From positions 310,001 through 374,000 of the forward strand of contig NZ_MOBK01000001.1 of NCBI RefSeq assembly GCF_003732265.1: a stretch of 64,000 nt of DNA, read 5' to 3'. This document shows positions 1 through 64,000 of this stretch, one piece after another. The position numbers were made by a program, and so were the translations under genes. A model generated the notes under the pieces. The model did no database searches. It was not told where the DNA came from and worked only from the letters and a program-made list of their open reading frames with translations. The stretch comes from Pseudomonas brassicacearum. GTDB lineage: Bacteria; Pseudomonadota; Gammaproteobacteria; Pseudomonadales; Pseudomonadaceae. How positions within the stretch are numbered: position 1 is the stretch's first letter; each line of letters begins with the position of its first letter.

Positions 1-648
1 AACACCCTGCGCCAGGAAGCGGCCGATGCGCGCGGGATGAAACGCGGCACGTTGCGCATCGGCTCGTTTGGCCCGACCTCGTCGATCCGGCTGCTGCCGC
101 TGATCCTGCAGCACTACCGCGCGGCGCATCCGGGCATTGAAGTCCACATCGACGAAGGCCCGGACCGCCAAGTGATTCAATGGCTTGAAGAACGGCGAAT
201 CGACATCGGCTTTGTGGTGCTGCCTGAAGAACGCTTCGACACCTTCGCGCTGCTGGAAGACCAGATGGTCGCACTGCTTCCTGCCGATCACGCGTTGGCG
301 GATCGTGACAATCTGAGTTTGAGCGATTTGTGCAACGACCCATTCGTACTGACTGAAGCAGGCTCATCGGAGCTGGTGTCGCGCCTGTTCAGCGCCGCTC
401 GCCTGATACCGAACATCCGTTACCGCTGCTCACAATTGCTCAGCACGCTGGACACGGTCAGCCGCGGCGATGCGTTGACGGTCGTGGCTGAAAGTTCTCT
501 GCCCGACAACATCAACAGTCGCTATGTGAAAAAACCACTGTCGCCCCCCGTGATTCGTCAGGTCGGGCTGGCCGTGCTGGACCAGCGTCAGGCGTCACCC
601 GCCACGCTGGCCTTTATCAAACTGGCGCTCGAGCTAAACGCCCGTTGA
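1..648 (+). CDS. LysR-family transcriptional regulator, 5' truncated by window edge
   Basis: The frame is open from the first base and ends at a TGA. It encodes the effector-binding (substrate-binding-like) half of a LysR regulator: the domain opening GTLRIGSFGP, the later IDIGFVVLPEERFD segment, and DALTVVAESSLP near the end are typical of the family fold. The winged HTH lies outside the window. The internal ATG at 37 is not a real start because the reading frame and family homology continue upstream. Its target genes cannot be inferred from what is visible. Confidence 0.85.
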   Translation, partial: NTLRQEAADARGMKRGTLRIGSFGPTSSIRLLPLILQHYRAAHPGIEVHIDEGPDRQVIQWLEERRIDIGFVVLPEERFDTFALLEDQMVALLPADHALADRDNLSLSDLCNDPFVLTEAGSSELVSRLFSAARLIPNIRYRCSQLLSTLDTVSRGDALTVVAESSLPDNINSRYVKKPLSPPVIRQVGLAVLDQRQASPATLAFIKLALELNAR

Positions 649-763
649 GCGGCATAAGCGCCAAGGGCCGACTATCATGGCCACTACCTGAACTCTTTAT
701 GGGAGGCGTGTTGTCGTCCTGCCCGAAGTTGAGAGCCCTGTTTTTGTGTAAGAGATTTCACGA

Positions 764-2299
764 ATGCCATTGAGTGCCAAACGCCGTCGCCCGTTGCGCA
801 TCCGCATGATGGTGACCCTGCTGTGTGGGTTGCTCCCGGTGTTATTGGGCTTTGCCATTCTCTATATGCAGGCTGGACGTGTTCTTCAGCAAAGTACCCA
901 GGTGACCGCAGACGAAGCCCTGCGCCAGTTCGAACTGATGCTGGACAACACGGCGCAGTCCGCGAGCGAGTTGCTGCCGCTGGCCGGGCGAAACTGCAAC
1001 GACGTCAAGCTGGCCTTGCGTGAACAGGTCACCCGCCGCCCGTTTGTGCGCTCGGCCAGCCTGGTGTGGGAGGACAACCTTTATTGCACTTCGTTGTTCG
1101 GTGACGCTCAGCAAAAGGTCGATGCCAAGGACTATGTGCAAGGCAGGTTGTGGCTGATGAATGGCAACCCTGTCACTCCCGATACGGCGGTGCTGGTGTA
1201 TCGCCTGAATGAGGGAAAACAGGGGGCGCTGACGACGCTGGACGGTTATCACTTGACTAACGTGCTGCGCCTGATTGGCCGCAAGACAATATTGTTGCTG
1301 CAAGTGGGCCCGCACTGGTTGTCCGTCGACGGCAAAGTCCACGAAGGCGCCCTGCCCACTTTGCCCTTGGCCGAAAGTGAACTCTCGTCCTCGCGCTATG
1401 CCTTTTCGGTCGTAGCCGGTTTTCCCGAGGGAGAAAACTGGCGTTACATGGCCAGCGAATACCCGCCGCTGTTCAGCTTGCTGATTTTTTTTGGCGTGGC
1501 CTCGGGCGCCATCGGCCACTTTCTGCAAAGACGTTCATGGTCGCCTATTCATGAAATGCAGCGCGCCCTCGCGGCCGAGGAGTTTGTTCCCTACTTTCAG
1601 CCGGTGGTGCATGGCGATACCCGGAAGTGGTCTGGCACCGAAGTGTTAATGCGCTGGAAACACCCAAAGGAAGGCCTGGTACGGCCAGATCTGTTTATCC
1701 CGTTCGCCGAAGATTCCGGGTTGATCGTGCCCATGACCCGTTCGCTCATGCGCCAGACCGCACAGGTGCTGGGGCCTGTTTCTTCCTCGTTCACCGAGCC
1801 TTTTCACATCGGCATCAATATCACCGCCAGCCACTGCAAGGACCTGGAGTTGGTCAAGGACTGTCGAGCGTTTCTGAGTGCCTTTGCACCCGGTTCCATT
1901 TACCTCGTACTGGAACTGACCGAGCGCGAACTGATCAAGCCAAGCGACATTACGCTTGAGCTGTTTGAACAACTTCATGCGCTGGGCGTGATGATCGCGA
2001 TTGACGACTTCGGCACCGGGCACTCCAGCCTGGGTTATCTGCGCCAGTTCAACGTGGACTTCCTGAAAATCGACCAGAGCTTCGTGGCCATGATCGGCAT
2101 CGACGCCCTTTCACGGCATATTCTGGACACCATCATCGAACTCTCGGCCAAGCTCGATCTGGGAATCGTTGCCGAAGGTGTCGAAACCGAAGAACAAAGT
2201 GACTATCTGACCGCCCACGGCGTGAACTTCCTGCAAGGTTATCTGTTCGGTCAACCGATGCCCGGCGCCGAATTCATTAACGCATTAACCCACCATTAA
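764..2299 (+). CDS. CSS-motif EAL-domain cyclic-di-GMP phosphodiesterase
   Basis: 511 aa. A basic N-terminus is followed by a membrane segment (about 15-35), a periplasmic sensor region with Cys78 and Cys108-Thr-Ser (a CTS variant of the CSS motif), a second membrane segment (about 235-253), and a cytoplasmic EAL domain from about 270. The signature reads EVL at 293-295 instead of EAL. The catalytic motifs LELTERE, IDDFGTGHSSL and KIDQSFV, and the C-terminal AEGVET and LQGYLFGQP, are intact, so c-di-GMP hydrolysis is expected. In this family the periplasmic cysteines are known to respond to disulfide state; that role here is inference. Confidence 0.9.
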   Translation: MPLSAKRRRPLRIRMMVTLLCGLLPVLLGFAILYMQAGRVLQQSTQVTADEALRQFELMLDNTAQSASELLPLAGRNCNDVKLALREQVTRRPFVRSASLVWEDNLYCTSLFGDAQQKVDAKDYVQGRLWLMNGNPVTPDTAVLVYRLNEGKQGALTTLDGYHLTNVLRLIGRKTILLLQVGPHWLSVDGKVHEGALPTLPLAESELSSSRYAFSVVAGFPEGENWRYMASEYPPLFSLLIFFGVASGAIGHFLQRRSWSPIHEMQRALAAEEFVPYFQPVVHGDTRKWSGTEVLMRWKHPKEGLVRPDLFIPFAEDSGLIVPMTRSLMRQTAQVLGPVSSSFTEPFHIGINITASHCKDLELVKDCRAFLSAFAPGSIYLVLELTERELIKPSDITLELFEQLHALGVMIAIDDFGTGHSSLGYLRQFNVDFLKIDQSFVAMIGIDALSRHILDTIIELSAKLDLGIVAEGVETEEQSDYLTAHGVNFLQGYLFGQPMPGAEFINALTHH

Positions 2300-2520
2300 C
2301 TAATTTTTTTAAGCGACGAGGGATCGACAGCGCGCACCAAATTGAATCAAAAGACTACTGCTGTTACATGAAGAAAATGTCAGGATTTACTCTTGGCCAA
2401 TTAACTACTACAATTTTTCTTGCCTGTGCAAGATAGGCAGGTGAGCCACTATCACCGAGTCGCTTCAAGGCTCTTGGCTTATAGCTTTGTTTGCGGTTGG
2501 TATCAGCCAAACACACTATT

Positions 2521-2536
2521 GGAGTAAAGATATTGT
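2521..2536 (+). promoter_or_regulatory. Shine-Dalgarno and TTG start of the MvaT paralog
   Basis: GGAG at 2521-2524 lies 8 bases before TTG at 2533, which is followed directly by the conserved SRLAEFRAAEKAL opening of MvaT proteins. The open frame upstream of it has no family similarity, so TTG is the likely initiation codon. Confidence 0.75.
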
Positions 2537-2898
2537 CCAGACTCGCTGAATTTCGTGCAGCTGAAAAGGCCCTTCAGGAGCAGCTCAAGCAGCTGGAATC
2601 GCTGAAGAATGATGCCGGGCTCAAGAAAGAAATCGAATTCGAAGAAAAGCTCCAGGGGCTGATGAAAACCTACGGCAAGAGCCTGCGTGACATCATCGCC
2701 ATCCTCGATCCGAACCCGGCAAAATCCGGTCTGCAACAAGCAAAAACGCCTAAAACCCGCCGCGCTCGCGTGGTCAAGGTCTATCAGAACCCGCACACCG
2801 GTGAACTGATTGAAACCAAGGGTGGCAACCACCGCGGCCTGAAGGCCTGGAAGGAACAATACGGTGCAGCCACTGTTGATTCCTGGCTGCGCGGCTAA
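2533..2898 (+). CDS. MvaT/MvaU-family xenogeneic silencer (H-NS functional homolog)
   Basis: 121 aa from a TTG start. The N-terminal half is the coiled-coil oligomerisation region beginning SRLAEFRAAEKALQEQL. The C-terminal half is the AT-rich-DNA-binding domain, with the RRARVVKVYQNP strand and the GGNHRGLKAWKEQYG segment that carries the Gly-Asn minor-groove pincer of MvaT proteins. These nucleoid proteins silence AT-rich horizontally acquired DNA in Pseudomonas. Several paralogs per genome are usual, and which one this is (MvaT, MvaU or MvaV) cannot be settled here. A strong terminator follows. Confidence 0.9.
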   Translation: MSRLAEFRAAEKALQEQLKQLESLKNDAGLKKEIEFEEKLQGLMKTYGKSLRDIIAILDPNPAKSGLQQAKTPKTRRARVVKVYQNPHTGELIETKGGNHRGLKAWKEQYGAATVDSWLRG

Positions 2899-2912
2899 CA
2901 GCTCGCGGTTAT

Positions 2913-2942
2913 AAAAAAGCCCTGCCAATGCAGGGCTTTTTC
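2913..2942 (+). terminator. Rho-independent terminator after the mvaT paralog
   Basis: GC-rich stem AAGCCCTGC / GCAGGGCTT with a CAAT loop, flanked by A-run and T-run, so it may work in both directions. Confidence 0.9.
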
Positions 2943-3074
2943 ATGGATACCTACTAAATGCAACGATCTGCAACGATCAACTCGCAACTTTCCGATTAAC
3001 TTTGTGCTTAATGCCTTTGGGTATCTAAAAATGTCCGCACCCAGCCAAATCTGCGTCCACGTAAAACCTCATCA

Positions 3075-3599
3075 CTAAAGTTTCAAGCTGTTACGCAGCT
3101 GCTCAATTTCGTCCTGACTTGTCTTGTAAGCCTCGGCCTGTCCCGCGTACGAAAGAACATAGGCTTTATCGGCATCCACCGCCCCCACCAATGTTTGCGA
3201 CAGCACGTGTCGCCCGTTCTGGGTAATGGTGCAGGTTGTTTCCAGTGCCGACAGGCGGCTCAATGTCGCGGGATGTATTTTGTTGCAGACACTTTGATAG
3301 CCGCTTTGAAAGAAGTCTTTCTGCACCGCCTTGCGCATCTCAAGCAAAACCCCTTGCACATTCACTTGATGACCGCTTTCAACCTGAGTCATCGTCAACT
3401 CCATGACCATGACTGGCGTGCCGCTTTGATCGTTCTTGACCGCACGCTGACGGGAAACAGCCGGGTTCGCACCTTCTGGCGCAAGGTTTTCGACTTCCCA
3501 ACCACTTGGCCACGGCACTTGCGGCGCCTCTGCATGAGCACTGGCCACAGCTGACAAGACACCCAACAGGACGAACATCGGCTTACAGAATCGAACCAT
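3075..3599 (-). CDS. DUF4946 periplasmic protein
   Basis: 174 aa from the ATG at 3599; a GTG 12 bases upstream is also possible. A hydrophobic signal peptide ends near ASAHAEAP, so the product is exported. The mature part begins PWPSGWEVENLAPEG and contains two cysteines (VCNKIHP and TTCTITQ) that could pair. This matches the Pseudomonas DUF4946 family, which has no known function. The gene stands alone, convergent with the mvaT paralog and divergent from gloA. Confidence 0.75.
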   Translation of the reverse strand: MVRFCKPMFVLLGVLSAVASAHAEAPQVPWPSGWEVENLAPEGANPAVSRQRAVKNDQSGTPVMVMELTMTQVESGHQVNVQGVLLEMRKAVQKDFFQSGYQSVCNKIHPATLSRLSALETTCTITQNGRHVLSQTLVGAVDADKAYVLSYAGQAEAYKTSQDEIEQLRNSLKL

Positions 3600-3744
3600 T
3601 GCAATAAACACTCACGAATTGAACGGTAAAGTCTGAGCCTCGCCCGCCTGTCAGGCAATAGCAGACCGTTTGGGTTTGGTGATGTCAGAGCCCTTGCGTA
3701 TCATTGTGACCATTCGTTAGCCCCACTTATTTTCCGGAGGGCCC

Positions 3745-4266
3745 ATGAGCCTGCACGAATTGAACACCTTCCCAGGCGTCACCGCCCAACCTGACACCGC
3801 GACCCAGAAGTTCGTCTTCAACCACACCATGTTGCGGGTCAAGGACATCACCAAGTCCCTGGATTTCTACACGCGCATTCTCGGTTTCTCGCTGGTGGAA
3901 AAACGTGATTTCCCGGAAGCGGAATTCAGCCTGTATTTCCTCGCCCTGGTCGACAAGAACCAGATCCCGGCCGACGCTGGCGCTCGCACCGAGTGGATGA
4001 AGTCGATTCCCGGCATTCTCGAACTGACCCATAACCACGGCACCGAGAACGACCCTGATTTCGCCTACCACAACGGCAACACCGACCCGCGTGGTTTCGG
4101 TCACATCTGCATCTCCGTGCCAGACATCCGCGCGGCGTGCGAACGCTTCGAAGCGCTGGGCTGTGATTTTCAGAAACGCCTGAATGACGGACGCATGAAG
4201 AGCCTGGCCTTCATCAAGGACCCGGATGCGTACTGGGTCGAAATCATCCAGCCTGCTCCGCTGTAA
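3745..4266 (+). CDS. gloA: Lactoylglutathione lyase (glyoxalase I)
   Basis: 173 aa, usual for the long bacterial/eukaryotic-type enzyme. It converts the methylglyoxal-glutathione hemithioacetal to S-lactoylglutathione. Metal ligands are visible in the expected order: His in FNHTMLRVKD, Glu in GILELTHNHG, His in GFGHICISV and Glu in YWVEIIQP. A clear GGAGG precedes the ATG. Stand-alone gene followed by a REP pair and a terminator. Confidence 0.95.
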   Translation: MSLHELNTFPGVTAQPDTATQKFVFNHTMLRVKDITKSLDFYTRILGFSLVEKRDFPEAEFSLYFLALVDKNQIPADAGARTEWMKSIPGILELTHNHGTENDPDFAYHNGNTDPRGFGHICISVPDIRAACERFEALGCDFQKRLNDGRMKSLAFIKDPDAYWVEIIQPAPL

Positions 4267-4277
4267 GCTCCACTACA

Positions 4278-4382
4278 AATCAAGTGTGGGAGCGGGCTTG
4301 CTCGCGAAGGCGTAGTGTCAGGCAACATAACTGCTGAATGACACACCGCTTTCGCGAGCAAGCCCGCTCCCACATTTGATCT
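4278..4382. repeat. REP inverted pair (Pseudomonas type)
   Basis: TGTGGGAGCGGGCTTGCTCG with flanking bases at 4285-4308 is repeated in inverse orientation at 4351-4374, separated by about 42 bases. This is the classic P. fluorescens REP/BIME arrangement downstream of a gene. Confidence 0.9.
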
Positions 4383-4393
4383 GAGTGAGGCAT

Positions 4394-4426
4394 AAAAAAA
4401 CCCCATGATCACTCATGGGGTTTTGT
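4394..4426. terminator. Bidirectional terminator between gloA and ahpF
   Basis: Stem AACCCCATGA / TCATGGGGTT with A7 on the left and T4 on the right. It serves gloA (plus) and ahpF (minus), which converge here. Confidence 0.85.
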
Positions 4427-4443
4427 GTTTCCGGCGGCGGCGT

Positions 4444-6009
4444 TCAGGCCGGGGCCGAGGTCCGGATCAGGTGATCGAAGGCGCTCAGGGAAGCCTTGGC
4501 GCCCTCGCCCACCGCAATCACGATCTGTTTGTACGGCACGGTGGTCACGTCGCCGGCGGCAAATATGCCCGGCATCGAGGTTTCACCGCGAGCATCGACG
4601 ATGATCTCGCCACGAGGCGACAACTCGATGGTGCCCTTGAGCCAATCGGTGTTGGGCAGCAAACCGATCTGCACGAAGATGCCTTCGAGGTTGACCGTGT
4701 TGAACTCGCCTGAATCACGATCCTTGTAGACCAAACCGGTGACCTTCTGGCCATCACCCTTCACTTCACTGGTCAAAGCACTGGTGATGACGGTGACGTT
4801 CGGCAGGCTGAACAGCTTGCGTTGCAACACCGCATCGGCGCGCAGCTTGCTGTCGAACTCCAGCAGCGTGACATGGCTGACGATCCCGGCCAGGTCGATG
4901 GCCGCTTCAACGCCCGAGTTACCGCCGCCGATCACTGCCACACGCTTGCCCTTGAACAGCGGGCCGTCGCAGTGCGGGCAGAAACACACGCCTTTGGCTT
5001 TGTATTCCTGCTCGCCCGGCACGCCCATTTCACGCCAGCGCGCACCCGTGGCAAGAATCAGCGCCTTGGTTTTCAGCGTGGCACCGCTTTCGAAACGCAC
5101 TTCGTGCAACTCGCCGGGATTCTTCGCCGGGATCAGCGCGGTGGCGCGTTGCAGGTTCATGATATCGACGTCGTATTGCTTGACGTGTTCTTCGAGCGCG
5201 CTGGCCAGTTTCGGCCCCTCGGTTTCCTGCACGGAAATGAAGTTTTCGATGGCCATGGTGTCGAGCACCTGCCCACCAAAACGCTCTGCTGCCACACCGG
5301 TGCGAATGCCTTTACGCGCTGCGTAGATCGCCGCTGCTGCACCCGCCGGGCCACCGCCGACAACCAATACATCGAAAGCTTCTTTAGCGTTGAGCTTCTC
5401 GGCCTGACGCTCGATGCCGCTGGTGTCGAGCTTGGCGAGGATTTCTTCGAGGCCCATGCGGCCCTGGCCGAAGTTCACACCGTTCAGGTAAACACTGGGC
5501 ACCGCCATGATCTGGCGTTCATCGACTTCGGCCTGGAACAGCGCGCCGTCAATGGCGACGTGGCGGATGTGGGGGTTCAACACGGCCATCAGGTTCAGCG
5601 CCTGAACGACGTCCGGGCAGTTTTGGCAGGACAGCGAGAAGTAAGTCTCGAAGCTGAACTCGCCTTTGAGTGAGCGAATCTGTTCGATCACTTCAACACT
5701 GGCCTTCGAAGGGTGGCCGCCGACTTGCAGCAGCGCCAACACTAACGAAGTGAATTCGTGGCCCATCGGGAGGCCGGCAAAGCGCAGGCTGATGTCGGCG
5801 CCTGGGCGATTGATCGAGAACGATGGCTTGCGTGCGTCATCACCGTTATCGAGCAAGGTAATGTGTGTGGAAAGACTGGCAACGTCTTTCAGTAATTCGA
5901 GCATTTCCAGGGATTTCGCACCGTCGTCGAGGGAGGCAACGATCTCGATCGGCTGGGTGACCCGTTCCAGGTACGATTTCAACTGGGCTTTAAGATTGGC
6001 GTCCAACAT
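4444..6009 (-). CDS. ahpF: Alkyl hydroperoxide reductase subunit F
   Basis: 521 aa, full length. The N-terminal tandem thioredoxin-like domain carries the redox pair SCQNCP (Cys128/Cys131). The FAD-binding motif [12 protein letters not shown] follows, then the thioredoxin-reductase-like CPHCDG site (near residue 345), the NAD-binding [11 protein letters not shown] and the C-terminal [11 protein letters not shown]. It passes NADH electrons to AhpC for peroxide reduction. It lies downstream of ahpC on the same strand, with a terminator between them, so it may be partly independently expressed. Confidence 0.97.
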
Positions 6010-6051
6010 ACGGGCGATTTCCTTTCTGGTATTTCATGAAAAGCAGGCATA

Positions 6052-6088
6052 AAAAAAACGCCCGAGCGAATCTCGCCCGGGCGTTTTT
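6052..6088. terminator. Terminator between ahpC and ahpF
   Basis: Stem ACGCCCG...CGGGCGT with an A8 run on the left and T5 on the right. It sits in the ahpC-ahpF gap and probably attenuates read-through from ahpC. Confidence 0.85.
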
Positions 6089-6149
6089 GAGGGCGGTTGC
6101 AGCTTACTGAGTAGGTGCGGCGTACCGCCCTGATGTAGCGCTCACAGAC

Positions 6150-6713
6150 TTAGATCTTGCCGACCAGGTCCAGGGACGGAGCCAGAGTGGCCTCGCCTTC
6201 TTTCCACTTGGCTGGGCAAACCTGGCCTGGGTGAGCAGCGACGTACTGGGCAGCCTTGATCTTGCGCAGCAGCTCGGAAGCGTCACGGCCAACGCCGCCA
6301 TCGTTCAGTTCAACGATTTTGATCTGGCCTTCAGGGTTGATCACGAAGGTGCCACGGTCAGCCAGGCCTGCGTCTTCAATCAGCACGTCGAAGTTGCGGG
6401 AGATGGCATGAGTCGGGTCGCCGATCATGGTGTACTGGATTTTGCCGATGGCTGGCGAAGTGTTGTGCCAGGCAGCGTGGGCAAAGTGGGTATCGGTGGA
6501 AACGCTGTAGATTTCGACGCCCAGTTTCTGGAACGCGTCGTAGTTGTCAGCCAGGTCTTCCAGTTCGGTCGGGCAAACGAAGGTGAAGTCAGCCGGGTAG
6601 AAGAACACGACAGACCATTTGCCTTTCAGGTCAGCGTCCGACACTTTTACGAAGTCGCCATTTTTGAAGGCGTCAGCTTTGAATGGTTTAACTTGGCTGT
6701 TGATGATAGGCAT
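6150..6713 (-). CDS. ahpC: Alkyl hydroperoxide reductase subunit C (2-Cys peroxiredoxin)
   Basis: 187 aa. The start [11 protein letters not shown] at 6713 was chosen for its GGAGAG ribosome site and exact match to the family N-terminus; the open frame extends 32 codons further without similarity. Peroxidatic Cys47 lies in DFTFVCPTE and the resolving cysteine in [12 protein letters not shown]. It reduces H2O2, organic peroxides and peroxynitrite and is recycled by AhpF downstream. Confidence 0.97.
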
Positions 6714-6863
6714 CGATGACTCTCCGTCAGGGTTGAAAAGTTGGGTTAACAAGTTGATGGGGTGAATCCTACCCACTCGATCCCCGGATGGCTCATTGGC
6801 AAACCTCATGCTGCTGATTTGTTTTCGCTATTAGCCGACGGTATTAATAGAAGAAAACGTGAT

Positions 6864-7802
6864 CTACAGTGCCACTGGCTTTTCCGCGAGTCGGGCCATG
6901 CCCAGAAACGGGCTCACTTCAACATAGCGCATGGCGGACTTCATATCCTTCCAGCCCACGTAACTCATCAACGACTTCAAGTCCCAACCGCTCTGATGAG
7001 CCCAACTGGCAAAGCCGCGACGCAAGGAGTGGCTGGTGTAGTGTTCGGCGGGAATACCGGCGCGCTCCAGGGCCTGGCGCAGTAGCGGGATGACGCTGTT
7101 GGCGTGCAGCCCCTCCTCGCTCAAGTGCCCCCAGCGGTCGATGCCTCGAAACACCGGCCCGCGAACCAATGCAGCTTCGGTGATCCACTGGATGTACGCG
7201 TTCACCGGGCAAAGACGCTGCAAGGCCGGGGTCTGGTAGGTCTTGCCGAGGTTCTCGCGGTCGCTCTTGGTGCGCGGCAAGTAGAGCGTGATGCCTGAAC
7301 TGGCGACCGCTTGAACGTGCTCGATCTGTACACGGCACAGCTCATCACTGCGAAACCCGCGCCAGAATCCCAGGAGGATCAGCGCCATGTCGCGCCTTGC
7401 TCTTAAAAGTTTCGGTTGGTCATCTTGAGATTTAGCGGTCTGTGCTTCCAGCTCCAGCCACGCAATCACCTGTTCCAGATGCTGCAGCTGCAACGGTTCG
7501 GCCTGTTTTTCCTGAGCCGGGTGCAATGCGCGAATCCCCTTGAAGACTTTGCGCACCACCGGCGCCTTGGTCGGGTCAGGAAATCCCTGGCTGTTGTGCC
7601 ACTGCGCCAGCGCCGACAACCGCAATTTCAGCGTGTTGATCGACAACTCCCCCGCATACGCCACCAGATAGCGCGCAACGCTGTCGGCGGTGGCCGGCAG
7701 AAACCCGCCCCACGTGACTTCGAAATGCTCAATGGCTGCCCGATAGCTGCGCCGGGTGTTGTCGCGCGTGGCGGCCTCTAGGTATCGATCCAGCTCGGTC
7801 AT
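6864..7802 (-). CDS. Tyrosine recombinase/site-specific integrase
   Basis: 312 aa. The N-terminal SAM-like core-binding domain (NTRRSYRAAIEHFEVTW) is followed by a catalytic domain with Arg in GFWRGFRSDEL, the HSLRRGFASWAH box and the nucleophile Tyr in SAMRYVEVSP near the C-terminus. All catalytic residues look intact. It is divergent from a KfrA-type protein, with no prophage genes or att repeat around it, so it is probably a resident chromosomal or plasmid-derived recombinase rather than the marker of a recent island. Substrate sites are unknown. Confidence 0.85.
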   Translation of the reverse strand: MTELDRYLEAATRDNTRRSYRAAIEHFEVTWGGFLPATADSVARYLVAYAGELSINTLKLRLSALAQWHNSQGFPDPTKAPVVRKVFKGIRALHPAQEKQAEPLQLQHLEQVIAWLELEAQTAKSQDDQPKLLRARRDMALILLGFWRGFRSDELCRVQIEHVQAVASSGITLYLPRTKSDRENLGKTYQTPALQRLCPVNAYIQWITEAALVRGPVFRGIDRWGHLSEEGLHANSVIPLLRQALERAGIPAEHYTSHSLRRGFASWAHQSGWDLKSLMSYVGWKDMKSAMRYVEVSPFLGMARLAEKPVAL

Positions 7803-7922
7803 TAGCTCAACTCTCTCAAACGTACCGCGTTGGCGTGTGCAATCGGGCCGTGCGGCTCTTCACACGGGGTAATACCAGTATATCCCGCATGACAAACTGA
7901 CATCATTTATCTTTATTTATCA

Positions 7923-7962
7923 GATGGTACACTGCGTACTTTAGTGGCATGTACCACAGTAC
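7923..7962. promoter_or_regulatory. Candidate operator of the KfrA-type gene
   Basis: Two related palindromic units (GTAC-N5-GTAC at the left and GTAC-N4-GTAC at the right) are arranged as an imperfect inverted repeat spanning about 38 bases. They end about 20 bases before the start codon, next to the GTAGGAGAA ribosome site. Binding by the adjacent protein is inferred. Confidence 0.5.
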
Positions 7963-7980
7963 GAAATCGTAGGAGAACTC

Positions 7981-8991
7981 ATGGCTCGTGGCGGCGTAAA
8001 TAAAGCAGTGGTGCAAGCGGCACGGTTGGCGATCCTCGCCCGTGGCGAGAACCCAAGCATCGATGCAGTACGAATCGAAATGGGCAATACAGGCTCGAAA
8101 ACCACGATCCATCGCTACCTGAAGGAACTGGATGACGGTCGTGAACGGGCCGAGTCCGTGGCAGAACCCATCGATGACGAGCTGACGGACCTGGTATCGC
8201 GCCTGGCCCAACGCCTGAAAGAGAAGGCCCAGGAACCTATCGACCAGGCTCGCGAGCAGTACGACCAGCAGCGCAAAGCACTGGAAAGCCAACTCACCGA
8301 GGCCCAGGAAGCTAATACCGAATTGCATCAGCAGTACGAGATGCAAAGCCTCGCGCTAACCCAGGAATCCGACTCACTGCAAGAAACCCGCTCCATGCTG
8401 CAGACCGAGCAAACTCGTAACGCCGGGTTGAATCAGGCACTGGCTGGCTTCGAGCTGCGCTTGCAGGACAAGGACGAGCAGATCCGCTCACTGGAAGAAA
8501 AGCACCTGCACGCCCGCGAAGCCCTGGAGCACTACCGCAACGCCGTCAAGGAACAGCGCGAGCAGGAACAAAGCCGCCACGAAAGCCAGGTGCAGCAGAT
8601 TCAGATGGAGTTGCGTCAGGCGCAGCAAAGCGCAATGGTGCGCCAGGATGAGAACACTCAACTGCACCGCGACAATGAGCGCCTGTTCACCGAAAACCGG
8701 GGTTCTCAGAGGGAGCTGAGCCTGTTGCAGGATCAACTCAAGCAGACCAATAGCCGGCAGGACCAACTGCTGGAACAGGTCAACCGAATCGACAGCGAAC
8801 GCACCCTCCTCCAGGAACGCTTGCGCGTCGCCCTGCTGGAAAGTCAGTCGTTGAAACAGAGCGTCGACGAGCAGTCGCAGGCCAATAAGGTGCTGGAAAT
8901 TGAATTGCTCAAGACTCAGGCGAGCCTCGATGAAAGCGTGCGCCTGGCGGCTGTTGTTGCAACAGCGCCAGACGCAGACAAGGACGATTAA
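7981..8991 (+). CDS. KfrA-N-type DNA-binding coiled-coil protein
   Basis: 336 aa. The first about 60 residues form a helix-turn-helix domain of the KfrA N-terminal type ([16 protein letters not shown] ... [15 protein letters not shown]). The remainder, about 80-310, is a long Gln/Glu-rich coiled coil without prolines. Plasmid KfrA proteins bind their own promoter and form alpha-helical filaments that aid segregation; this chromosomal homolog is paired with a tyrosine recombinase. Its TAA overlaps the stop codon of the convergent gorA. Confidence 0.8.
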
Positions 8992-10346
8992 CCCGCGACA
9001 GGCGTACGCATGGTGACGAACTCTTCGGCGGCCGTCGGGTGCACACCGATGGTTTCGTCGAAATCGCGCTTGGTCGCCCCTGCCTTCAAGGCAATCGCCA
9101 GGCCCTGAACGATCTCGCCGGCATCCGGCCCGACCATGTGGCAGCCCAGCACTTTGTCGGTCTTGGCATCCACCACCAACTTCATCAGCGTGCGCTCCTG
9201 GCATTCAGTCAGGGTCAGCTTCATTGGGCGGAAACGGCTTTCATAGATCACCACCTCGTGGCCGGCTTCGCGAGCGTCTTCTTCACTCAAGCCAACGGTG
9301 CCAATGTTCGGCAGGCTGAACACGGCAGTCGGGATCATCTTGTAATCCACCGGACGGTATTGCTCAGGCTTGAACAAGCGCCGAGCCACGGCCATGCCTT
9401 CGGCCAGAGCAACCGGTGTCAGTTGCACACGACCGATCACATCACCGAGCGCAAGGATCGACGGTTCAGCCGTCTGATACTGCTCATCGACCTCGACAAA
9501 GCCTTTCTTGTCGAGTTTGACGCCGGTGTTTTCCAGCCCAAGGTTATCGAGCATCGGACGCCGGCCGGTCGCATAGAACACACAATCCGCCTCCAGCTCA
9601 CGACCGTCCTTGAGTGTCACCTTCAGGCTGCCATCAGGCTGCTTGTCGATACGCTCGATGTCGGAATTGAATTGCAGGTCCATGCCGCGCTTGGTCAATT
9701 CTTCCTGCAAATGCTTGCGCACCGCACCATCAAAACCGCGCAGGAACAACTCACCGCGATACAGCAACGTGGTTTTGGCGCCCAGCCCGTGGAAGATGCC
9801 GGCGAACTCAACGGCAATGTAACCACCGCCCACCACCACAACGCGCTTCGGCAGTTCCTTGAGGAAGAACGCCTGGTTGGAGCTGATCGCATGCTCGTGC
9901 CCCGGGATTTCCGGGATCTGCGGCCAGCCACCGGTCGCAATCAGGATGTTTTTAGCGGTGTGGCGCTCGCCATTGATCTCGACGGTGTGCGGATCGACGA
10001 TTTTGGCGTGGCCTTCATGCAAGGTCACGCCGCTGTTGACCAGCAAGCTGCGATAAATGCCGTTCAGGCGATTGATCTCGCGGTCCTTGTTGGCGATCAA
10101 CGTGGCCCAATCAAACTGCGCCTCGCCCAGCGTCCAGCCAAAACCGGACGACTGCTCGAAGTCTTCGGCGAAGTGCGCCCCGTAGACCAGCAACTTCTTC
10201 GGCACACAGCCGACATTGACACACGTGCCGCCCAGATAGCGGCTCTCGGCCACGGCCACTTTTGCGCCAAAACCAGCGGCAAATCGCGCAGCTCGCACAC
10301 CACCGGAACCGGCGCCAATCACGTACAAATCAAAATCAAAGGCCAT
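8988..10346 (-). CDS. gorA: Glutathione-disulfide reductase
   Basis: 452 aa from the ATG at 10346, placed 7 bases after GAGGAG; an in-frame TTG two codons upstream is less likely. FAD motif [12 protein letters not shown], redox-active disulfide [13 protein letters not shown] (Cys42/Cys47), NADP-binding [12 protein letters not shown] and the C-terminal catalytic [14 protein letters not shown] are all present. It reduces GSSG with NADPH in the cytoplasm. The stop codon overlaps the stop of the convergent KfrA-type gene by four bases. Confidence 0.96.
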
Positions 10347-10426
10347 TTTCAATCTCCTCGGCAGTCCACAAGCATACCCGCAGACGTTCGCCGGGCAAGT
10401 GTTGCAAACGATATGGGGCCAGAAAA

Positions 10427-10455
10427 TGAAAAAGCCACCCGAAGGTGGCTTTTCA
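10427..10455. terminator. Terminator downstream of galU
   Basis: AAAAGCCACC CGAA GGTGGCTTTT, a GC stem with tetraloop and T-run on both strands. It serves galU on the minus strand. Confidence 0.88.
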
Positions 10456-10476
10456 ATACAAGCGGGTCAACAGCTA

Positions 10477-11316
10477 TCAGTAAGCCTTGCCAGTCTTGTA
10501 GAAGTTCTCGAAGCAGAAGTTGGTCGCGTCGATGTAACCTTCAGCGCCACCGCAGTCGAAACGCTTGCCTTTGAACTTGTAGGCCATCACGCAGCCGTTC
10601 TGGGCTTGTTTCATCAGGGCGTCGGTGATCTGGATTTCACCACCCTTGCCTGGCTCGGTTTGTTCGATCAGGTCGAAGATATCCGGGGTCAGGATGTAGC
10701 GACCGATGATCGCCAGGTTCGACGGCGCATCTTCCGGCTTTGGTTTTTCGACCATGCTGTGAACGCGGTAGATATCATCGCGAATCATCTCACCGGCAAT
10801 AACGCCGTACTTGTGAGTTTCCTGCGGGTCGACTTCCTGGATGGCGACGATCGAGCAGCGGAACTGCTTGTACAGCTTGACCATCTGGGTCAGAACGCCG
10901 TCACCTTCAAGGTTTACGCACAAGTCATCCGCCAGTACCACGGCGAACGGTTCGTCACCGATCAGCGGGCGACCGGTCAGAATCGCGTGACCCAGGCCTT
11001 TCATTTCGGTCTGACGGGTGTAGGAGAACGAGCAGTTGTCGAGCAACTTGCGGATACCGACCAGGTATTTCTCTTTGTCGGTGCCCTTGATCTGGTTTTC
11101 CAGCTCGTAGCTGATGTCGAAGTGGTCTTCCAGGGCGCGTTTGCCGCGACCGGTAACGATGGAAATTTCGGTCAAGCCAGCGTCCAGAGCTTCTTCGACG
11201 CCGTACTGGATCAGTGGCTTGTTTACCACCGGCAGCATTTCTTTGGGCATGGCTTTAGTCGCTGGCAGGAAGCGAGTACCGTAACCGGCTGCTGGGAACA
11301 AGCATTTCTTGATCAT
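10477..11316 (-). CDS. galU: UTP-glucose-1-phosphate uridylyltransferase
   Basis: 279 aa, the full family length. Nucleotide-binding FPAAGYGTRFLPATKAMPKEM opens the protein (trimmed here: positions 7-27). VVNKPLIQYGVEEA, VLADDLCVN and VEKPKPEDAPS are conserved family segments. It makes UDP-glucose for LPS core, exopolysaccharide and trehalose/glucan synthesis. Single gene with its own terminator. Confidence 0.97.
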   Translation of the reverse strand: MIKKCLFPAAGYGTRFLPATKAMPKEMLPVVNKPLIQYGVEEALDAGLTEISIVTGRGKRALEDHFDISYELENQIKGTDKEKYLVGIRKLLDNCSFSYTRQTEMKGLGHAILTGRPLIGDEPFAVVLADDLCVNLEGDGVLTQMVKLYKQFRCSIVAIQEVDPQETHKYGVIAGEMIRDDIYRVHSMVEKPKPEDAPSNLAIIGRYILTPDIFDLIEQTEPGKGGEIQITDALMKQAQNGCVMAYKFKGKRFDCGGAEGYIDATNFCFENFYKTGKAY

Positions 11317-11599
11317 ATAAGTCCTTGAAAGGGCTGTGTGTACGAGTTTCGGCGCAGTCTAATCAGGCGGCGTGCACCTTACAATGCCCCGCACTGGCTA
11401 ACCGATGCCAACATAGAGAAATATTCCCGCAGATAGTTCCGCGAATAGCTGCACAAGCAGTTTTGCAATCCACAATAGATAGCAGAATTCACCAGACAAT
11501 CAACCAGGCTTGCAATCGCACCACCATACGCCCATCAGCACTCTCTGGGTGCATTTGGCGCTATCATGGCGCAATTGAACCAGCCAACGAGGCAGATAG

Positions 11600-11791
11600 A
11601 TGTCGGAAGTAAAAAGCGTCAACGGGTTCCTGATCAAACAGAAAGACGGCCAATGGTGGATAGAGAACTTCGGCGGCACCGAGACCATCACCGGACCGTT
11701 CCCTACCGAGAAGCTGGCGATTGAGGTGGCATCCGTATTGGAGCTTGAACACCCGGCACCCGCCAAGCGCCGCGGTAAAGACAAGACTTGA
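11600..11791 (+). CDS. Small conserved Pseudomonas protein of unknown function
   Basis: 63 aa, starting MSEVKSVNGFLIKQKDGQWW, with a basic Lys/Arg-rich tail (APAKRRGKDKT) and no signal peptide or membrane segment. It is followed closely by a strong terminator, so it forms a monocistronic unit. No function is recognised. Confidence 0.65.
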   Translation: MSEVKSVNGFLIKQKDGQWWIENFGGTETITGPFPTEKLAIEVASVLELEHPAPAKRRGKDKT

Positions 11792-11810
11792 TCTGACCCG
11801 GTTTTTGACC

Positions 11811-11838
11811 AGGCCCTGCTTCGCGCAGGGCTTTTTTG
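11811..11838 (+). terminator. Terminator after the 63-aa gene
   Basis: AGGCCCTGC TTC GCGCAGGGCT followed by T6. Confidence 0.88.
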
Positions 11839-11930
11839 TGGCCATCTGCAAAGAAGTGGCCCTTCGCTATAACCTTTTGATGCCAGCGCTGTCACAGGCT
11901 TAGCCCCATCATCCTGACGACGACCACGAC

Positions 11931-12212
11931 ATGACTAAATTTTTGCCTCTGATTGCAGTATTGGCCTTGAGCGGCTGCGCCACCTCGGAAACCGCTTACC
12001 TGAAAAACGGTGAACAGGGGCTGGCCATCGACTGCTCCGGAGAAGCCAACTCCTGGGCCACCTGCTACGAAAAAGCCGATGCCTCCTGCGCTGGCACTGG
12101 CTACCGGATCGTCGGGACGGACGGCACGCCGTCAACCAAGGAAAGTGACAAGACCCTGGGCGTCGACGTTGGCAACTTCAAGAACCGCAGCGTTCTGGTG
12201 GTCTGCAAGTAA
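11931..12212 (+). CDS. Small outer-membrane-type lipoprotein
   Basis: 93 aa. The N-terminal signal peptide ends in the lipobox LALSGC (Cys16). The mature domain has four further cysteines (IDCSGE, ATCYEK, ASCAGTG, VVCK), suggesting two disulfides in the periplasm. The Cys pattern and GYRIVG segment resemble small YgdI/Cys-rich lipoproteins, but no family can be named firmly. Confidence 0.7.
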   Translation: MTKFLPLIAVLALSGCATSETAYLKNGEQGLAIDCSGEANSWATCYEKADASCAGTGYRIVGTDGTPSTKESDKTLGVDVGNFKNRSVLVVCK

Positions 12213-12220
12213 GACCGACG

Positions 12221-12451
12221 CTACATGTGAATTTCGGCGAATTTGATCCCGAGACCGCGCACGGTCTCGATCAAGTCGTCGAGACGGCTGAAAGATTCGA
12301 CTTCGTCGTTATCGTCCACCAGAAAATAACTGCGCCCGGCGCTTTTCTTGAAAAACACGATCCACTCCCCTGGATTCGCCGGATTCTGAATCACATGAGT
12401 GGCAGAGATGTGACCCTCTGCATGCCGCTCCCGAACCTGTTCTCGCTTCAT
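12221..12451 (-). CDS. Conserved small Pseudomonas protein of unknown function
   Basis: 76 aa from ATG 12451, six bases after GGAG; a longer frame upstream (to 12481) lacks a ribosome site. The sequence MKREQVRERHAEGHISATHV continues with a compact aromatic-rich fold and DDLIETVRGLG near the end. Cytoplasmic and acidic. No function recognised. It is convergent with the lipoprotein gene, with only 8 bases between the stops. Confidence 0.6.
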   Translation of the reverse strand: MKREQVRERHAEGHISATHVIQNPANPGEWIVFFKKSAGRSYFLVDDNDEVESFSRLDDLIETVRGLGIKFAEIHM

Positions 12452-12468
12452 GCCTGACTCCAGAAATG

Positions 12469-12504
12469 ACGATGCCGTCAAAGCACAGCCTTGACGGCAT
12501 CGAT
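12469..12504. other. Perfect 11-bp stem-loop between two minus-strand genes
   Basis: GATGCCGTCAA ... TTGACGGCATC with a 9-base loop and no T-run. It could end or stabilise the transcript of the lipoprotein gene at 12524-12880. Confidence 0.4.
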
Positions 12505-12523
12505 GTAGTTTGTTGCCAGTCTA

Positions 12524-12880
12524 TCAGCCGGAAATACAGGTATTCGCGGCTTTCTGCACATCCTTGGGACGCACCGGCACATTGGACATGCGCTCATGCA
12601 GTTTGATGCTGCTGCCGTTGGAGCGTTCTTCAATGTCAAAGACGGCAGCCGGGGCCGACGAGAACTTCGCCGGAACGATCACGCGCATTCCGTCTTTGTG
12701 CGGCTCGACTTGCAAAGCACCACGGCTATCAGCCAATTGCTCCATCAGGCACTGCGCGTACTCATGGGGCTTCTTGCCTGAGATCACGTTCATGGTCGGC
12801 AGCGTCTCGTTGATCTCCGTAACATTCGCGCAACCACTTACGACCAACGCCAACGGCAGGACTAACACACCCCACTTCAT
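12524..12880 (-). CDS. Predicted lipoprotein
   Basis: 118 aa from ATG 12880, chosen because GGAGG lies 7 bases upstream and the following residues are a signal peptide ending LALVVSGC (lipobox, Cys18). The longer frame upstream would bury the signal peptide. The mature part has the segments NEYAQC-like HEYAQCLMEQLADSRG and KAANTCISG, with two Cys that may pair. Unknown function. Confidence 0.7.
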   Translation of the reverse strand: MKWGVLVLPLALVVSGCANVTEINETLPTMNVISGKKPHEYAQCLMEQLADSRGALQVEPHKDGMRVIVPAKFSSAPAAVFDIEERSNGSSIKLHERMSNVPVRPKDVQKAANTCISG

Positions 12881-13092
12881 ACAAAACCTCCGATAAAGAC
12901 CCTCGGACAGCACAAATGCTGATTTTCTCCGAGGCGCACCGCTTTTATCGCTCACAGAATTCCGAATTACTGTTTTTAATTGTCAAAGCGAACCCTGACG
13001 ACCCGATAATAACCTGTCCGGGCTGATAAACTGCGCCAATCGCCCATGCTATCGTTTTGATTTTGTAGAAAAAGCCCTTCTGGAGGCGCCTC

Positions 13093-13395
13093 ATGAAATT
13101 TATCCACCAGCGCGAGCACCTCAACGAAGACGACATCGTCGTCATCCAGTGCTCCCAAATGTGCAACATCCGCTTGATGAACGACGCCAACTTCCGCAGC
13201 TTCAAGAATGGTGGTCGTCACACTTACCACGGCGGCGCGTTCGATACTTTCCCGGCCCGGATTACCGCGCCGAGCACCGGTTTCTGGAACATCACCATCG
13301 ACACGGTCAACCGCCGGCCGATCAGCGTGACCCGCAAGCCGACCCTGACTCACTCGATCAAGATCATCCGTCGCTCCAGCACGAAACTGAGCTGA
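13093..13395 (+). CDS. DUF1883-domain protein
   Basis: 100 aa, starting MKFIHQREHLNEDDIVVIQC. The compact beta-rich pattern and the NGGRHTYHGGAFDTFPARI segment match the DUF1883 family, an SH3-like fold often linked to TIR-domain proteins elsewhere. Good GGAGGCG ribosome site. It is followed 29 bases later by a second small gene in the same direction, so the two are probably co-transcribed. Confidence 0.7.
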   Translation: MKFIHQREHLNEDDIVVIQCSQMCNIRLMNDANFRSFKNGGRHTYHGGAFDTFPARITAPSTGFWNITIDTVNRRPISVTRKPTLTHSIKIIRRSSTKLS

Positions 13396-13424
13396 GCAAC
13401 GTCCGCACACGAAACAAGGCAGGT

Positions 13425-13601
13425 ATGACCGTGGCTCAAACGACCAAGTACGTCATCAAATACAAACTCAACGGTGAGCGCCGTTTCGAGTTTGCCCAGC
13501 TTGAAAACGGCACTGCCGAAGAAGCGAAGGCCGCGCTCGACGCCATTCATGGCCAGAGCGACGATGTCATCAGCGAGATCAGTGTCAGCAAAGCGCTGTA
13601 A
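13425..13601 (+). CDS. Small conserved protein of unknown function
   Basis: 58 aa from ATG 13425. The longer open frame upstream overlaps the DUF1883 gene and is not credible. TTKYVIKYKLNGERRFEFAQ is followed by an alpha-helical EEAKAALDAIHG stretch and ISEISVSKAL. Likely translated with the DUF1883 gene. No function recognised. Confidence 0.6.
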   Translation: MTVAQTTKYVIKYKLNGERRFEFAQLENGTAEEAKAALDAIHGQSDDVISEISVSKAL

Positions 13602-13646
13602 CAGTCCCCGGAGCGACCACAGGGATGTCTGCTCCCGAGTCTGAAG

Positions 13647-13694
13647 TTTGACCGCAAGCGCCGGAGTGTTCACCCCGCCACCGCTGCCTAGACT
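13647..13694 (+). promoter_or_regulatory. Candidate Ada-responsive promoter 1 (alkylation-repair operon)
   Basis: TTTGACCGCAAG-CG-CCGGAGTG at 13647-13668, followed 21 bases later by the -10-like TAGACT (13689-13694). The same element with the same offset lies upstream of ada (15076-15123). No good -35 hexamer is visible, as expected for an activator-dependent promoter. Confidence 0.6.
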
Positions 13695-13727
13695 GGCCAC
13701 CTCAACCTTGGGTTAAGGAGTCAGAAC

Positions 13728-14396
13728 ATGCTGGAGCAACAACTCGATCAGGATGGCTGCGCCATTATCAGATCGCTCCTGAGTAGCGAAGCCTGCGACA
13801 AGATCAGCGCGTTTTACGCGCAGCCCGGGCTTTTTCGTTCACAGGTGATCATGGCTCGCCACGGTTTTGGCCGAGGCGAGTACAAGTACTTCAAATACCC
13901 TCTGCCGGATCCCGTCGCACGCCTGCGCAGCGAGCTTTACCCTGCCCTCGTGCCGATTGCCAACCGCTGGCACGAATACATGGGTCTGCAGACGCGTTTT
14001 CCCGCCACGCACGAAGCCTTTTTGCAGCGCTGTCATGCCGCCGGTCAGGAACGTCCGACACCCTTGTTGCTGCAATACGGCCCGCAGGACTACAACTGCC
14101 TGCACCAGGACCTGTACGGCGAACACGTCTTCCCGCTACAAGTGGCGATTCTTCTGTCAGAACCCGACGAAGACTTCACCGGCGGTGAATTCGTGCTGAC
14201 CGAACAACGCCCGCGCATGCAGTCACGCCCTCTGGTCATGGACCTGAAGAAAGGCGATGCCTTGATCTTTGCCGTCAGCCAGCGCCCGGTCAAAGGTGTT
14301 CGCGGTTATTACCGAGTGAACATGCGCCACGGTGTGAGTCGCCTGCACAGCGGAAAACGGCATACCCTTGGAATCATCTTTCACGATGCGTTATGA
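13728..14396 (+). CDS. 2OG-Fe(II) oxygenase of the alkylation-repair cluster
   Basis: 222 aa. A double-stranded beta-helix dioxygenase: iron ligands His126-x-Asp128 (LHQDLYG) and His201, with the 2-oxoglutarate-binding Arg211 in the HGVSR...GKRHTLG segment. Gene order (this gene, alkB, ada) and the shared upstream element point to induction by DNA methylation damage. The substrate is unproven; it could repair nucleic acids or act on a protein. alkB starts 4 bases after its stop. Confidence 0.85.
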   Translation: MLEQQLDQDGCAIIRSLLSSEACDKISAFYAQPGLFRSQVIMARHGFGRGEYKYFKYPLPDPVARLRSELYPALVPIANRWHEYMGLQTRFPATHEAFLQRCHAAGQERPTPLLLQYGPQDYNCLHQDLYGEHVFPLQVAILLSEPDEDFTGGEFVLTEQRPRMQSRPLVMDLKKGDALIFAVSQRPVKGVRGYYRVNMRHGVSRLHSGKRHTLGIIFHDAL

Positions 14397-14399
14397 GCC

Positions 14400-15065
14400 A
14401 TGAGCCCCTTCACCCTGGATTTGTTTGCCGACACAGAACCCGAGCCGCCGCCCAAGCGCGAGCAGATCGGTGAACAAGCCTGCGTCTTGCGCGGCTTTGC
14501 CCTGCCCTGGCTGGACTCGTTGCTGACTGCGCTTGAGGAGGTTTTGGCGGTCGCGCCGTTTCGGCAGATGGTCACCCCCGGCGGCTTCACCATGTCCGTA
14601 GCCTTGAGCAGTTGCGGTGCCCTGGGTTGGACCACCGACCGCAGCGGCTACAAATACACGCGCAATGACCCGCAGACCGGGCAACCCTGGCCGAAGATGC
14701 CTGATGTGTTTTTCGAGCTGGCAAAAGCGGCGGCACGTGAAGCGGGATTTACGGATTTTGTACCTGATTCCTGCCTGATCAACCGCTATGTCCCCGGCGC
14801 GAAGATGTCATTGCACCAGGATAAAGACGAAGGTTCCTACGCAGCGCCGATCGTTTCGGTATCGCTGGGGTTACCAGCGACATTCCTGTTCGGCGGTTTT
14901 GAACGAAGTGATAAAAGCCAGCGCGTACCACTGCTGCACGGCGATATCGTGGTCTGGGGTGGCGTCGACCGCTTGCGCTATCACGGCGTATTGCCAATCA
15001 AGGACGGACATCATCCAAGGCTGGGCGAACAACGCATCAACTTCACGTTTCGTAAGGCCGGATGA
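14400..15065 (+). CDS. alkB: DNA oxidative demethylase AlkB
   Basis: 221 aa. All catalytic residues align with the E. coli enzyme at a constant offset: His139-x-Asp141 (HQDKDE), His195 (RYHGVLP) and the 2OG-binding arginines Arg212 and Arg218 (EQRINFTFRK). The substrate-binding GYKYTRNDP region is present. It removes 1-methyladenine and 3-methylcytosine by oxidation. Translated with the upstream oxygenase gene. Confidence 0.95.
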   Translation: MSPFTLDLFADTEPEPPPKREQIGEQACVLRGFALPWLDSLLTALEEVLAVAPFRQMVTPGGFTMSVALSSCGALGWTTDRSGYKYTRNDPQTGQPWPKMPDVFFELAKAAAREAGFTDFVPDSCLINRYVPGAKMSLHQDKDEGSYAAPIVSVSLGLPATFLFGGFERSDKSQRVPLLHGDIVVWGGVDRLRYHGVLPIKDGHHPRLGEQRINFTFRKAG

Positions 15066-15075
15066 AAGACTCGAA

Positions 15076-15123
15076 TTTGACCGCAAGACCCGGAGTGCCA
15101 CGCCCCTCCCGCCTGATTAATCT
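15076..15123 (+). promoter_or_regulatory. Candidate Ada-responsive promoter 2 (ada)
   Basis: TTTGACCGCAAG-AC-CCGGAGTG at 15076-15097 matches the element upstream of the 2OG oxygenase gene at 20 of 22 bases. TAATCT follows at 15118-15123, at the same spacing. Confidence 0.6.
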
Positions 15124-15152
15124 GAATGAAACGGGTCAATGGAACTACAGAC

Positions 15153-16217
15153 ATGACAACTCATTCGACTAAAACAGCTACCGAAATCGATCCTCGCTGG
15201 GCCGCCGTCGTTGCGCGCGATCCGGCCGCAGACGGGCAATTTGTCTACGCGGTAAAAACTACCGGCATCTATTGCCGCCCGAGCAGCCTGGCGCGCTTGC
15301 CGAATCCGCAGAACGTCGAGTTTTTCGACACGCCGGAGCAAGCCCAGGCGGCGGGATATCGTCCCAGCAAACGCGCGGCAAAAGACCAAAGTGATGTGGC
15401 CGCCCAGCACGCGGCCACCGTGGCCGCTGCCTGCCGGCACATCGAATCCGCCGAAAATCTGCCGCCGCTCAATGAACTGGCGGACGCCGCGGGTCTCAGC
15501 AGCTTCCACTTCCATCGAGTGTTCAAAGCCGTCACCGGGCTGACCCCCAAGGGTTACGCCACGGCCCATCGCTCGCGCAAGGTGCGTGATCGTCTGGCGG
15601 ATGGCGGCTCGGTCACCGACGCCTTGTACGACGCCGGTTTCAATTCCAACAGTCGTTTCTATGAAGCAGCGGATAATCTGCTCGGGATGAAGCCGGGTGA
15701 CTATCGCGCTGCCGGGCAAAACAACGACATCCGCTTTGCCGTCGGCCAATGCTCCCTCGGGGCCATTCTGGTGGCGCAAAGTGAACGCGGGGTTTGCGCG
15801 ATTCTACTGGGGGATGATCCGCATCAACTGGTCTGCGATCTGCAGGACAAGTTTCGGCGTGCCAACCTGATCGGTGCCGATCATGAGTTCGAGCAACTGA
15901 TCGCCCAGGTCGTAGGGTTTATCGAAGCGCCGGCCCTTGGCCTGGATTTGCCGCTGGACGTGCGCGGCACGGCGTTTCAGGAACGCGTCTGGCAAGCCTT
16001 GCGCGAGATTCCCGCCGGCCGCACCGCGAGCTATGCCGAGATCGCCCAACGCATCGGATCACCCAAGGCTGTGCGCGCCGTGGCCCAGGCGTGTGGAGCG
16101 AACAGTCTGGCGGTGGCGATCCCTTGCCACCGCGTGGTGCGTAGCGACGGCAACCTGTCGGGCTATCGCTGGGGGGTTGAGCGCAAGCGCCTGTTGCTGG
16201 AACGCGAGACGCGCTGA
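15153..16217 (+). CDS. ada: Ada: adaptive-response regulator / O6-methylguanine-DNA methyltransferase
   Basis: 354 aa from ATG 15153; an upstream ATG at 15126 lacks similarity. The N-terminal methylphosphotriester domain keeps the acceptor Cys41 (GIYCRPSS), but the other three zinc-ligand cysteines of E. coli Ada are replaced (Ser45, Ser72, Ala75). An AraC-type HTH follows (LNELADAAGLSSFHFHRVFK), then the C-terminal methyltransferase with AIPCHRVV (Cys325) and RAVAQACGAN. It repairs O6-methylguanine and probably activates both promoters of this cluster. Confidence 0.92.
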   Translation: MTTHSTKTATEIDPRWAAVVARDPAADGQFVYAVKTTGIYCRPSSLARLPNPQNVEFFDTPEQAQAAGYRPSKRAAKDQSDVAAQHAATVAAACRHIESAENLPPLNELADAAGLSSFHFHRVFKAVTGLTPKGYATAHRSRKVRDRLADGGSVTDALYDAGFNSNSRFYEAADNLLGMKPGDYRAAGQNNDIRFAVGQCSLGAILVAQSERGVCAILLGDDPHQLVCDLQDKFRRANLIGADHEFEQLIAQVVGFIEAPALGLDLPLDVRGTAFQERVWQALREIPAGRTASYAEIAQRIGSPKAVRAVAQACGANSLAVAIPCHRVVRSDGNLSGYRWGVERKRLLLERETR

Positions 16218-17201
16218 TCAGCGATTCACATCGACCACCACCCGCCCGCGCAATTGCCCGGCGAGCAAGCGCGGCGCGGCTTCGATGGCTTCGCTCAAAC
16301 CAATTTCATGACTGATCAGCGGCAGCAGAGCGAAGTCCAGATCCTTGGCCAGTCGATTCCAGGCCTGTACGCGCTTGGCCTTGGGCTGGGTCACGCTGTT
16401 TATCCCGGCCAAAGTCACGCCGCGCAGAATGAAGGGGGCAACCGAAGCAGGGAAGTCCATGCCTTGCGCCAGACCACAGGCCGCTACTGTGCCGTTGGAC
16501 TTGGTGCTGGCGCATGCATTGGCCAGCGTGTGACTGCCAACCGAATCGATGACCGCCGCCCAACGCTCCTTGGCCAGCGGTTTGCCAGGCTCGGACAAGG
16601 TGGCGCGGTCGATGATTTCGCTCGCGCCGAGTCGCTTCAGATAATCGTGTTCGGAGGTTCGGCCGGTGGAAGCGACGACGCGGTACCCCAGCTTGCTCAG
16701 CAGCGCGATGGCGAAACTGCCTACGCCGCCGTTGGCACCGGTGACCAGCACTTCGCCTTGATCGGGCGTCACGCCGTTATGTTCCAGCGCCAGGATGCTC
16801 AGCATGGCCGTGTAGCCGGCAGTACCGATGGCCATGGCTTGGGCCGCCGTAAATTCCTTTGGCAGCGGGATCAACCAGTCACCGTTCAGGCGCGCCTTCT
16901 GCGCCAATCCACCCCAATGCCCTTCGCCAACGCCCCAGCCATTGAGGACCACTTGATCACCGGCCTTGTAGTCCGGGTGATCGCTGGTTTCGACCGTGCC
17001 TGCCAGATCGATCCCCGGCACCATGGGGAATTTTCGCACCACCGGGCTGCTGCCGGTGATTGCCAAGCCATCCTTGAAGTTCAGCGTGCTGTACGCCACA
17101 CGGACCGTCACATTCCCTTCGGGCAGTTGATCGTCATTGATCTCTTGCAGTGTGGCCCGATAACCGCTGTCGTCTTTGTCGATCAAAATACCCTTGAACA
17201 T
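16218..17201 (-). CDS. acuI: Acrylyl-CoA reductase-type MDR oxidoreductase (AcuI/YhdH)
   Basis: 327 aa. Medium-chain dehydrogenase/reductase without structural zinc. The N-terminal VRVAYSTLNFKDGLAITG and PGIDLAGTVE, the NADPH-binding VTGANGGVGSFAIALL and the C-terminal EAAPRLLAGQLRGRVVVDV match AcuI/YhdH. The family reduces acryloyl-CoA with NADPH; the physiological substrate here is inferred. Its stop directly abuts that of the convergent ada. Confidence 0.85.
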   Translation of the reverse strand: MFKGILIDKDDSGYRATLQEINDDQLPEGNVTVRVAYSTLNFKDGLAITGSSPVVRKFPMVPGIDLAGTVETSDHPDYKAGDQVVLNGWGVGEGHWGGLAQKARLNGDWLIPLPKEFTAAQAMAIGTAGYTAMLSILALEHNGVTPDQGEVLVTGANGGVGSFAIALLSKLGYRVVASTGRTSEHDYLKRLGASEIIDRATLSEPGKPLAKERWAAVIDSVGSHTLANACASTKSNGTVAACGLAQGMDFPASVAPFILRGVTLAGINSVTQPKAKRVQAWNRLAKDLDFALLPLISHEIGLSEAIEAAPRLLAGQLRGRVVVDVNR

Positions 17202-17382
17202 CGTTACCTCTCAATGGAATCAATCAGGATGTGGAACCCTTGAAATACCATAAAGAAACATTTCGCCGTACAAGACTTTAAGCCAAACCGCTGACCAGCC
17301 AAAAGTCGACTGGCCCTTCACCCTAGATAGCTGGTAAAAAACGGTTCAACCGTCCTGCCCTGTTTTGACGTCGGAGATTGAA

Positions 17383-18447
17383 ATGAATCAATGGCCAGAC
17401 ACCCGCATTCTTGACCTGCTCGGGATCGAACTGCCGATCATCCAGGCCCCCATGGCCGGCGCCAATGGATCTGCCATGGTCATCGCCGCGAGTAGCGCCG
17501 GCGGCCTGGGCTCGATGCCTGCTGCCTTGCTGAGCATCGAGCAATTACGCGAAGAGTTGAAGACGATTCGCCAGCACAGCCAGCGCCCGTTCAACATCAA
17601 CTATTTCTGCCATCAACCTCCGGCCCCTGATGAGCAACGCGCCCGGGACTGGAAGAACTTGCTGGAACCTTACTACCGGGAACTGGGCGCCGATTTCGAT
17701 GCGCCAACACCGGTATCAAACCGGGCGCCGTTCGATGTTGCTGCCTGCGAGGTCGTCGAAGAGTTTCGCCCTGAAGTGGTCAGTTTTCACTTCGGCCTGC
17801 CGGAAGAGGCTCTGCTGGACCGGGTAAAAGCCACCGGCGCAAAAATTCTCTCCTCGGCCACAACGGTCGAAGAAGCCGTCTGGCTGGAACAGCGCGGCTG
17901 TGACGCCATCATCGCCATGGGTTACGAGGCCGGTGGGCATCGCGGAATGTTCCTCAGTGACGACCTGAGCAGCCAGGTGGGAACGTTTGCCCTGGTGCCA
18001 CAGATCGTCGATGCGGTGAAAGTGCCGGTGATTGCAGCCGGCGGGATCAGTGATGCGCGCGGCGTTGCGGCCGCGTTCCTGTTGGGTGCTTCGGCAGTCC
18101 AAGTGGGCACGGCTTATTTGTTCACGCCAGAAGCAAAGGTCAGCGCGTCGCACTACAAGGCATTGCGCACGGCCAAAGAAAGCGAGACTGCCGTTACCAA
18201 CCTTTTCACCGGACGCCCGGCACGGGGCATTCTCAATCGGGTGATGCGTGAAATCGGCCCGATCAGCGATAAAGCGCCGAAGTTCCCACTCGCCGGCGGT
18301 GCGCTGATGCCGTTGCGAGCCAAGGATGAAGCGGATTTCAGCAACCTCTGGGCCGGGCAAGCGTTCCGGTTGAGCGCTGAAATGACCACGGCAGAATTGA
18401 CCCGACGCCTGGCGGATGAAGCGCTGGCTAAATTGCTCCGCCGATAA
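17383..18447 (+). CDS. Nitronate monooxygenase / 2-nitropropane dioxygenase-like flavoprotein
   Basis: 354 aa from ATG 17383, placed 6 bases after GGAG. TIM-barrel FMN enzyme: IIQAPMAGANGSAMV, AIIAMGYEAGGHRG (catalytic His region), PVIAAGGISDARGVAAAFLLGA (positions around 205-226) and GTAYLFTPEAK are typical. It oxidises alkyl nitronates such as propionate 3-nitronate. Stand-alone gene followed by a REP pair. Confidence 0.9.
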   Translation: MNQWPDTRILDLLGIELPIIQAPMAGANGSAMVIAASSAGGLGSMPAALLSIEQLREELKTIRQHSQRPFNINYFCHQPPAPDEQRARDWKNLLEPYYRELGADFDAPTPVSNRAPFDVAACEVVEEFRPEVVSFHFGLPEEALLDRVKATGAKILSSATTVEEAVWLEQRGCDAIIAMGYEAGGHRGMFLSDDLSSQVGTFALVPQIVDAVKVPVIAAGGISDARGVAAAFLLGASAVQVGTAYLFTPEAKVSASHYKALRTAKESETAVTNLFTGRPARGILNRVMREIGPISDKAPKFPLAGGALMPLRAKDEADFSNLWAGQAFRLSAEMTTAELTRRLADEALAKLLRR

Positions 18448-18454
18448 AGCGATC

Positions 18455-18600
18455 CCCTGTAGCAGCTGCCGAGCCCGCGAGGCTGCGTCCGGCGGCGAAG
18501 CCGTCGTAAACCCTGCCTCCACGGTGTATCTGGTACGCCGAGTTGTCTGATTTTACGGCTGCTTCGCAACCGGACGCAGGCTTCGCCAGCTGCTACAGGG
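18455..18600. repeat. Long REP-type inverted repeat
   Basis: CCCTGTAGCAGCTG at the left and CAGCTGCTACAGGG at the right end an imperfect palindrome of about 146 bases with GCGTCCGG / CCGGACGC arms inside. Intergenic repeat of the Pseudomonas REP/BIME class between the nitronate monooxygenase gene and modA. Confidence 0.85.
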
Positions 18601-18659
18601 TTAAGCGCGGCTACGACCGACTCCCCACTTAGAAACCAACACATTCCGTTTGAAGGCAT

Positions 18660-18687
18660 TTCGCTATATATTCGTCTATATAGCGTT
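18660..18687. promoter_or_regulatory. ModE operator upstream of modABC
   Basis: CGCTATATA-N6-TATATAGCG at 18662-18685, a perfect dyad matching the known ModE palindrome (CGCTATATA arms around a 6-7 base spacer). It sits 40 bases before modA, where molybdate-bound ModE would repress transcription. No modE gene lies in this window. Confidence 0.85.
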
Positions 18688-18714
18688 TCACCCCCTTGTT
18701 GCGTTCGCCTATGA

Positions 18715-19494
<780 letters not shown>

Positions 19495-20175
19495 ATGACG
19501 CTGACGAGTGCCGATTTCTCCGCCATCTGGCTGACCCTCAAACTGGCGTCCCTGACAACGGCCATCCTGTTAGTCATCGGCACTCCGATTGCGTTATGGC
19601 TGTCGCGCACCCGCTCGTGGTTGCGCGGCCCGGTCGGGGCGATCGTCGCCCTGCCCCTGGTCCTGCCGCCCACGGTGATTGGCTTTTATCTGTTGCTGGC
19701 GCTGGGGCCTCACGGCTTTGTCGGTCAGTTCACCCAATCACTGGGGCTTGGCACCCTGACCTTCAGTTTTGCGGGGTTGGTCGTCGGCTCGGTGCTGTAC
19801 TCGATGCCCTTCGTGGTTCAACCGCTGCAAAACGCTTTTGCCGCCATTGGCATTCGCCCATTGGAAGTGGCCGCGACTTTACGCGCCAATCCGTGGGACA
19901 CCTTCTTCAGCGTGATCCTGCCGCTCGCACGACCGGGTTTTATCACGGCAACGATTCTCGGCTTCGCCCACACCGTCGGCGAGTTCGGCGTGGTCTTGAT
20001 GATCGGCGGCAACATCCCGGACAAGACGCGTGTGGTGTCGGTGCAAATCTACGATCACGTCGAAGCCATGGAATACGCCCAGGCCCATTGGCTGGCCGGG
20101 GCGATGCTGGTGTTCTCTTTTGCAGTGTTGCTGGCGCTGTACTCCAGCCGTAAAACCAAAGCGGCCTGGAGCTGA
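19495..20175 (+). CDS. modB: Molybdate ABC transporter permease
   Basis: 226 aa, with about five membrane segments. The permease EAA loop [20 protein letters not shown] is followed by PLARPG and [18 protein letters not shown], all conserved in ModB. It begins on the base after the modA stop and ends 3 bases before modC. Confidence 0.96.
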
Positions 20176-20178
20176 TCG

Positions 20179-21258
20179 ATGATCGATATGCGTCTGCAAC
20201 TGAGCTATTCGGGGTTCGCCCTGGACGTGGACCTGCAATTGCCCGGTCGTGGCGTGACCGCGCTCTACGGACATTCGGGTTCGGGAAAAACCACCTGCCT
20301 GCGCTGCATCGCCGGTCTGGAACGGGCCAAACAGGGTTTTATCCAGGTCAACGATGAGGTCTGGCAGGACAGCGAAAAGAAGATTTTCGTACCGCCGCAC
20401 AAACGTGCGTTGGGTTATGTCTTTCAGGAAGCCAGTCTGTTTGCGCATCTGTCGGTGCTGGCGAATCTGCAATTCGGCCTCAAGCGCATCCCGAAACAGC
20501 AACGCCGGGTCGACATGGGTCATGCCACGGAACTGCTGGGGATCGGCCATCTGCTGGAGCGTCACCCGCAGCACCTTTCCGGCGGCGAGCGGCAGCGGGT
20601 CGGCATCGCCCGCGCGTTGCTCACCAGCCCGAAACTGCTGCTGATGGATGAACCGCTGGCGGCGCTGGACAGTCAGCGCAAAAACGAAATCCTGCCTTAC
20701 CTGCAACGCCTGCACGATGAACTGGACATCCCGGTGCTGTACGTCAGTCACTCGCAGGATGAGGTCGCACGGTTAGCCGATTACATCGTCTTGCTCAGCG
20801 ACGGCAAGGCGCTGGCCAGCGGTCCTATCGGCGAAACCCTCGCCCGTCTCGACCTGCCGCTGGCGCTGGGCGACGACGCGGGCGTGGTGATCGAGGGTCA
20901 TGTCAGCGCGTATGACGCCCACTATCAGTTGCTGACCTTGCAATTGCCCGAGACCGATCTGGGCATTCGCGTCGCCCATGCGCCCATGCCCTTGGGCCAG
21001 ACACTGCGTTGCAAGGTTCAGGCGCGCGATGTCAGCCTGAGCCTGCGCAGCGTCGAGCAAAGCAGCATCCTCAATCGCCTGCCGGTGACGGTGATCAGTG
21101 AAATCAGTGCCGACAACGCTGCCCACGTGCTGATCCGCCTGAACGCCGCCGGCACGCCATTGCTGTCTCGTATCACCCGCTACTCCCGGGATCAGTTGGG
21201 CGTGCACCCCGGCCAGCAACTCTGGGCACAAATCAAAGCGGTCGCGGTGCTGGCCTAA
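20179..21258 (+). CDS. modC: Molybdate ABC transporter ATPase
   Basis: 359 aa. Walker [11 protein letters not shown]-loop FQEASLF, signature [15 protein letters not shown] and Walker [12 protein letters not shown] are intact, followed by the His-switch VSHSQDE. The C-terminal molybdate-binding (MOP/TOBE) domain starts near residue 290 ([12 protein letters not shown]). It powers uptake through ModB. Last gene of the operon. Confidence 0.96.
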
Positions 21259-21334
21259 GTCTTTTGGCACCAACGACAAATGCCTGCGGTCAATGGCTGT
21301 ACTGACCCTGATTTGTTGTCGAGGTTGACTCGCC

Positions 21335-22375
21335 ATGTCCGATACCGCACTGCCCGATGTACTGCCACCCGACCTGCACTATGTCGATGACACACAGCCC
21401 GGAATCAGCCGAAAGCTGCTGCGTGGAAAGTTTTGTTACTTCGATCCTGCGGGCCAGCGCATTACCGATCCGGACGAAATCAAACGCCTCAACGCCCTCG
21501 CCGTGCCGCCGGCCTATACGGACGTGTGGATTTGCGCCGACCCGCGCGGCCATCTGCAAGCCACCGGCCGCGACGCTCGCGGTCGCAAGCAATACCGCTA
21601 CCACGCCCGCTGGCGCGAAGTGCGCGATGCCGACAAATACTCGCGGTTGCGCGACTTTGGCCTGGCGCTGCCGAAACTGCGCAAACAGCTTGAAACGCTA
21701 TTGGCCGCACCAGGCTTCAGCCGAGACAAGGTCATGGCCACCGTCATTACGTTGCTCGATGCAACGCTGATCCGGGTCGGCAACACGCAGTACGCCCGGG
21801 ACAATCGTTCCTACGGCCTGACGACATTGCGAAGCCGTCACGTTGAAGTCAACGGCAGCGCTATCCGCTTCCAGTTTCGCGGCAAGAGTGGCGTCGAGCA
21901 CCAGATCACCGTGAGAGACCGACGCCTGGCGCGGATCATCAAGCGCTGCCAGGAAATCCCGGGACAAAACCTGTTTCAGTACCTGGATGAAAACGGCGAG
22001 CGACACACCGTCAGTTCCGCCGACGTCAACGCCTACCTGCAAACCCTCACCGGTGCCGATTTCACGGCCAAGGATTACCGCACGTGGGCAGGCAGCGTGC
22101 TGGCGTTGTCGGTGTTGCGCGAATTGCACTGGGAACCCGAGTCGGATGCAAAACGCCATGTGGTAGAGATGGTCAAGAACGTCGCCAGGCAGTTAGGCAA
22201 CACGCCTGCGGTGTGCCGCAAATGCTACATCCACCCGGCGGTGCTCGACGCTTTTATGCTCGGCGCTCTGGCTGAGTTGCCTCGGCCAAGGTTGCGCAAA
22301 GGGCTCAGGGCAGAGGAAGTCGGGATGGCGATGTTCCTTGAGCGCATGATCGCCAGGGCTGAAGCGACGAACTGA
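21335..22375 (+). CDS. DNA topoisomerase IB (poxvirus-like)
   Basis: 346 aa, typical of bacterial type IB enzymes. The N-terminal domain (PDLHYVDDTQPGISRK) is followed by a catalytic domain with GNTQYARDNRSYGLTTL, KSGVEHQITVRDRRL (Arg), TAKDYRTWAGS and the nucleophile Tyr in RKCYIHPAVLDAF near residue 300. It relaxes supercoils without ATP. Monocistronic. Confidence 0.93.
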   Translation: MSDTALPDVLPPDLHYVDDTQPGISRKLLRGKFCYFDPAGQRITDPDEIKRLNALAVPPAYTDVWICADPRGHLQATGRDARGRKQYRYHARWREVRDADKYSRLRDFGLALPKLRKQLETLLAAPGFSRDKVMATVITLLDATLIRVGNTQYARDNRSYGLTTLRSRHVEVNGSAIRFQFRGKSGVEHQITVRDRRLARIIKRCQEIPGQNLFQYLDENGERHTVSSADVNAYLQTLTGADFTAKDYRTWAGSVLALSVLRELHWEPESDAKRHVVEMVKNVARQLGNTPAVCRKCYIHPAVLDAFMLGALAELPRPRLRKGLRAEEVGMAMFLERMIARAEATN

Positions 22376-22448
22376 CCTGTCTATTTTTTGCACGATCACA
22401 AAGAACTTCTATAGTTGATCTGAACAAGAAATCAGCTGCGGTGACGCC

Positions 22449-22670
22449 ATGGAAGACATTTTCGTTGTGAAGCGTTGCAACAAGATCATCATTCATGGTC
22501 GCCGGGCCGGAGAAGCCGGCCACCCGCCACCCGACGCCGCCGTCTGGTACCGCATTGCCGACACTCGCACGCAGGGTTTCATCGGTGACGGCTTTGACGC
22601 GGAAGCCGATGCCAGACGGGAATGCCAACGGCTGAATGCCACATCGCAAGTGATGGCCCGGCAAGGATGA
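22449..22670 (+). CDS. Small hypothetical protein
   Basis: 73 aa starting MEDIFVVKRCNKIIIHGRRAG. A short beta-strand pattern then a helical EADARRECQRLNATSQ tail. No membrane segment. Conserved-looking codon use and an adjacent terminator support reality; the function is unknown. Confidence 0.55.
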   Translation: MEDIFVVKRCNKIIIHGRRAGEAGHPPPDAAVWYRIADTRTQGFIGDGFDAEADARRECQRLNATSQVMARQG

Positions 22671-22738
22671 CGAACAGGTACCTGTCTATTCCGGGTCTAT
22701 ACTGAAAAACAGCTGAAGGATCGGCGACCCCAAAGGCT

Positions 22739-22765
22739 GAAAGCTCGCACCTGGCGGGCTTTTTG
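22739..22765 (+). terminator. Terminator before the 76-aa gene
   Basis: AAGCTCGC ACCTG GCGGGCTT with one G-T pair, followed by T5. Confidence 0.65.
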
Positions 22766-22803
22766 CTGCCATTTGCCAGGTTTCTTCAACGGAGGTGTTT
22801 TCC

Positions 22804-23034
22804 ATGTCCGAAAAAGAGTCCATCACCACCCTCCTCACCCTGCTTGACTCCCGCCAGGCTCGACTTGCCGCCGCGTGCAAGGAAATTGCCGACTGGGTTG
22901 ATCATCAAGGGGGCCATCCGACAGCCCTCAGAATTCGTGATCGGCTGAACGACATCGAAAAAGATACTCCCCTGATTCGAAACACCCTGTCGTCGCTAAA
23001 ACCTGTCGATCCGCCCCTGCCTAGGTTCAGATGA
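22804..23034 (+). CDS. Small Pseudomonas protein, paralog of the 69-aa protein at 31213
   Basis: 76 aa from ATG 22804, 7 bases after GGAGGT. An all-helical protein: LLTLLDSRQARLAAACKEIA, then DWVDHQGGHPTALRIRDRL, then DIEKDTPLIRNTLSSL. The W-V-x-x-x-G and DI(E/D)K...I+xTL positions recur in the protein at 31213-31422. Cytoplasmic, function unknown. Confidence 0.65.
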   Translation: MSEKESITTLLTLLDSRQARLAAACKEIADWVDHQGGHPTALRIRDRLNDIEKDTPLIRNTLSSLKPVDPPLPRFR

Positions 23035-23143
23035 TTAAGGCCGGGCATTCGACGCGAAAACAGTGCCTGTTTCAGGACGCATGAACGGCGACCTTATCGT
23101 CACCGCGATTGTGCCTGTCTGAGAATTTGCCGCTACACCCGAA

Positions 23144-23171
23144 CACCCAGCCTGGCGCTGGGCTTTTTTTT
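23144..23171 (+). terminator. Terminator downstream of the 76-aa gene
   Basis: CCCAGC CTGGC GCTGGG followed by CT8. Confidence 0.85.
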
Positions 23172-23239
23172 GCGACATTTCTTTCACGCCGCATTTACAA
23201 CGTACGCCCTACAGTGAGTCACTCCTTTGAAGAATCACC
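23172..23239 (+). other. Gap between two terminators; no ORF
   Basis: About 70 bases lie between two strong plus-strand terminators and hold no coding frame. A short transcript ending at 23270 could originate here, but I see no clear promoter. Confidence 0.3.
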
Positions 23240-23270
23240 TTGGTCTGCCCGCATGCAGACCTTTTTTTTG
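23240..23270 (+). terminator. Second strong terminator
   Basis: GGTCTGC CCGCAT GCAGACC followed by T8. Confidence 0.88.
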
Positions 23271-23342
23271 CCTGTCAGGCAGCCATCGAACGCTGGCGTT
23301 TGCGAGGGGTCAAACAATCACACGTCACGAAGGAGACGTTCC

Positions 23343-23627
23343 ATGGTCACCCACTACAAAGTCAGCGGGCATCTGGCCTGCGGTCACAAAGGCAGCAACC
23401 TCACGTCCACCCAAGAACTGAACCGCGTGAAATGCAGAAGCTGCCGAAGCACCGATGCGTACAAGGAAGCACGCAAGGCCCAGCGCAATGCGACACGCCG
23501 TGCCGCACGCAAGGCCAAAGCCACTCACACCGCCAATGACTGGCGCGCAGCCTGGACCGAACGGCTAACCGCCATGACCGGGTTGCAAAGACTGCCTCGT
23601 GGTTTTAGCGGCCAGCCTTTTGTGTAG
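23343..23627 (+). CDS. Small basic zinc-ribbon-like protein
   Basis: 94 aa from ATG 23343 with GGAG upstream; the longer frame to 23109 runs through two terminators and is rejected. LACGHKGSN and VKCRSCRST give a Cys-x-His ... Cys-x2-Cys set that could bind zinc. A very basic Ala/Arg/Lys helix follows (residues about 45-65). Could bind nucleic acid. Unknown family. Confidence 0.55.
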   Translation: MVTHYKVSGHLACGHKGSNLTSTQELNRVKCRSCRSTDAYKEARKAQRNATRRAARKAKATHTANDWRAAWTERLTAMTGLQRLPRGFSGQPFV

Positions 23628-23632
23628 CAGGT

Positions 23633-24325
23633 TCATTCGTCAGCGGGGTCGACTTCGTTCGACCCACTGCTGATCAACGCGCTTGCGGGCGCCATCACTT
23701 CGGCAAGCGACATGCGCTTGAAGGCTTCGAACAGTCGCCGCCCTTCCTCAGGCGCGCAGGTGATGGCCAAACGCATAGTCGCCTCACCCAGTTGCCAGAT
23801 CAGAAAAGCGGTATCGGAAACTTGCTGGGTATCACTGCCTGGAAAGACACGAAGCATCGCATCCGCCAGCAACCTGCCCGCCACTCGACTCTCTTCCAGC
23901 TCCAGCGCCAGCAATTGTTTGTCGGCTTGCATCCCCGACCAGATATCACGCATTACCGGCTCAGCCTGAGCGATGTCGTAATACTGCTCGAGCAGGTCCG
24001 AATAGGCCTCCTGCAACCCTTGTGCATCCTGGACCGCGACCAATGCCGTTTCTATGCAACGGCGACTCGCCGCGTTAAAGCGCTCGGCCAACGTGCGAAT
24101 CACCGAACTCTTGTCCGGAAAATACTGGTAAAGCGAGCCGATCGAAATCTCCGAGCGTTCGGCAATTTCACTCATCTTTAGCGAATCACTGCCCTTGGTT
24201 GCGATCAGCTTCGTGGCCACGGCAAGAATTCGCTCCTGCCGCTCGCGACTGCGTTGTTGCGTGGGATTGCGTCGGGTCGGCTCTGAAACCGCCTGCTCGC
24301 GCTCGGTGGTGGTTTTCTTCGGCAC
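23633..24325 (-). CDS. TetR-family transcriptional repressor
   Basis: 230 aa. The N-terminal HTH (RERILAVATKLIATKGSD-type start, then MSEIAERSEISIGSLYQYFPDK) is a textbook TetR_N domain; the ligand-binding half is C-terminal. It is divergent from the NmrA-like gene, and a palindrome at 24462-24486 in the shared promoter region is its likely operator. The inducer is unknown. Confidence 0.9.
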   Translation of the reverse strand: MPKKTTTEREQAVSEPTRRNPTQQRSRERQERILAVATKLIATKGSDSLKMSEIAERSEISIGSLYQYFPDKSSVIRTLAERFNAASRRCIETALVAVQDAQGLQEAYSDLLEQYYDIAQAEPVMRDIWSGMQADKQLLALELEESRVAGRLLADAMLRVFPGSDTQQVSDTAFLIWQLGEATMRLAITCAPEEGRRLFEAFKRMSLAEVMAPASALISSGSNEVDPADE

Positions 24326-24461
24326 TGACGTGCTCTCCGATCAATAACATGACATGCACTCACCTTAGCACCGCCCATCGACTCACCCAAGAGGCTATAG
24401 CCGTACGTCGGTTTCCGCTCTTTCGTTGGTTGACGGCATAACATGAGCGTTTATCATCTTT

Positions 24462-24486
24462 TTAACGTGAGCATCACTCACATTAA
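24462..24486. promoter_or_regulatory. Candidate TetR operator
   Basis: Dyad TTAANGTGAGN-N3-NCTCACNTTAA between the divergent tetR and NmrA-like genes, 20 bases before the latter's start codon. A half-site-like AACATGAGC lies about 20 bases upstream. Confidence 0.65.
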
Positions 24487-24505
24487 CCCGATGGAGATGA
24501 ACGCG

Positions 24506-25342
24506 ATGAAGACCTCTCAAGACCGCATCCTCATTCTCGGCGCGACCGGTAAAACAGGGAGCAGGATTACTCAACGTCTAAAAACGGCGGGATTGCCCGT
24601 GCGCCTGGGCTCTCGTAGCGCCACTCCACCTTTCGACTGGGAGGATCGGAGCACTTGGGAGGCAGTGCTTGATGGCATCGCCGCCGTTTACATTTCCTAT
24701 CAACCGGACCTCGCCGTACCAGGCGCCGTCGAAACGGTGCAGGCGTTTACCGACCTGGCCGTCAACAGCGGCGTCGGCAAAATGGTGCTGCTCTCCGGGC
24801 GCGGAGAGGCAGAAGCGGAGGAAGCCGAACGCGTCATACAGAACAGCGGCGTCGACTGGACCATCCTGCGTTGCAGCTGGTTCTTCCAGAACTTCAGTGA
24901 GGCGCATTTTCTGGAGCCGATTGTTCAGGGAGAACTGGCGCTTCCCGTCGACAATATCGCCGAGCCCTTTGTCGACGTGGAGGACATTGCCGAGATTGCT
25001 GTGCAGGCGCTGACCCAACCCGGACACGCCGGCCAGCTTTATGAACTGACGGGGCCAAGGGCGCTGACGTTTGCCGAGGCGGTCGATGAGATCGCCCGAG
25101 GGACCGGCCGCGATATCAGCTTTGTCGCTGTGCCGCCGGACGCCTATAGAGAGGCGCTGGAACAGGCGCAACTTCCGGCCGAGTTGATCGACCTTGTGTT
25201 GTATCTCTTCACAACAGTGCTCGACGGGCGCAACACCCCTCTTGCCGATGGCGTCCAGCGCGCACTGGGCCGGCCCGCACGGGACTTTAGCGATTACGTC
25301 CGACGCACCGCTGCTACGAAAACCTGGCAAACCAAGGTTTGA
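24506..25342 (+). CDS. NmrA-like NAD(P)-binding oxidoreductase
   Basis: 278 aa from ATG 24506 (GGAG 9 bases upstream); in-frame ATGs at 24491 and 24497 are alternatives. The Rossmann motif ILGATGKTGSRI opens the protein; the family segments AVYISYQPDLAVPG and LLSGRGEAEAEEAERVIQNS follow, and ELTGPRALTFAEAVDEIA lies in the C-terminal half. No catalytic YxxxK is visible, as in NmrA/SDR-a atypical proteins, so it may be a sensor or a quinone or NADPH-linked reductase. Controlled with the adjacent TetR. Confidence 0.85.
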   Translation: MKTSQDRILILGATGKTGSRITQRLKTAGLPVRLGSRSATPPFDWEDRSTWEAVLDGIAAVYISYQPDLAVPGAVETVQAFTDLAVNSGVGKMVLLSGRGEAEAEEAERVIQNSGVDWTILRCSWFFQNFSEAHFLEPIVQGELALPVDNIAEPFVDVEDIAEIAVQALTQPGHAGQLYELTGPRALTFAEAVDEIARGTGRDISFVAVPPDAYREALEQAQLPAELIDLVLYLFTTVLDGRNTPLADGVQRALGRPARDFSDYVRRTAATKTWQTKV

Positions 25343-25375
25343 AATCGAAAGGATGATGGCTGTCAAAAACAACGG

Positions 25376-25407
25376 CAAAGGCCCGCATGGCAAAGCTAAT
25401 GCGGGCC
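25376..25407 (+). terminator. Terminator after the NmrA-like gene
   Basis: AAGGCCCGCAT GGCAAAGCTA ATGCGGGCCTT, an 11-bp perfect stem with short T content. Confidence 0.75.
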
Positions 25408-25550
25408 TTCGCAAACCTTCTCGCCTCCATTTTTATGCTGGTGCGGCACACCCCGGACCTAGATATGGCAGCACCCAATGCTGTATAACGCGACGTCCCT
25501 GAAAGCCGGCAATCTCGGGCCGGCACGCCTATTCCAACGATGAACCTGAT

Positions 25551-26675
25551 ATGACAAAAAACCTCGACATTGAAGTCATGCGAGCTTATGCAATTACGAT
25601 CACCATCGTTGCGCACTTGGGATTACTTAATCCCACTTGGGACAGCTGGATTGGTTATTACTGGCTCGGCGGCGGCGTTGATTTGTTTTTTTGCATCTCC
25701 GGTTTCTTGATCACATCATCCTTGTTGCTATCGCTTACCCGCAAACAACCCTTTACAACGTTTGCTGGCAAGTTCTGGATCCGCCGACTGTTCAGGTTAT
25801 GGCCTGCCGCCTTACTTTGGGCGACAGTGACACTCATTATTTCCGAGGTGTTTGACGTTTCGAGAACGTTCGGCCCCGTAGAAGATGTAAGGCTCTCCTG
25901 GCTTGCCGGACTGTTTAATGTCGAGAACCTCGTCATCTGGTGGACACACGCCAGCGCCAAACCGACCCCTATCTGGCATTACTGGAGCCTCTCGCTCGAA
26001 GAGCAGTTCTACATCGTGCTGCCGATTTTGCTGTTTTTCTCGGCAACCAGAAAATACATTGCCGTCTTCATGCTCGCTTTCGCGGTCTACCAGTCAACGC
26101 ACATCCGGCCGTGGGGAGAATTGCTGTGGTTTATCAGAAGCGATGCGCTGATATACGGCTCGCTAATTGCGTTTGCCTGGCACAACTACGGCGCAAAACT
26201 GTCGCGGGCCTTCGCCGCCGGTAAGAAGATTTATTGGCAACTAGCCTTCGCGCTGGTGCTTCCAATGCCGGTGTTGCTATCGAAGATAAGCGCTACGCCT
26301 TACTACATGGGACTCGTAGCCGTCAGTGCCGGGATGGTCATTCTTCTCTGCTCGGCGAACAAGGACCTGACAGGTAATCAAAACCCGGTCAAGACAGCCC
26401 TTGTGTACATTGGCTCAAGGTCCTATTCGATCTACCTGATTCACTTCCCGGTCTTTGCGGTTCTACGAGAGCTGGTGCTGACCTCAGGGATCTCCGACAT
26501 GACCGCAGAGTTTGACAAGATAGTGGCAACCGTCGTCGCCATGTCCGCGACTGTCTTGCTTGCCGAGTTTTCGTTCCGCAAGGTGGAAACCCCACTTCGC
26601 GACTACGGTAGAAAACTGTCTGAGAACTGGGGCAAGAGCCCGGCAAGGGATACGTTGGCGTCTAGCGCTGCTTAA
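25551..26675 (+). CDS. Membrane acyltransferase family 3 (OafA/YrhL type)
   Basis: 374 aa with about ten membrane segments. Diagnostic features: an N-terminal LDIEVMRAYAITITIVAHLG with the catalytic His, FFCISGFLITSSLL, IRRLFRLWPA, and HYWSLSLEEQFYIVLP. These enzymes O-acetylate or acylate O-antigen, peptidoglycan or exopolysaccharide sugars. AT content is higher than in flanking core genes, and it sits beside prophage remnants, so acquisition by transfer or phage-borne O-antigen modification is plausible but unproven. Confidence 0.88.
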   Translation: MTKNLDIEVMRAYAITITIVAHLGLLNPTWDSWIGYYWLGGGVDLFFCISGFLITSSLLLSLTRKQPFTTFAGKFWIRRLFRLWPAALLWATVTLIISEVFDVSRTFGPVEDVRLSWLAGLFNVENLVIWWTHASAKPTPIWHYWSLSLEEQFYIVLPILLFFSATRKYIAVFMLAFAVYQSTHIRPWGELLWFIRSDALIYGSLIAFAWHNYGAKLSRAFAAGKKIYWQLAFALVLPMPVLLSKISATPYYMGLVAVSAGMVILLCSANKDLTGNQNPVKTALVYIGSRSYSIYLIHFPVFAVLRELVLTSGISDMTAEFDKIVATVVAMSATVLLAEFSFRKVETPLRDYGRKLSENWGKSPARDTLASSAA

Positions 26676-26753
26676 TGCTTCTCCTGACCGATTGCTGGAG
26701 GCCGGCCCGAACGATTCGGGCTGTTTACTCGGCGCCGGTCGAGAGCGCCGCTC

Positions 26754-26978
26754 AAGAGCGCTGACGATGCGAACATAGCGCTGCAGAAGCCTACGGCGAT
26801 CAAAGCCGCCATGCCGGGGATGCTCAATCTCGCGGCCGCCGGCGGGGCCGATCTCGCACAGACCGCCGACATCGCCTCAAACATCCTCTCCGGGCTCGGC
26901 ATGAACGCCGGTCAAATGGCCAAAATAGGTGACGTAATGGTGGGCACCTTTACGCGCTCCATCAACCAAGACGGTATT
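26754..26978 (+). pseudogene. Phage tail tape-measure fragment
   Basis: About 70 codons recognisable as an internal part of a P2-type tape-measure protein (AIKAAMPGML, LAAAGGADLAQTADIASNIL, then AGQMAKIGDVMVGTFTRS). It then fuses out of frame to a gpU remnant. No start region and no C-terminal domain remain. Confidence 0.75.
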
Positions 26979-27104
26979 TTTCCGCGATGGCACACCGCGC
27001 CGGATCGAATTCAGTCTCAGCCTCAAGCGCATCGACGACGACTGCATTGACCTGATCGGTGCCGGAACAACCGTGGGCGTTAGCATCATGAGGAGCTTGC
27101 TGTG
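26979..27104 (+). pseudogene. Tail protein gpU, C-terminal remnant
   Basis: In the second reading frame, FFRDGTPRRIEFSLSLKRID is followed by DLIGAG and a TGA at 27104. This is the C-terminus of a P2-like gpU. The N-terminal half is missing and the fusion to the tape-measure fragment is a deletion scar. Confidence 0.75.
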
Positions 27105-27121
27105 ATTGTCATCCCTCGATT

Positions 27122-27794
27122 GATCAACCATCGATCTGATGGACAACCGTGGGATCGAGGCCGACCAATTGACCCTCAGCTTCTGCGACCACGATGGTCT
27201 ACTCGCGATTCCACCCAAAGGTGCAATCATTCGACTCTACCTCGGCTGGAGCGATATCGGTCTGGTGGACAAAGGCACCTACACCGTCGATGAAACGGAA
27301 CACAGCGGCGCCCCCGATGTGCTGAGCATCCGCGCTCGATCCGCGGATTTTCGTAAAAGCCTGAAGACCAAACGCGAACGCCGTTGGAGCAACACAACGT
27401 TAGGCGACGTGCTGGGCGACATCGCGCTGGGCAACGGTCTGGCCGCGACCATTGCCGGCGCCCTCCATGGTCTGCCCACCCTGCAGCTCGACCAGGCTAA
27501 CGAATCCGATGGAACGTGCAACACACTCTCAGCGCGGACAACGGCTACACCGTCAGCCTGGCGCTGGAGAGCAAGCTGCAGGATGACACCGTCGAGGAAC
27601 TGGTTGAAGAGAACAAGGGGGACTTCACCGTCGTCATTGCTCACTACCGCGATAAGCGAAGCGGCAAGGAGAAGACGGTGACCGCTGGGGGTAAGAGCAA
27701 GCCGAAACAGTTGCGATGGTTGTATGCCTCTGAGAAAGCGGCGAAGCGGGCGGTTGATCGGGAATGGAATCAGATGCAGGCAGATAAAACATGA
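27122..27794 (+). pseudogene. Tail protein gpD (late control D), internally deleted
   Basis: The N-terminal part (DNRGIEADQLTLSFCDHDG, GTYTVDETEHSGAPDVLSIR) runs to LDQANESD near 27510. A C-terminal part in another frame follows (HTLSADNGYTVSLALESKLQ, NKGDFTVVIAHYRD, LRWLYASEKAAKRAVDREW). Roughly 130 codons of the middle are lost and the frame is broken. A different lineage from the intact gpD at 43915-44949. Confidence 0.8.
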
Positions 27795-28019
27795 GCCCGG
27801 TAGGTACCGCCCTCCTTTCATATCGCCAAACGTTTCGAGTTACTGTTTCAAGGAGGGGGACGGCAACCGTACTGTGGAGCTGCAACCAATCATCTAGATT
27901 GAACAAATGAACACAGCCATGCCGCCCAAAAACATTGAACGGCCTCACCGCCGGACAATGTCGGGGAGTTTGTGGCCCATAATGGAAAGGCCGCGCATTG
28001 GTTGCGGAGTTGATGCCCA
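27795..28019. other. No gene recognised
   Basis: Short frames only. It follows the gpD remnant where a P2-like phage would carry its lysozyme; no lysis gene is recognisable. Confidence 0.4.
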
Positions 28020-28381
28020 TCATCGGATAGTTGGCGGTTCGTCTGGAAAGTCATACGTGGAGAGTAGATCTCTTACTTCCATTTCAACCAACTCCAACAA
28101 CTCCGCGTCGTCGACCATATCGGCTTTGCTCAAGAAAACCACCATATAGGGTACACCAACCTGTTTAGCCATTTGAATCGGTGAAGAAGATCTTGTCATA
28201 GGGGGGGGGGATGGAGTCCCGTCATAAAATTTAATAAAAGTTTTGTTTTCTTGCTCGTCAACTAGAACTTCTAAAATTGATGCTTTCTGTTTTTTTCTTC
28301 AAATAGTTTAACAACAAGGTCCTTGACTGCTTCCTCATTATCCCCTGACAACAACTTGGGAATTTCTAATGTTCTGATCAT
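28020..28381 (-). pseudogene. Frameshifted small ORF fused to an EF-Tu (tuf) fragment
   Basis: ATG 28381 has a GAGGG ribosome site and a LexA box upstream. The first frame gives 36 aa (MIRTLEIPKLLSGDNEEAVK and on) and breaks at an A7 run. The next frame continues [20 protein letters not shown] to a C10 run (28201-28210), then reads [19 protein letters not shown] and [19 protein letters not shown], unmistakably the GTPase domain of EF-Tu around its NKxD motif, here SKAD. It stops at TGA 28020. Either a decayed capture of tuf or a gene with slippage-prone homopolymers. Confidence 0.7.
28201..28210. repeat. Ten-base G homopolymer
   Basis: G10 on the plus strand (C10 in the minus-strand ORF), exactly at the join between the unknown N-terminal part and the EF-Tu-like part. 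One extra C would give a different ending with a stop 12 codons on. Confidence 0.9.
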
Positions 28382-28446
28382 GTCTTTACCCTCGGGCTAA
28401 TTTTAACAACACGTAAATATTTTCACGCTACCCGCAACCCTCGCTA

Positions 28447-28462
28447 CTGTAAGAAATAACAG
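28447..28462 (-). promoter_or_regulatory. LexA (SOS) box
   Basis: CTGT-AAGAAATA-ACAG matches the gammaproteobacterial LexA consensus CTGT-N8-ACAG. It lies 66 bases upstream of the minus-strand ATG at 28381. Its flank (ACAGTTTTTTAGAC) is identical to that of the box at 29578. Confidence 0.7.
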
Positions 28463-28521
28463 TTTTTTAGACCCAATCGAAATTACGACTACAACCTGAA
28501 TCGCAAAAACTGGAAAAACGA

Positions 28522-28731
28522 ATGCAAGACATACGTTGCGGCAAGTGCAGCCGCAAACTCGCCGCCGCCACCGGCTTCATCGAATTACAGATTAAGAGCC
28601 CGCGTTGCCGGACACTCAGCCACTTGAAGGCCCAGAGCCTCCCCCAGCGTGCCGCGAGCATCCAAAACAACGAGTTCCTGAATGCAGCAACCCACCCTTG
28701 GCAGCCTGTTCGCAGGCATAGGAGGCTTTGA
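28522..28731 (+). pseudogene. com: Com-type zinc-finger translational regulator, degenerate
   Basis: MQDIRCGKCSRKLAAATGF matches the Com family of Mu-like and P2-like phages, which binds mRNA to enable translation of a following DNA-modification gene. Cys6, Cys9 and Cys29 remain, but the third zinc cysteine is Ser26 (KSPRC instead of KCPRC). After about residue 38 the sequence runs in an altered frame overlapping the methylase remnant. Zinc binding is probably lost. Confidence 0.7.
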
Positions 28732-29163
28732 TGTCGGATTTGAAAACGCCGGTTTCCGCAGCGCCTGGCAAGTTGAACTCAACCCGGCCAACCGGGCTGT
28801 GCTTGCAATCCCACATACCCGCGGTCCGCAAGGGAGTTCCTGGCTGACGCCGCGCCAGTGGACGCAATACCTCCAGCGTCTCAATCGATCCAGTGGCCAC
28901 GCCCCGCGAATGCCTGGGCCGCCAATACTTAATTGGCAAACAAGGCCGGCTCCCAGATCACTATGGGCTGTACCACTTTCGTCGCTCACGCGAACGGATG
29001 GGATCAGATGGCTCAGCGGCAGCGAGCGGTTGAAGATGATGGGTTTTGCCTCGAACTGGATGCGGCCAACCTTGCAGAGACTTTCGGTGCCGGAAACGCC
29101 GTTGTTACGCAGGTGGCTGAGTGGGTTGGGCGGAAGTTGATGGCGGTGGGTTGCGCGAGATAA
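28682..29163 (+). pseudogene. Phage C5-cytosine DNA methyltransferase, remnant
   Basis: The N-terminus keeps motif I (GSLFAGIGGFDVGFENAGF). The catalytic PCQ loop and most central motifs are deleted. The C-terminus survives in shifted frames: RWLSGSERLKMMGF and FGAGNAVVTQVAEWVGRKLM, the latter being motif X. It follows Com, the normal order in P2-like Pseudomonas prophages. Not functional. Confidence 0.8.
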
Positions 29164-29232
29164 CCAAGACAACGCCTTGGGCAGATAAGAGAGTGGATGT
29201 GACTTCGAGTCTGACCGAAGCATTCTGGACGC

Positions 29233-29272
29233 GAAAATACCCCAGTGAATGCCGATCACTGGGGCATTTTAT
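29233..29272. terminator. Strong bidirectional terminator
   Basis: AAAATACCCCAGTGA / TCACTGGGGCATTTT around an 8-base loop, downstream of the methylase remnant and of the minus-strand ORF at 29333. Confidence 0.85.
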
Positions 29273-29332
29273 TGGTCGTGAGACCGACCGGCCTGGCTGG
29301 GTACCGTCGGATGTTTCAAACAATGCCTAGCG

Positions 29333-29503
29333 CTATACAGGATCCGTGACTACGGAAGTTGGGCCATCATCACCTTCGAACTCAATTGCCTTCACAATTT
29401 GGACTTCGTAGGCCAAATTCTCTAAGCGTCGACGATCCAGTTTATTCAGTTCTTCTGCAAGACGCTTCATTTGCTGATCTTCGCTCTCAGTTAAGTCCAC
29501 CAT
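29333..29503 (-). CDS. Small SOS-associated ORF of unknown function
   Basis: 56 aa from ATG 29503 with GGAG 7 bases upstream: MVDLTESEDQQMKRLAEELN, then KLDRRRLENLAYEVQIVKAI and an acidic tail. Mostly helical and charged. The LexA box 75 bases upstream and a terminator 60 bases downstream make a complete small transcription unit. The function is unknown; possibly a prophage regulator or a bacteriocin-associated product. Confidence 0.5.
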   Translation of the reverse strand: MVDLTESEDQQMKRLAEELNKLDRRRLENLAYEVQIVKAIEFEGDDGPTSVVTDPV

Positions 29504-29577
29504 GATGTTTCTCCATGTCTATCAGTAAACAGCTTGTTTGGAGACGTCATGTTCCAACTATATTGTTGGTGCGGAAA

Positions 29578-29593
29578 CTGTAAGATATAACAG
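29578..29593 (-). promoter_or_regulatory. LexA (SOS) box
   Basis: CTGT-AAGATATA-ACAG, a LexA consensus match upstream of the minus-strand ORF at 29333-29503. Within a 27-base stretch shared with the box at 28447, one base differs. Confidence 0.7.
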
Positions 29594-29603
29594 TTTTTTA
29601 GAC

Positions 29604-29970
29604 TATTTCAGGCAATCATTATTCACAAATAGTATATCTATTCCAAGTAGAGCAATTTGGTTGTGAAGAAAAACCCGTTGATCTGGTGATCGGCTGGACT
29701 TTCGTTACCTTGAGACCGGCAGGCATCGACGCAGATGTTCCAGTAACGGACTTTTTGTGGGAGTGACACGTGATGCTGTTCGAGCATTGCACAACTCCAG
29801 ACTCCGCAGGCGGTACAGCGTGCGCGCCATGCTGGTGCTCCGAGCCGACACCTAAGCCGGCCGCGTCAGTCCCGGGGCATCGAGCTGCGCCAGGTAGAAA
29901 TAATCGGCCGGGTGGGCGAAGGTCATACCTATAAACGGGAATCCATCTACTCTAGTCGGCACCACCAAGA
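29604..29970. other. Prophage remnant without an intact gene
   Basis: One plus-strand fragment reads VIGWTFVTLRPAGIDADVP to a TGA near 29766, followed by a Cys-rich stretch (GGTACAPCWCSE). It resembles small early genes next to phage integrases, but no family can be assigned. Confidence 0.35.
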
Positions 29971-30718
29971 TTGCGCGTAGGCGCATCCTTCGATGTACTC
30001 AATAACGCTCAGAACAAAGCCAGTGACGGCCATCCCTGCCAATATCGCGTCTACGACACCGGGTCTAAGCCCCGCAAGGAGATTCCACTTGGGTCTGATT
30101 ATGGCTTGGCTGTTTTCGAATACGCCAAGCTGGAAAAATCCCGGGGCTCGGTTGAGTTGGCGAAAACAGTTCTCACCTTTGAATACGTGGCAAATCTCTA
30201 TATGGGCGAAGTCGTGCCAACGAAGGCGCCAGCCACCCAAAGAGACAATGCGCGCGAATTAAAGTAGCTGCTCGTTTTCTTCGATGACCCACCTGCCCCG
30301 ATTGAGTCAATTGAGCCGCTGCATGTCAGGCAGTACCTGCGGTATCGCTCGAAAACGGCCCCTGCCCGGGCAAATCGTGAAAAGGCACTGCTGAGCCCGA
30401 TCTGGAACTTCGCGCGTCAGAGCGGTTACACCGCACTGGCAAACCCTTGTTCAGGGATAAAAGGGACCGAAGAGACCGGGCGAGACATGATGCGCGAGAA
30501 GCGGCGGACATTCCGAAAGCTGACTTTCATATGCGTGATTTGAGGGCGAAGGCGGCGACAGATGAGGAGGAATCGACAGGCAATATATACGAGCAGCACG
30601 CGATCAACTGGGGCACACCAGCGTTGGTATGACGGAACAGTACATCCGAATGCGCAAAAGGGATGAAGGTCACCTCCACAAAATAACCGGTGGCAGAGGA
30701 TTGCGGAGCACAGGTTGA
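29971..30718 (+). pseudogene. Phage tyrosine integrase, broken
   Basis: The N-terminal part (PLGSDYGLAVFEYAKLEKS) reads into an in-frame TAG at 30265-30267. It continues in the same frame with LLVFFDDPPAPIESIEPLHV and REKALLSPIWNFARQSGY to ETGRDM. A deletion then joins to HMRDLRAKAATDEEES-like C-terminal sequence and, in a shifted frame, GMTEQYIRMRK with the nucleophile Tyr. The catalytic Arg and His-x-x-Arg region is missing. It ends about 60 bases from the tRNA-Leu fragment, its likely att site. Confidence 0.85.
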
Positions 30719-30780
30719 TTTTTGCGGAGCAAAGAAATAAGGGCTTACGTGGGGTATCTCACGTAAGCCCTTGATATTCA

Positions 30781-30839
30781 TGGTGCCCGAAGCCGGAATC
30801 GAACCGGCACGCCCTTACGAGCGGGGGATTTTAAGTCCC
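30781..30839 (-). tRNA. 3' fragment of tRNA-Leu(UAA): prophage attachment scar
   Basis: 59 bases read on the minus strand GGGACTTAAAATCCCC, then a variable arm, the T-arm GGTTCGATTCC and the acceptor end CGGGCACCA. The 5' acceptor strand and D-arm are absent: the sequence diverges exactly at the anticodon stem. Not a functional tRNA. It is the displaced gene end left by integration, next to the broken integrase. Confidence 0.85.
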
Positions 30840-31212
30840 AAGGGAAAATCAATCAGGCTGCACCTTTCAATAGTTTTTCCGGGTCGCAATTACGCCTTTT
30901 TGGCAGCAATCCAACCCAATGTTTCCGCGTACCTTTCAGAGATTGCGGACCGGAAAAATCGTCCCATTTCAGCGTTAATGTATGCACTCACTCCGAACCG
31001 ATCTACATCATGGTATGCCGATAACACATACCATAGCGCTCGCTGTGTGGCCCTTGGCCCCTAACACCCCATGCTGGGGCTGTAGGGAAACACGCGGCCT
31101 CCAAAGGAGGTTTTGCGCACATCCCTCCCTTGGCGTCCTGTCGACCACTCAACAATTATTCCAAGCTACGGATTTCACCTGCTACGCTGCTTCCATTCAC
31201 GGAGGAAACGCG
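30840..31212. other. Intergenic region, no gene recognised
   Basis: Two small hairpins are visible: CCCC ATG CTGGGG-like at 31068 and GCCTCC AAA GGAGG followed by T4 at 31097-31114. The second may terminate transcription before the 69-aa gene. No convincing coding frame. Confidence 0.4.
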
Positions 31213-31422
31213 ATGCCCAACAATGACCTGCTCCCTTCCCTGCTATTCAAGATCAATGAAAACCAACTCGCCCTGGAGGCTGCAATCATGGAGCTGACGC
31301 TTTGGGTAGAGCAGCGCGGTGCGACCGAGGTCGGTGGCAATGTTCGTGGCGCCTTGGAAACGATCGACAAGAACGAAGAGTTCATCAAAATGACACTCGC
31401 GGTACTTATGACACCCGAGTGA
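31213..31422 (+). CDS. Small Pseudomonas protein, paralog of the 76-aa protein at 22804
   Basis: 69 aa from ATG 31213 with GGAGG 7 bases upstream; the longer frame to 30982 is not supported. PSLLFKINENQLALEAAIME, then LWVEQRGATEVGGNVRGAL and TIDKNEEFIKMTLAVL align along their length with the 22804-23034 protein, including W-V, the Gly pair and the terminal D-K...I-x-x-TL pattern. Unknown function. Confidence 0.65.
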   Translation: MPNNDLLPSLLFKINENQLALEAAIMELTLWVEQRGATEVGGNVRGALETIDKNEEFIKMTLAVLMTPE

Positions 31423-31590
31423 TCGCTCATAAAGCTACCTCGTTTCCTGCGCCATCATCCAACTTGAGCAGCCGCCCTCGCCCAGCCGGGTAACACTTCC
31501 ATCGAACAGATGGCCCTCGGCAACCGATCATGTAAGACGTTAGAAAGCTACTGGCTTTGGGTCGACTGCGGCCCTTCGCGACAGGCAACA

Positions 31591-31786
31591 ATCGGCCGAT
31601 TCTGTTGAAAAACGGCCATCCAAAACTGCCCGATCATTGACCGGTGAAAACGCCTTTTTTACACGCTGCTACGTGAAATCTGCGTCTGAAAACCTCTGAC
31701 GAAAGTAAAGATTTCAATCTCGGACGCGTACGTTTCAGCTGCGGAAACCATGGCCGACTTTTTCAACACAATCGGCCAAAAGCAGC
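31591..31786. mobile_element. MITE-like element, copy 1
   Basis: About 196 bases bounded by inverted repeats built on CGGCCGATTCTGTTGAAAAA at the left and TTTTTCAACACAATCGGCC at the right. No ORF. The interior shares AGTAAAGATTTCAATCTC and GGAAACCATGGCCGAC with copy 2 at 41201-41406. The ends look like those of an insertion sequence, so this is probably a non-autonomous derivative. Confidence 0.7.
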
Positions 31787-32309
31787 CGCTCGCTATTGAC
31801 CGACACTAGTCGTTCACGTTTACCTGACAGGTTGCGCGTGCACTGTTCGGGACCTGTGAATCCCCGCTTGTCGAACCCGGAGTGGGATGTTGATGGGACG
31901 ACCTTATGCCTCTAGTAGCATCCCAAGGGTGTCAGAAAGACAGATGGCGAACGGTGATGAAATTTGCGGTTGTTTCAGAGTCAACTCAGAAAACAGGATT
32001 GGTGCGGGACGGTGCGCGCTTTTACTAACGTACGGAGCCCGATGTAATCAATCTCCATGCCAACGCTGGCGCCTTCCCATCTCATGACCAACGGGAGCAT
32101 TAGGTCGATTTCCAACTATTTGAACAGCAAAGAGTTCGACTTAACGACATTTTGCTGCTGTATCGGGTAGATTCAATTCCCCCCCCCAAAATATGTCGTA
32201 ACTCAGTGCATTCGAAGAAAAAATGTCCTACGGCTTATGACTCGCAGATGTGTAGATCCATCAGCACAACAATTTCCAATCTGGAGGGAGGTTAAAAAAG
32301 GAGTTTTAA
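31787..32309. other. AT-richer spacer without genes
   Basis: No convincing coding frame or RNA. It contains a C9 tract at 32179-32187 and, just before the next gene, GGAGGGAGG and AAAAAAGGAG. Confidence 0.5.
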
Positions 32310-34247
32310 ATGCGCTTTCCCGCGTCAGCCCCGCTGCGTTTCGTTCTAATGGTCACCGGCCTGTGGTTGGTGGTTTTTTTCTTCACCCGCCTGGTGTTAC
32401 TTGCTACTCACCTTTCGGAGGCGGGTACTGCCTATGCTTCGCTTTTCGGTATTGGCGTCTTGTACGACATGAGCTTTCTGCTGTATGCCGCTCTGCCGAT
32501 GAGCCTGTATGTACTGCTGTGTCCTCCCTCGTTGTGGCGTACCCGTGGGCACCGTTGGTTTTTGCAAAGCCTCTTAACACTAAGCGTTTTCGTAATGTTA
32601 TTTACTGCTGTGGCTGAATGGCTGTTCTGGGACGAATTCGGCGTACGCTTCAACTTTATTGCCGTGGATTATTTGGTGTACTCCGACGAGGTGCTGAACA
32701 ACATCCTGGAGTCTTACCCGATTGGCAAATTGCTGAGCGGGCTGGCGGTGATCGCTGTAGTCATTTGTATTGCTCTGCACAAGCCTGTACAGCGGGTGAT
32801 CGGTGCGCCGCTGCCTTCCTGGCGCGAGCGATTGTTGAGTATCGGTGTGATTTTCGCCTTGAGTGCCGTCGTTCTATTGGTCGTTGACCAAGACACGCCA
32901 CGTGGCAAGGGCGGCAACACTTATCAACATGAGCTGGCCAGCAATGGTCCTTATCAGTTCTTTGCCGCATTTCGCAATAACGAGCTGGACTACGATCAGT
33001 TCTATGGCACCTTGCCGAAAGATGTAGTGGGTCAACGCATCCACCAGGAACTGGCGGAAAGTGATGTGCAGTTCATCGGGGAAGATTCGCTCGATGTCCG
33101 CCGTACCGTGACCCGGAACGAGAAGATCCAGCAACATAATATTATTCTGGTCACTATCGAAAGCTTCAGCGCCAAGTACATGGGCAGCAACGGGAACCCC
33201 GACAACCTGACGCCCAACCTCGATCAATTGCGTAAAGAGAGTCTGTACTTCAACAACTTCTATGCCACTGGCACCCGGACCGACCGTGGCCTGGAAGCCA
33301 TTACCTTGTCTATTCCGCCAACGCCGGGGCGCTCTATTGTCAAACGGGTAGGACGTGAAAGTGGTTTCGCCAGCCTGGGCCAACAGCTCAATCACGTCGG
33401 TTACGACAGCGTGTTTGTGTATGGTGGCCGGGGCTATTTTGACAACATGAATGCGTTCTTCAGTGGGAATGGGTATCGGGTCGTCGATCAAAGTAGCGTC
33501 GATGAAGCACAGATCCAATTCAAGAACGCTTGGGGAATGGCTGATGAAGACTTGTACCGCCAAACGCTGAAGCTGGCCGACGAAAACTACGCCAACCAAA
33601 AACCGTTCTTCCTACAATTAATGACCACCTCCAATCATCGTCCATACACTTACCCTGAAGGCAAGATCGATATCCCATCCGGTGATGGCCGTGACGGCGC
33701 GGTGAAATACACTGACTATGCAATCGGCAAGTTTCTTGAAGCAGCCCGAACGAAGGCCTGGTTCGACGACACTATCTTTGTCTTTGTCGCTGACCACACC
33801 GCTGGTAGCGCGGGTAAGGAAGATCTGCCGATTCGTAACTATCAAATCCCATTGTTTATTTACGCACCTAAGCTCTTTCCTGCGCGTGAAGAGGGTCAAC
33901 TGTCCAGTCAGATTGACTTGGCTCCGACCCTGCTCGGGTTGTTAAACCTCAAATACGAATCGACATTTTTCGGTCGTGACTTGCTTAAACCATCCACCTT
34001 GCAACCCCGCGTGTTGGTAGGCAATTACCAGCACCTTGGCCTGTTCGATGGTAAGGATTTGGCTATTCTAAGCCCCCGATCCTTGTTGCGACGCCACGAC
34101 GACGCGCTGGGCGCAAGCCATGAGGTTACGGTTCAACTCAACGACCCTCTAATCGCACGGGCGATTACCTATTACCAGGCCGCGAGCTATGGTTTCACCC
34201 ATCGCTTGTTGAACTGGACAGGCAGCGAAAACACTGCCAGGCAATAA
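32310..34247 (+). CDS. LTA synthase-like sulfatase-family membrane enzyme
   Basis: 645 aa. About five N-terminal membrane segments (to about residue 200) precede a periplasmic alkaline-phosphatase-superfamily domain: NIILVTIESFSAKYMG (metal ligand Glu), the catalytic Thr in ATGTRTDRGLEAI, FVYGGRGYFDN, HRPYTYPEGK and VADHTAG (Asp-His metal site). Such enzymes transfer phosphoglycerol or phosphoethanolamine groups to lipids or glycans. Ribosome site GGAG 6 bases upstream. A gene between two mobile-DNA scars, perhaps acquired. Substrate unknown. Confidence 0.85.
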   Translation: MRFPASAPLRFVLMVTGLWLVVFFFTRLVLLATHLSEAGTAYASLFGIGVLYDMSFLLYAALPMSLYVLLCPPSLWRTRGHRWFLQSLLTLSVFVMLFTAVAEWLFWDEFGVRFNFIAVDYLVYSDEVLNNILESYPIGKLLSGLAVIAVVICIALHKPVQRVIGAPLPSWRERLLSIGVIFALSAVVLLVVDQDTPRGKGGNTYQHELASNGPYQFFAAFRNNELDYDQFYGTLPKDVVGQRIHQELAESDVQFIGEDSLDVRRTVTRNEKIQQHNIILVTIESFSAKYMGSNGNPDNLTPNLDQLRKESLYFNNFYATGTRTDRGLEAITLSIPPTPGRSIVKRVGRESGFASLGQQLNHVGYDSVFVYGGRGYFDNMNAFFSGNGYRVVDQSSVDEAQIQFKNAWGMADEDLYRQTLKLADENYANQKPFFLQLMTTSNHRPYTYPEGKIDIPSGDGRDGAVKYTDYAIGKFLEAARTKAWFDDTIFVFVADHTAGSAGKEDLPIRNYQIPLFIYAPKLFPAREEGQLSSQIDLAPTLLGLLNLKYESTFFGRDLLKPSTLQPRVLVGNYQHLGLFDGKDLAILSPRSLLRRHDDALGASHEVTVQLNDPLIARAITYYQAASYGFTHRLLNWTGSENTARQ

Positions 34248-34290
34248 CGCCCCTCTGATAGCTCGCGCTCGCGACTAATTCAGAGAATGA

Positions 34291-34319
34291 TCCCAAGCCT
34301 ACATTCAGCAGGCTTGGGA
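34291..34319. terminator. Stem-loop after the sulfatase gene
   Basis: TCCCAAGCCT / AGGCTTGGGA, 10-bp stem, 9-base loop, without a T-run. Confidence 0.5.
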
Positions 34320-34405
34320 CGGCTCGGATAACGCGTAAAGTTCACTTCTAGGGACAACGGCAAAAAAGTCGTCAAGGATTGTAGTTTCTTACCAGTGGAA
34401 GAAAA

Positions 34406-35761
34406 TCAGCACTTATGAATTTTCAGGAAGACAGAAGCACGTAGTCCGCTCTGTTTCACTTCATCTGAAAAGCTCAGTCCGACGCGCGCGCCGATACGAT
34501 CGGCTATCGCCGCAACGATGGACAGTCCGAGTCCGGAGCCGGCTTCACCTGTACCCAAATTGCGGTAAAACGGATCGAACACTAAAGGTTGTTCTTCCAC
34601 GCTGATACCCGGCCCCGAGTCTTCAATTTCTATAATCACACACTGCTCCGCCAGCTCGACACTCAGGTCCACCCGTCCTCCGGGAGGGGTATAGCGTATG
34701 GCGTTATCCAGCAGATTTTTTACTAGAACGAACAGATCCAACTCGTTGATGACGACCTGCACATCCTCGACGCTTTCAACACCGATATCGATGCCCTTGT
34801 TCTCTGCCAGTGGCAACAGGTCTTCGAGCACGCGGCGAAACACCGTATGCACCGAAATCGCAGCTTCGACTCGTTGTGTGGCTGATTGCGCAGCGGCCAG
34901 GGCCAGTAGTTGCTCAATGAGTTTACGGCTGCGCTCGATGCCCTGAGCTAAGGGCAGAAAGTTTTGCCGGGCTGCCTCCGACATGGGGGCGGACGACAAC
35001 CGTTCTGCTTGCAGGGACAGCGCCGTCATTGGCGAACGCAGTTCATGGGCGGCATCTGCGATAAAACGCCGTTGCGTTTCCATGGCCTTCGCGACGCGCT
35101 TGAGCAACCGATTAATCGCCACTACGAAAGGTCGGATTTCACTCGGCAGGTGCTGTTCATCGACCGGATGCAGCGCCTGCTGGTCGCGCTGATCGATCTC
35201 CGCCGAGAGTATCGCGATGGGACGGAACAGCTTGCGCACCAGGTCCCCCAAAACCAATAGCAGCACCGGGAACAGAATGAGAAACGGCAGCAAACTGCGC
35301 CAGGCGCTTTCCCGCGCCTCCTTATCGCGAACGTCTGCCTCTTGCGCGACCACGATACGCTCGCCTTCCGAAGTGGTTCTGACCAGCGCGCGAAAGCTTT
35401 CGCCGGCGATGTTCAGCGTCGATAAGCCATCGGCCAGGGTCACGGGAAATGGCAACGGGATGCTGGCATCGTCATTGTCGGTCGCTTTGGAGCTATCGGC
35501 CAGGTATTGCAAGATGATCCTCGACTCCTCGTCGTCGCCAACGATCCGTTCGGCACCGGGATAGCGCAGGGTCATGTGCTGGCGATCGAACAGCACCGCC
35601 ACCTGGCGCAAGCTTTCATCCTGCATTTCGTGCGTTTCATTGAGCGCCGAGATAAACGCGAACGCACCGGCCAGCAGGGCGACAATGAGAATGGCCAGTG
35701 ACAGCGTAACGGAAAGTCGTGACTGTACCGAGTCGCTCAAACGCCTTTTGAAACCATCCAT
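34406..35761 (-). CDS. Sensor histidine kinase (QseC/TctE-like)
   Basis: 451 aa. Membrane segments near 18-40 and 155-180 flank a periplasmic sensor of about 110 residues. HAMP-like linker, H-box RRFIADAAHELRSPMTALSL, N-box LLDNAIRYTPPGG, and ATP-lid DSGPGIS and GSGLGLSIV. Its start overlaps the end of the response regulator gene by 25 bases, so the pair is translationally coupled. The signal is unknown; QseC/PmrB relatives sense cations or aromatic acids. Confidence 0.92.
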   Translation of the reverse strand: MDGFKRRLSDSVQSRLSVTLSLAILIVALLAGAFAFISALNETHEMQDESLRQVAVLFDRQHMTLRYPGAERIVGDDEESRIILQYLADSSKATDNDDASIPLPFPVTLADGLSTLNIAGESFRALVRTTSEGERIVVAQEADVRDKEARESAWRSLLPFLILFPVLLLVLGDLVRKLFRPIAILSAEIDQRDQQALHPVDEQHLPSEIRPFVVAINRLLKRVAKAMETQRRFIADAAHELRSPMTALSLQAERLSSAPMSEAARQNFLPLAQGIERSRKLIEQLLALAAAQSATQRVEAAISVHTVFRRVLEDLLPLAENKGIDIGVESVEDVQVVINELDLFVLVKNLLDNAIRYTPPGGRVDLSVELAEQCVIIEIEDSGPGISVEEQPLVFDPFYRNLGTGEAGSGLGLSIVAAIADRIGARVGLSFSDEVKQSGLRASVFLKIHKC

Positions 35762-36402
35762 CCCATCCCCCTGACGTTCTTGATGACATGGTTCCCCAGT
35801 TTTCGCCGCAATGCATGGATCAGAAACTCCACCGCGTTGCTTTCCACCTCGTTGCCCCAGCCGTAAATCCGGTCTTCGAGTTCACTTCGCGAAAGAATGG
35901 CCCCCGGGCGGATCAATAGGGCTCGCAACAGCGCAAATTCGCGACTGGAGAGTTGGACTTCGGCGATGTCGGCGGTGGAGGCCTGCTTGGAAACCAGGTT
36001 CAACGACACCTCACCGTTATCCAGCAGCGATTGCGCGTTACCACCGCGACGGCGCAGCACCGCGCGCATGCGTGCGAGCAATTCGGCCATGGCAAAGGGT
36101 TTGAGCAGGAAGTCATCCGCGCCACCATCGAGGCCGCGCAGCCGATCGTCCAGGCCATCCCGGGCAGTGATGATCAGCAGCGGCACCGGGTTGTTGCGCT
36201 CGCGAATGGTATCCAGCACATCCAGACCGTCCTTGCCCGGCAGGCCGAGGTCCAGCAGCACCAGGTCATAGGTCTGGGTGTCGAGCGCCGCCAGCGCGGT
36301 GAGGCCGTTTTTCACCCAGTCGGCGGCGTAACTCGCATCCTTGAGCGCACTTTTGATGGCATCCCCAATCATCAAGTCATCTTCGACCAGCAGAATCCGC
36401 AT
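35737..36402 (-). CDS. OmpR/PhoP-family response regulator
   Basis: 221 aa from ATG 36402 (GGAG 6 bases upstream), starting MRILLVEDDLMIGDAIKSAL. Phospho-acceptor Asp51 (LVLLDLGLPG), Thr in LIITARDG and Lys in LLKPFAM. The C-terminal winged helix has LSSREFALLRALL and VEFLIHALRRKLG. Resembles QseB/PmrA/TctD. Partner of the overlapping kinase gene. The upstream membrane-protein and lipoprotein genes are probable targets. Confidence 0.93.
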   Translation of the reverse strand: MRILLVEDDLMIGDAIKSALKDASYAADWVKNGLTALAALDTQTYDLVLLDLGLPGKDGLDVLDTIRERNNPVPLLIITARDGLDDRLRGLDGGADDFLLKPFAMAELLARMRAVLRRRGGNAQSLLDNGEVSLNLVSKQASTADIAEVQLSSREFALLRALLIRPGAILSRSELEDRIYGWGNEVESNAVEFLIHALRRKLGNHVIKNVRGMGWMVSKGV

Positions 36403-36499
36403 GCACCGCTCCGACATTTAAAGGCGTCACGGTGGTCCCCGTCGCGCTCGTATTGAAGCACTTGAACCGGTGTTTGTCCTCCGCCGGTTCCGTGCAGAT

Positions 36500-36937
36500 T
36501 CACTGCTGGCCTTTCATCGAATCGAAAGCCTTGAGCAGGTTGTCCATGGCCGCCTTGCATTCAGCCTGCTTTGGCGCACTGGCGCGCAGCGCATCGAGTG
36601 CGTGGTCAATGGCTTTGTCCAGCACATGCCAGTCTGCGGCGGCCCGGGGTTTGATGCCCGCTTCAGCGGAATCCCAGGAGGTTTCCAGATCCTTGATGCG
36701 AGTCTTGGCGCCGGGCAGATCGTTTTTCCCGACGAGCGCTGTGACGTCGGCAGCGATGTTGCGGAACTCGCTCAGATCGCCCAATTTCGAGCCGGATTGC
36801 GCCGGCGCACTCATGGAGTTGGTCGGCGTGCCGGCACTGAGCTTGTCGGCGGGTTTCGAGCAGCCGGCCAAATTGCCGAGCAGCACCAAAGACGAGATGA
36901 TCGCCACTTGACGAAAAGCCGTTTGGAAGGAGTGCAT
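36500..36937 (-). CDS. Predicted lipoprotein next to the two-component system
   Basis: 145 aa from ATG 36937. Signal peptide with lipobox LGNLAGC (Cys25), then a Ser/Ala/Gly-rich linker and a helical domain ([53 protein letters not shown]). This helical pattern is seen in periplasmic sensors that accompany COG4705 membrane proteins. Function unknown; likely co-transcribed with its neighbours. Confidence 0.75.
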
Positions 36938-36965
36938 ATTGATTCCTTGGTGGGTGTCTGAACGG

Positions 36966-37730
36966 TTATAGAATGGCGGATTTGCGGATGCCAACGCCGA
37001 TCTGCGCGACAGCCACCAACAGCACAATGACAGTCAGGAAGATCGCGCTGGTCCAGGCAGCCCCCATGCCCAGGCCGCCGTAGATCTTGGCCTGGGTCAG
37101 CAGGTCGCCGAGGGAGGCGCCGAACGGACGGGTGAGGATGTAGGCGACCCAGAAGGTCAGCACCACGTTGGTCCCGAGGCGCCAGGCCAGCAGCGTTGCT
37201 GCAATCAACGCGCCGAAAATCACCGCACCGACGGTGAAGCCCAGCCCGAGCGCTTCCGTGGCCAGATCGCCGGCGGCGGTGCCCAGGGCAAAGGTGCAGA
37301 GCACGGTGGACCAGTAGAATAGTTCGCGCCGCGGCGTGTTGATTTCGCGAATCGACAGGTTGTGTTCCATGCGGAACCAGATCAGGAAATTCAACGCCAA
37401 CAGCACCGAAAACACCGCCGTGCTGACATACAGGCTGATGTCGAGCATGTCGGTCATGATGTCTGTGATCTGAGTGCCGACGATGCTCACCAACACCACG
37501 GTCAACCAGTAGATCCAGGGCGAATAGGCTGTTTTGCGCATTTGCAGGAATAGCGCGCACGCCAGCAGCAGCGCCATACCGATGCTGGTCCAGCCAGCGC
37601 CGAACCCCGCGTCCACGGCAAGGAAGTCGGCGCCGGTTTCCCCCACGGTGGTCGACAGAATCTTGATCACCCAGAAAGACAGCGTCACTTCGGGCACTTT
37701 ATTGAGCCATCCGGCTCTGACGTGATTCAT
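36966..37730 (-). CDS. COG4705-type polytopic membrane protein
   Basis: 254 aa with about eight membrane segments, starting with [20 protein letters not shown] followed by [16 protein letters not shown]. The family is conserved in Proteobacteria and commonly lies beside two-component genes. No transport substrate is established. First gene of the leftward cluster membrane protein, lipoprotein, response regulator, kinase. Confidence 0.8.
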
Positions 37731-38129
37731 GCTGGTAGCCTCTCCTGAACTGCGCTGAATTTGCGTAGAAAAGAAGATACGGATAAAAACTTAGCTAAGA
37801 CTGAGGGCGTTGACGTGTTCGCTAATTGTCTATTCGGAGAGCTTCTAATGCCGGCCCAATCTTGATCTGAGCTCTATGATAATTTCAAATGTCGAACTGC
37901 GGTATTTGGCCGGATTGTTGCCTTTCGCGAAGGGCAGCAAAGGGTCGACTTCTGCCCTTCAGTCATGAAGACCGGGGAACATCAGTGCACTTAACTTTCA
38001 GAATGCTGGATAGAAAAGCGAGCACATCGCGCTAACCCTTCCGGCATGGGCTAGATTGTCATATGTGCATCTCCACCGACTCTGGCGTGGCCATTGTTTT
38101 AGGAGACGTGCTGGTCACGGGAGGCTGCT
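37731..38129. other. Divergent intergenic region
   Basis: Contains CTTAGCTAAG (37790-37799), a short palindrome in the promoter region of the membrane-protein gene that could be a response-regulator site. It also holds one partial copy of the GGGTCGACTTCTGCCCTTC dispersed repeat (about 37942). No gene seen. Confidence 0.4.
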
Positions 38130-38441
38130 ATGCATTACCCAAGATTGGTTGAGTCGGACAGTCGAATCAGTGATAAGGATTTTGCCGCCCTTCTGGAGAG
38201 CGGTCTGATAGCTAATGATCCGAGCGTATTGGTTGCTGCACTGGGCACAATTGCACGAGACAGAGGAATGAGTCGGCTCGCTCGCGAGACCGGAATTAGT
38301 AGAGCCACGCTGTACCGGGCATTTTCTAAGGATGGTGACCCGAACCTTTCTATCGTTCTGAAAGTGGCCACGGCCTTGGGTATAAAAGTTAAGATCACTG
38401 TCGCAACCATTCCCAGAAATGGACACGGTTCAGGGATGTAA
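38130..38441 (+). CDS. HTH protein, antitoxin-like (putative addiction module antidote family)
   Basis: 103 aa; GGAGG 5 bases before the ATG. Core HTH: MSRLARETGISRATLYRAFS followed by KDGDPNLSIVLKVATALGIK, the signature of the HigA-like antidote family. The N-terminal DFAALLESGLIANDPSVLVA segment fits the same family. No RelE-type toxin gene lies on either side, so it is an orphan. Its 3' two-thirds is duplicated at 42640. Confidence 0.8.
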   Translation: MHYPRLVESDSRISDKDFAALLESGLIANDPSVLVAALGTIARDRGMSRLARETGISRATLYRAFSKDGDPNLSIVLKVATALGIKVKITVATIPRNGHGSGM

Positions 38442-38545
38442 TCACCATGGCAAAAAGCATGCAGACCACGCACAAACCCGTCCATTGAACGTCGCCTATG
38501 GGTCGACTCCTGCCCTTCACGACTGGCAGAAATCGGCCAGAAGCA
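38265..38545 (+). repeat. Direct repeat copy A (HTH gene 3' part and flank)
   Basis: From AGGAATGAGTCGGCT to the end of the dispersed GGGTCGACT repeat, this segment recurs at 42636-42905 in the same orientation with high identity. Confidence 0.85.
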
Positions 38546-38707
38546 CTCATTCAATATCGGATTTTGTTTTGCCAGACAGATTGGGAGCGATTCAGGTTGG
38601 CGTTACATTGCGAGCCCAGAAAATCTCTTAGTGGAAAACAGTGACGCGTCCCTCTACGCCCCTCAGGCCCAATGATAGAATCCTGTTTTGAAAAAGGAGT
38701 TTCATCT

Positions 38708-39088
38708 GTGGAGGCTGGAAAAAAGAGTTGCCCATATTGCGCGGAAGTCATCATGGCTGAAGCCATCATCTGCAAACACTGCAAATCTGACGTCGGGCAA
38801 AAAATACACATCCCACCTGGATGGCCGCTACCGTCAGAAAAGAGAATCTGCCTGGACAGCAAGATCGTCATCGGAATCATTATCGCCATCACCTTGTGCC
38901 TGGCTTTCGGCTTTTACGTCAGCAACACATCGGAAGACAAGGAAATAACGCAGGTCCGAGAGGCCGCCGAACGATGCCGCGAGGAAGTAAACAGCTACTC
39001 CGGGCCGGCAGTCGGGAAAAACGTTATCGCAGAAGTTTGTCGAAAACTGGAGGTCGAACTCCGCAAGAGTTCGGGCCACGCGCTATAG
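38708..39088 (+). CDS. Zinc-ribbon membrane protein
   Basis: 126 aa from a GTG start at 38708, 8 bases after AGGAG; the upstream in-frame ATG at 38672 lacks a ribosome site. SCPYCAEVI and ICKHCKSDVG form a four-cysteine zinc ribbon. A single membrane segment follows (IVIGIIIAITLCLAFGFYV), then a charged helical domain with two cysteines (AERCREEVNS, AEVCRKLEV). Unknown role. Followed by a terminator. Confidence 0.65.
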   Translation: MEAGKKSCPYCAEVIMAEAIICKHCKSDVGQKIHIPPGWPLPSEKRICLDSKIVIGIIIAITLCLAFGFYVSNTSEDKEITQVREAAERCREEVNSYSGPAVGKNVIAEVCRKLEVELRKSSGHAL

Positions 39089-39103
39089 GAAAAGCCGATT
39101 CCG

Positions 39104-39129
39104 AAGCCCGCCCATTGAGCGGGTTTTTA
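39104..39129 (+). terminator. Terminator after the zinc-ribbon gene
   Basis: AGCCCGC CCATTGA GCGGGTT followed by T-run. Confidence 0.8.
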
Positions 39130-39188
39130 CCCTTGGCACCAGGCAACAATCGGCCAAATCAGTCGATGCTGACAGGCAGCTATGGGTC

Positions 39189-39348
39189 CAGGCTGTGTGA
39201 AAACGTTTTAGCGCAAGTTTGAAAGTCAGAATCGAAACGAAAATCGCGCTCCTACGTAAGTTTCAGGGCTGTTAACTAACCAAGCGCCCACAGATTTTAC
39301 GTAGTAACGCAGACTACAAAACGGTGCATGAGTTTTCACAAAGCCTGA
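39189..39348. mobile_element. Short element with terminal inverted repeats
   Basis: About 160 bases bounded by CAGGCTGTGTGAAAAC at the left and GTTTTCACAAAGCCTG at the right (one mismatch). No ORF inside. A MITE-like element of a different family from those at 31591 and 41201. Confidence 0.55.
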
Positions 39349-39445
39349 GCCCAAACCGGTCGGCAGTGGCGGACGGTAAGCGGAAGGAAAACGGTTTGTT
39401 AAAGGCTGTCTCCTGCGCTGATTAGGCTATCGCTTACCAGCAGCC

Positions 39446-40612
39446 CTAGGCCGCTTGCGTCGCTTGGGCCTGACGCACCACCGCCGCCAGCCGCTTGAGC
39501 CCTTCGCCCAGTCGTGCAGGGTCAATGTGGCTGAAGTTCAGGCGCAGATGCCCCGAATTATTGTCCGGTTCGGGGAAGAACGGCTCACCCGGCATGAACG
39601 CCACATCCGCCGCCAGCGCAGCCTTGAGAAGTGTGCGGGTATCCAGCGGCTGCTTGAGCGTCAGCCAGAAAAACAGCCCACCCTGCGGCACATTCCAATC
39701 CGCCAGATCGGAAAAGTGTGTTTCCAATGCAGCCTGAAATGCATCCCGACGAACCCGGTAAAAGTCCCGCAACTCGCTCAGGTGATGCTGGAGTTTCTCG
39801 GTGCCGATCCATTGCAGCGCTTGCCACTGACCCACTCGATTGGTGTGCAGATCGGACGATTGTTTGAGCCTCAGCAAATGCGGGAACAGGTCTGGACTGG
39901 CGATCAGGTAGCCGACCCGCAACCCTGGCAAAAGGGTTTTCGATACGGTGCCGGTGTAGATCCAGCTGGCCTTTTTCAAGCGGCTGACAATCGGCGTGGC
40001 GCTGCCGCCGTCGAAGGTCAGCTCGCGGTAAGGCTCGTCTTCGATCAGGGTCACGCCGAACTCATCCAGCAAGACTGCCACGGAATCACGTTTGGCTTCG
40101 CTGTAGCGCACGGCCGACGGGTTCTGGAAGGTCGGAATCAAGTAGATGAACGCCGGACGGTTTTTTTCCAGACGGGTGCGCAGTTCCTTCAGGTTCAGAC
40201 CATCAGCCTCCAGCGGGACGGTGATGCAATCGGCGCCGAACAGCTGAAAAATCTGCAACGCCGCTAGGTAGGTCGGCGCTTCCAGCAGGATATCGGTGCC
40301 TTTGTCGATGTAGAGCTTGGCCGCCAGATCGAGGGTTTGCTGGGAGCCGCTGACCACAAGCACCTGACTTGCCTCGCACGGCACACCCAGCGCTCGCGCC
40401 TCGGTAGCCAGGGCTTCACGCAGCCCCGGTTCGCCTTCGCTCATGCCGTATTGGCCCATGGAAATGGGCATCTGGCCCCACTCGACTTTCGGCAGCATGG
40501 CTTCGGCCGGTAGGCCGCCGGCGAACGACATCACTTCCGGGCGCTGGGCAGCGGCTAGGATTTCACGGATCAAAGAACTTTTAAGGCGCGAGACACGTTC
40601 GGAAAAAGCCAT
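39446..40612 (-). CDS. Class I/MocR-like PLP-dependent aminotransferase
   Basis: 388 aa from ATG 40612 (MAFSERVSRLKSSLIREIL); an in-frame TTG at 40651 is an alternative start. Contains SFAGGLPAEAMLP, YGMSEGEPGLREAL, PTFQNPSAVRYSEAKR and the PLP lysine in GTVSKTLLPGLRVGY, then SHLRLNFS-like NSGHLRLNFSHID at the end. Related to 2-aminoadipate/aromatic aminotransferases (LysN type). Divergent from a MarR gene with paired operators between. Confidence 0.88.
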   Translation of the reverse strand: MAFSERVSRLKSSLIREILAAAQRPEVMSFAGGLPAEAMLPKVEWGQMPISMGQYGMSEGEPGLREALATEARALGVPCEASQVLVVSGSQQTLDLAAKLYIDKGTDILLEAPTYLAALQIFQLFGADCITVPLEADGLNLKELRTRLEKNRPAFIYLIPTFQNPSAVRYSEAKRDSVAVLLDEFGVTLIEDEPYRELTFDGGSATPIVSRLKKASWIYTGTVSKTLLPGLRVGYLIASPDLFPHLLRLKQSSDLHTNRVGQWQALQWIGTEKLQHHLSELRDFYRVRRDAFQAALETHFSDLADWNVPQGGLFFWLTLKQPLDTRTLLKAALAADVAFMPGEPFFPEPDNNSGHLRLNFSHIDPARLGEGLKRLAAVVRQAQATQAA

Positions 40613-40646
40613 TGCGGTCACCGGTAGCGAGGTCTGAGGAAAATGA

Positions 40647-40703
40647 GTCAAACTGGTTGACCGAAATTACGATAGCCCGGGCGAATATGTCAACATGCTT
40701 GAC
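40647..40703. promoter_or_regulatory. Twin palindromes GTCAA-N5-TTGAC, probable MarR operators
   Basis: Perfect dyads at 40647-40661 and 40689-40703, with centres 42 bases apart (four helical turns). The right one overlaps the marR start codon and the left lies just upstream of the aminotransferase start. This geometry suits one dimer per site repressing both divergent genes. Confidence 0.7.
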
Positions 40704-41141
40704 CTAAAAGATCACGGTACCCAGCAACAGGCCATGGAAGCGTTTTTCTTCGGCTATCAGGCTTTCACCGCGAAGGCCGACGAAATGCTCGAGCGGCGCG
40801 GCTTGAGCCGGGTGCACCAACGCATCGTATTTTTTATCGCTCGCTACCCGAATCTGAGCGTCAAGGAACTGCTGGCATTGCTCAACGTGACCAAGCAGGC
40901 GCTGAACATTCCGCTGCGTCAGTTGGTGGAAATGCATCTGGTGAACAGCGCCGCGTCGCAGACCGACAAGCGTAAGCGGCTGCTGGAACTGACCGATGAT
41001 GGTGCGCGTTTCGAGCAATCGTTGCGGCGCGAGCAGGTGAAATTGCTGGAGCGGGTGTTCGCCGAGGCCGGGGAGACGGCTGTGAATGGATGGTTGGCGG
41101 TGAATCTGGCGTTGGGGAAAACCCAAGTGCCAGCCGAATAA
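40695..41141 (+). CDS. MarR-family transcriptional regulator
   Basis: 148 aa. The winged HTH spans RVHQRIVFFIARYPNLSVKE, LLALLNVTKQALNIPLRQLV and the wing SQTDKRKRLLELTDDG. The start is at the ATG inside the right palindrome, with only a weak ribosome site; Met14 is an alternative. It probably represses itself and the divergent aminotransferase gene through the twin GTCAA-N5-TTGAC sites. Confidence 0.88.
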   Translation: MLDLKDHGTQQQAMEAFFFGYQAFTAKADEMLERRGLSRVHQRIVFFIARYPNLSVKELLALLNVTKQALNIPLRQLVEMHLVNSAASQTDKRKRLLELTDDGARFEQSLRREQVKLLERVFAEAGETAVNGWLAVNLALGKTQVPAE

Positions 41142-41200
41142 CTCTCGTACCTACGCAGAGTGATGTTAGCGGCTGCGCAGTACCCATAACGTGACTGAAC

Positions 41201-41406
41201 GACTGCTTTTGGCCGATGCTGTTGAAAAAGTCGGTTTTTCCAGACTGCCCGCATACGGATCGCTGAAAACTCCTTTTTTGCGCGCCGCTACGCGAAATCT
41301 GACCCCGGAATCCTCCGATCAAAGTAAAGATTTCAATCTCAAGCGCGTACTTTTCTTTCGTGGAAACCATGGCCGACTTTTTCAACAGAATCGGCCAAAA
41401 GCAGTC
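41201..41406. mobile_element. MITE-like element, copy 2
   Basis: 206 bases with 34-base terminal inverted repeats differing at one position, starting GACTGCTTTTGGCCGATGCT at 41201 and mirrored at 41372-41405. No ORF. Interior related to copy 1 at 31591-31786. The best-preserved copy in the window. Confidence 0.8.
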
Positions 41407-41479
41407 GTCGGACGCTCCAGAATATCCGGGATGATTCACTTCTCATTCACAACCATGCATGGATTCTAATGAACTACAG

Positions 41480-41770
41480 TCAACCGTTTTCGATGACGGT
41501 GTTCCTGCATTTATCTAAGGCCTCTTGGTGAGCCAAGATGATTTTCGCACCCATCGAAGTGAAATCCGTATGGTCAACCAGCACACCCGCATGGACACCC
41601 CATGCAAAACCTCGCGCGATTGAAACGTGCTCTAGAATGGCCAGTTCCGTGCGGGCCTGAATGATGTTTTCCAGCGCCGTCTCCCAAGCGCATTGCAGCG
41701 ATTCCGTCAGCAAACGCACAGAGAGTGGGTCGATCGAGTCTATGGGGGATAATTCGTTTACGCGCTGCAT
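41480..41770 (-). CDS. Hypothetical protein
   Basis: 96 aa: VNELSPIDSIDPLSVRLLTE, then AWETALENIIQARTELAILE and WGVHAGVLVDHTDFTSMGAK. Mixed helical, cytoplasmic. No family recognised. It lies between a MITE-like element and the prophage edge; possibly accessory. Confidence 0.5.
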   Translation of the reverse strand: MQRVNELSPIDSIDPLSVRLLTESLQCAWETALENIIQARTELAILEHVSIARGFAWGVHAGVLVDHTDFTSMGAKIILAHQEALDKCRNTVIENG

Positions 41771-41840
41771 ATGGGCGCTTCCTGTTTAAGTTGGGCATCG
41801 TACGGCTGTTTATCAAGAAAGCTTATCGTTAATCGATTGG

Positions 41841-41999
41841 TTATCTCATCTGCCACAGGATTACGCGAAAGCTCACAACCAAACCGAATGTGAAGATCGC
41901 AAATCCACAGGTAATGCCGAGCAGTAGAGGATGTTTCCACAAGGCGCTAATCTCCGGCTTTGATGCATCAATGAATGCTGCCTCTAACCATCGAAGCAA
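41841..41999 (-). CDS. Possible small membrane protein
   Basis: About 52 codons from a TTG at 41999: LLRWLEAAFIDASKPEISAL, then a clear hydrophobic segment (LLLGITCGFAIFTFGLVVSF) and RVILWQMR. No strong ribosome site. May be a real small membrane peptide or the tail of a broken membrane-protein gene. Confidence 0.3.
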   Translation of the reverse strand: MLRWLEAAFIDASKPEISALWKHPLLLGITCGFAIFTFGLVVSFRVILWQMR

Positions 42000-42182
42000 A
42001 ATCCACGCCAGTAGGCCACGTCAGCGCCACGCTTCGTGGCACCGCGATAAACCCGCCACGTCATTTCACCAGACATCAATTTTCCTTTAGGACCATGCCC
42101 CAAAAACGGGGGCTATCACTTACCTATGGTGCTGAATGCCATATAAACCCGCCGATTACCCATAACGCCGCTTATGTTCAAC

Positions 42183-42218
42183 AGGCCCCCCCTCAGCCAG
42201 GTGCGGGGGCCTTTTTGA
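42183..42218 (+). terminator. Terminator upstream of the 92-aa gene
   Basis: AGGCCCCC...GGGGGCCT with T5 following. Confidence 0.8.
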
Positions 42219-42317
42219 TGGGCCACGGACACCAGCCCCCTGATGACTGGTCTACCATCCTTCCGTGGTCTGGTTTTACGTGCAGACCGCCACTGACTCG
42301 AAAACGGAGATCCCACC

Positions 42318-42596
42318 ATGCCCCGTTCACCCGCACCGATCCTGGCCGATCAGCTACCGCCACCGACGCCGCCCCTGCCAGGCTCCCTGCAAGAAGCCTG
42401 GCAGCACATCGCGAACCGCCTGGAGCAGGCCGGCGATTGGAGCGCCCTGGAGCGTCGCACCGCGCACGCACAAGGCTGGGGCGCGGCATTGAGTCAGGCG
42501 CAAGTGATCGACCTCGACACCTTCCACGCCCTGGTGCGCGTGCGCGAAGACCTGCATGCGCGCGTCACGCAGCGCCTGCTAGAGGCCGAGCAATGA
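42318..42596 (+). CDS. Hypothetical protein at the prophage edge
   Basis: 92 aa with CGGAG 8 bases before the ATG. A Pro-rich start (PRSPAPILADQLPPPTPPLP) is followed by helices EAWQHIANRLEQAGDWSALE and DTFHALVRVREDLHARVTQR. Its TGA overlaps the ATG of a second ORF (ATGA). Unknown function; probably an accessory operon cut by the duplication at 42636. Confidence 0.55.
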   Translation: MPRSPAPILADQLPPPTPPLPGSLQEAWQHIANRLEQAGDWSALERRTAHAQGWGAALSQAQVIDLDTFHALVRVREDLHARVTQRLLEAEQ

Positions 42597-42637
42597 CTGG
42601 TCACGACCAACACGACCCGCTGGCCGCACTGAACTAG
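42593..42637 (+). pseudogene. Truncated ORF ending at the duplication junction
   Basis: Translationally coupled to the preceding gene, it reads MTGHDQHDPLAALN and stops at a TAG supplied at the join with repeat copy B. The natural continuation has been lost. Confidence 0.5.
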
Positions 42638-42905
42638 GAATGAGCCGGCTTTCTCGCGAGACCGGAATTAGTAGAGCCACGCTGTACCGGGCATTTTCTA
42701 AGGATGGTGATCCGAACCTTTCTATCGTTCTGAAAGTGGCCACGGCCTTAGGCATCAAAGTCAAGATCGTTGTCGCAACTGTTCCCGGAAATGGAGGCAG
42801 TTCAGGGATATACACACCACGGCAAAAAGCAGCTAAACGTGTGAGTCCGTCCGATGAACGTCGCCTATGGGTCGACTTCTGCCTCTCGTGATGGGCAGAA
42901 ACGAC
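42636..42905 (+). repeat. Direct repeat copy B with truncated HTH gene
   Basis: Begins AGGAATGAGCCGGCT and parallels 38265-38545. The coding part (42640-42891) keeps MSRLSRETGISRATLYRAFS and KVATALGIKVKI but lacks the first 45 residues of the parent and has an altered C-terminus. Probably a non-functional antitoxin fragment. Confidence 0.85.
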
Positions 42906-42918
42906 CTAGGCTGTTACG

Positions 42919-43713
42919 TCAAAATAGTCCTCCCAACGCTGCTGGCTCCCAGTTCATGATCACCAGTTCGCCACTGACATCAGCCTTGCCTTGCCGCTGA
43001 TTCGTCGTGGTGTAGCGGATGTCCAGCTTTTCGAAGTGAAAGCCTTCGAACACCCGGCGGGTATCCGGATGGTCATTGATGCTGACCATCACCCTGCCCT
43101 TGCAGCGGCGCATGAAGTCGGCCATTCGCTCGTAGTTCTCAAACGGAAAATCCACCCCATACCCGGCGGTCTGCCAGTACGGCGGGTCCATATAATGGAA
43201 GGTGTGGGCACGGTCATAGCGTTCGGCACATTCCAGCCACGGCAGGTTCTCGACGTAGGTACCGGACAGGCGTTGCCAGGCAGCCGATAGGTTTTCCTCA
43301 ATCCGTAGCAGGTTGATCGCTGGGCCGGTGGTGGCAGTACCGAACGTCTGCCCGGACACCTTGCCGGCGAAGGCATGGTGCTGCAGATAAAAGAATCGTG
43401 CAGCGCGTTGGATGTCGGTGAGGGTTTCAACGCGGGTCATTTTCTGCCATTCAAACACCTGACGCGAACTGAGCGCCCACTTGAACTGACGCACGAACTC
43501 CTCAAGGTGGTTCTGCACCACGCGGTAAAGGGTCACCAAGTCGCCGTTGATGTCGTTGAGCACCTCCACCGGCGCGGCCTGGGGTCGCATAAAGTAAAGC
43601 GCAGCACCTCCGGCAAAGACCTCGACGTAGCATTCGTGAGGGGGAAACAGGGGGATGAGGCGATCGGCCAGGCGGCGTTTGCCGCCCATCCAAGGGATGA
43701 TAGGGGTAGACAT
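42919..43713 (-). CDS. D12-class adenine-N6 DNA methyltransferase, phage-borne
   Basis: 264 aa from ATG 43713 (MSTPIIPWMGGKRRLADRL). The SAM-binding motif PWMGGKR and VEVFAGGAALYF, and the catalytic DPPY (FHYMDPPYWQT), are intact. It methylates adenine in a short site, likely protecting phage DNA from host restriction. No endonuclease gene is adjacent, so it is an orphan methylase. It sits downstream of gpD where lysis genes often lie. Confidence 0.92.
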   Translation of the reverse strand: MSTPIIPWMGGKRRLADRLIPLFPPHECYVEVFAGGAALYFMRPQAAPVEVLNDINGDLVTLYRVVQNHLEEFVRQFKWALSSRQVFEWQKMTRVETLTDIQRAARFFYLQHHAFAGKVSGQTFGTATTGPAINLLRIEENLSAAWQRLSGTYVENLPWLECAERYDRAHTFHYMDPPYWQTAGYGVDFPFENYERMADFMRRCKGRVMVSINDHPDTRRVFEGFHFEKLDIRYTTTNQRQGKADVSGELVIMNWEPAALGGLF

Positions 43714-43820
43714 GGGTAGCAAGACCTTTACTGTATAAATAAACAGGTGCTAGGCTCGTTCTGCTTTGTGCACAGAGCAGGAGCCTTGGCGGGACTTGCA
43801 GGGACAATCTGCGGGGACGG

Positions 43821-43855
43821 TGGCCAGGCTGAATGTTGACGCATTCAGCTTGGCC
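43821..43855. other. Strong hairpin between gpD and the methylase
   Basis: GGCC-A-GGCTGAATG ... CATTCAGC-TTGGCC with a short loop and no T-run. May stop or protect the late transcript. Confidence 0.5.
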
Positions 43856-43914
43856 GCTCCTTTACTTTGAAATTAAAACCTCGTTGACCTGGGACAACTC
43901 ACGCGCCCGGGCCA

Positions 43915-44949
43915 TCAAACTGGCACTTCTAGTACGACTTTCTGCGGCTTCCCTGACGCCTTGGTCTTGCCCTCCTTACCGCCGTTGCATTCCACCGACA
44001 CCGTCCACCCGGATGGGGTGAAGGTGTGATCGACCGACTCCGCCAAATACTCACCATCGAGCCCACGCTTGAATCCCTGCGCTTCGATCATGCATTCGGC
44101 AAACAGGTCCGTCCGACCCGACAGGTCGAGGCGCACCGAGGCCGTCGAACGATTGAACGCCGCCAGGCGTGCCTTCGCCGCCTCATCGGCCGCCGTGCGG
44201 TCCGGGTAGAGATGTCGGTCGGTATGCACCGGCGGCAGGCCCTCGGGCACGTTGGGGTTGTCCAGGTGCGATACCATCAATTCACCGCTGGCCGGGTCCT
44301 GGTACTGGGTGCTAACGCCCTGATGGGCACTGCGATCGCTCAAGCGAAACTGCCAGCGGGTCACGTCATTGCGTTGCAAGGTGATCACACCCAAGGCCTT
44401 ACCACTCGCACTCTGCCCACCTTGTCGCGGCAGAACCAACAGCTTGCCGTCGGCCACCTTGGCGGTGCAGTCGTGTTTCTTGGCAAGGCGGGTGATGAAG
44501 TTGAAATCGGATTCATTGAGCTGATCCATGCGCGGCACACGAGTTTCGACCGGGCACGACGGCTGCCAGCCATTTCGCGCTGCCACATCGCCGACGATCT
44601 GCGCCAGACTGACGTCTTCCCAACTGCCACTGCGGGTGGTCTTGCCGCTGCCTCGCATATCGCTGGCCTTGCCGCTGATCACCAGCGTGTCCGGCGGGCC
44701 GGAAACGGCCACCTCGTCCACGGTGTAGCGGCCCATGCGGGTCAGGTCGGCGCCGGCATAACCCAGGTAGACTTCGATACTCGCGCCCCGCACGGGCAGC
44801 GACACCGCGCCGTCCCGGTCATCAATGCGCAGCTCAAACGAATCTGAGGCCATACCGGGCCGATCGGAGAGCTGCAGCGAGACCAGCCGATCATTGATCA
44901 AGGTGGTGATGTCGGCACCGTCGGCGACGATGCGGAAAAGCGGTTGCAT
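43915..44949 (-). CDS. Tail protein gpD (late control D family)
   Basis: 344 aa. P2 gpD/baseplate-hub family: PLFRIVADGADITTLINDRL, LSDRPGMASDSFELRIDDRD, YTVDEVAVSGPPDTLVISGK and NESDFNFITRLAKKHDC. It forms the hub below the tube around the spike. Last structural gene of the tail operon, preceded by a terminator-like hairpin. Confidence 0.92.
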   Translation of the reverse strand: MQPLFRIVADGADITTLINDRLVSLQLSDRPGMASDSFELRIDDRDGAVSLPVRGASIEVYLGYAGADLTRMGRYTVDEVAVSGPPDTLVISGKASDMRGSGKTTRSGSWEDVSLAQIVGDVAARNGWQPSCPVETRVPRMDQLNESDFNFITRLAKKHDCTAKVADGKLLVLPRQGGQSASGKALGVITLQRNDVTRWQFRLSDRSAHQGVSTQYQDPASGELMVSHLDNPNVPEGLPPVHTDRHLYPDRTAADEAAKARLAAFNRSTASVRLDLSGRTDLFAECMIEAQGFKRGLDGEYLAESVDHTFTPSGWTVSVECNGGKEGKTKASGKPQKVVLEVPV

Positions 44950-44966
44950 GTCGGCACTCCAGACAA

Positions 44967-44991
44967 GAAAAAGCCCGCACGTGGCGGGCTG
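44967..44991 (-). terminator. Hairpin between gpX and gpD
   Basis: Minus strand AGCCCGC CACGT GCGGGCT followed by T5. Confidence 0.7.
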
Positions 44992-45001
44992 GGTAACGGG
45001 A

Positions 45002-45208
45002 TCAATCCCACAGCGAAATCACGCTGTCGGGCTCGATCACCAGATCCGGCAGCGTGATCAACACACCCGCCCGGAACGGCTGCGGCTCATCGGCCAAGCC
45101 CTGATTGGCCGCCAGCACCGCTTCGACGCTGCGGTTCAGGTGGCCGTAATAGTGGTGGCACAGGGTGTCGAGCAGATCCCCGTCAGCTGTTCTGCAAGTC
45201 ATCGCCAT
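45002..45208 (-). CDS. Tail protein gpX (LysM-like)
   Basis: 68 aa from ATG 45208; TTG 45217 lacks proper spacing from GGAG. TADGDLLDTLCHHYYGHLNR and GLADEPQPFRAGVLITLPDL match P2 gpX, a small LysM-fold baseplate component. Overlaps the end of the gpU gene. Confidence 0.85.
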   Translation of the reverse strand: MAMTCRTADGDLLDTLCHHYYGHLNRSVEAVLAANQGLADEPQPFRAGVLITLPDLVIEPDSVISLWD

Positions 45209-46040
45209 AACGGACAAACTCCAGTGAAAATCCTTGCTTGCGCGGAATGGCGCCTGGCAGCAAAGCGCTTTGCTCCTCGTCGATGTTGGTCAGGCACCAG
45301 TTGCCCAGCACCTCGCCGTAACCGGTGGTCAAGTTCAGCGGCAACAACTTGGCCCCGATGCTGCGCAGCGTATCCAGTTGCTTCAATCCGCCTTTGTAGC
45401 TGGGGTAGATCGCACCCTTGATCGTAATTTTCTCCTCGCCCTGACCCACGGCCTGCTGCGCCGGACGCCGGGTCAGGCGTTCCTGCGCGGCCCAGCGAAA
45501 CGACGTCTGCCGACGCAGCTCGTCAAAGGCCGCCGTGTCCAGGTTGAAGTAATACGGCCGCTCGTTGGCCTTGAGCGGATAGATGATCAGCAGATGCGGG
45601 AACGGCTTCACCGCGTCGGGAATCGGCGACATGTCGCCGGCAAACCATTCCGTAGGGAAGATATTGCCCAGCGCGGCATTGGCCTTGCCGGCGACCTTGT
45701 TGAACGCCGCGCCAAAGCGGCCAATCTGCTCAGTCAGCGCGGAAAAGTGTTGCTCGAACTGCGCTAGGGATCGTTGAGTCTGGTTATAGAAACTCGCGAC
45801 TTTGCCGATCTTGGCCTGCGCCGAGTTGATCGCACTCTGCAGACGCCGGGTCTTGTCGCTCAGGTCTTCGCTGATAAAGGGCAAACCTTCCAGCGCATCC
45901 GCCGCCCCGCCAATTTCATTCAGCGCACCATTCATGGGTCCTGTCATCGACTCGAGGTCAGTGCGGCCGGCTTCACCGGCGTCGACCATGTACTTCAATC
46001 CGCCTTGCAAGTGTTGCAGGTAGGTCTTTTCATCCGTCAT
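45183..46040 (-). CDS. Tail protein gpU with an extended N-terminus
   Basis: 285 aa from ATG 46040 (GAGG 7 bases upstream). The C-terminal about 130 residues are the gpU fold (LLIIYPLKANERPYYFNLDT, GKIT-like EKITIKGAIYPSYKGGLKQL, GEVLGNWCLTNIDEE, GFSLEFVRYGDD). The first about 140 residues are an extra helical region (TRRLQSAINSAQAKIGKVAS). P2 gpU is only about half this length. Confidence 0.82.
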   Translation of the reverse strand: MTDEKTYLQHLQGGLKYMVDAGEAGRTDLESMTGPMNGALNEIGGAADALEGLPFISEDLSDKTRRLQSAINSAQAKIGKVASFYNQTQRSLAQFEQHFSALTEQIGRFGAAFNKVAGKANAALGNIFPTEWFAGDMSPIPDAVKPFPHLLIIYPLKANERPYYFNLDTAAFDELRRQTSFRWAAQERLTRRPAQQAVGQGEEKITIKGAIYPSYKGGLKQLDTLRSIGAKLLPLNLTTGYGEVLGNWCLTNIDEEQSALLPGAIPRKQGFSLEFVRYGDDLQNS

Positions 46041-46049
46041 CACATTTCC

Positions 46050-48395
46050 TCAACCCACATGGGGCGCATCAAACAACTGGCGGGTGCGCGCGTCCCGGGC
46101 GAAGTCTTCAAACTGGCGCTGCAGGTGCGGCATTAAAGCTTGGGCCAACTGCGCTGGGTCTTTCACATCACCTTGCACGGTAATGACCGGGGCCGGGGCA
46201 AAAGTGAATTGCTGATCGACCCTCGGCCATTCCGGCGCCTTTACCGCCGTGGTCGCCATCAATGCCGCTGCCGTCACCGGCGCGGCGGGAGCGTTTTCCA
46301 TCGAGCGCACGACCGCGCCCACTTCCTGGCCGGCAGCCATGGGCAAGATGCCGAGCGGCGCTTTGGCCGGCGTGTCCGGCCCGCCAAACAACGCCTTGCC
46401 CATGGTCGCGCCCAGCTCACCGCCGCCCCACGCGCCGACGATGCCACCGATCACTCCGCCAATCGCGGTGCCGAGCAGCGGAATGATCGAACCAATGGCC
46501 GCACCGGCTGCTGCCCCCGCCAAACCACCGGCCAGCCCACCCGCTGCCTCGCCGTAGCCCTCGGCCTTTTCATCAAGGGTGGTCGCATTCTGGTACGTGT
46601 CCAATGCCTGAACGCCGGCACCGACCACCGCCAGCGCCCCGCCCACTTTCATGCCACGGGACATTCGACTTGCAGGGCTTTTGCCCTTTCCGCCCTTCCC
46701 TTCTTTGCCGTGATCCAGCCCGTCGTCTTCGTCGTCATTCGCGTTGGTCACGAACACCCGCTGCACGATGTTGGACCGGTCGCCGGCCGAACCTCGCGCG
46801 ATGTTGGCCAGGCCCCGGCCGATCTTCAGCGTGGCCCAGGCTTTGCCCAGCACCAATGCCCCGGCACTCACTGCCGCCAGGCCCAGCACCACTTGGGGCG
46901 TTTGCTCGGACAACGCGGTCAAGCCCCGCGCCGCGCCGGCGATACCGGTGGCCAGCGCATCCGTCGCCGGGCGCAGGGCGTCACCAATGGCCCGCAGCGA
47001 ATCGTTGAACGCTTGACCTGTTTCGGCCCAGCGTTGCGACGAGCTCTCGCGACGTTCGCTCAGGTTCTTGTCGAGAATGTCCTTGCGCGGACCGCTGGGG
47101 TCCGAGGCGCCTTGCTTCAGGTCCGCGTAGAATTTTTTGTTCTGGGTGTACGCCATCAGTGCAGTCTTGACCTGCATGTCGGCAAACAGATCGCCGGTCC
47201 GCAGGGTAGCGGCCAAGGCATCGGCCATCGCTTGCGCCTTGGCCGGGTCCGTCTCCTGGCTGATCTGGGTCAGCCCCTGATCCAACTGCTTGGCCTTTTT
47301 CGGGTCGGTCTTTTCCACATACCGGCGCGCCAGTTCGAAGCTGGCCTCGAAAGTCGACAAGCCCTTGCCAATGGCGGAGTTCATCGAGCCCTGATAATCA
47401 ATCCCGGCATCGGCATAGCCTTTGACCGTTTCCTCCGAACCGATTTTCGCGACCCAGTTTTTCAGGTTGTTTGCCGCTTCATCCGCACTGCCGGCGCTCT
47501 TGATCTGCACCTGCAGCATCGCCCCCAGTTGCGTGACCGCCTCCTGGCCGGTGATGCCGGTGCCGGCCATCTGCGCCAACAGCTCTGGAAACCACTTAGC
47601 CATGTCGGCCGCCTCGAAGCTGCCTTGTTGGCCCAGCAGCGCAACCGATGCCAAGGCCTGTTCCATTTTCTGCGGGTCGGTGATCTTGGCATTGTTCTGC
47701 ATCGCCAGAATCATCTTCGCCGTATCGGCGCCCGAAGCCCCCTGCCCGACCGCAAACTTGGCGACCACCGGAGCGTATTTCAGCGCTTCGGTCAGATCCA
47801 TGCCGCCACCGACCAGTTGGTTCACCAACTCGGCCACTTGGGTGTTGGCCATGCCGCTGTCCTTCGAGGTCTGGACGATGTCCCGTGCGGTGTTCACTTC
47901 CTGCTGCGTGTTCGCGGTACCAGACTTGATCGCAATGTCGCGAATGATCGCCTGAAAATCCGCGCTGACCTTGGTCGGTACGGCCGCCAGGGTGGTACCG
48001 GCCACCGCCGTACCGAATCCACTGCGCAGGCTCTCCTGCCCGTCCTGCACCTGGCCCATGCCTTTGGCCTTGAAGTCGGCATTGCGCACCACCTTTCCCA
48101 GGGCCATGTACTCTTTACTCAGGCGCCCGACCTCAATCCCCTGCTTTTTTAGGCTGGCGTTATTGGCCTCCAGCTTTTTTAGCAGCGCACCGGCATTGGC
48201 CGCGCCGCTGTCATGGGCTTTTTTCCATTCATCGCGCAGGCGCATGGTCTCGCCGATGACTTTCTGCAAGCCCTTGGCGCGCGTGGTTTGCGCCTCGAGC
48301 TTTTTCATTTCACCGCTGACGTTCTTGAAGGCGGCGCCGAGGGATGAATCGACAGCACCGCCAATCACCAGCCCGAGCGAGAGTTTGTTCGACAT
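46050..48395 (-). CDS. Tail tape-measure protein (gpT)
   Basis: 781 aa from ATG 48395 (AGGTGA upstream). N-terminal coiled coil (KKLEAQTTRAKGLQKVIGET), the TP901-type core (DFQAIIRDIAIKSGT, AQMAGTGITGQEAVTQLGAM), hydrophobic Gly/Ala segments (GGLAGGLAGAAAGAAIG, GGVIGGIVGAWGGGELG) and a charged C-terminus. Its length sets tail length. Unlike the fragment at 26754, it is complete. Confidence 0.92.
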   Translation of the reverse strand: MSNKLSLGLVIGGAVDSSLGAAFKNVSGEMKKLEAQTTRAKGLQKVIGETMRLRDEWKKAHDSGAANAGALLKKLEANNASLKKQGIEVGRLSKEYMALGKVVRNADFKAKGMGQVQDGQESLRSGFGTAVAGTTLAAVPTKVSADFQAIIRDIAIKSGTANTQQEVNTARDIVQTSKDSGMANTQVAELVNQLVGGGMDLTEALKYAPVVAKFAVGQGASGADTAKMILAMQNNAKITDPQKMEQALASVALLGQQGSFEAADMAKWFPELLAQMAGTGITGQEAVTQLGAMLQVQIKSAGSADEAANNLKNWVAKIGSEETVKGYADAGIDYQGSMNSAIGKGLSTFEASFELARRYVEKTDPKKAKQLDQGLTQISQETDPAKAQAMADALAATLRTGDLFADMQVKTALMAYTQNKKFYADLKQGASDPSGPRKDILDKNLSERRESSSQRWAETGQAFNDSLRAIGDALRPATDALATGIAGAARGLTALSEQTPQVVLGLAAVSAGALVLGKAWATLKIGRGLANIARGSAGDRSNIVQRVFVTNANDDEDDGLDHGKEGKGGKGKSPASRMSRGMKVGGALAVVGAGVQALDTYQNATTLDEKAEGYGEAAGGLAGGLAGAAAGAAIGSIIPLLGTAIGGVIGGIVGAWGGGELGATMGKALFGGPDTPAKAPLGILPMAAGQEVGAVVRSMENAPAAPVTAAALMATTAVKAPEWPRVDQQFTFAPAPVITVQGDVKDPAQLAQALMPHLQRQFEDFARDARTRQLFDAPHVG

Positions 48396-48424
48396 GGCTT
48401 TCACCTACGTGCGACGGGATGGGC

Positions 48425-48595
48425 TCAGTCCGTGAGCCACCAGACCATCTCGGAAAACGACAGCCCCTGAATCTCGGCCGCCGAAAAATTCAGCTCGACG
48501 GCCAAGCGTTTGGCCAGGGCTTTTTGCAGTTTTGGGTTAAACCCCGTCGTCTGTTCCCAGACGAAAATAGGCGGTCTGCAGACGACGGTAATCAC
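48425..48595 (-). CDS. gpE'-like tail assembly ORF overlapping gpE
   Basis: An open frame from GTG 48595 (or entered by frameshift from gpE) ending at TGA 48425: FVWEQTTGFNPKLQKALAKR, then LAVELNFSAAEIQGLSFSEM and VWWLTD. It overlaps the end of gpE in a +1 (equivalently -2) frame. Position between the tube and tape-measure genes matches the conserved E/E' (G/GT-like) tail chaperone pair made by programmed frameshifting. Confidence 0.65.
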   Translation of the reverse strand: MITVVCRPPIFVWEQTTGFNPKLQKALAKRLAVELNFSAAEIQGLSFSEMVWWLTD

Positions 48596-48845
48596 GCATT
48601 AGCAGCCCCTCCAGATCGCCCCGGCCGATGCTCGCCAGGCTGCAGAACAGAACCATTTCCTGTTCTTCTTCATTGGTACCGCCCTGTAATGTGGCGGCGC
48701 GCATTTCGCGTACCGTTGGCTCGCGCAGGGTCAGCTTGTCGACCTTGATACCGTTGGCCTCGCTCGGTCGAGACAGGACTACGGTGGCAATGCCATCACC
48801 CAGTTGCAGCCACTTGGGCAGGACGTTGTCTTTTGCATTAATCAT
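48537..48845 (-). CDS. Tail assembly chaperone gpE
   Basis: 102 aa: DKLTLREPTVREMRAATLQG, LFCSLASIGRGDLEGLLMRD and YRRLQTAYFRLGTDDGV. P2 E-type tail assembly protein located between tube and tape measure. The 3' end overlaps the E'-like frame. Confidence 0.85.
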   Translation of the reverse strand: MINAKDNVLPKWLQLGDGIATVVLSRPSEANGIKVDKLTLREPTVREMRAATLQGGTNEEEQEMVLFCSLASIGRGDLEGLLMRDYRRLQTAYFRLGTDDGV

Positions 48846-48856
48846 GGTGTGGCTCC

Positions 48857-49360
48857 TTACATGCCCAGGGCAGACCGCACGGCGGCCAGTTGGTCGACGC
48901 CGTCAATGACACGAATCGAGTTAAGGGGATCGATTTCAAACATTACGCTGCCGTCGATTTCCAGCTTGTAATAGGTCACCGCTACGGCGTACTTGAACTC
49001 ACCTTTTTCGCCCGCTTTCCAGTCCCCGGGATCGACTTCCTTGAGGCCCCCTCGCAGGGTGGCAACCACCGCCTTGACCGAACCTTTCTCGCCCTTGAAG
49101 GCCCCCCGAAACGACGCGTTGAACCCGGTCATATCGGCCTGACCGAAGAACTTCAGCACCTCGCGACGCACGCCGTTGGTGATGAAGCTGGCCTCGAGCT
49201 TTTCCATGCCCACGTCGAGCTCGACCGCCGCGTCCATGCCGCCCGCACGGTACTCGTCGGTTTTGAGGGTCAGCTTGGGCAGGGTCAGGCTCGGCACGTC
49301 GCCTTGCAGGCTGATACCGTCGACAAACAGGTTGGTGTTGTAGAGCACTTCCGGAATCAT
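48857..49360 (-). CDS. Major tail tube protein (FII)
   Basis: 167 aa. VLYNTNLFVDGISLQGDVPS, LTLKTDEYRAGGMDAAVELD, EASFITNGVRREVLKFFGQ and ITYYKLEIDG-like AVTYYKLEIDGSVMFEID follow P2 FII along its full length. Hexamers stack into the tail tube. Confidence 0.95.
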   Translation of the reverse strand: MIPEVLYNTNLFVDGISLQGDVPSLTLPKLTLKTDEYRAGGMDAAVELDVGMEKLEASFITNGVRREVLKFFGQADMTGFNASFRGAFKGEKGSVKAVVATLRGGLKEVDPGDWKAGEKGEFKYAVAVTYYKLEIDGSVMFEIDPLNSIRVIDGVDQLAAVRSALGM

Positions 49361-49372
49361 AAAGCGGCCTCC

Positions 49373-50536
49373 TTAGGCGGCGTTGTCCAGCACTTCAGTG
49401 ATCCACTGATCGGTCACCTCCACGCGGAAGTTCGGGTTTTCGGCCGGCGGCACATCGGTGAAACGGATGTTCCAGTACACCTTGCCGTCGCTCAGTTCGC
49501 TGGACGTGTTCAGCTCTTCGTCGGCATACACCTCGAAGTTGACGATCGCGCCTTGGTTCTTCAGGTCGCGCATGAAGGCTTGCAGGCCTTCGGTCACGTC
49601 CTTGACGTAGGTCGCGGTGATCGAGCGGTCCACCGCCCACTTGTGTGCGTAGAGGATGGCGTCCATGACGATGTCCAGCGTGCGCACGCGGGTGACGAAC
49701 TTCCATTTCGGATCGCTGGACAGCGTACGGTTGCCCCACAAGCGATAGCCGTCATCACGAATGATCGTGGTGATGTTCGCGTTGTTCAGCACGTTGGCCC
49801 GGCAGGAAGGATCGCCGTCGAGAAACTCGATCGGACGCGTAGTGCCGGTGATGCCGACATACTCCTTGTTCGACGGCGAGGCCCAGAAACCGTAGGTGGC
49901 ATCGGTCCAGGCAAACAGGCCAGCGGTCCAGGCCGAAGCCGGAGCGTTGATCGTGGCACTGGTCGTGGTGTCCCAGAACTCCACGCCTGGATCGACCATA
50001 TAAGCGTGTTTGCTGCCGAAATTGGCGGCATAGGCAATCGCCGCTTCGTCGGTGGTGTTTGGCCCGTCGATGATGGCCATAGCGCGCATCTTGTCGCCCA
50101 ACGCCACCAGCTCGGTGGCCACCGCCAGTGTCGACGAGTGCCCCGGCGTCACCAACAATCGCGGCTGGGCGTTGAACTTGCTTTTGCCGTTGAGCAACGC
50201 CTGCATGCCGGTACGGGTGCCGTCGGCCCAGACGCCGCCGATGATCGCTGACAGCTGCTCGGCTGGGTCCGTCAGCAGCGGCACCCCGACGGCGACAATC
50301 ACCGCCTTGGCCCGCTTGAAAATAGCCTTACAGTCCTGGGTGATCGCGGCGTCCGGCCCCCACGCCGCGACTGCCTCACTTTCGCGGGTGATCAGCAGCA
50401 ATTCATTGGCAGCGGCCGTGGCCGGCGGGCCCACGATGAAGGTGTTGCACAGGCCGATGATCGACGCGGACGGGGTGGCGATATGGCGTGCCCCGGTGTC
50501 CACCAGAGTCACGGTAACGCCGTGAAAGAAACTCAT
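49373..50536 (-). CDS. Contractile tail sheath protein (FI)
   Basis: 387 aa from ATG 50536, 9 bases after GGAG; the upstream open frame crosses two hairpins. GVTVTLVDTGARHIATPSAS, IIGLCNTFIVGP, LLVTPGHSSTLAVATELVAL, RPIEFLDGDPSCRANVLNNA and WGNRTLSSDPKWKFV are sheath hallmarks. It defines a myovirus-type tail. The two hairpins just upstream suggest separate control. Confidence 0.95.
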   Translation of the reverse strand: MSFFHGVTVTLVDTGARHIATPSASIIGLCNTFIVGPPATAAANELLLITRESEAVAAWGPDAAITQDCKAIFKRAKAVIVAVGVPLLTDPAEQLSAIIGGVWADGTRTGMQALLNGKSKFNAQPRLLVTPGHSSTLAVATELVALGDKMRAMAIIDGPNTTDEAAIAYAANFGSKHAYMVDPGVEFWDTTTSATINAPASAWTAGLFAWTDATYGFWASPSNKEYVGITGTTRPIEFLDGDPSCRANVLNNANITTIIRDDGYRLWGNRTLSSDPKWKFVTRVRTLDIVMDAILYAHKWAVDRSITATYVKDVTEGLQAFMRDLKNQGAIVNFEVYADEELNTSSELSDGKVYWNIRFTDVPPAENPNFRVEVTDQWITEVLDNAA

Positions 50537-50554
50537 TGAGTGATGCTCCAAAAC

Positions 50555-50580
50555 GAAAAAGCCCCGCTTAAGCGAGGCTA
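50555..50580 (-). terminator. Hairpin 1 upstream of the sheath gene
   Basis: Minus strand AGCCTCGCT TA AGCGGGGCT then T5. Confidence 0.65.
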
Positions 50581-50602
50581 TGAGGGACGTGACGCGTAAT
50601 CG

Positions 50603-50633
50603 AAAAGGAAACGCCCCGGCAATGCGGGGCATC
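50603..50633 (-). terminator. Hairpin 2 upstream of the sheath gene
   Basis: Minus strand GCCCCG CATTGC CGGGGC then GTTTCCTTTT. Confidence 0.55.
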
Positions 50634-50672
50634 AGGGGGTCTGCTGATCCGGTTTATCCGGCCATGTAATCG

Positions 50673-51155
50673 TTAAGCGGTCGGCCTCACTGGACGCAGG
50701 GTGGAATCCGGAAAGTCTGGCGACTGGGGCCAGTTGCGAAGGTCCACGCGGTACTGCCGCCACTGCGCAGGCGTACTCACAAAAGCAGGATCACCGTCCT
50801 CAGCTTTCAGCAGTTCCACGTCCGCAACTGTCAGCTCTTGATCACGCCACGAACGCTCAGCATGTTCAGCATGGACCGCGATTGCGGGGCTTACTGGCAG
50901 GGCACCAACATCGACGCTGTATTCCTCAATATAATTGAATACCGCTACAGTGGCCGGAGCGTCATCACCTGGAACTGCCGTAAATGGAATCCAACCGTAC
51001 ACTTCGTGAAGAACTTCACAGTCAACAGCCCCATCCTTAAACTGCTTCAGGTTTTTGACTTCATAAACCCACGGTGCAGGTGGCTCAGGTGGCGGTGGTA
51101 TATCCGGTGGAACAAACTCAGGAATAACGTGTGGTTCAATAACTTCGCCAAGCAT
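50673..51155 (-). CDS. Tail fiber assembly protein (gpG-like)
   Basis: 160 aa. A Pro-rich linker (EFVPPDIPPPPEPPAP) and a C-terminal DUF4376/Caudo-TAP-like region (WRDQELTVADVELLKAEDGD, QWRQYRVDLRNWPQSPDFP) are typical of fiber chaperones. Directly follows the fiber gene; the stop and start codons abut. Confidence 0.75.
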   Translation of the reverse strand: MLGEVIEPHVIPEFVPPDIPPPPEPPAPWVYEVKNLKQFKDGAVDCEVLHEVYGWIPFTAVPGDDAPATVAVFNYIEEYSVDVGALPVSPAIAVHAEHAERSWRDQELTVADVELLKAEDGDPAFVSTPAQWRQYRVDLRNWPQSPDFPDSTLRPVRPTA

Positions 51156-53206
51156 TAGGCGACCCTCTTACAAATAGTTGTTGAAAAGACATTTCCCGCA
51201 GAACTATTTGAAACGCCCCCGCATACCATCCAAGTACCGCCGGGAGCCCCGTAGTTCTCGCCACCCGCGTTTGACCAACCCAGATACCCCCCTTCCACTA
51301 ATGTTCCCGGTGGTATTGCGCCCGAGTTTATATTCTTAACAACAATAAACATCCCATAGGTGCCCACGCCGCCGATCGGTTGCGCGGCTATTTGGGACAT
51401 CAAATTCCAGTAAGCGATATAGTTGGCGGCGATCCAGCTACTTAAATAGCCGCCCCAAATTGGCCCGTAACTGTTGCCATCAGTGCCAAACATGGCAACA
51501 CCGGAGCCGGAATAACAACCGCCACCGGCGTAAAGTCCTGCGTTGGCTGTAATGTTGCCGTAGGACAACACGCCCGCCGCGTAAGCCGTACCTCCGATAG
51601 ATATGTCAGTGCCAACGTTTGCCGTGTTCAAGAGGTTGGCGTGACCGGAAACCTGTATGCCATTGACGAAAGCCGGAGCACTCAGCGCTGCGTACAAGGC
51701 AGGGTCAAAATTTGATGTATCCCAGACGGTTTCCCATTCGTCCCAAACACCGGCAATCAAGGCCCGGCGGTATAGGGTCTGGTCGTTAAACCCATATAGC
51801 TCCTGAAAGGCGTATTGCCCCGGTGTAATAACCGAGACGCGAACCCAACCCTCATAGAGTTCACCATCTGGCGCTCCCGTAGCACCACCGACGTAATAGA
51901 GGGCGGACACCGTGTTCAGGTCGCCGATATCTACAGCACCCGCCATATAGGCGGGCCCGCCCAAGCCGAACGCTCCGACCTTCATCAGCGCATCAGCGGT
52001 TACATCGTGTAAGTTGGTTTGAGCATCGAGGTATGCGGCGGTTCCTAACCCCAGGTCATCGCCTGTCAGCTGATCACCGCCTGTCACCAAACCTTGGGCA
52101 TTCACGCTGACGGTGGAATAGGTGCCCGCTGCAACGCCGCTGTCGGCCAAAGTGATCGCTATGTCAGCGTTGGCGGTACCATCGAACGACACGCTGCCGC
52201 TAGCCGCCCCGGATACGCTCAGCGTGCGCGCTGTTTCCAATTGGGTGGCCGCCACCGCGGTTCCGTCGACGGGCAAAGCATCGGTGATGCCGTAGCCATC
52301 CAGAGTGGTCGGGTTGGTACCGGCGACCACCCGCCCAAGGGCATCGACGGTGACACTGCGAAAGGTGCCTACGCCTGCCCCACTGCCACCCGCGATCATG
52401 TCGAACTGCAAACTGGTGGTACCGAGGTTGATCGGCGCGTCGGTGACCAACTGCCAGAGGCTGTCGCCGTTGGTCGTGCCCTGCTCGACGTGGATAAACA
52501 GCCCCGGGGTCACTTCCAGGCTGTTGTCGGCATCGGCGGCCCGCGTCCAGCTGTCGACGCTGGCGACATAGATCCCGTTGTCCTGTGCCAGCGCCTGAGC
52601 GGTGACCAGCACTCGGTCACCGGTGGCCACAGCCACGTCATCGACCGTCTGCAGATTGCTGAGGGTAATGGCGGCGGTCGCCGCCACTCGCGCGGATTGT
52701 TTGTGATCCAGCTTGGCCAGTTCCTCCTGGATCTTGAGGTCCACGTACTCACGCGTGGCCAACACGACGGCGGGGTCGATCTTCAGCACGATGTTCGCCG
52801 AGCTGCTGACGATGAAATTCATCCGCACGACCTGAGTCTTGCCACTGCCCTGGTCGAGCAACGGTTTATAGCTCGGCGCACAGTTGGCCACCGCCACCAG
52901 GTCGCCGTCGACGTCGTACAGACCGATCTCGCGAATCCATTCACCGCCGACTTCGGGCGGAATAATCTGCTCGGTGATCACCGTGTTGGGGTTGGCCGGA
53001 TCGACGCGAATCTGGTTGATCGGCGCCCGGCGCCACTCGTTGATCAGCTGGGATTGCAGGCGGTCGGGAATCGGGTCGGTGCCGTTGGCATCGCCCAAGC
53101 CCATGGCGGTAAACATCCAGTCCAGGCCCATGGCGATGGCATTGGCGTGCTTGGCTTCGCCCACGGCGGTGAGGATGGCAAAAAACTGACTGGTCTTATC
53201 AATCAT
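51155..53206 (-). CDS. Tail fiber protein (gpH-like)
   Basis: 683 aa from ATG 53206. The N-terminal P2-type DUF3751 baseplate-attachment domain (FFAILTAVGEAKHANAIAMG, EIGLYDVDGDLVAVANCAPS, REYVDLKIQEELA) is followed by tail-fiber repeats (DALGRVVAGTNPTTLDGYGI, NAQGLVTGGDQLTGDDLGLG). The Gly-rich C-terminal receptor-binding part (residues about 550-683) ends GGTWMVCGGVSNSSAGNVFS. Sets host range. Confidence 0.9.
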   Translation of the reverse strand: MIDKTSQFFAILTAVGEAKHANAIAMGLDWMFTAMGLGDANGTDPIPDRLQSQLINEWRRAPINQIRVDPANPNTVITEQIIPPEVGGEWIREIGLYDVDGDLVAVANCAPSYKPLLDQGSGKTQVVRMNFIVSSSANIVLKIDPAVVLATREYVDLKIQEELAKLDHKQSARVAATAAITLSNLQTVDDVAVATGDRVLVTAQALAQDNGIYVASVDSWTRAADADNSLEVTPGLFIHVEQGTTNGDSLWQLVTDAPINLGTTSLQFDMIAGGSGAGVGTFRSVTVDALGRVVAGTNPTTLDGYGITDALPVDGTAVAATQLETARTLSVSGAASGSVSFDGTANADIAITLADSGVAAGTYSTVSVNAQGLVTGGDQLTGDDLGLGTAAYLDAQTNLHDVTADALMKVGAFGLGGPAYMAGAVDIGDLNTVSALYYVGGATGAPDGELYEGWVRVSVITPGQYAFQELYGFNDQTLYRRALIAGVWDEWETVWDTSNFDPALYAALSAPAFVNGIQVSGHANLLNTANVGTDISIGGTAYAAGVLSYGNITANAGLYAGGGCYSGSGVAMFGTDGNSYGPIWGGYLSSWIAANYIAYWNLMSQIAAQPIGGVGTYGMFIVVKNINSGAIPPGTLVEGGYLGWSNAGGENYGAPGGTWMVCGGVSNSSAGNVFSTTICKRVA

Positions 53207-53810
53207 AGGGATAAACGTCCAAAGTATCGGTTTCATCGACGCAAAGCGCCGGGCCAAAAGTGCCGGTCACGTCGATGTCTTTCGGGGCCGGTGGGTACAC
53301 GTCGATCTCTTCCCCTTCTTGCACGCACACAGCTATGCCCAGTACGCCCTCGGTCTGCAGACTGAGCGCCAGGTTGGTCATGTGCCGGCTAACCGGGCGG
53401 GCGTCGTCGATCAACCACGCCAGTTCCTCGTACAGTTCCTCGGTGATGCCCGAGTCATTCAGCCCGACCTCAAGGGCGAAGGTGCCGGGAACGCCTTCCG
53501 GCATGGTGTCGAACCACTCAACCACGTCGATGAGGTAGCCCAAGGGCTCCACCACCCGGCGCAACGCACCAATGGTGCCTTTGCGCGCGTGCACGTCGTA
53601 CGCCGAACGGATCGCGGTACGCTTGGCCTCTTGGGTCCAGTTGTTGTTCCAGCGGTCCACCGACCAGGACCAGGCCAGATACGGCAGCAAGTGCTCAGGA
53701 CAGGTGTCGGCGTCGTACAAACTGCGCAGGGGAATCAGTGTGCTTTCGGAGTTGGCCGCTTCCACGGCCAGTTCCAGCGGCGTGCTGTTCAGGGGCATCT
53801 GACTGCTCAT
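53199..53810 (-). CDS. Tail protein I (baseplate)
   Basis: 203 aa from ATG 53810, overlapping the gpJ stop (ATGA). LIPLRSLYDADTCPEHLLPY, LAWSWSVDRWNNNWTQEAKR and GTIGALRRVVEPLGYLIDVV match P2 gpI. The C-terminal VYPPAPKDIDVTG extension is variable in the family. Confidence 0.93.
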   Translation of the reverse strand: MSSQMPLNSTPLELAVEAANSESTLIPLRSLYDADTCPEHLLPYLAWSWSVDRWNNNWTQEAKRTAIRSAYDVHARKGTIGALRRVVEPLGYLIDVVEWFDTMPEGVPGTFALEVGLNDSGITEELYEELAWLIDDARPVSRHMTNLALSLQTEGVLGIAVCVQEGEEIDVYPPAPKDIDVTGTFGPALCVDETDTLDVYPYD

Positions 53811-54694
53811 GTCAGACTGGCTCCCAGCACCACGTTGTAGCCGGTGCAGTACGCTGCCTCGGCCTTGGTCGGTCTGATGTCGGTCCAATCCAGCAGCTCA
53901 ACCCGAGCAATGCCAGGAATGTGCAGCTGCGCATCGATCCCCGATCGCGCCACTTCCAGCCCCAGGCGTCGACGCGGGTTGATCCACTCACTCAGCCGTT
54001 TCTGGCTTTCGGCCAGATAGGCTTCGTTCTCCGGACCGGGTGCCTGCGGATACAGCACGGCTTCAATGCGGTAGTCGATCACCGCCGCGCTCTGCACCGT
54101 GAGCCGATCGCCCAACGGCCGCACCTCTTCGTCATTCAGATGCAACCGGACCTGCTCGAGCAGCTCCGGCGGAGCGCCGCCACTGCCCTCCAGACTGAGC
54201 ACGGTGACCACCACCACGGCCGGCGATGGGCTTTCCGCCGTAGCATCGGCCACCAGCCCCGAGGCGTTACGCGCATGTAGGATGTAGCTGTTACGCGGCC
54301 CCGCCGTGGTCAGGCCTTCATACGACAACTGCACCCGCTCACGCAGAGCATCGTCCTCTTCGAGCACCTGCGGCGTCGGCGGCACCGTGCTCGGATCTCC
54401 GGCCTGAATCACCAGACGCTGCAGGTTGACGTTGGCAGCCAGGTGATCGAGGTCGGCTCGCTCGGCATGGGCCAACAGCAAAGCCTTGCCGGCGTCGTTG
54501 ACCCGCGCCCGGTTCTGCAAGGCGCCATACGCGGCCTGCTCGATCAGCTTGAGCACTGGGTCGCTTTCCAGCTCCGCGCTCCAGTTGTCGCCCATGCTCA
54601 GGCGGAAGGCTTCGAGTTTCTCCTGGTAAACCGCCTCAAAGTCGAGGTCCTCCAGCACTTGCGGCGGCGGAAGGGCCGCCAGTTCCATGGTCAT
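53807..54694 (-). CDS. Baseplate assembly protein J
   Basis: 295 aa. LEDLDFEAVYQEKLEAF, KALLLAHAERADLDHLAANV, LRERVQLSYEGLTTAGPRNS and YILHARNASGLVADATAESP match P2 gpJ/Gp47. Baseplate wedge component. Overlaps W and I by four bases each, indicating coupled translation. Confidence 0.94.
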   Translation of the reverse strand: MTMELAALPPPQVLEDLDFEAVYQEKLEAFRLSMGDNWSAELESDPVLKLIEQAAYGALQNRARVNDAGKALLLAHAERADLDHLAANVNLQRLVIQAGDPSTVPPTPQVLEEDDALRERVQLSYEGLTTAGPRNSYILHARNASGLVADATAESPSPAVVVVTVLSLEGSGGAPPELLEQVRLHLNDEEVRPLGDRLTVQSAAVIDYRIEAVLYPQAPGPENEAYLAESQKRLSEWINPRRRLGLEVARSGIDAQLHIPGIARVELLDWTDIRPTKAEAAYCTGYNVVLGASLT

Positions 54695-55026
54695 GCGGAC
54701 ACCTCCAAAGTCACGTCACTGCCCAGGTACTGCCCGGTCAGTTCAAAGGTGATACGACCGTCGAGAATGGCCACAGCGCGCACCCGGCCCAGTTTAAGGC
54801 GAGGCTCCCAACGCCCTAGCGTGCTGGCCACCTCCGCCTGCACGGCACTTTTCCAGCCGTCATTCACCGGCAGGTCGACAAAGCGCCGCAGCTTGCTGCC
54901 GTACTCCGGGCGCATGCGTCGGCTGCCCAGCGGCGTCGACAAAATGTCCTCGATGGACTGACGCAGGTGATCAAGGCCGGAAATGAGTTGGCCGGTGCGG
55001 CGGTCCAGTCCGATCATCCCGATCAT
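54691..55026 (-). CDS. Baseplate protein W (gp25-like)
   Basis: 111 aa from ATG 55026 with GAGGG upstream. MIGLDRRTGQLISGLDHLRQ, SIEDILSTPLGSRRMRPEYG and SKLRRFVDLP are the gp25/gpW (IraD-like) signature. Baseplate wedge/lysozyme-fold protein. Confidence 0.94.
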   Translation of the reverse strand: MIGMIGLDRRTGQLISGLDHLRQSIEDILSTPLGSRRMRPEYGSKLRRFVDLPVNDGWKSAVQAEVASTLGRWEPRLKLGRVRAVAILDGRITFELTGQYLGSDVTLEVSA

Positions 55027-55030
55027 TCGA

Positions 55031-55252
55031 TCAGCCCTCGACCGGGATAAAATCCTTGCGACCGTGCAAATACTCGATCGCCACCGTGTCATCCGAGGCC
55101 ACCGCAACCTGACCCTTTTCCACTTTCAAGGTGCGCTCGGCGTCCAGCAGGATCAGTACCCGCGAGGTGAACAGCGTGTCACGAAAGAAGCTCAGCGTGG
55201 CCGGCGCGGGTGCCTCACTGGCCTCTGATACGTCCTTGGTTTTGCTTGTCAT
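55031..55252 (-). CDS. Small phage protein between V and W
   Basis: 73 aa from ATG 55252, 8 bases after GGAG; the ATG at 55258 is too close to the ribosome site. TLSFFRDTLFTSRVLILLDA and DDTVAIEYLHGRKDFIPVEG. Possibly a tail component; function unknown. Confidence 0.65.
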   Translation of the reverse strand: MTSKTKDVSEASEAPAPATLSFFRDTLFTSRVLILLDAERTLKVEKGQVAVASDDTVAIEYLHGRKDFIPVEG

Positions 55253-55269
55253 GGGCATTACTCCAGGTA

Positions 55270-55294
55270 TAAAAAAACCCGCACACGGCGGGCT
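55270..55294 (-). terminator. Hairpin between V and the 73-aa gene
   Basis: Minus strand AGCCCGC CGTGT GCGGGTT followed by T7. Confidence 0.72.
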
Positions 55295-55313
55295 GAATGT
55301 TTAGGCCATCAAA

Positions 55314-55874
55314 TTAATGTGAGTGGTGGTTGCTGTTGCCGCCGGCATCCATGATCGTGCCGGCACCGGTGATGTCGCCGGACACGCTCAGCGAACCGTC
55401 GATGCTCACCTCACCCGCCAAGGAGATCTGGCCTGCCGTCACCCGGACATGTGCCGGCGTCACTTCAAATTGCGAGCCACCGACAGTGATGGTCGCGCTG
55501 CTGCCGTCGGGTAACGCGATGCTGTAGCTGCCGGCTTGCCAGTCGTAGACCAGTGACCCGCCATCGTCGAAATACCAAGCCTCGACGTGATCGCGGTTGT
55601 CCGGCGGTACCCCAGCGTTGCCGTACAGCCCCGGGATAAAGGTGCCCATGGCCGGATCACCGCTGGGGCTGAACAGCGCACCCTGCTCATTCAGGCTCGG
55701 CGCGCGCCAATGACGGGCCTTGCCCGCCGCCAGACTGTGCCAACGCACCCAGGCACTGACCCAAGTACCGGCCTTGACCCGCACTCTCCCGGCCATTAGA
55801 TCGACGCCGACCACCACGCAGGGCATCAGCATCGCCGCGATCATCCGATCGTGTTCGGCACTTGCGTATCCCAT
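55314..55874 (-). CDS. Baseplate spike protein V
   Basis: 186 aa, GGAGG 7 bases before ATG. OB-fold N-terminus (MPCVVVGVDLMAGRVRVKAG, RHWRAPSLNEQGALFSPSGD) is followed by a beta-helical spike (ITVGGSQFEVTPAHVRVTAG, SIDGSLSVSGDITGAGTIMD) ending NHHSH. The terminal His-x-His resembles the iron-binding tip of the P2 spike. Membrane-piercing device. Confidence 0.93.
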   Translation of the reverse strand: MGYASAEHDRMIAAMLMPCVVVGVDLMAGRVRVKAGTWVSAWVRWHSLAAGKARHWRAPSLNEQGALFSPSGDPAMGTFIPGLYGNAGVPPDNRDHVEAWYFDDGGSLVYDWQAGSYSIALPDGSSATITVGGSQFEVTPAHVRVTAGQISLAGEVSIDGSLSVSGDITGAGTIMDAGGNSNHHSH

Positions 55875-56404
55875 GCCAGATCCTCCGGCTGAAAGTAGTG
55901 ATCTTCATTGCCGGTACCGGTGCAGCCGTCAACGTTTAGATACAGGGTGCCCGGAGGCTCAACTGGCCATAACCATTCAACCTCACCGAGATAGATCTGC
56001 TGGGTCCATTCCACCATCCACACGGTGTAGCCATCCAGTTCGGGCTTGGTCCAGTCTTGGCGCGAAGCCACGAATTGCGCCTGCTCGACATTGTCCAGAC
56101 CCCAGGTCTGCCCCCGAAGGAGGATTGCTATTTGCGCCGCCAATTGGGCACCGAGTTGCTGATGCCGGACCAACTCGGGCGCGACAATAATTCGCGCCTC
56201 AAAACGTTGGACCAGCACCGTTTCACCGGTACCGATGTCTTGCCCGGGCTCAAACTCCACCGGTTCCAGGAACACCGCCGGTAGCGCCACCCGGTCCTGA
56301 ATGTCTGGACAGGTCGCGACAAATCGCACAGAGGGCAGCGCTTGACGGAGGTGTTCCTCGATGGCGGCGTACAGCGCGTCCAGCGAAAAAGCAGGATCAG
56401 ACAC
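55841..56404 (-). CDS. Phage protein, probable tail completion/connector
   Basis: 187 aa. DALYAAIEEHLRQALPSVRF, RFEARIIVAPELVRHQQLGA and WTKPELDGYTVWMVEWTQQI suggest a gpU/tail-terminator-like fold. It lies between the gpZ homolog and spike V at the head/tail module seam. Function inferred from position. Confidence 0.6.
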   Translation of the reverse strand: MSDPAFSLDALYAAIEEHLRQALPSVRFVATCPDIQDRVALPAVFLEPVEFEPGQDIGTGETVLVQRFEARIIVAPELVRHQQLGAQLAAQIAILLRGQTWGLDNVEQAQFVASRQDWTKPELDGYTVWMVEWTQQIYLGEVEWLWPVEPPGTLYLNVDGCTGTGNEDHYFQPEDLAWDTQVPNTIG

Positions 56405-57029
56405 GGGCGCTCCCCTTCAGGTACTTATGCAGTTCAAAGTTCATTTCCTGCTTGAATACGATCAGCAGGCGCTCATCGGCTTTGTTGGCCCAGATGTAAA
56501 AAGGCTCTTCGGCGTCTTCGAGCGAAACCTTGGCCTTGGCCAGTGGAAAACGATGGTCGTTTTCCGCGATCCAGCCCGAGCTTGAACCCCCAGCCGCGGA
56601 TGCGCCGCCGGGATAGTCGTCCGGGTTGAAATGTTTGCTGGAGGTACGAATCCAGATATCCGCCTTGTTGCCATACACACGCTTGTAAAAAGCGCCCTGA
56701 TACCGTCGTCCCGCCACCGAGACACCAGCCTTGCCCTGACGGGGATTCCCTACCCGGCTGGCGTCCATTGGGTTGGTGCCGAACCAAAGTTTGCCCGGTT
56801 GCCCCTGGCCTTTGATGGGATAACAACGCAGACGCTGCCGCACTGCCCGCACGGCAATCTGCTCCTGCTTGCTGACATCGCGCGCCATGTGGGTGGCCAG
56901 CCACCCCAACGTCTTGTTAATCGCCCGTCGTTGCGCCGCGGCCACGGCCTTGGGCATCACCTTGGCCAGTTGTTCAAAAGCCTGCACATCGTCAGCCGAA
57001 AGCTGCAGCGACACCGGCACAGCACTCAT
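56397..57029 (-). CDS. Minor tail protein Z-like (GPZ)
   Basis: 210 aa. AFEQLAKVMPKAVAAAQRRA, INKTLGWLATHMARDVSKQE and KLWFGTNPMDASRVG match the prophage GPZ family of lambda-type connectors. In a contractile-tail phage it probably acts at the head-tail joint. Confidence 0.82.
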   Translation of the reverse strand: MSAVPVSLQLSADDVQAFEQLAKVMPKAVAAAQRRAINKTLGWLATHMARDVSKQEQIAVRAVRQRLRCYPIKGQGQPGKLWFGTNPMDASRVGNPRQGKAGVSVAGRRYQGAFYKRVYGNKADIWIRTSSKHFNPDDYPGGASAAGGSSSGWIAENDHRFPLAKAKVSLEDAEEPFYIWANKADERLLIVFKQEMNFELHKYLKGSARV

Positions 57030-57340
57030 GCTTTTAACCTCAGCGACAAGGCCACCAGCCCATCACCCGCTGGTTCCAGGTGCGTCAGGGTGTACTCGCC
57101 ACCGCCGTCCAGGGCGGGCAACTCGATGAGCACCGTTTGCGTTTTTTCCACGCCCGCGGCATCGGCGACCCGAATGTGAAAACACGGCTCGCGCAGACCG
57201 GTGTTCAAGCGCCCGATCTTGGGTTGCAACCAGGGTGCCGAAAACATGCCCAGCACCCGCCGACCTTCGATGTAGCCAACGTCGGCCAGGGTGTCGAACA
57301 CCACGCTGTCGATTTCCGCGACCAGCTCTCGAAAGGCCAT
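57026..57340 (-). CDS. Probable head-tail joining protein
   Basis: 104 aa from ATG 57340, overlapping the upstream open frame. MAFRELVAEIDSVVFDTLAD and RRVLGMFSAPWLQPKIGRLN resemble lambda FII-type and gp17-like head-tail connectors in size and position between capsid and gpZ. Assignment by context. Confidence 0.6.
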   Translation of the reverse strand: MAFRELVAEIDSVVFDTLADVGYIEGRRVLGMFSAPWLQPKIGRLNTGLREPCFHIRVADAAGVEKTQTVLIELPALDGGGEYTLTHLEPAGDGLVALSLRLKA

Positions 57341-57342
57341 GA

Positions 57343-58338
57343 TCAGAGCGTCAGCAGGATCTGCGCCCGCGGACGCGTACACAGGTGCAATGGGTTGGAC
57401 TGGGCTTCGCCGACCATGCCCTTGTTGAACGGCAGTGGTTCCAGCTTGCTGTAATACGGCAGGCCTTGGGTATTGGCGGTCTCCATGTAGTCCGCTGGGG
57501 CAAAGCAGGAGATGTACAGCTCCGGCACGCCTTCAGGAATCAATAACGCCTGATCGTCGTGGATAAATGATACGCCAGCGATGCGCCCCCGGTAGCGCTC
57601 CCAGACGATGCCACCCAGCTCGAAACTGTCCCGCGCATCGCCACGCAATTCCGCGGCCTGGATCGTATTGAGATAGGTTTCCTCAACCGATTTGTGCGTG
57701 ATCAGCTTGTTCCAGAAATTCTTGCCGCAGAAGGCCCGCGCGCCCGAGCTGGTCACGCTACCCAACTCATCGTCTTGCATGTCCAACGCTTCGGCGCACT
57801 TGACCCGGATCTTCGTCGCCGAGTCGTTCAGGCCCATGGACAGGCGTTGTTGCTCCACACCAAACGCCTGATAGATGTTCAGCAGGACCGTCGAGCCATC
57901 CGCGTCCAGCACCAGGCCATTGAGCGCGCCCATGCGCTGGAATTCATGAGTGGCGTCGAGCTGACGCTTGGCTTTGCTCAGGCGGGTGTTCACCACGCCC
58001 TGCACAGCCTGCAGTTCGGTCGTCGTACCAAAGGCGCGAATGCCCTGAATCTCGTCGGCCTTGATGGTGAAACGCTGCGGCAGATGCACGGTATTGAACG
58101 GGATTATCTGCCGCTTGCTGGCACCGACGACCAGCCCCGAGGTGCCGCGCTCACCCGCGGGCACCAACGCCAAGGTATTGCCGTCCTTTTCGATCTGGAC
58201 GGTCAGGGTGCTGATGCCTTCCTCGCGAAACAGCCCCAGGCTGCTGATGCGACCCGGCAAATATTCCTGTTCGTTGATCGCCGCCGTCAGCGAGGACACA
58301 GAAAAAACATCGTCGGTAAAAATGCCAATATCGGCCAT
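57343..58338 (-). CDS. Major capsid protein (lambda gpE family)
   Basis: 331 aa from ATG 58338 with GGAGAG 7 bases upstream. SSLTAAINEQEYLPGRISSL, GASKRQIIPFNTVHLPQRFT, NLTRLSKAKRQLD-like VVNTRLSKAKRQLDATHEF and RPRAQILLTL-type ending (CTRPRAQILLTL) are typical of gpE. HK97-fold shell protein. Confidence 0.94.
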   Translation of the reverse strand: MADIGIFTDDVFSVSSLTAAINEQEYLPGRISSLGLFREEGISTLTVQIEKDGNTLALVPAGERGTSGLVVGASKRQIIPFNTVHLPQRFTIKADEIQGIRAFGTTTELQAVQGVVNTRLSKAKRQLDATHEFQRMGALNGLVLDADGSTVLLNIYQAFGVEQQRLSMGLNDSATKIRVKCAEALDMQDDELGSVTSSGARAFCGKNFWNKLITHKSVEETYLNTIQAAELRGDARDSFELGGIVWERYRGRIAGVSFIHDDQALLIPEGVPELYISCFAPADYMETANTQGLPYYSKLEPLPFNKGMVGEAQSNPLHLCTRPRAQILLTL

Positions 58339-58359
58339 AAAGAGGCTCTCCAGAAATGC

Positions 58360-58383
58360 AAAACCCCGCACAGGGCGGGGTTG
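58360..58383 (-). terminator. Hairpin between decoration and capsid genes
   Basis: Minus strand AACCCCGC CCTGT GCGGGGTT then TT. Confidence 0.6.
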
Positions 58384-58400
58384 GGGAAAAGGGAACTGAC

Positions 58401-58745
58401 TTAGCGGGCAATCACAAACTGAGCCGCCAAGGCGGCTTCAGCGTCAGCGTCGAAACCGGTCAAATGCACCTCGCTGACCTCGGCCAGTCGCACCACCGCA
58501 CTGGCTCGACGCTCCTCGGTCGATTCGCCCAGTGGCCCGTACAGGATGCACGTCGCCACTTCCGTGCCGTCGGTGGCGACGGGATCGTAAGGCGCAAACT
58601 CATTGGTCGCGGTGACCAGTCCCAGCACCTGGCCGGCATTCAATGCGGGGCCAGCGGCCACCAGAATGGATTCACGAGAGATCTTCCCGGCCCCTTCGGA
58701 GAGCAGAAACTCGCCAGCGTGTAGCGTTTCGTACTTTACGGTCAT
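58401..58745 (-). CDS. Head decoration protein (lambda gpD family)
   Basis: 114 aa. YETLHAGEFLLSEGAGKISR, ILVAAGPALNAGQVLGLVTA and YDPVATDGTEVATCILYGPL follow lambda gpD, which stabilises the expanded capsid. Overlaps the protease stop (ATGA). Confidence 0.92.
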   Translation of the reverse strand: MTVKYETLHAGEFLLSEGAGKISRESILVAAGPALNAGQVLGLVTATNEFAPYDPVATDGTEVATCILYGPLGESTEERRASAVVRLAEVSEVHLTGFDADAEAALAAQFVIAR

Positions 58746-59890
58746 GCTCGTGCTCCTTTTGCACTGTTGGATTGCCCGGCATGGGCCGCCGAACGGGCGG
58801 CCCAGATCGAAGAAGGATTCGGTTGTTTCGCCTGCACCTTCGGCGCGGGGTCATCGTCGAGGGGCACGCTGTTGTCGATTTCGAAACCGTTGCCGCTGCT
58901 GACGATCTTGTCGAACAGCCGCGCCCGCACCGCGGGCTCATCCAGCCCCGCGGCCACGTAATCGGCGCTGAGCTCTGGAAGGCGTGCTGCGACGCACAGG
59001 TCATGCACCGCCTTGGCCCGGGTTAGCCCCGCCAGGACGATCTCCTCGCTTTCAAGCTGGGTCGAACTGAGCAACGGCGCGACCAGGTTGCTGATCCCTG
59101 ACTCGGCACAACGCTGAGTGATCAACAACGCCAGCTTGGCCGAGTCGACCACGGGCGCGGGTGGATCGTGTGGCTCCAACTTCGGATCCGGTTCGGGTGC
59201 CTCATCAAGTTGGGCCAGCAGTTCGGCCGGTGCGTGCTGGTAACGCTGGAGCACCGCGCCCTGTCCCAAACACGCTTTGACCTGAACCCCGTCGCCGACC
59301 TCATCGGCCAAGCCCAGGGCCACTGCTTCATTGGCAGTGAGCCAGGTTTCAGCGGCGACCATGCGCCGCAGCTCAGCTTCATCGATGTTCGGTGCCTTGG
59401 CCATGTAGGCCGCGATGATTGCCTCCATGGTTTGGTCGAGGACATCGGCCACTTTACGAAAGCTGTCGGCATCGCCGGCCGCATAGGTCCACGGATTGTG
59501 GATCATGTACATGGCATTGGCCGCGATCACCACCTTGTGGGCACCGCACACCGCGACACTGGCCGCGCTCGCAGCCAACGCGTCGATGCGAGCCGTGCAA
59601 CGCTCGCCCAACCGCGACAAGGTGTTGTGCATGGCCAACCCGTCGAACAGGTCGCCGCCGATGCTGTTGAACGCCGCGATGACCGGTGACACGCCGTCAT
59701 CGACGGCGCGCAGATCCTGCATGAACTGACTGGCGGTAATGCCCCAGGTACCGATCTCGCCATACACAAAGACTTCGATCACGCGCTCGGTGGCTTCGCC
59801 GCTGGCGTGCACGGCGTACCAGCTTTTGTCCTGCACTGGCACGTGTTCGCCGGCCCTGTTGTAAATGCGCGGAGTCGCGTTTTTGCTCAT
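58742..59890 (-). CDS. ClpP-like head maturation protease with scaffold C-terminus
   Basis: 382 aa. VIAAFNSIGGDLFDGLAMHN, LAASAASVAVCGAHKV (catalytic Ser) and YMIHNPWTYAAGDADSFR (His) form a ClpP/SppA-type protease. The C-terminal about 150 residues are charged and Ala-rich, consistent with scaffolding as in lambda C/Nu3. Processes the prohead. Confidence 0.9.
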   Translation of the reverse strand: MSKNATPRIYNRAGEHVPVQDKSWYAVHASGEATERVIEVFVYGEIGTWGITASQFMQDLRAVDDGVSPVIAAFNSIGGDLFDGLAMHNTLSRLGERCTARIDALAASAASVAVCGAHKVVIAANAMYMIHNPWTYAAGDADSFRKVADVLDQTMEAIIAAYMAKAPNIDEAELRRMVAAETWLTANEAVALGLADEVGDGVQVKACLGQGAVLQRYQHAPAELLAQLDEAPEPDPKLEPHDPPAPVVDSAKLALLITQRCAESGISNLVAPLLSSTQLESEEIVLAGLTRAKAVHDLCVAARLPELSADYVAAGLDEPAVRARLFDKIVSSGNGFEIDNSVPLDDDPAPKVQAKQPNPSSIWAARSAAHAGQSNSAKGARA

Positions 59891-61371
59891 GTTTGCTCCT
59901 GGTCGTCGAGCGCCTGAAGCAGTTCGACGAGCGTGCTGTAATTAAGACCTTTGCCCCGAGCCCGCTCGGCATCGGCGGCGTTTTCTTCGTCCACCGTTTC
60001 GGCGTCATAACCGGTGCGCAAGACCATCTCGCTGCGCGAGGCGAAGCCGGCGTTGACTTCCATCGTGCGGGACTGAACATCCTGAACCGGATGGATATAG
60101 GCCCAGCCTTGTGGCACCCAGCGCGTGCGCAGGTACTCACGTCGGCGCTGGGCATAGTCCGGCAACAGCACGGCGCCACTGAGCACCGCCATGTCCATCC
60201 AGGCGGCCCGCACCGGGCGACACAACTGGTGCACATACACACCAAATTGCAGTTGCTCCAGGCGACGCCGGAACTCAGTGAGTACCACGCGCAGTGCGCG
60301 GTCATTCACCCCGCGCATGTCGCCCGTGAGAATTTCGTAGGGCATCCCGGCACCGGCGGCCGCGGCCATCAGTTGCTGACGCATGAAGTCCGCGTAGTTG
60401 TTACCCGCGTCCGGTGGCGTGGAAAACTCAACCTCCTCGCCCGGTAACAGCTCCTGCATGGTCCCGGGTTCCAGGGCGACCATGGGCGTGAATCCATCCG
60501 AGGCAAGGTTCAACGGCGCACCGGTCACCGGGTCCACTGGAGTCTGGATGTCATCCGGCGATGGCTTTTTGATGAAACCGGCGAACAGATTCGCCACCTC
60601 CTGACGGAACAGCACCGCATCGTCGTAATTGTCCAGGCTGCGCAAGCGTTTGAGGACCGGCGACAAGCGTGGCAAGCCGCGCAACTGTCCCGGCTCGACC
60701 GGCTCAAAAATGTGCAGCACCTGGCTGGCCGGCACCCGCACCAGCTGGTTGTAGCCACTGTTCAAGGACGAGGCATCTCCGGGATGCGAACGGTACATCC
60801 AATACGCTACCCGACGGCTGTCCGGAGTGAACTCGATCCCGGCGCGGATAACGTTGCCATTGCGCGCGGCCTCGAACTTGTCGTGCGGCACAAATTCCGG
60901 GGCCAGCACCTGAAGCTGCAACGGCACCACCAAGCCTTCGTCGAGGCTGCGCGGACGCAAGCGAACAAAACATTCACCGGCCGTTTCCACGGTCCGCGCG
61001 ATCAGGGCCTGTTGTCCGTAGAAGTCAGTCAGACCATCGGCATCTGACTCTTCTGCCCAATCGGCCCAGAGTTCCTGTAGCAGGTGCCGAAGTTCATCGT
61101 CTTGGGTTTTGGGCCGCGGCGTGATGCCGGTGCCGATCAGATTGCTGACCCGTTTATCGATGACGTTGAAGGCGTACGGGTCATTGCGCACCGCTGCGCG
61201 GGAACGTGAGCGCAGGTTGCGCAACGCCGGAATCGCAATGCTGTTGAAGCCGGCGTCGGGTGCATCCCAACTCGCGGAACGACGCCCTTCGGCGGCCCCT
61301 TCGTAACTGGCCTTGATGTTCGACGGAATCAGGAAACCGCTGCGGCCCAAGGTGGGAAAGTGACGAGCCAT
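59887..61371 (-). CDS. Portal protein (lambda gpB family)
   Basis: 494 aa. ALRNLRSRSRAAVRNDPYAF, FVRLRPRSLDEGLVVPLQLQ, VLTEFRRRLEQLQFGVYVHQ and PVQDVQSRTMEVNAGFASRS are portal hallmarks. Start overlaps the gpW stop as TAATG; the stop overlaps the protease ATG. Dodecameric DNA channel of the head. Confidence 0.95.
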   Translation of the reverse strand: MARHFPTLGRSGFLIPSNIKASYEGAAEGRRSASWDAPDAGFNSIAIPALRNLRSRSRAAVRNDPYAFNVIDKRVSNLIGTGITPRPKTQDDELRHLLQELWADWAEESDADGLTDFYGQQALIARTVETAGECFVRLRPRSLDEGLVVPLQLQVLAPEFVPHDKFEAARNGNVIRAGIEFTPDSRRVAYWMYRSHPGDASSLNSGYNQLVRVPASQVLHIFEPVEPGQLRGLPRLSPVLKRLRSLDNYDDAVLFRQEVANLFAGFIKKPSPDDIQTPVDPVTGAPLNLASDGFTPMVALEPGTMQELLPGEEVEFSTPPDAGNNYADFMRQQLMAAAAGAGMPYEILTGDMRGVNDRALRVVLTEFRRRLEQLQFGVYVHQLCRPVRAAWMDMAVLSGAVLLPDYAQRRREYLRTRWVPQGWAYIHPVQDVQSRTMEVNAGFASRSEMVLRTGYDAETVDEENAADAERARGKGLNYSTLVELLQALDDQEQT

Positions 61372-61577
61372 TACAGTCCCTTGCCTCCATGATAAAGCCG
61401 TACGATGCGCGACCGAGGACCAGCCGCCGCAATCAGCGAGCTGCGAATTTCATCGCGTGCCCTGAGCAGTTCGTCGATGTCGCGGTACTCAACGTTGCGA
61501 TCCGCGTAGCGCACGATTTTTTCGCCGCGCGCGATTGCCTTCTCGACCGCATCGAGTTGCTGTTGGGTAAAGGCCAT
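61371..61577 (-). CDS. gpW-like head-tail joining protein
   Basis: 68 aa: QLDAVEKAIARGEKIVRYAD, RNVEYRDIDELLRARDEIRS. Clear lambda gpW family, which closes the portal after packaging. Confidence 0.9.
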   Translation of the reverse strand: MAFTQQQLDAVEKAIARGEKIVRYADRNVEYRDIDELLRARDEIRSSLIAAAGPRSRIVRLYHGGKGL

Positions 61578-61628
61578 GGGATCGCTCTAAAGTAAAAGAC
61601 AACGGGGGGTGCAACTGAGCGTTTTCAC

Positions 61629-63638
61629 TCAGCGTCGTTTTTTCAGGTAGCCGCTGTTGGAGGTGCGACGCTGTGCGGGGCGTGCAATCAGCACCGGTGC
61701 TCCGGCTGACTTGACCGGTGGCGGTGCGGGATCTGCAGTTGGCTGCCGTGATATCTCCGGAGCGCTGACACGCTCAAACGTGACAGCTTTCTCGCCCAGT
61801 GGCGCCGCCTGAAACAGAGCATTTCTCACCCGCTCCCAGTCGTGTTCCTTGTAGCGATTCAAGCCCAAGTAATGCGCCATCGCCAGGCTGTACACCATCA
61901 AATCGAGGGCTTCGTTACGCTCCGCTTTGCCCTTGACCCATTCAATTTTTTTGTAGCCTTTGACGTAACGGGTCACCTTGCGTTCGGCGACACATTGGGC
62001 AAAAAAATCATCGGGCAGGTCGTTGGCAAAGTGCAATGCACCGGGACCGTCCTCCACTGGATAGCGGTTGTAGATCCAATCTTTGGCGGTGTCAGTGCCG
62101 ACGAACCACAGCTCGACGCCCTTACGTTCGGTCTGACCTTTCCAAGTGACATCCATCATCGATGGCCGCTGCGCAATGACCGGTCGACCCGGCTTGCTCG
62201 CGCCCTTGACGGCGAAGATGTTGCGCCAACGCCGCAGCCGGCAGAACTGGTAAACCTCGTCGGTGTGGTTACCACCGGAGTCGATGCCGGCCGCCCGGAT
62301 CGTCAGCTCCACACCACACGGGTGGGGGTAACGCGCCTTGAGTTTGTCATCGAGCACCGACCAGGTGCGGTCGTCGGACGGATCGCCCCAGATCACCTGG
62401 TAGTCGATGATCCAACGCTCCATGCCGGCGCCCCAACCGACCACCATGAACTCCAGCCGGTTGGCTTGGACATCCACCGAAGCCGTGAGCATCAACACAG
62501 CAAACGGCATCGAACCCAGCCCATAGCTTTCCAGGCGTGCCCGCGCCATCAGGACATCCGCTTTGGTTTGCTCCTGGGCACTGTCCCAAACCTTCGCCAG
62601 ACGGGTGTTGTAGAACACCTGCATGGGTTCCAAATCGCCGCGAGACATGGCGGTTTTGGCCTTCTCGAACTGCTTGGCCAGTGATGCCCAACCGGTCCAG
62701 CCGGGAGGCGAGTACAACGCATTGAGGTTGAAGCCGACGGTTTCGCCATCACCTGTGGCATGCGCGCGCCACTCGCCCTTGGTCAACATCTCGCCCTTGT
62801 GATGTTCTTCGATCAGCACGTCACAGTCGGGCCCGGCGCACTCGTAGTGCGCCAGTTGGCAATCCGCCGAGTAATGCAGGCGCTCCCATTCCAAGACTTG
62901 CATGTGCCCGCAAGTCGGGCATGGCACGTAGTAAAAACGCTGGTCGCTGGTCTCGAACAGATCGGCAATACGCGAAGCCCCTCTGATCGTCGGCGAACTG
63001 GAAAAGTAAAACTTGGCGTTACGGCCAAACGTACTGCCCCGGGTTTCAGCCAGCTCGATCGGGTCGCCCTCCTCGCCCACGTCCACAACCCAGCGATCCA
63101 CTTCATCGCCGTAGATATAACGGGCCGACAACTCTGACAGGTTCGCCGCCGAGCCGGCGGTGGTGACATACAACGAACCACCCTCGAACTCTTTGGTGTC
63201 CATGGTGTTGCGTGCATCACGCGAACGGTTCGCCGCCACCCGTTCGCGTAGCACCGGGGTGGCCTTGATGGTCTTGCCGATGCGCGACGAGACTCGCTTG
63301 GCCAATCCCAGGCTGGGCAATAGTGTGAGAATGTTAGACGGTGCCATATGGATCAGACCGCCAATCCAGTTCAAGGCGATCTGGGTTTTCATCAACTGCG
63401 AAGCCACCATGGTCACCACGCGCTTGCACGGATGTGCCGGCGATAGGCAACGCATGGGCTCGCGGGCATAGGGTGTTCGCGCTGTGCGGTACTGCCCAGG
63501 TTCGGCAGCCCCTGCATCACGCGGAATGCGCATGAACTCGTCAGCCCATTGATCGATCCAGACATCCGGCTCGGGTCGCAGCCCGCGAAAGTACGCCTCC
63601 CGGTACACCGCTGCACCGTCGGGCATTTCCGCTGACAT
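61629..63638 (-). CDS. Terminase large subunit (lambda gpA family)
   Basis: 669 aa. ATPase Walker-A-like KRVVTMVASQLMKTQIALNW, ILTLLPSLGLAKRVSSRIG, motif II ARYIYGDEVDRW and the zinc-finger-like CPTCGHMQ. The C-terminal nuclease region includes TASVDVQANRLEFMVVGWG and AAGIDSGGNHTDEV. Packages DNA at cos-type sites. The final 60 residues are basic and Pro-rich. Confidence 0.95.
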   Translation of the reverse strand: MSAEMPDGAAVYREAYFRGLRPEPDVWIDQWADEFMRIPRDAGAAEPGQYRTARTPYAREPMRCLSPAHPCKRVVTMVASQLMKTQIALNWIGGLIHMAPSNILTLLPSLGLAKRVSSRIGKTIKATPVLRERVAANRSRDARNTMDTKEFEGGSLYVTTAGSAANLSELSARYIYGDEVDRWVVDVGEEGDPIELAETRGSTFGRNAKFYFSSSPTIRGASRIADLFETSDQRFYYVPCPTCGHMQVLEWERLHYSADCQLAHYECAGPDCDVLIEEHHKGEMLTKGEWRAHATGDGETVGFNLNALYSPPGWTGWASLAKQFEKAKTAMSRGDLEPMQVFYNTRLAKVWDSAQEQTKADVLMARARLESYGLGSMPFAVLMLTASVDVQANRLEFMVVGWGAGMERWIIDYQVIWGDPSDDRTWSVLDDKLKARYPHPCGVELTIRAAGIDSGGNHTDEVYQFCRLRRWRNIFAVKGASKPGRPVIAQRPSMMDVTWKGQTERKGVELWFVGTDTAKDWIYNRYPVEDGPGALHFANDLPDDFFAQCVAERKVTRYVKGYKKIEWVKGKAERNEALDLMVYSLAMAHYLGLNRYKEHDWERVRNALFQAAPLGEKAVTFERVSAPEISRQPTADPAPPPVKSAGAPVLIARPAQRRTSNSGYLKKRR

Positions 63639-63641
63639 GGA

Positions 63642-64000
63642 TTAACTCGCTGCAGTCAAAGAATGGATGAGGTCTGTCGAGGCCATCCGTTCTGCATCGT
63701 CCAGCACCCGGCGCAATGCGGCAGTGAGGTGCTTCTCGATTTGCCAATGATCACTCATGGCCGCCAATTCGGGTGCCAGCTGTGGCGGCATGCCGAGCAA
63801 CAGATCTCGCAACATCCGCCCCGTCGTGTACGCCGCCGTTTTAACGGCCTCCAACTCAACATGAGCGCCGCGATTTTTATGAAACTCGCTCTCTGTCAGG
63901 CGTGACTCATAAAATTCGCGGTAGGCACGAGACTCCTGAAAATCCGGGATGCCTTCGACAGGCAAAGGCGCCTGGAGTGGAGCAGTGTTTGGTGGTTCGT
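63642..64000 (-). CDS. Terminase small subunit-like protein, partial
   Basis: The frame is open through the right window edge; the TTG at 63965 is not necessarily the start. IPDFQESRAYREFYESRLTE and LEAVKTAAYTTGRMLRDLLL fit the C-terminal half of a DUF1441/Nu1-type small terminase, directly upstream of the large subunit. It recognises packaging sites. Confidence 0.75.
   Translation of the reverse strand, partial: EPPNTAPLQAPLPVEGIPDFQESRAYREFYESRLTESEFHKNRGAHVELEAVKTAAYTTGRMLRDLLLGMPPQLAPELAAMSDHWQIEKHLTAALRRVLDDAERMASTDLIHSLTAAS

Follow-up and report, generated by a model that had tools for sequence, protein, structure and literature searches.

A predicted three-box Ada operator upstream of an oxygenase-alkB gene pair and of ada in Pseudomonas brassicacearum

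Sequence comparisons suggest that two copies of a 22-bp element in P. brassicacearum are very probably Ada-regulated promoters, each consisting of a predicted Ada operator with an A box, a B box and a third box, the X box, followed by a -10 hexamer. In the window (the whole stretch of 64,000 nucleotides that was analysed), copy 1 precedes a 2OG-Fe(II) oxygenase gene and alkB, and copy 2 precedes ada. Ada is a textbook chemosensor that detects alkylation damage. We suggest the following scheme: (i) each copy, as an Ada operator with its -10 hexamer, would be a complete alkylation-response promoter, copy 1 driving the oxygenase-alkB operon and copy 2 driving ada itself, (ii) methylated Ada would bind the A box by its N-terminal domain, the B box by its first helix-turn-helix (HTH1) and the X box by its second (HTH2), (iii) bound Ada would recruit RNA polymerase to a promoter lacking a good -35 element, and (iv) the oxygenase, alkB and ada would rise together after methylation damage. 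That oxygenase-alkB and ada constitute one regulon is what we infer from the sequence and by analogy, the published base being work in P. putida and Caulobacter.

Layout of the putative promoters and their relation to known Ada operators

An earlier note on this DNA had described two 22-bp copies identical at 20 of 22 positions, and both were found exactly as placed (shared form TTTGACCGCAAG-N2-CCGGAGTG; Table 1). The distances from the ends of the copies to the start codons, 59 nt for copy 1 (start at 13728) and 55 nt for copy 2 (start at 15153), also agree with that description. A TAxxCT hexamer does follow both copies at a fixed distance; it had been placed 21 bases after each copy, but 20 bases intervene and the hexamer begins at the 21st. 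An alternative ATG start at 15126 lies 3 nt past the -10 hexamer of copy 2, near the expected transcription start; the start at 15153 fits ada better.

Table 1. Positions in the window of the two copies, their predicted boxes and the genes behind them
Feature	Coordinates	Strand	Remarks
Copy 1 of the 22-bp element, TTTGACCGCAAGCGCCGGAGTG	13647..13668	+	sequence comparison, genome search
A box of copy 1 (AGT)	13645..13647	+	geometry of E. coli ada
B box of copy 1 (GCAA)	13654..13657	+	
X box of copy 1 (CGGAG)	13662..13666	+	X box named in PMC10957082
-10 hexamer of copy 1 (TAGACT)	13689..13694	+	20 nt after copy 1
2OG-Fe(II) oxygenase, Pfam Oxygenase-NA (PF09859)	13728..14396	+	first gene behind copy 1
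alkB, DNA oxidative demethylase	14400..15065	+	NF011930; 3 nt behind oxygenase
Copy 2 of the 22-bp element, TTTGACCGCAAGACCCGGAGTG	15076..15097	+	sequence comparison, genome search
A box of copy 2 (AAT)	15074..15076	+	
B box of copy 2 (GCAA)	15083..15086	+	
X box of copy 2 (CGGAG)	15091..15095	+	
-10 hexamer of copy 2 (TAATCT)	15118..15123	+	20 nt after copy 2
ada, 354 aa	15153..16217	+	behind copy 2; PF02805, PF12833, PF01035; NF011964 above cut-off

Copy 2 reads AAT-TTGACC-GCAA, which is the exact A box-N6-B box of the E. coli Ada operator, and copy 1 reads AGT-N6-GCAA with AGT in place of AAT. In E. coli MG1655 the ada promoter has AAT-TAAAGC-GCAA, CAGCCT at the same -10 distance, and GTTGG where the window has CGGAG. 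The E. coli operator (ada, alkA and aidB; AAT-N6-GCAA) has the A box, N6 and B box seen in the window, and both copies keep the -10 distance of E. coli ada; it differs in that CGG 4 nt after GCAA is absent at E. coli ada and, read by eye, likewise at aidB and alkA, and in that E. coli Ada carries Ser164 where HTH2 of the window's Ada carries Arg168.

In the portion of PMC10957082 used here, E. coli Ada (EcAda) is described as using the A and B boxes and Caulobacter Cada2 as using the B and X boxes, i.e. as two separate codes, and GCAA plus the CGG motif, together with Arg114 of the RLHD helix-turn-helix, are needed for activity of the Cada2 promoter, Arg114 also for promoter binding. In both copies in the window GCAA and CGG are separated by 4 nt, so that the B box and X box of the Cada2 operator are present. 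The likeness to Cada2 comprises GCAA followed by CGG and the HTH2 arginine (within RFYE here and RLHD in Cada2), whereas the site in the window has an A box and the window's Ada has the A-box domain (PF02805), which Cada2 lacks. The spacer, given as 3 bp in that portion of PMC10957082, is counted here as GCAA-N4-CGG (or GCAAG-N3-CGG).

The same arrangement is found at putida-type loci, in which alkA precedes ada and the alkA promoter reads GCAAG-N3-CGGCG-TT-N20-TAAGCT. According to the sections of PMC3788762 consulted, MMS and MNNG induce the P. putida alkA promoter in a manner that depends on ada and on the B box; the promoter withstands loss of the A box, although deletion of four further upstream bases abolishes induction, and it shows no response in E. 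coli. This promoter shares the A box, GCAAG, CGG, N20 and TAAGCT with the sites in the window and differs in that it drives alkA-ada, in that its X box is CGGCG, and in that alkB is constitutive in P. putida (PMC3788762, same sections).

The window's Ada and recognition of the predicted operator

The window's Ada has the domain set of EcAda, i.e. an A-box domain, an AraC-type helix-turn-helix and a methyltransferase domain (PF02805, PF12833 and PF01035). It keeps the acceptor cysteine C41 (C38 in E. coli) and the DNA-binding arginines R48 and R74; S45, S72 and A75 replace the zinc ligands C42, C69 and C72, leaving Cys38 as the sole representative of the four zinc cysteines of an EcAda-like protein (38, 42, 69 and 72). 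Because these three ligands are lacking, the E. coli activation mechanism should not be assumed for this protein. Among 269 distinct Ada sequence entries, in which a few genomes are entered twice, one of the two entries being cut, 168 have four zinc cysteines, two have three, 92 have one, five have none and two are unreadable. The acceptor C38 is kept in 92 of the 97 entries with one or no zinc cysteine and both arginines in 95 of the 97, and the zinc-cysteine state changes three times on a tree built from 133 Ada proteins. A literature search for zinc-less Ada returned nothing on point in the open-access literature.

Zinc-less Ada may conceivably be activated in the same way as Cada2, via the C-terminal methyltransferase cysteine, with the A-box domain serving DNA binding only; this is a complement to the proposed operator rather than a different binder, and we regard it as possible but somewhat doubtful. 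The joint loss of C42, C69 and C72 evident from the counts above speaks for it, as do the retention of PCHR in all 49 zinc-less entries long enough to check and the presence of the X box. The frequent retention of the acceptor Cys38, on the contrary, suggests that this residue still reacts.

The X box is probably met by HTH2 of Ada, a reading that rests on the Cada2 genetics and on the position of the box more than on co-variation. Co-variation was examined in promoters chosen blind to the X box at a score of at least 8/10, which retained 179 of 224 rows, duplicates included. CGG is present in 99 of the 106 rows in which HTH2 carries arginine, in one of the eight rows without it (Ser in E. coli, His, Gln or Pro) and in 63 of the 65 rows in which HTH2 lies outside the fetched DNA. 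The exceptions are seven of the 106 rows in which the arginine occurs with CAG, TGG, TGA, GGG or CCG, and a single row in which His occurs with CGG; later rows at the same score gave Arg with CGG ten times, Arg with CAG once and His with TGG once. A plain Fisher test gives p 6e-7 but ignores relatedness. On the tree of 133 proteins the HTH2 arginine changes three times and the X box nine times, giving only two to three independent Arg/X-box pairs, which run in the expected direction and are not significant (sign test, p 0.5).

The more frequent changes of the X box on this tree speak for an alternative in which CGGAGTG serves RNA polymerase as a -35-like element and is not contacted by Ada, which would read the A and B boxes only, as in E. 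coli, where ada lacks CGG. A -35 hexamer with a 17-bp spacer would start at element position 20 and would therefore share the terminal GTG with the element; conservation of the end of the element may for this reason partly serve the sigma factor. CGG itself, however, lies upstream of that hexamer, it is missing from seven of the eight promoters whose Ada lacks the HTH2 arginine, and the Caulobacter findings on GCAA, CGG and Arg114 described in the consulted portion of PMC10957082 also argue against this explanation, which we consider unlikely. Structures are consistent with the preferred reading, in which HTH2 would contact the X box, in the following limited sense. Alignment of the solved N-Ada fragments (1wpk, 1zgw and 1u8b) with the window's Ada extends no further than residues 143-149; the fragments end before HTH2, short of R168, and could therefore not show an X-box contact. 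The AlphaFold model of Ada matches the N-Ada/DNA structures best and has a mean pLDDT of 71, with blocks of residues 11-70 at 86-91 and values below 50 in HTH2 at residues 166-175 and over the C-terminal 40 residues. The X-box contact is beyond the reach of the model.

A different regulator, e.g. a Cada2-like protein or the second Ada-like protein of the same genome, might occupy the site. This paralog (G000:C10:64327-65334, locus L378) is full length and has all four zinc cysteines. Its HTH1, however, has Leu and Lys at the places of F114 and H115 (R118 is kept) and its HTH2 has Gly for Arg; a three-box site was not found in its 4-kb locus, in which the best match was 13/19. Moreover, the window's own ada is the gene immediately behind the site, and EcAda and Cada2 both regulate themselves according to the portion of PMC10957082 used here. 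Binding by another regulator is thus very improbable, and the window's own Ada is the preferred reader. As a separate observation, the Ada match in four Pseudomonas genomes (L374-L377) begins at profile residue 76-80 and, therefore, the A-box domain seems to be absent, as in Cada2.

Distribution of the element in Pseudomonas and beyond

Ada is present in 372 of 398 Pseudomonas genomes (NF011964 profile, E up to 1e-40); 20 named genomes of the 26 without it served as the Ada-negative sample. The 22-mer at up to three mismatches occurs in 276 of the 398 genomes, i.e. in at least 267 of the 372 Ada-positive genomes versus three of the 20 Ada-negative ones. A search at this stringency is noisy, the backwards-read control, tallied in the Ada-negative genomes only, having matches in 15 of the 20, and the three loose matches are at the level of this control. 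The strict element TTNNANNGCAAGNNNCGGAGTK was matched 71 times, spread over 47 of the 61 Ada-positive genomes searched, which is not a frequency because many of the 61 were picked for having the 22-mer; it was found in none of 19 Ada-negative Pseudomonas genomes, and its backwards control has one match across all 80 genomes. A Fisher p value for element versus ada presence is not relied on, the genomes having been partly picked for the element.

The PF09859 oxygenase was found in none of the 20 Ada-negative genomes and alkB is kept in 17 of them. At all 17 of these alkB loci the element is absent before alkB, the best matches within 300 nt (10-12 of 20 positions) being at the level of shuffled sequence. 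In the window, a DUF1883 gene (13093-13395) and a 58-codon gene (13425-13601) lie ahead of the oxygenase gene. The 58-codon gene is found 3-113 nt before alkB in 14 of the 17 Ada-negative Pseudomonas loci; these 14 loci also contain DUF1883, and no oxygenase gene was found in them. In total, the A and B boxes at the E. coli spacing, the fixed -10 hexamer, the tracking of the element with ada across Pseudomonas and its position before ada, the oxygenase, alkA and an ogt-type gene in different species support the proposal of the earlier note that the element is an Ada-binding site.

As the Ada site of the genus, the element holds for many Ada-bearing Pseudomonas but not for a second Ada class, the upstream regions of which have TTGAAA-N8-CGGATTG-N20-GACAAT and variants. 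Thirty genomes with Ada and without the 22-mer were chosen and gave 30 Ada loci, 26 of which encode a protein with SHR in HTH1 and SGTRALYE or similar in HTH2. Their upstream sequence is this variant operator or close to it, with GCAA replaced; the CGG form is present at 16 of the 26 loci and at five of five earlier loci (L338, L339, L342, L344 and L346), and most of the other ten have CGG altered. The second class with its variant operator was observed in Pseudomonas and in a sister genus (the five earlier loci, L348-L373). A coupling of the B box to HTH1 residue 114 was considered and is not claimed: 24 SHR rows have the variant, but eight keep GCAA and nine have neither.

Using GCAA-N4-CGG alone within 154 nt before ada as the anchor, a site was found at 176 of 247 ada loci (170 distinct sites) and not at the remaining 71. 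Of the 170 distinct sites, 114 have TANNNT at offset +27 relative to CGG, with at most four at any other offset from 15 to 39, and 144 have AAT, AGT or GAT at -9 relative to GCAA, with at most 18 at other offsets from -6 to -19. Since the offsets are fixed in most sites, the A box, B box, X box and -10 hexamer make up one rigid arrangement in many systems with a full-length Ada. The genera with such sites before ada include Pseudomonas, Burkholderia, Ralstonia, Lysobacter, Rhodanobacter, Mesorhizobium and Brucella. The element is, then, not genus-specific as had been supposed; it appears to be the operator of many proteobacterial Ada proteins with CGGAG added as a third box.

The 22-mer at up to three mismatches occurs at these two places only in the 6.47-Mb genome, with one match for the backwards-read pattern, and two matches were obtained in none of 100 shuffles of the window. 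The flanks of the copies are unalike, as the earlier note had stated (ungapped comparison: 18 of 60 positions upstream, 8 of 20 in the spacer and 4 of 30 past the hexamer), so that a recent duplication of a longer stretch is rejected. Although there are only two copies in the genome, a chance repeat or a functionless duplicated promoter is rejected as wholly implausible by a chance expectation of 0.01 matches per window at up to three mismatches, by the unalike flanks and by the recurrence of the element upstream of ada outside Pseudomonas.

Other genes behind the site and implications for Ada systems

Loci picked for a listed match to the 22-mer, in which one protein of each kind was scanned, have the site before a free-standing PF09859 gene (L121), before P. 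putida alkA-type genes for a 3-methyladenine glycosylase (L123 and L129) and before O6-methylguanine methyltransferase genes of the ogt type (L113, L114, L116 and L117). At L122, picked likewise, the match falls within an opposite-strand reading frame of 484 codons, and no such gene was found there. In three Pseudomonas genomes a three-box-like site lies before a gene for an EamA-family transporter (L112, L124 and L131). Judged by its upstream sequence, this transporter may be a previously unrecognised member of the alkylation response.

PF09859 is found in 33 of 299 genomes of the phylum and is present in the Caulobacter control genome. GCAA-N4-CGG lies within 250 nt upstream in nine of 30 PF09859 loci (0.77 expected by shuffling), and in 19 of the 30 a match of the alkB or ada/ogt type lies within the same 3.5 kb, both counts including the window itself and a second Pseudomonas genome (G083). 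A literature search found no paper joining Ada with COG3826, which we take to be the family label of the PF09859 oxygenase. In Caulobacter, the gene most induced by MMS is ccna_00745, a predicted 2OG dioxygenase, according to the portion of PMC10957082 used here. The data would place the PF09859 oxygenase in the alkylation response.

For many Proteobacteria the data run against two separate promoter codes and suggest one unified operator, of which E. coli (A and B boxes) and Caulobacter Cada2 (B and X boxes) would each use a part. We tentatively propose, while regarding it as rather less than an even chance, that the usual Ada operator consists of the A, B and X boxes read by three modules of one protein, that the E. 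coli and Caulobacter systems are reductions of this arrangement, which would account for the puzzles of P. putida alkA, and that a widespread zinc-less class of Ada that keeps Cys38, to which the window's Ada belongs, senses methylation by a new route. If true, this would provide a testable cause for the dispensable A box of the P. putida alkA promoter and for its missing response in E. coli, as described in the sections of PMC3788762 consulted.
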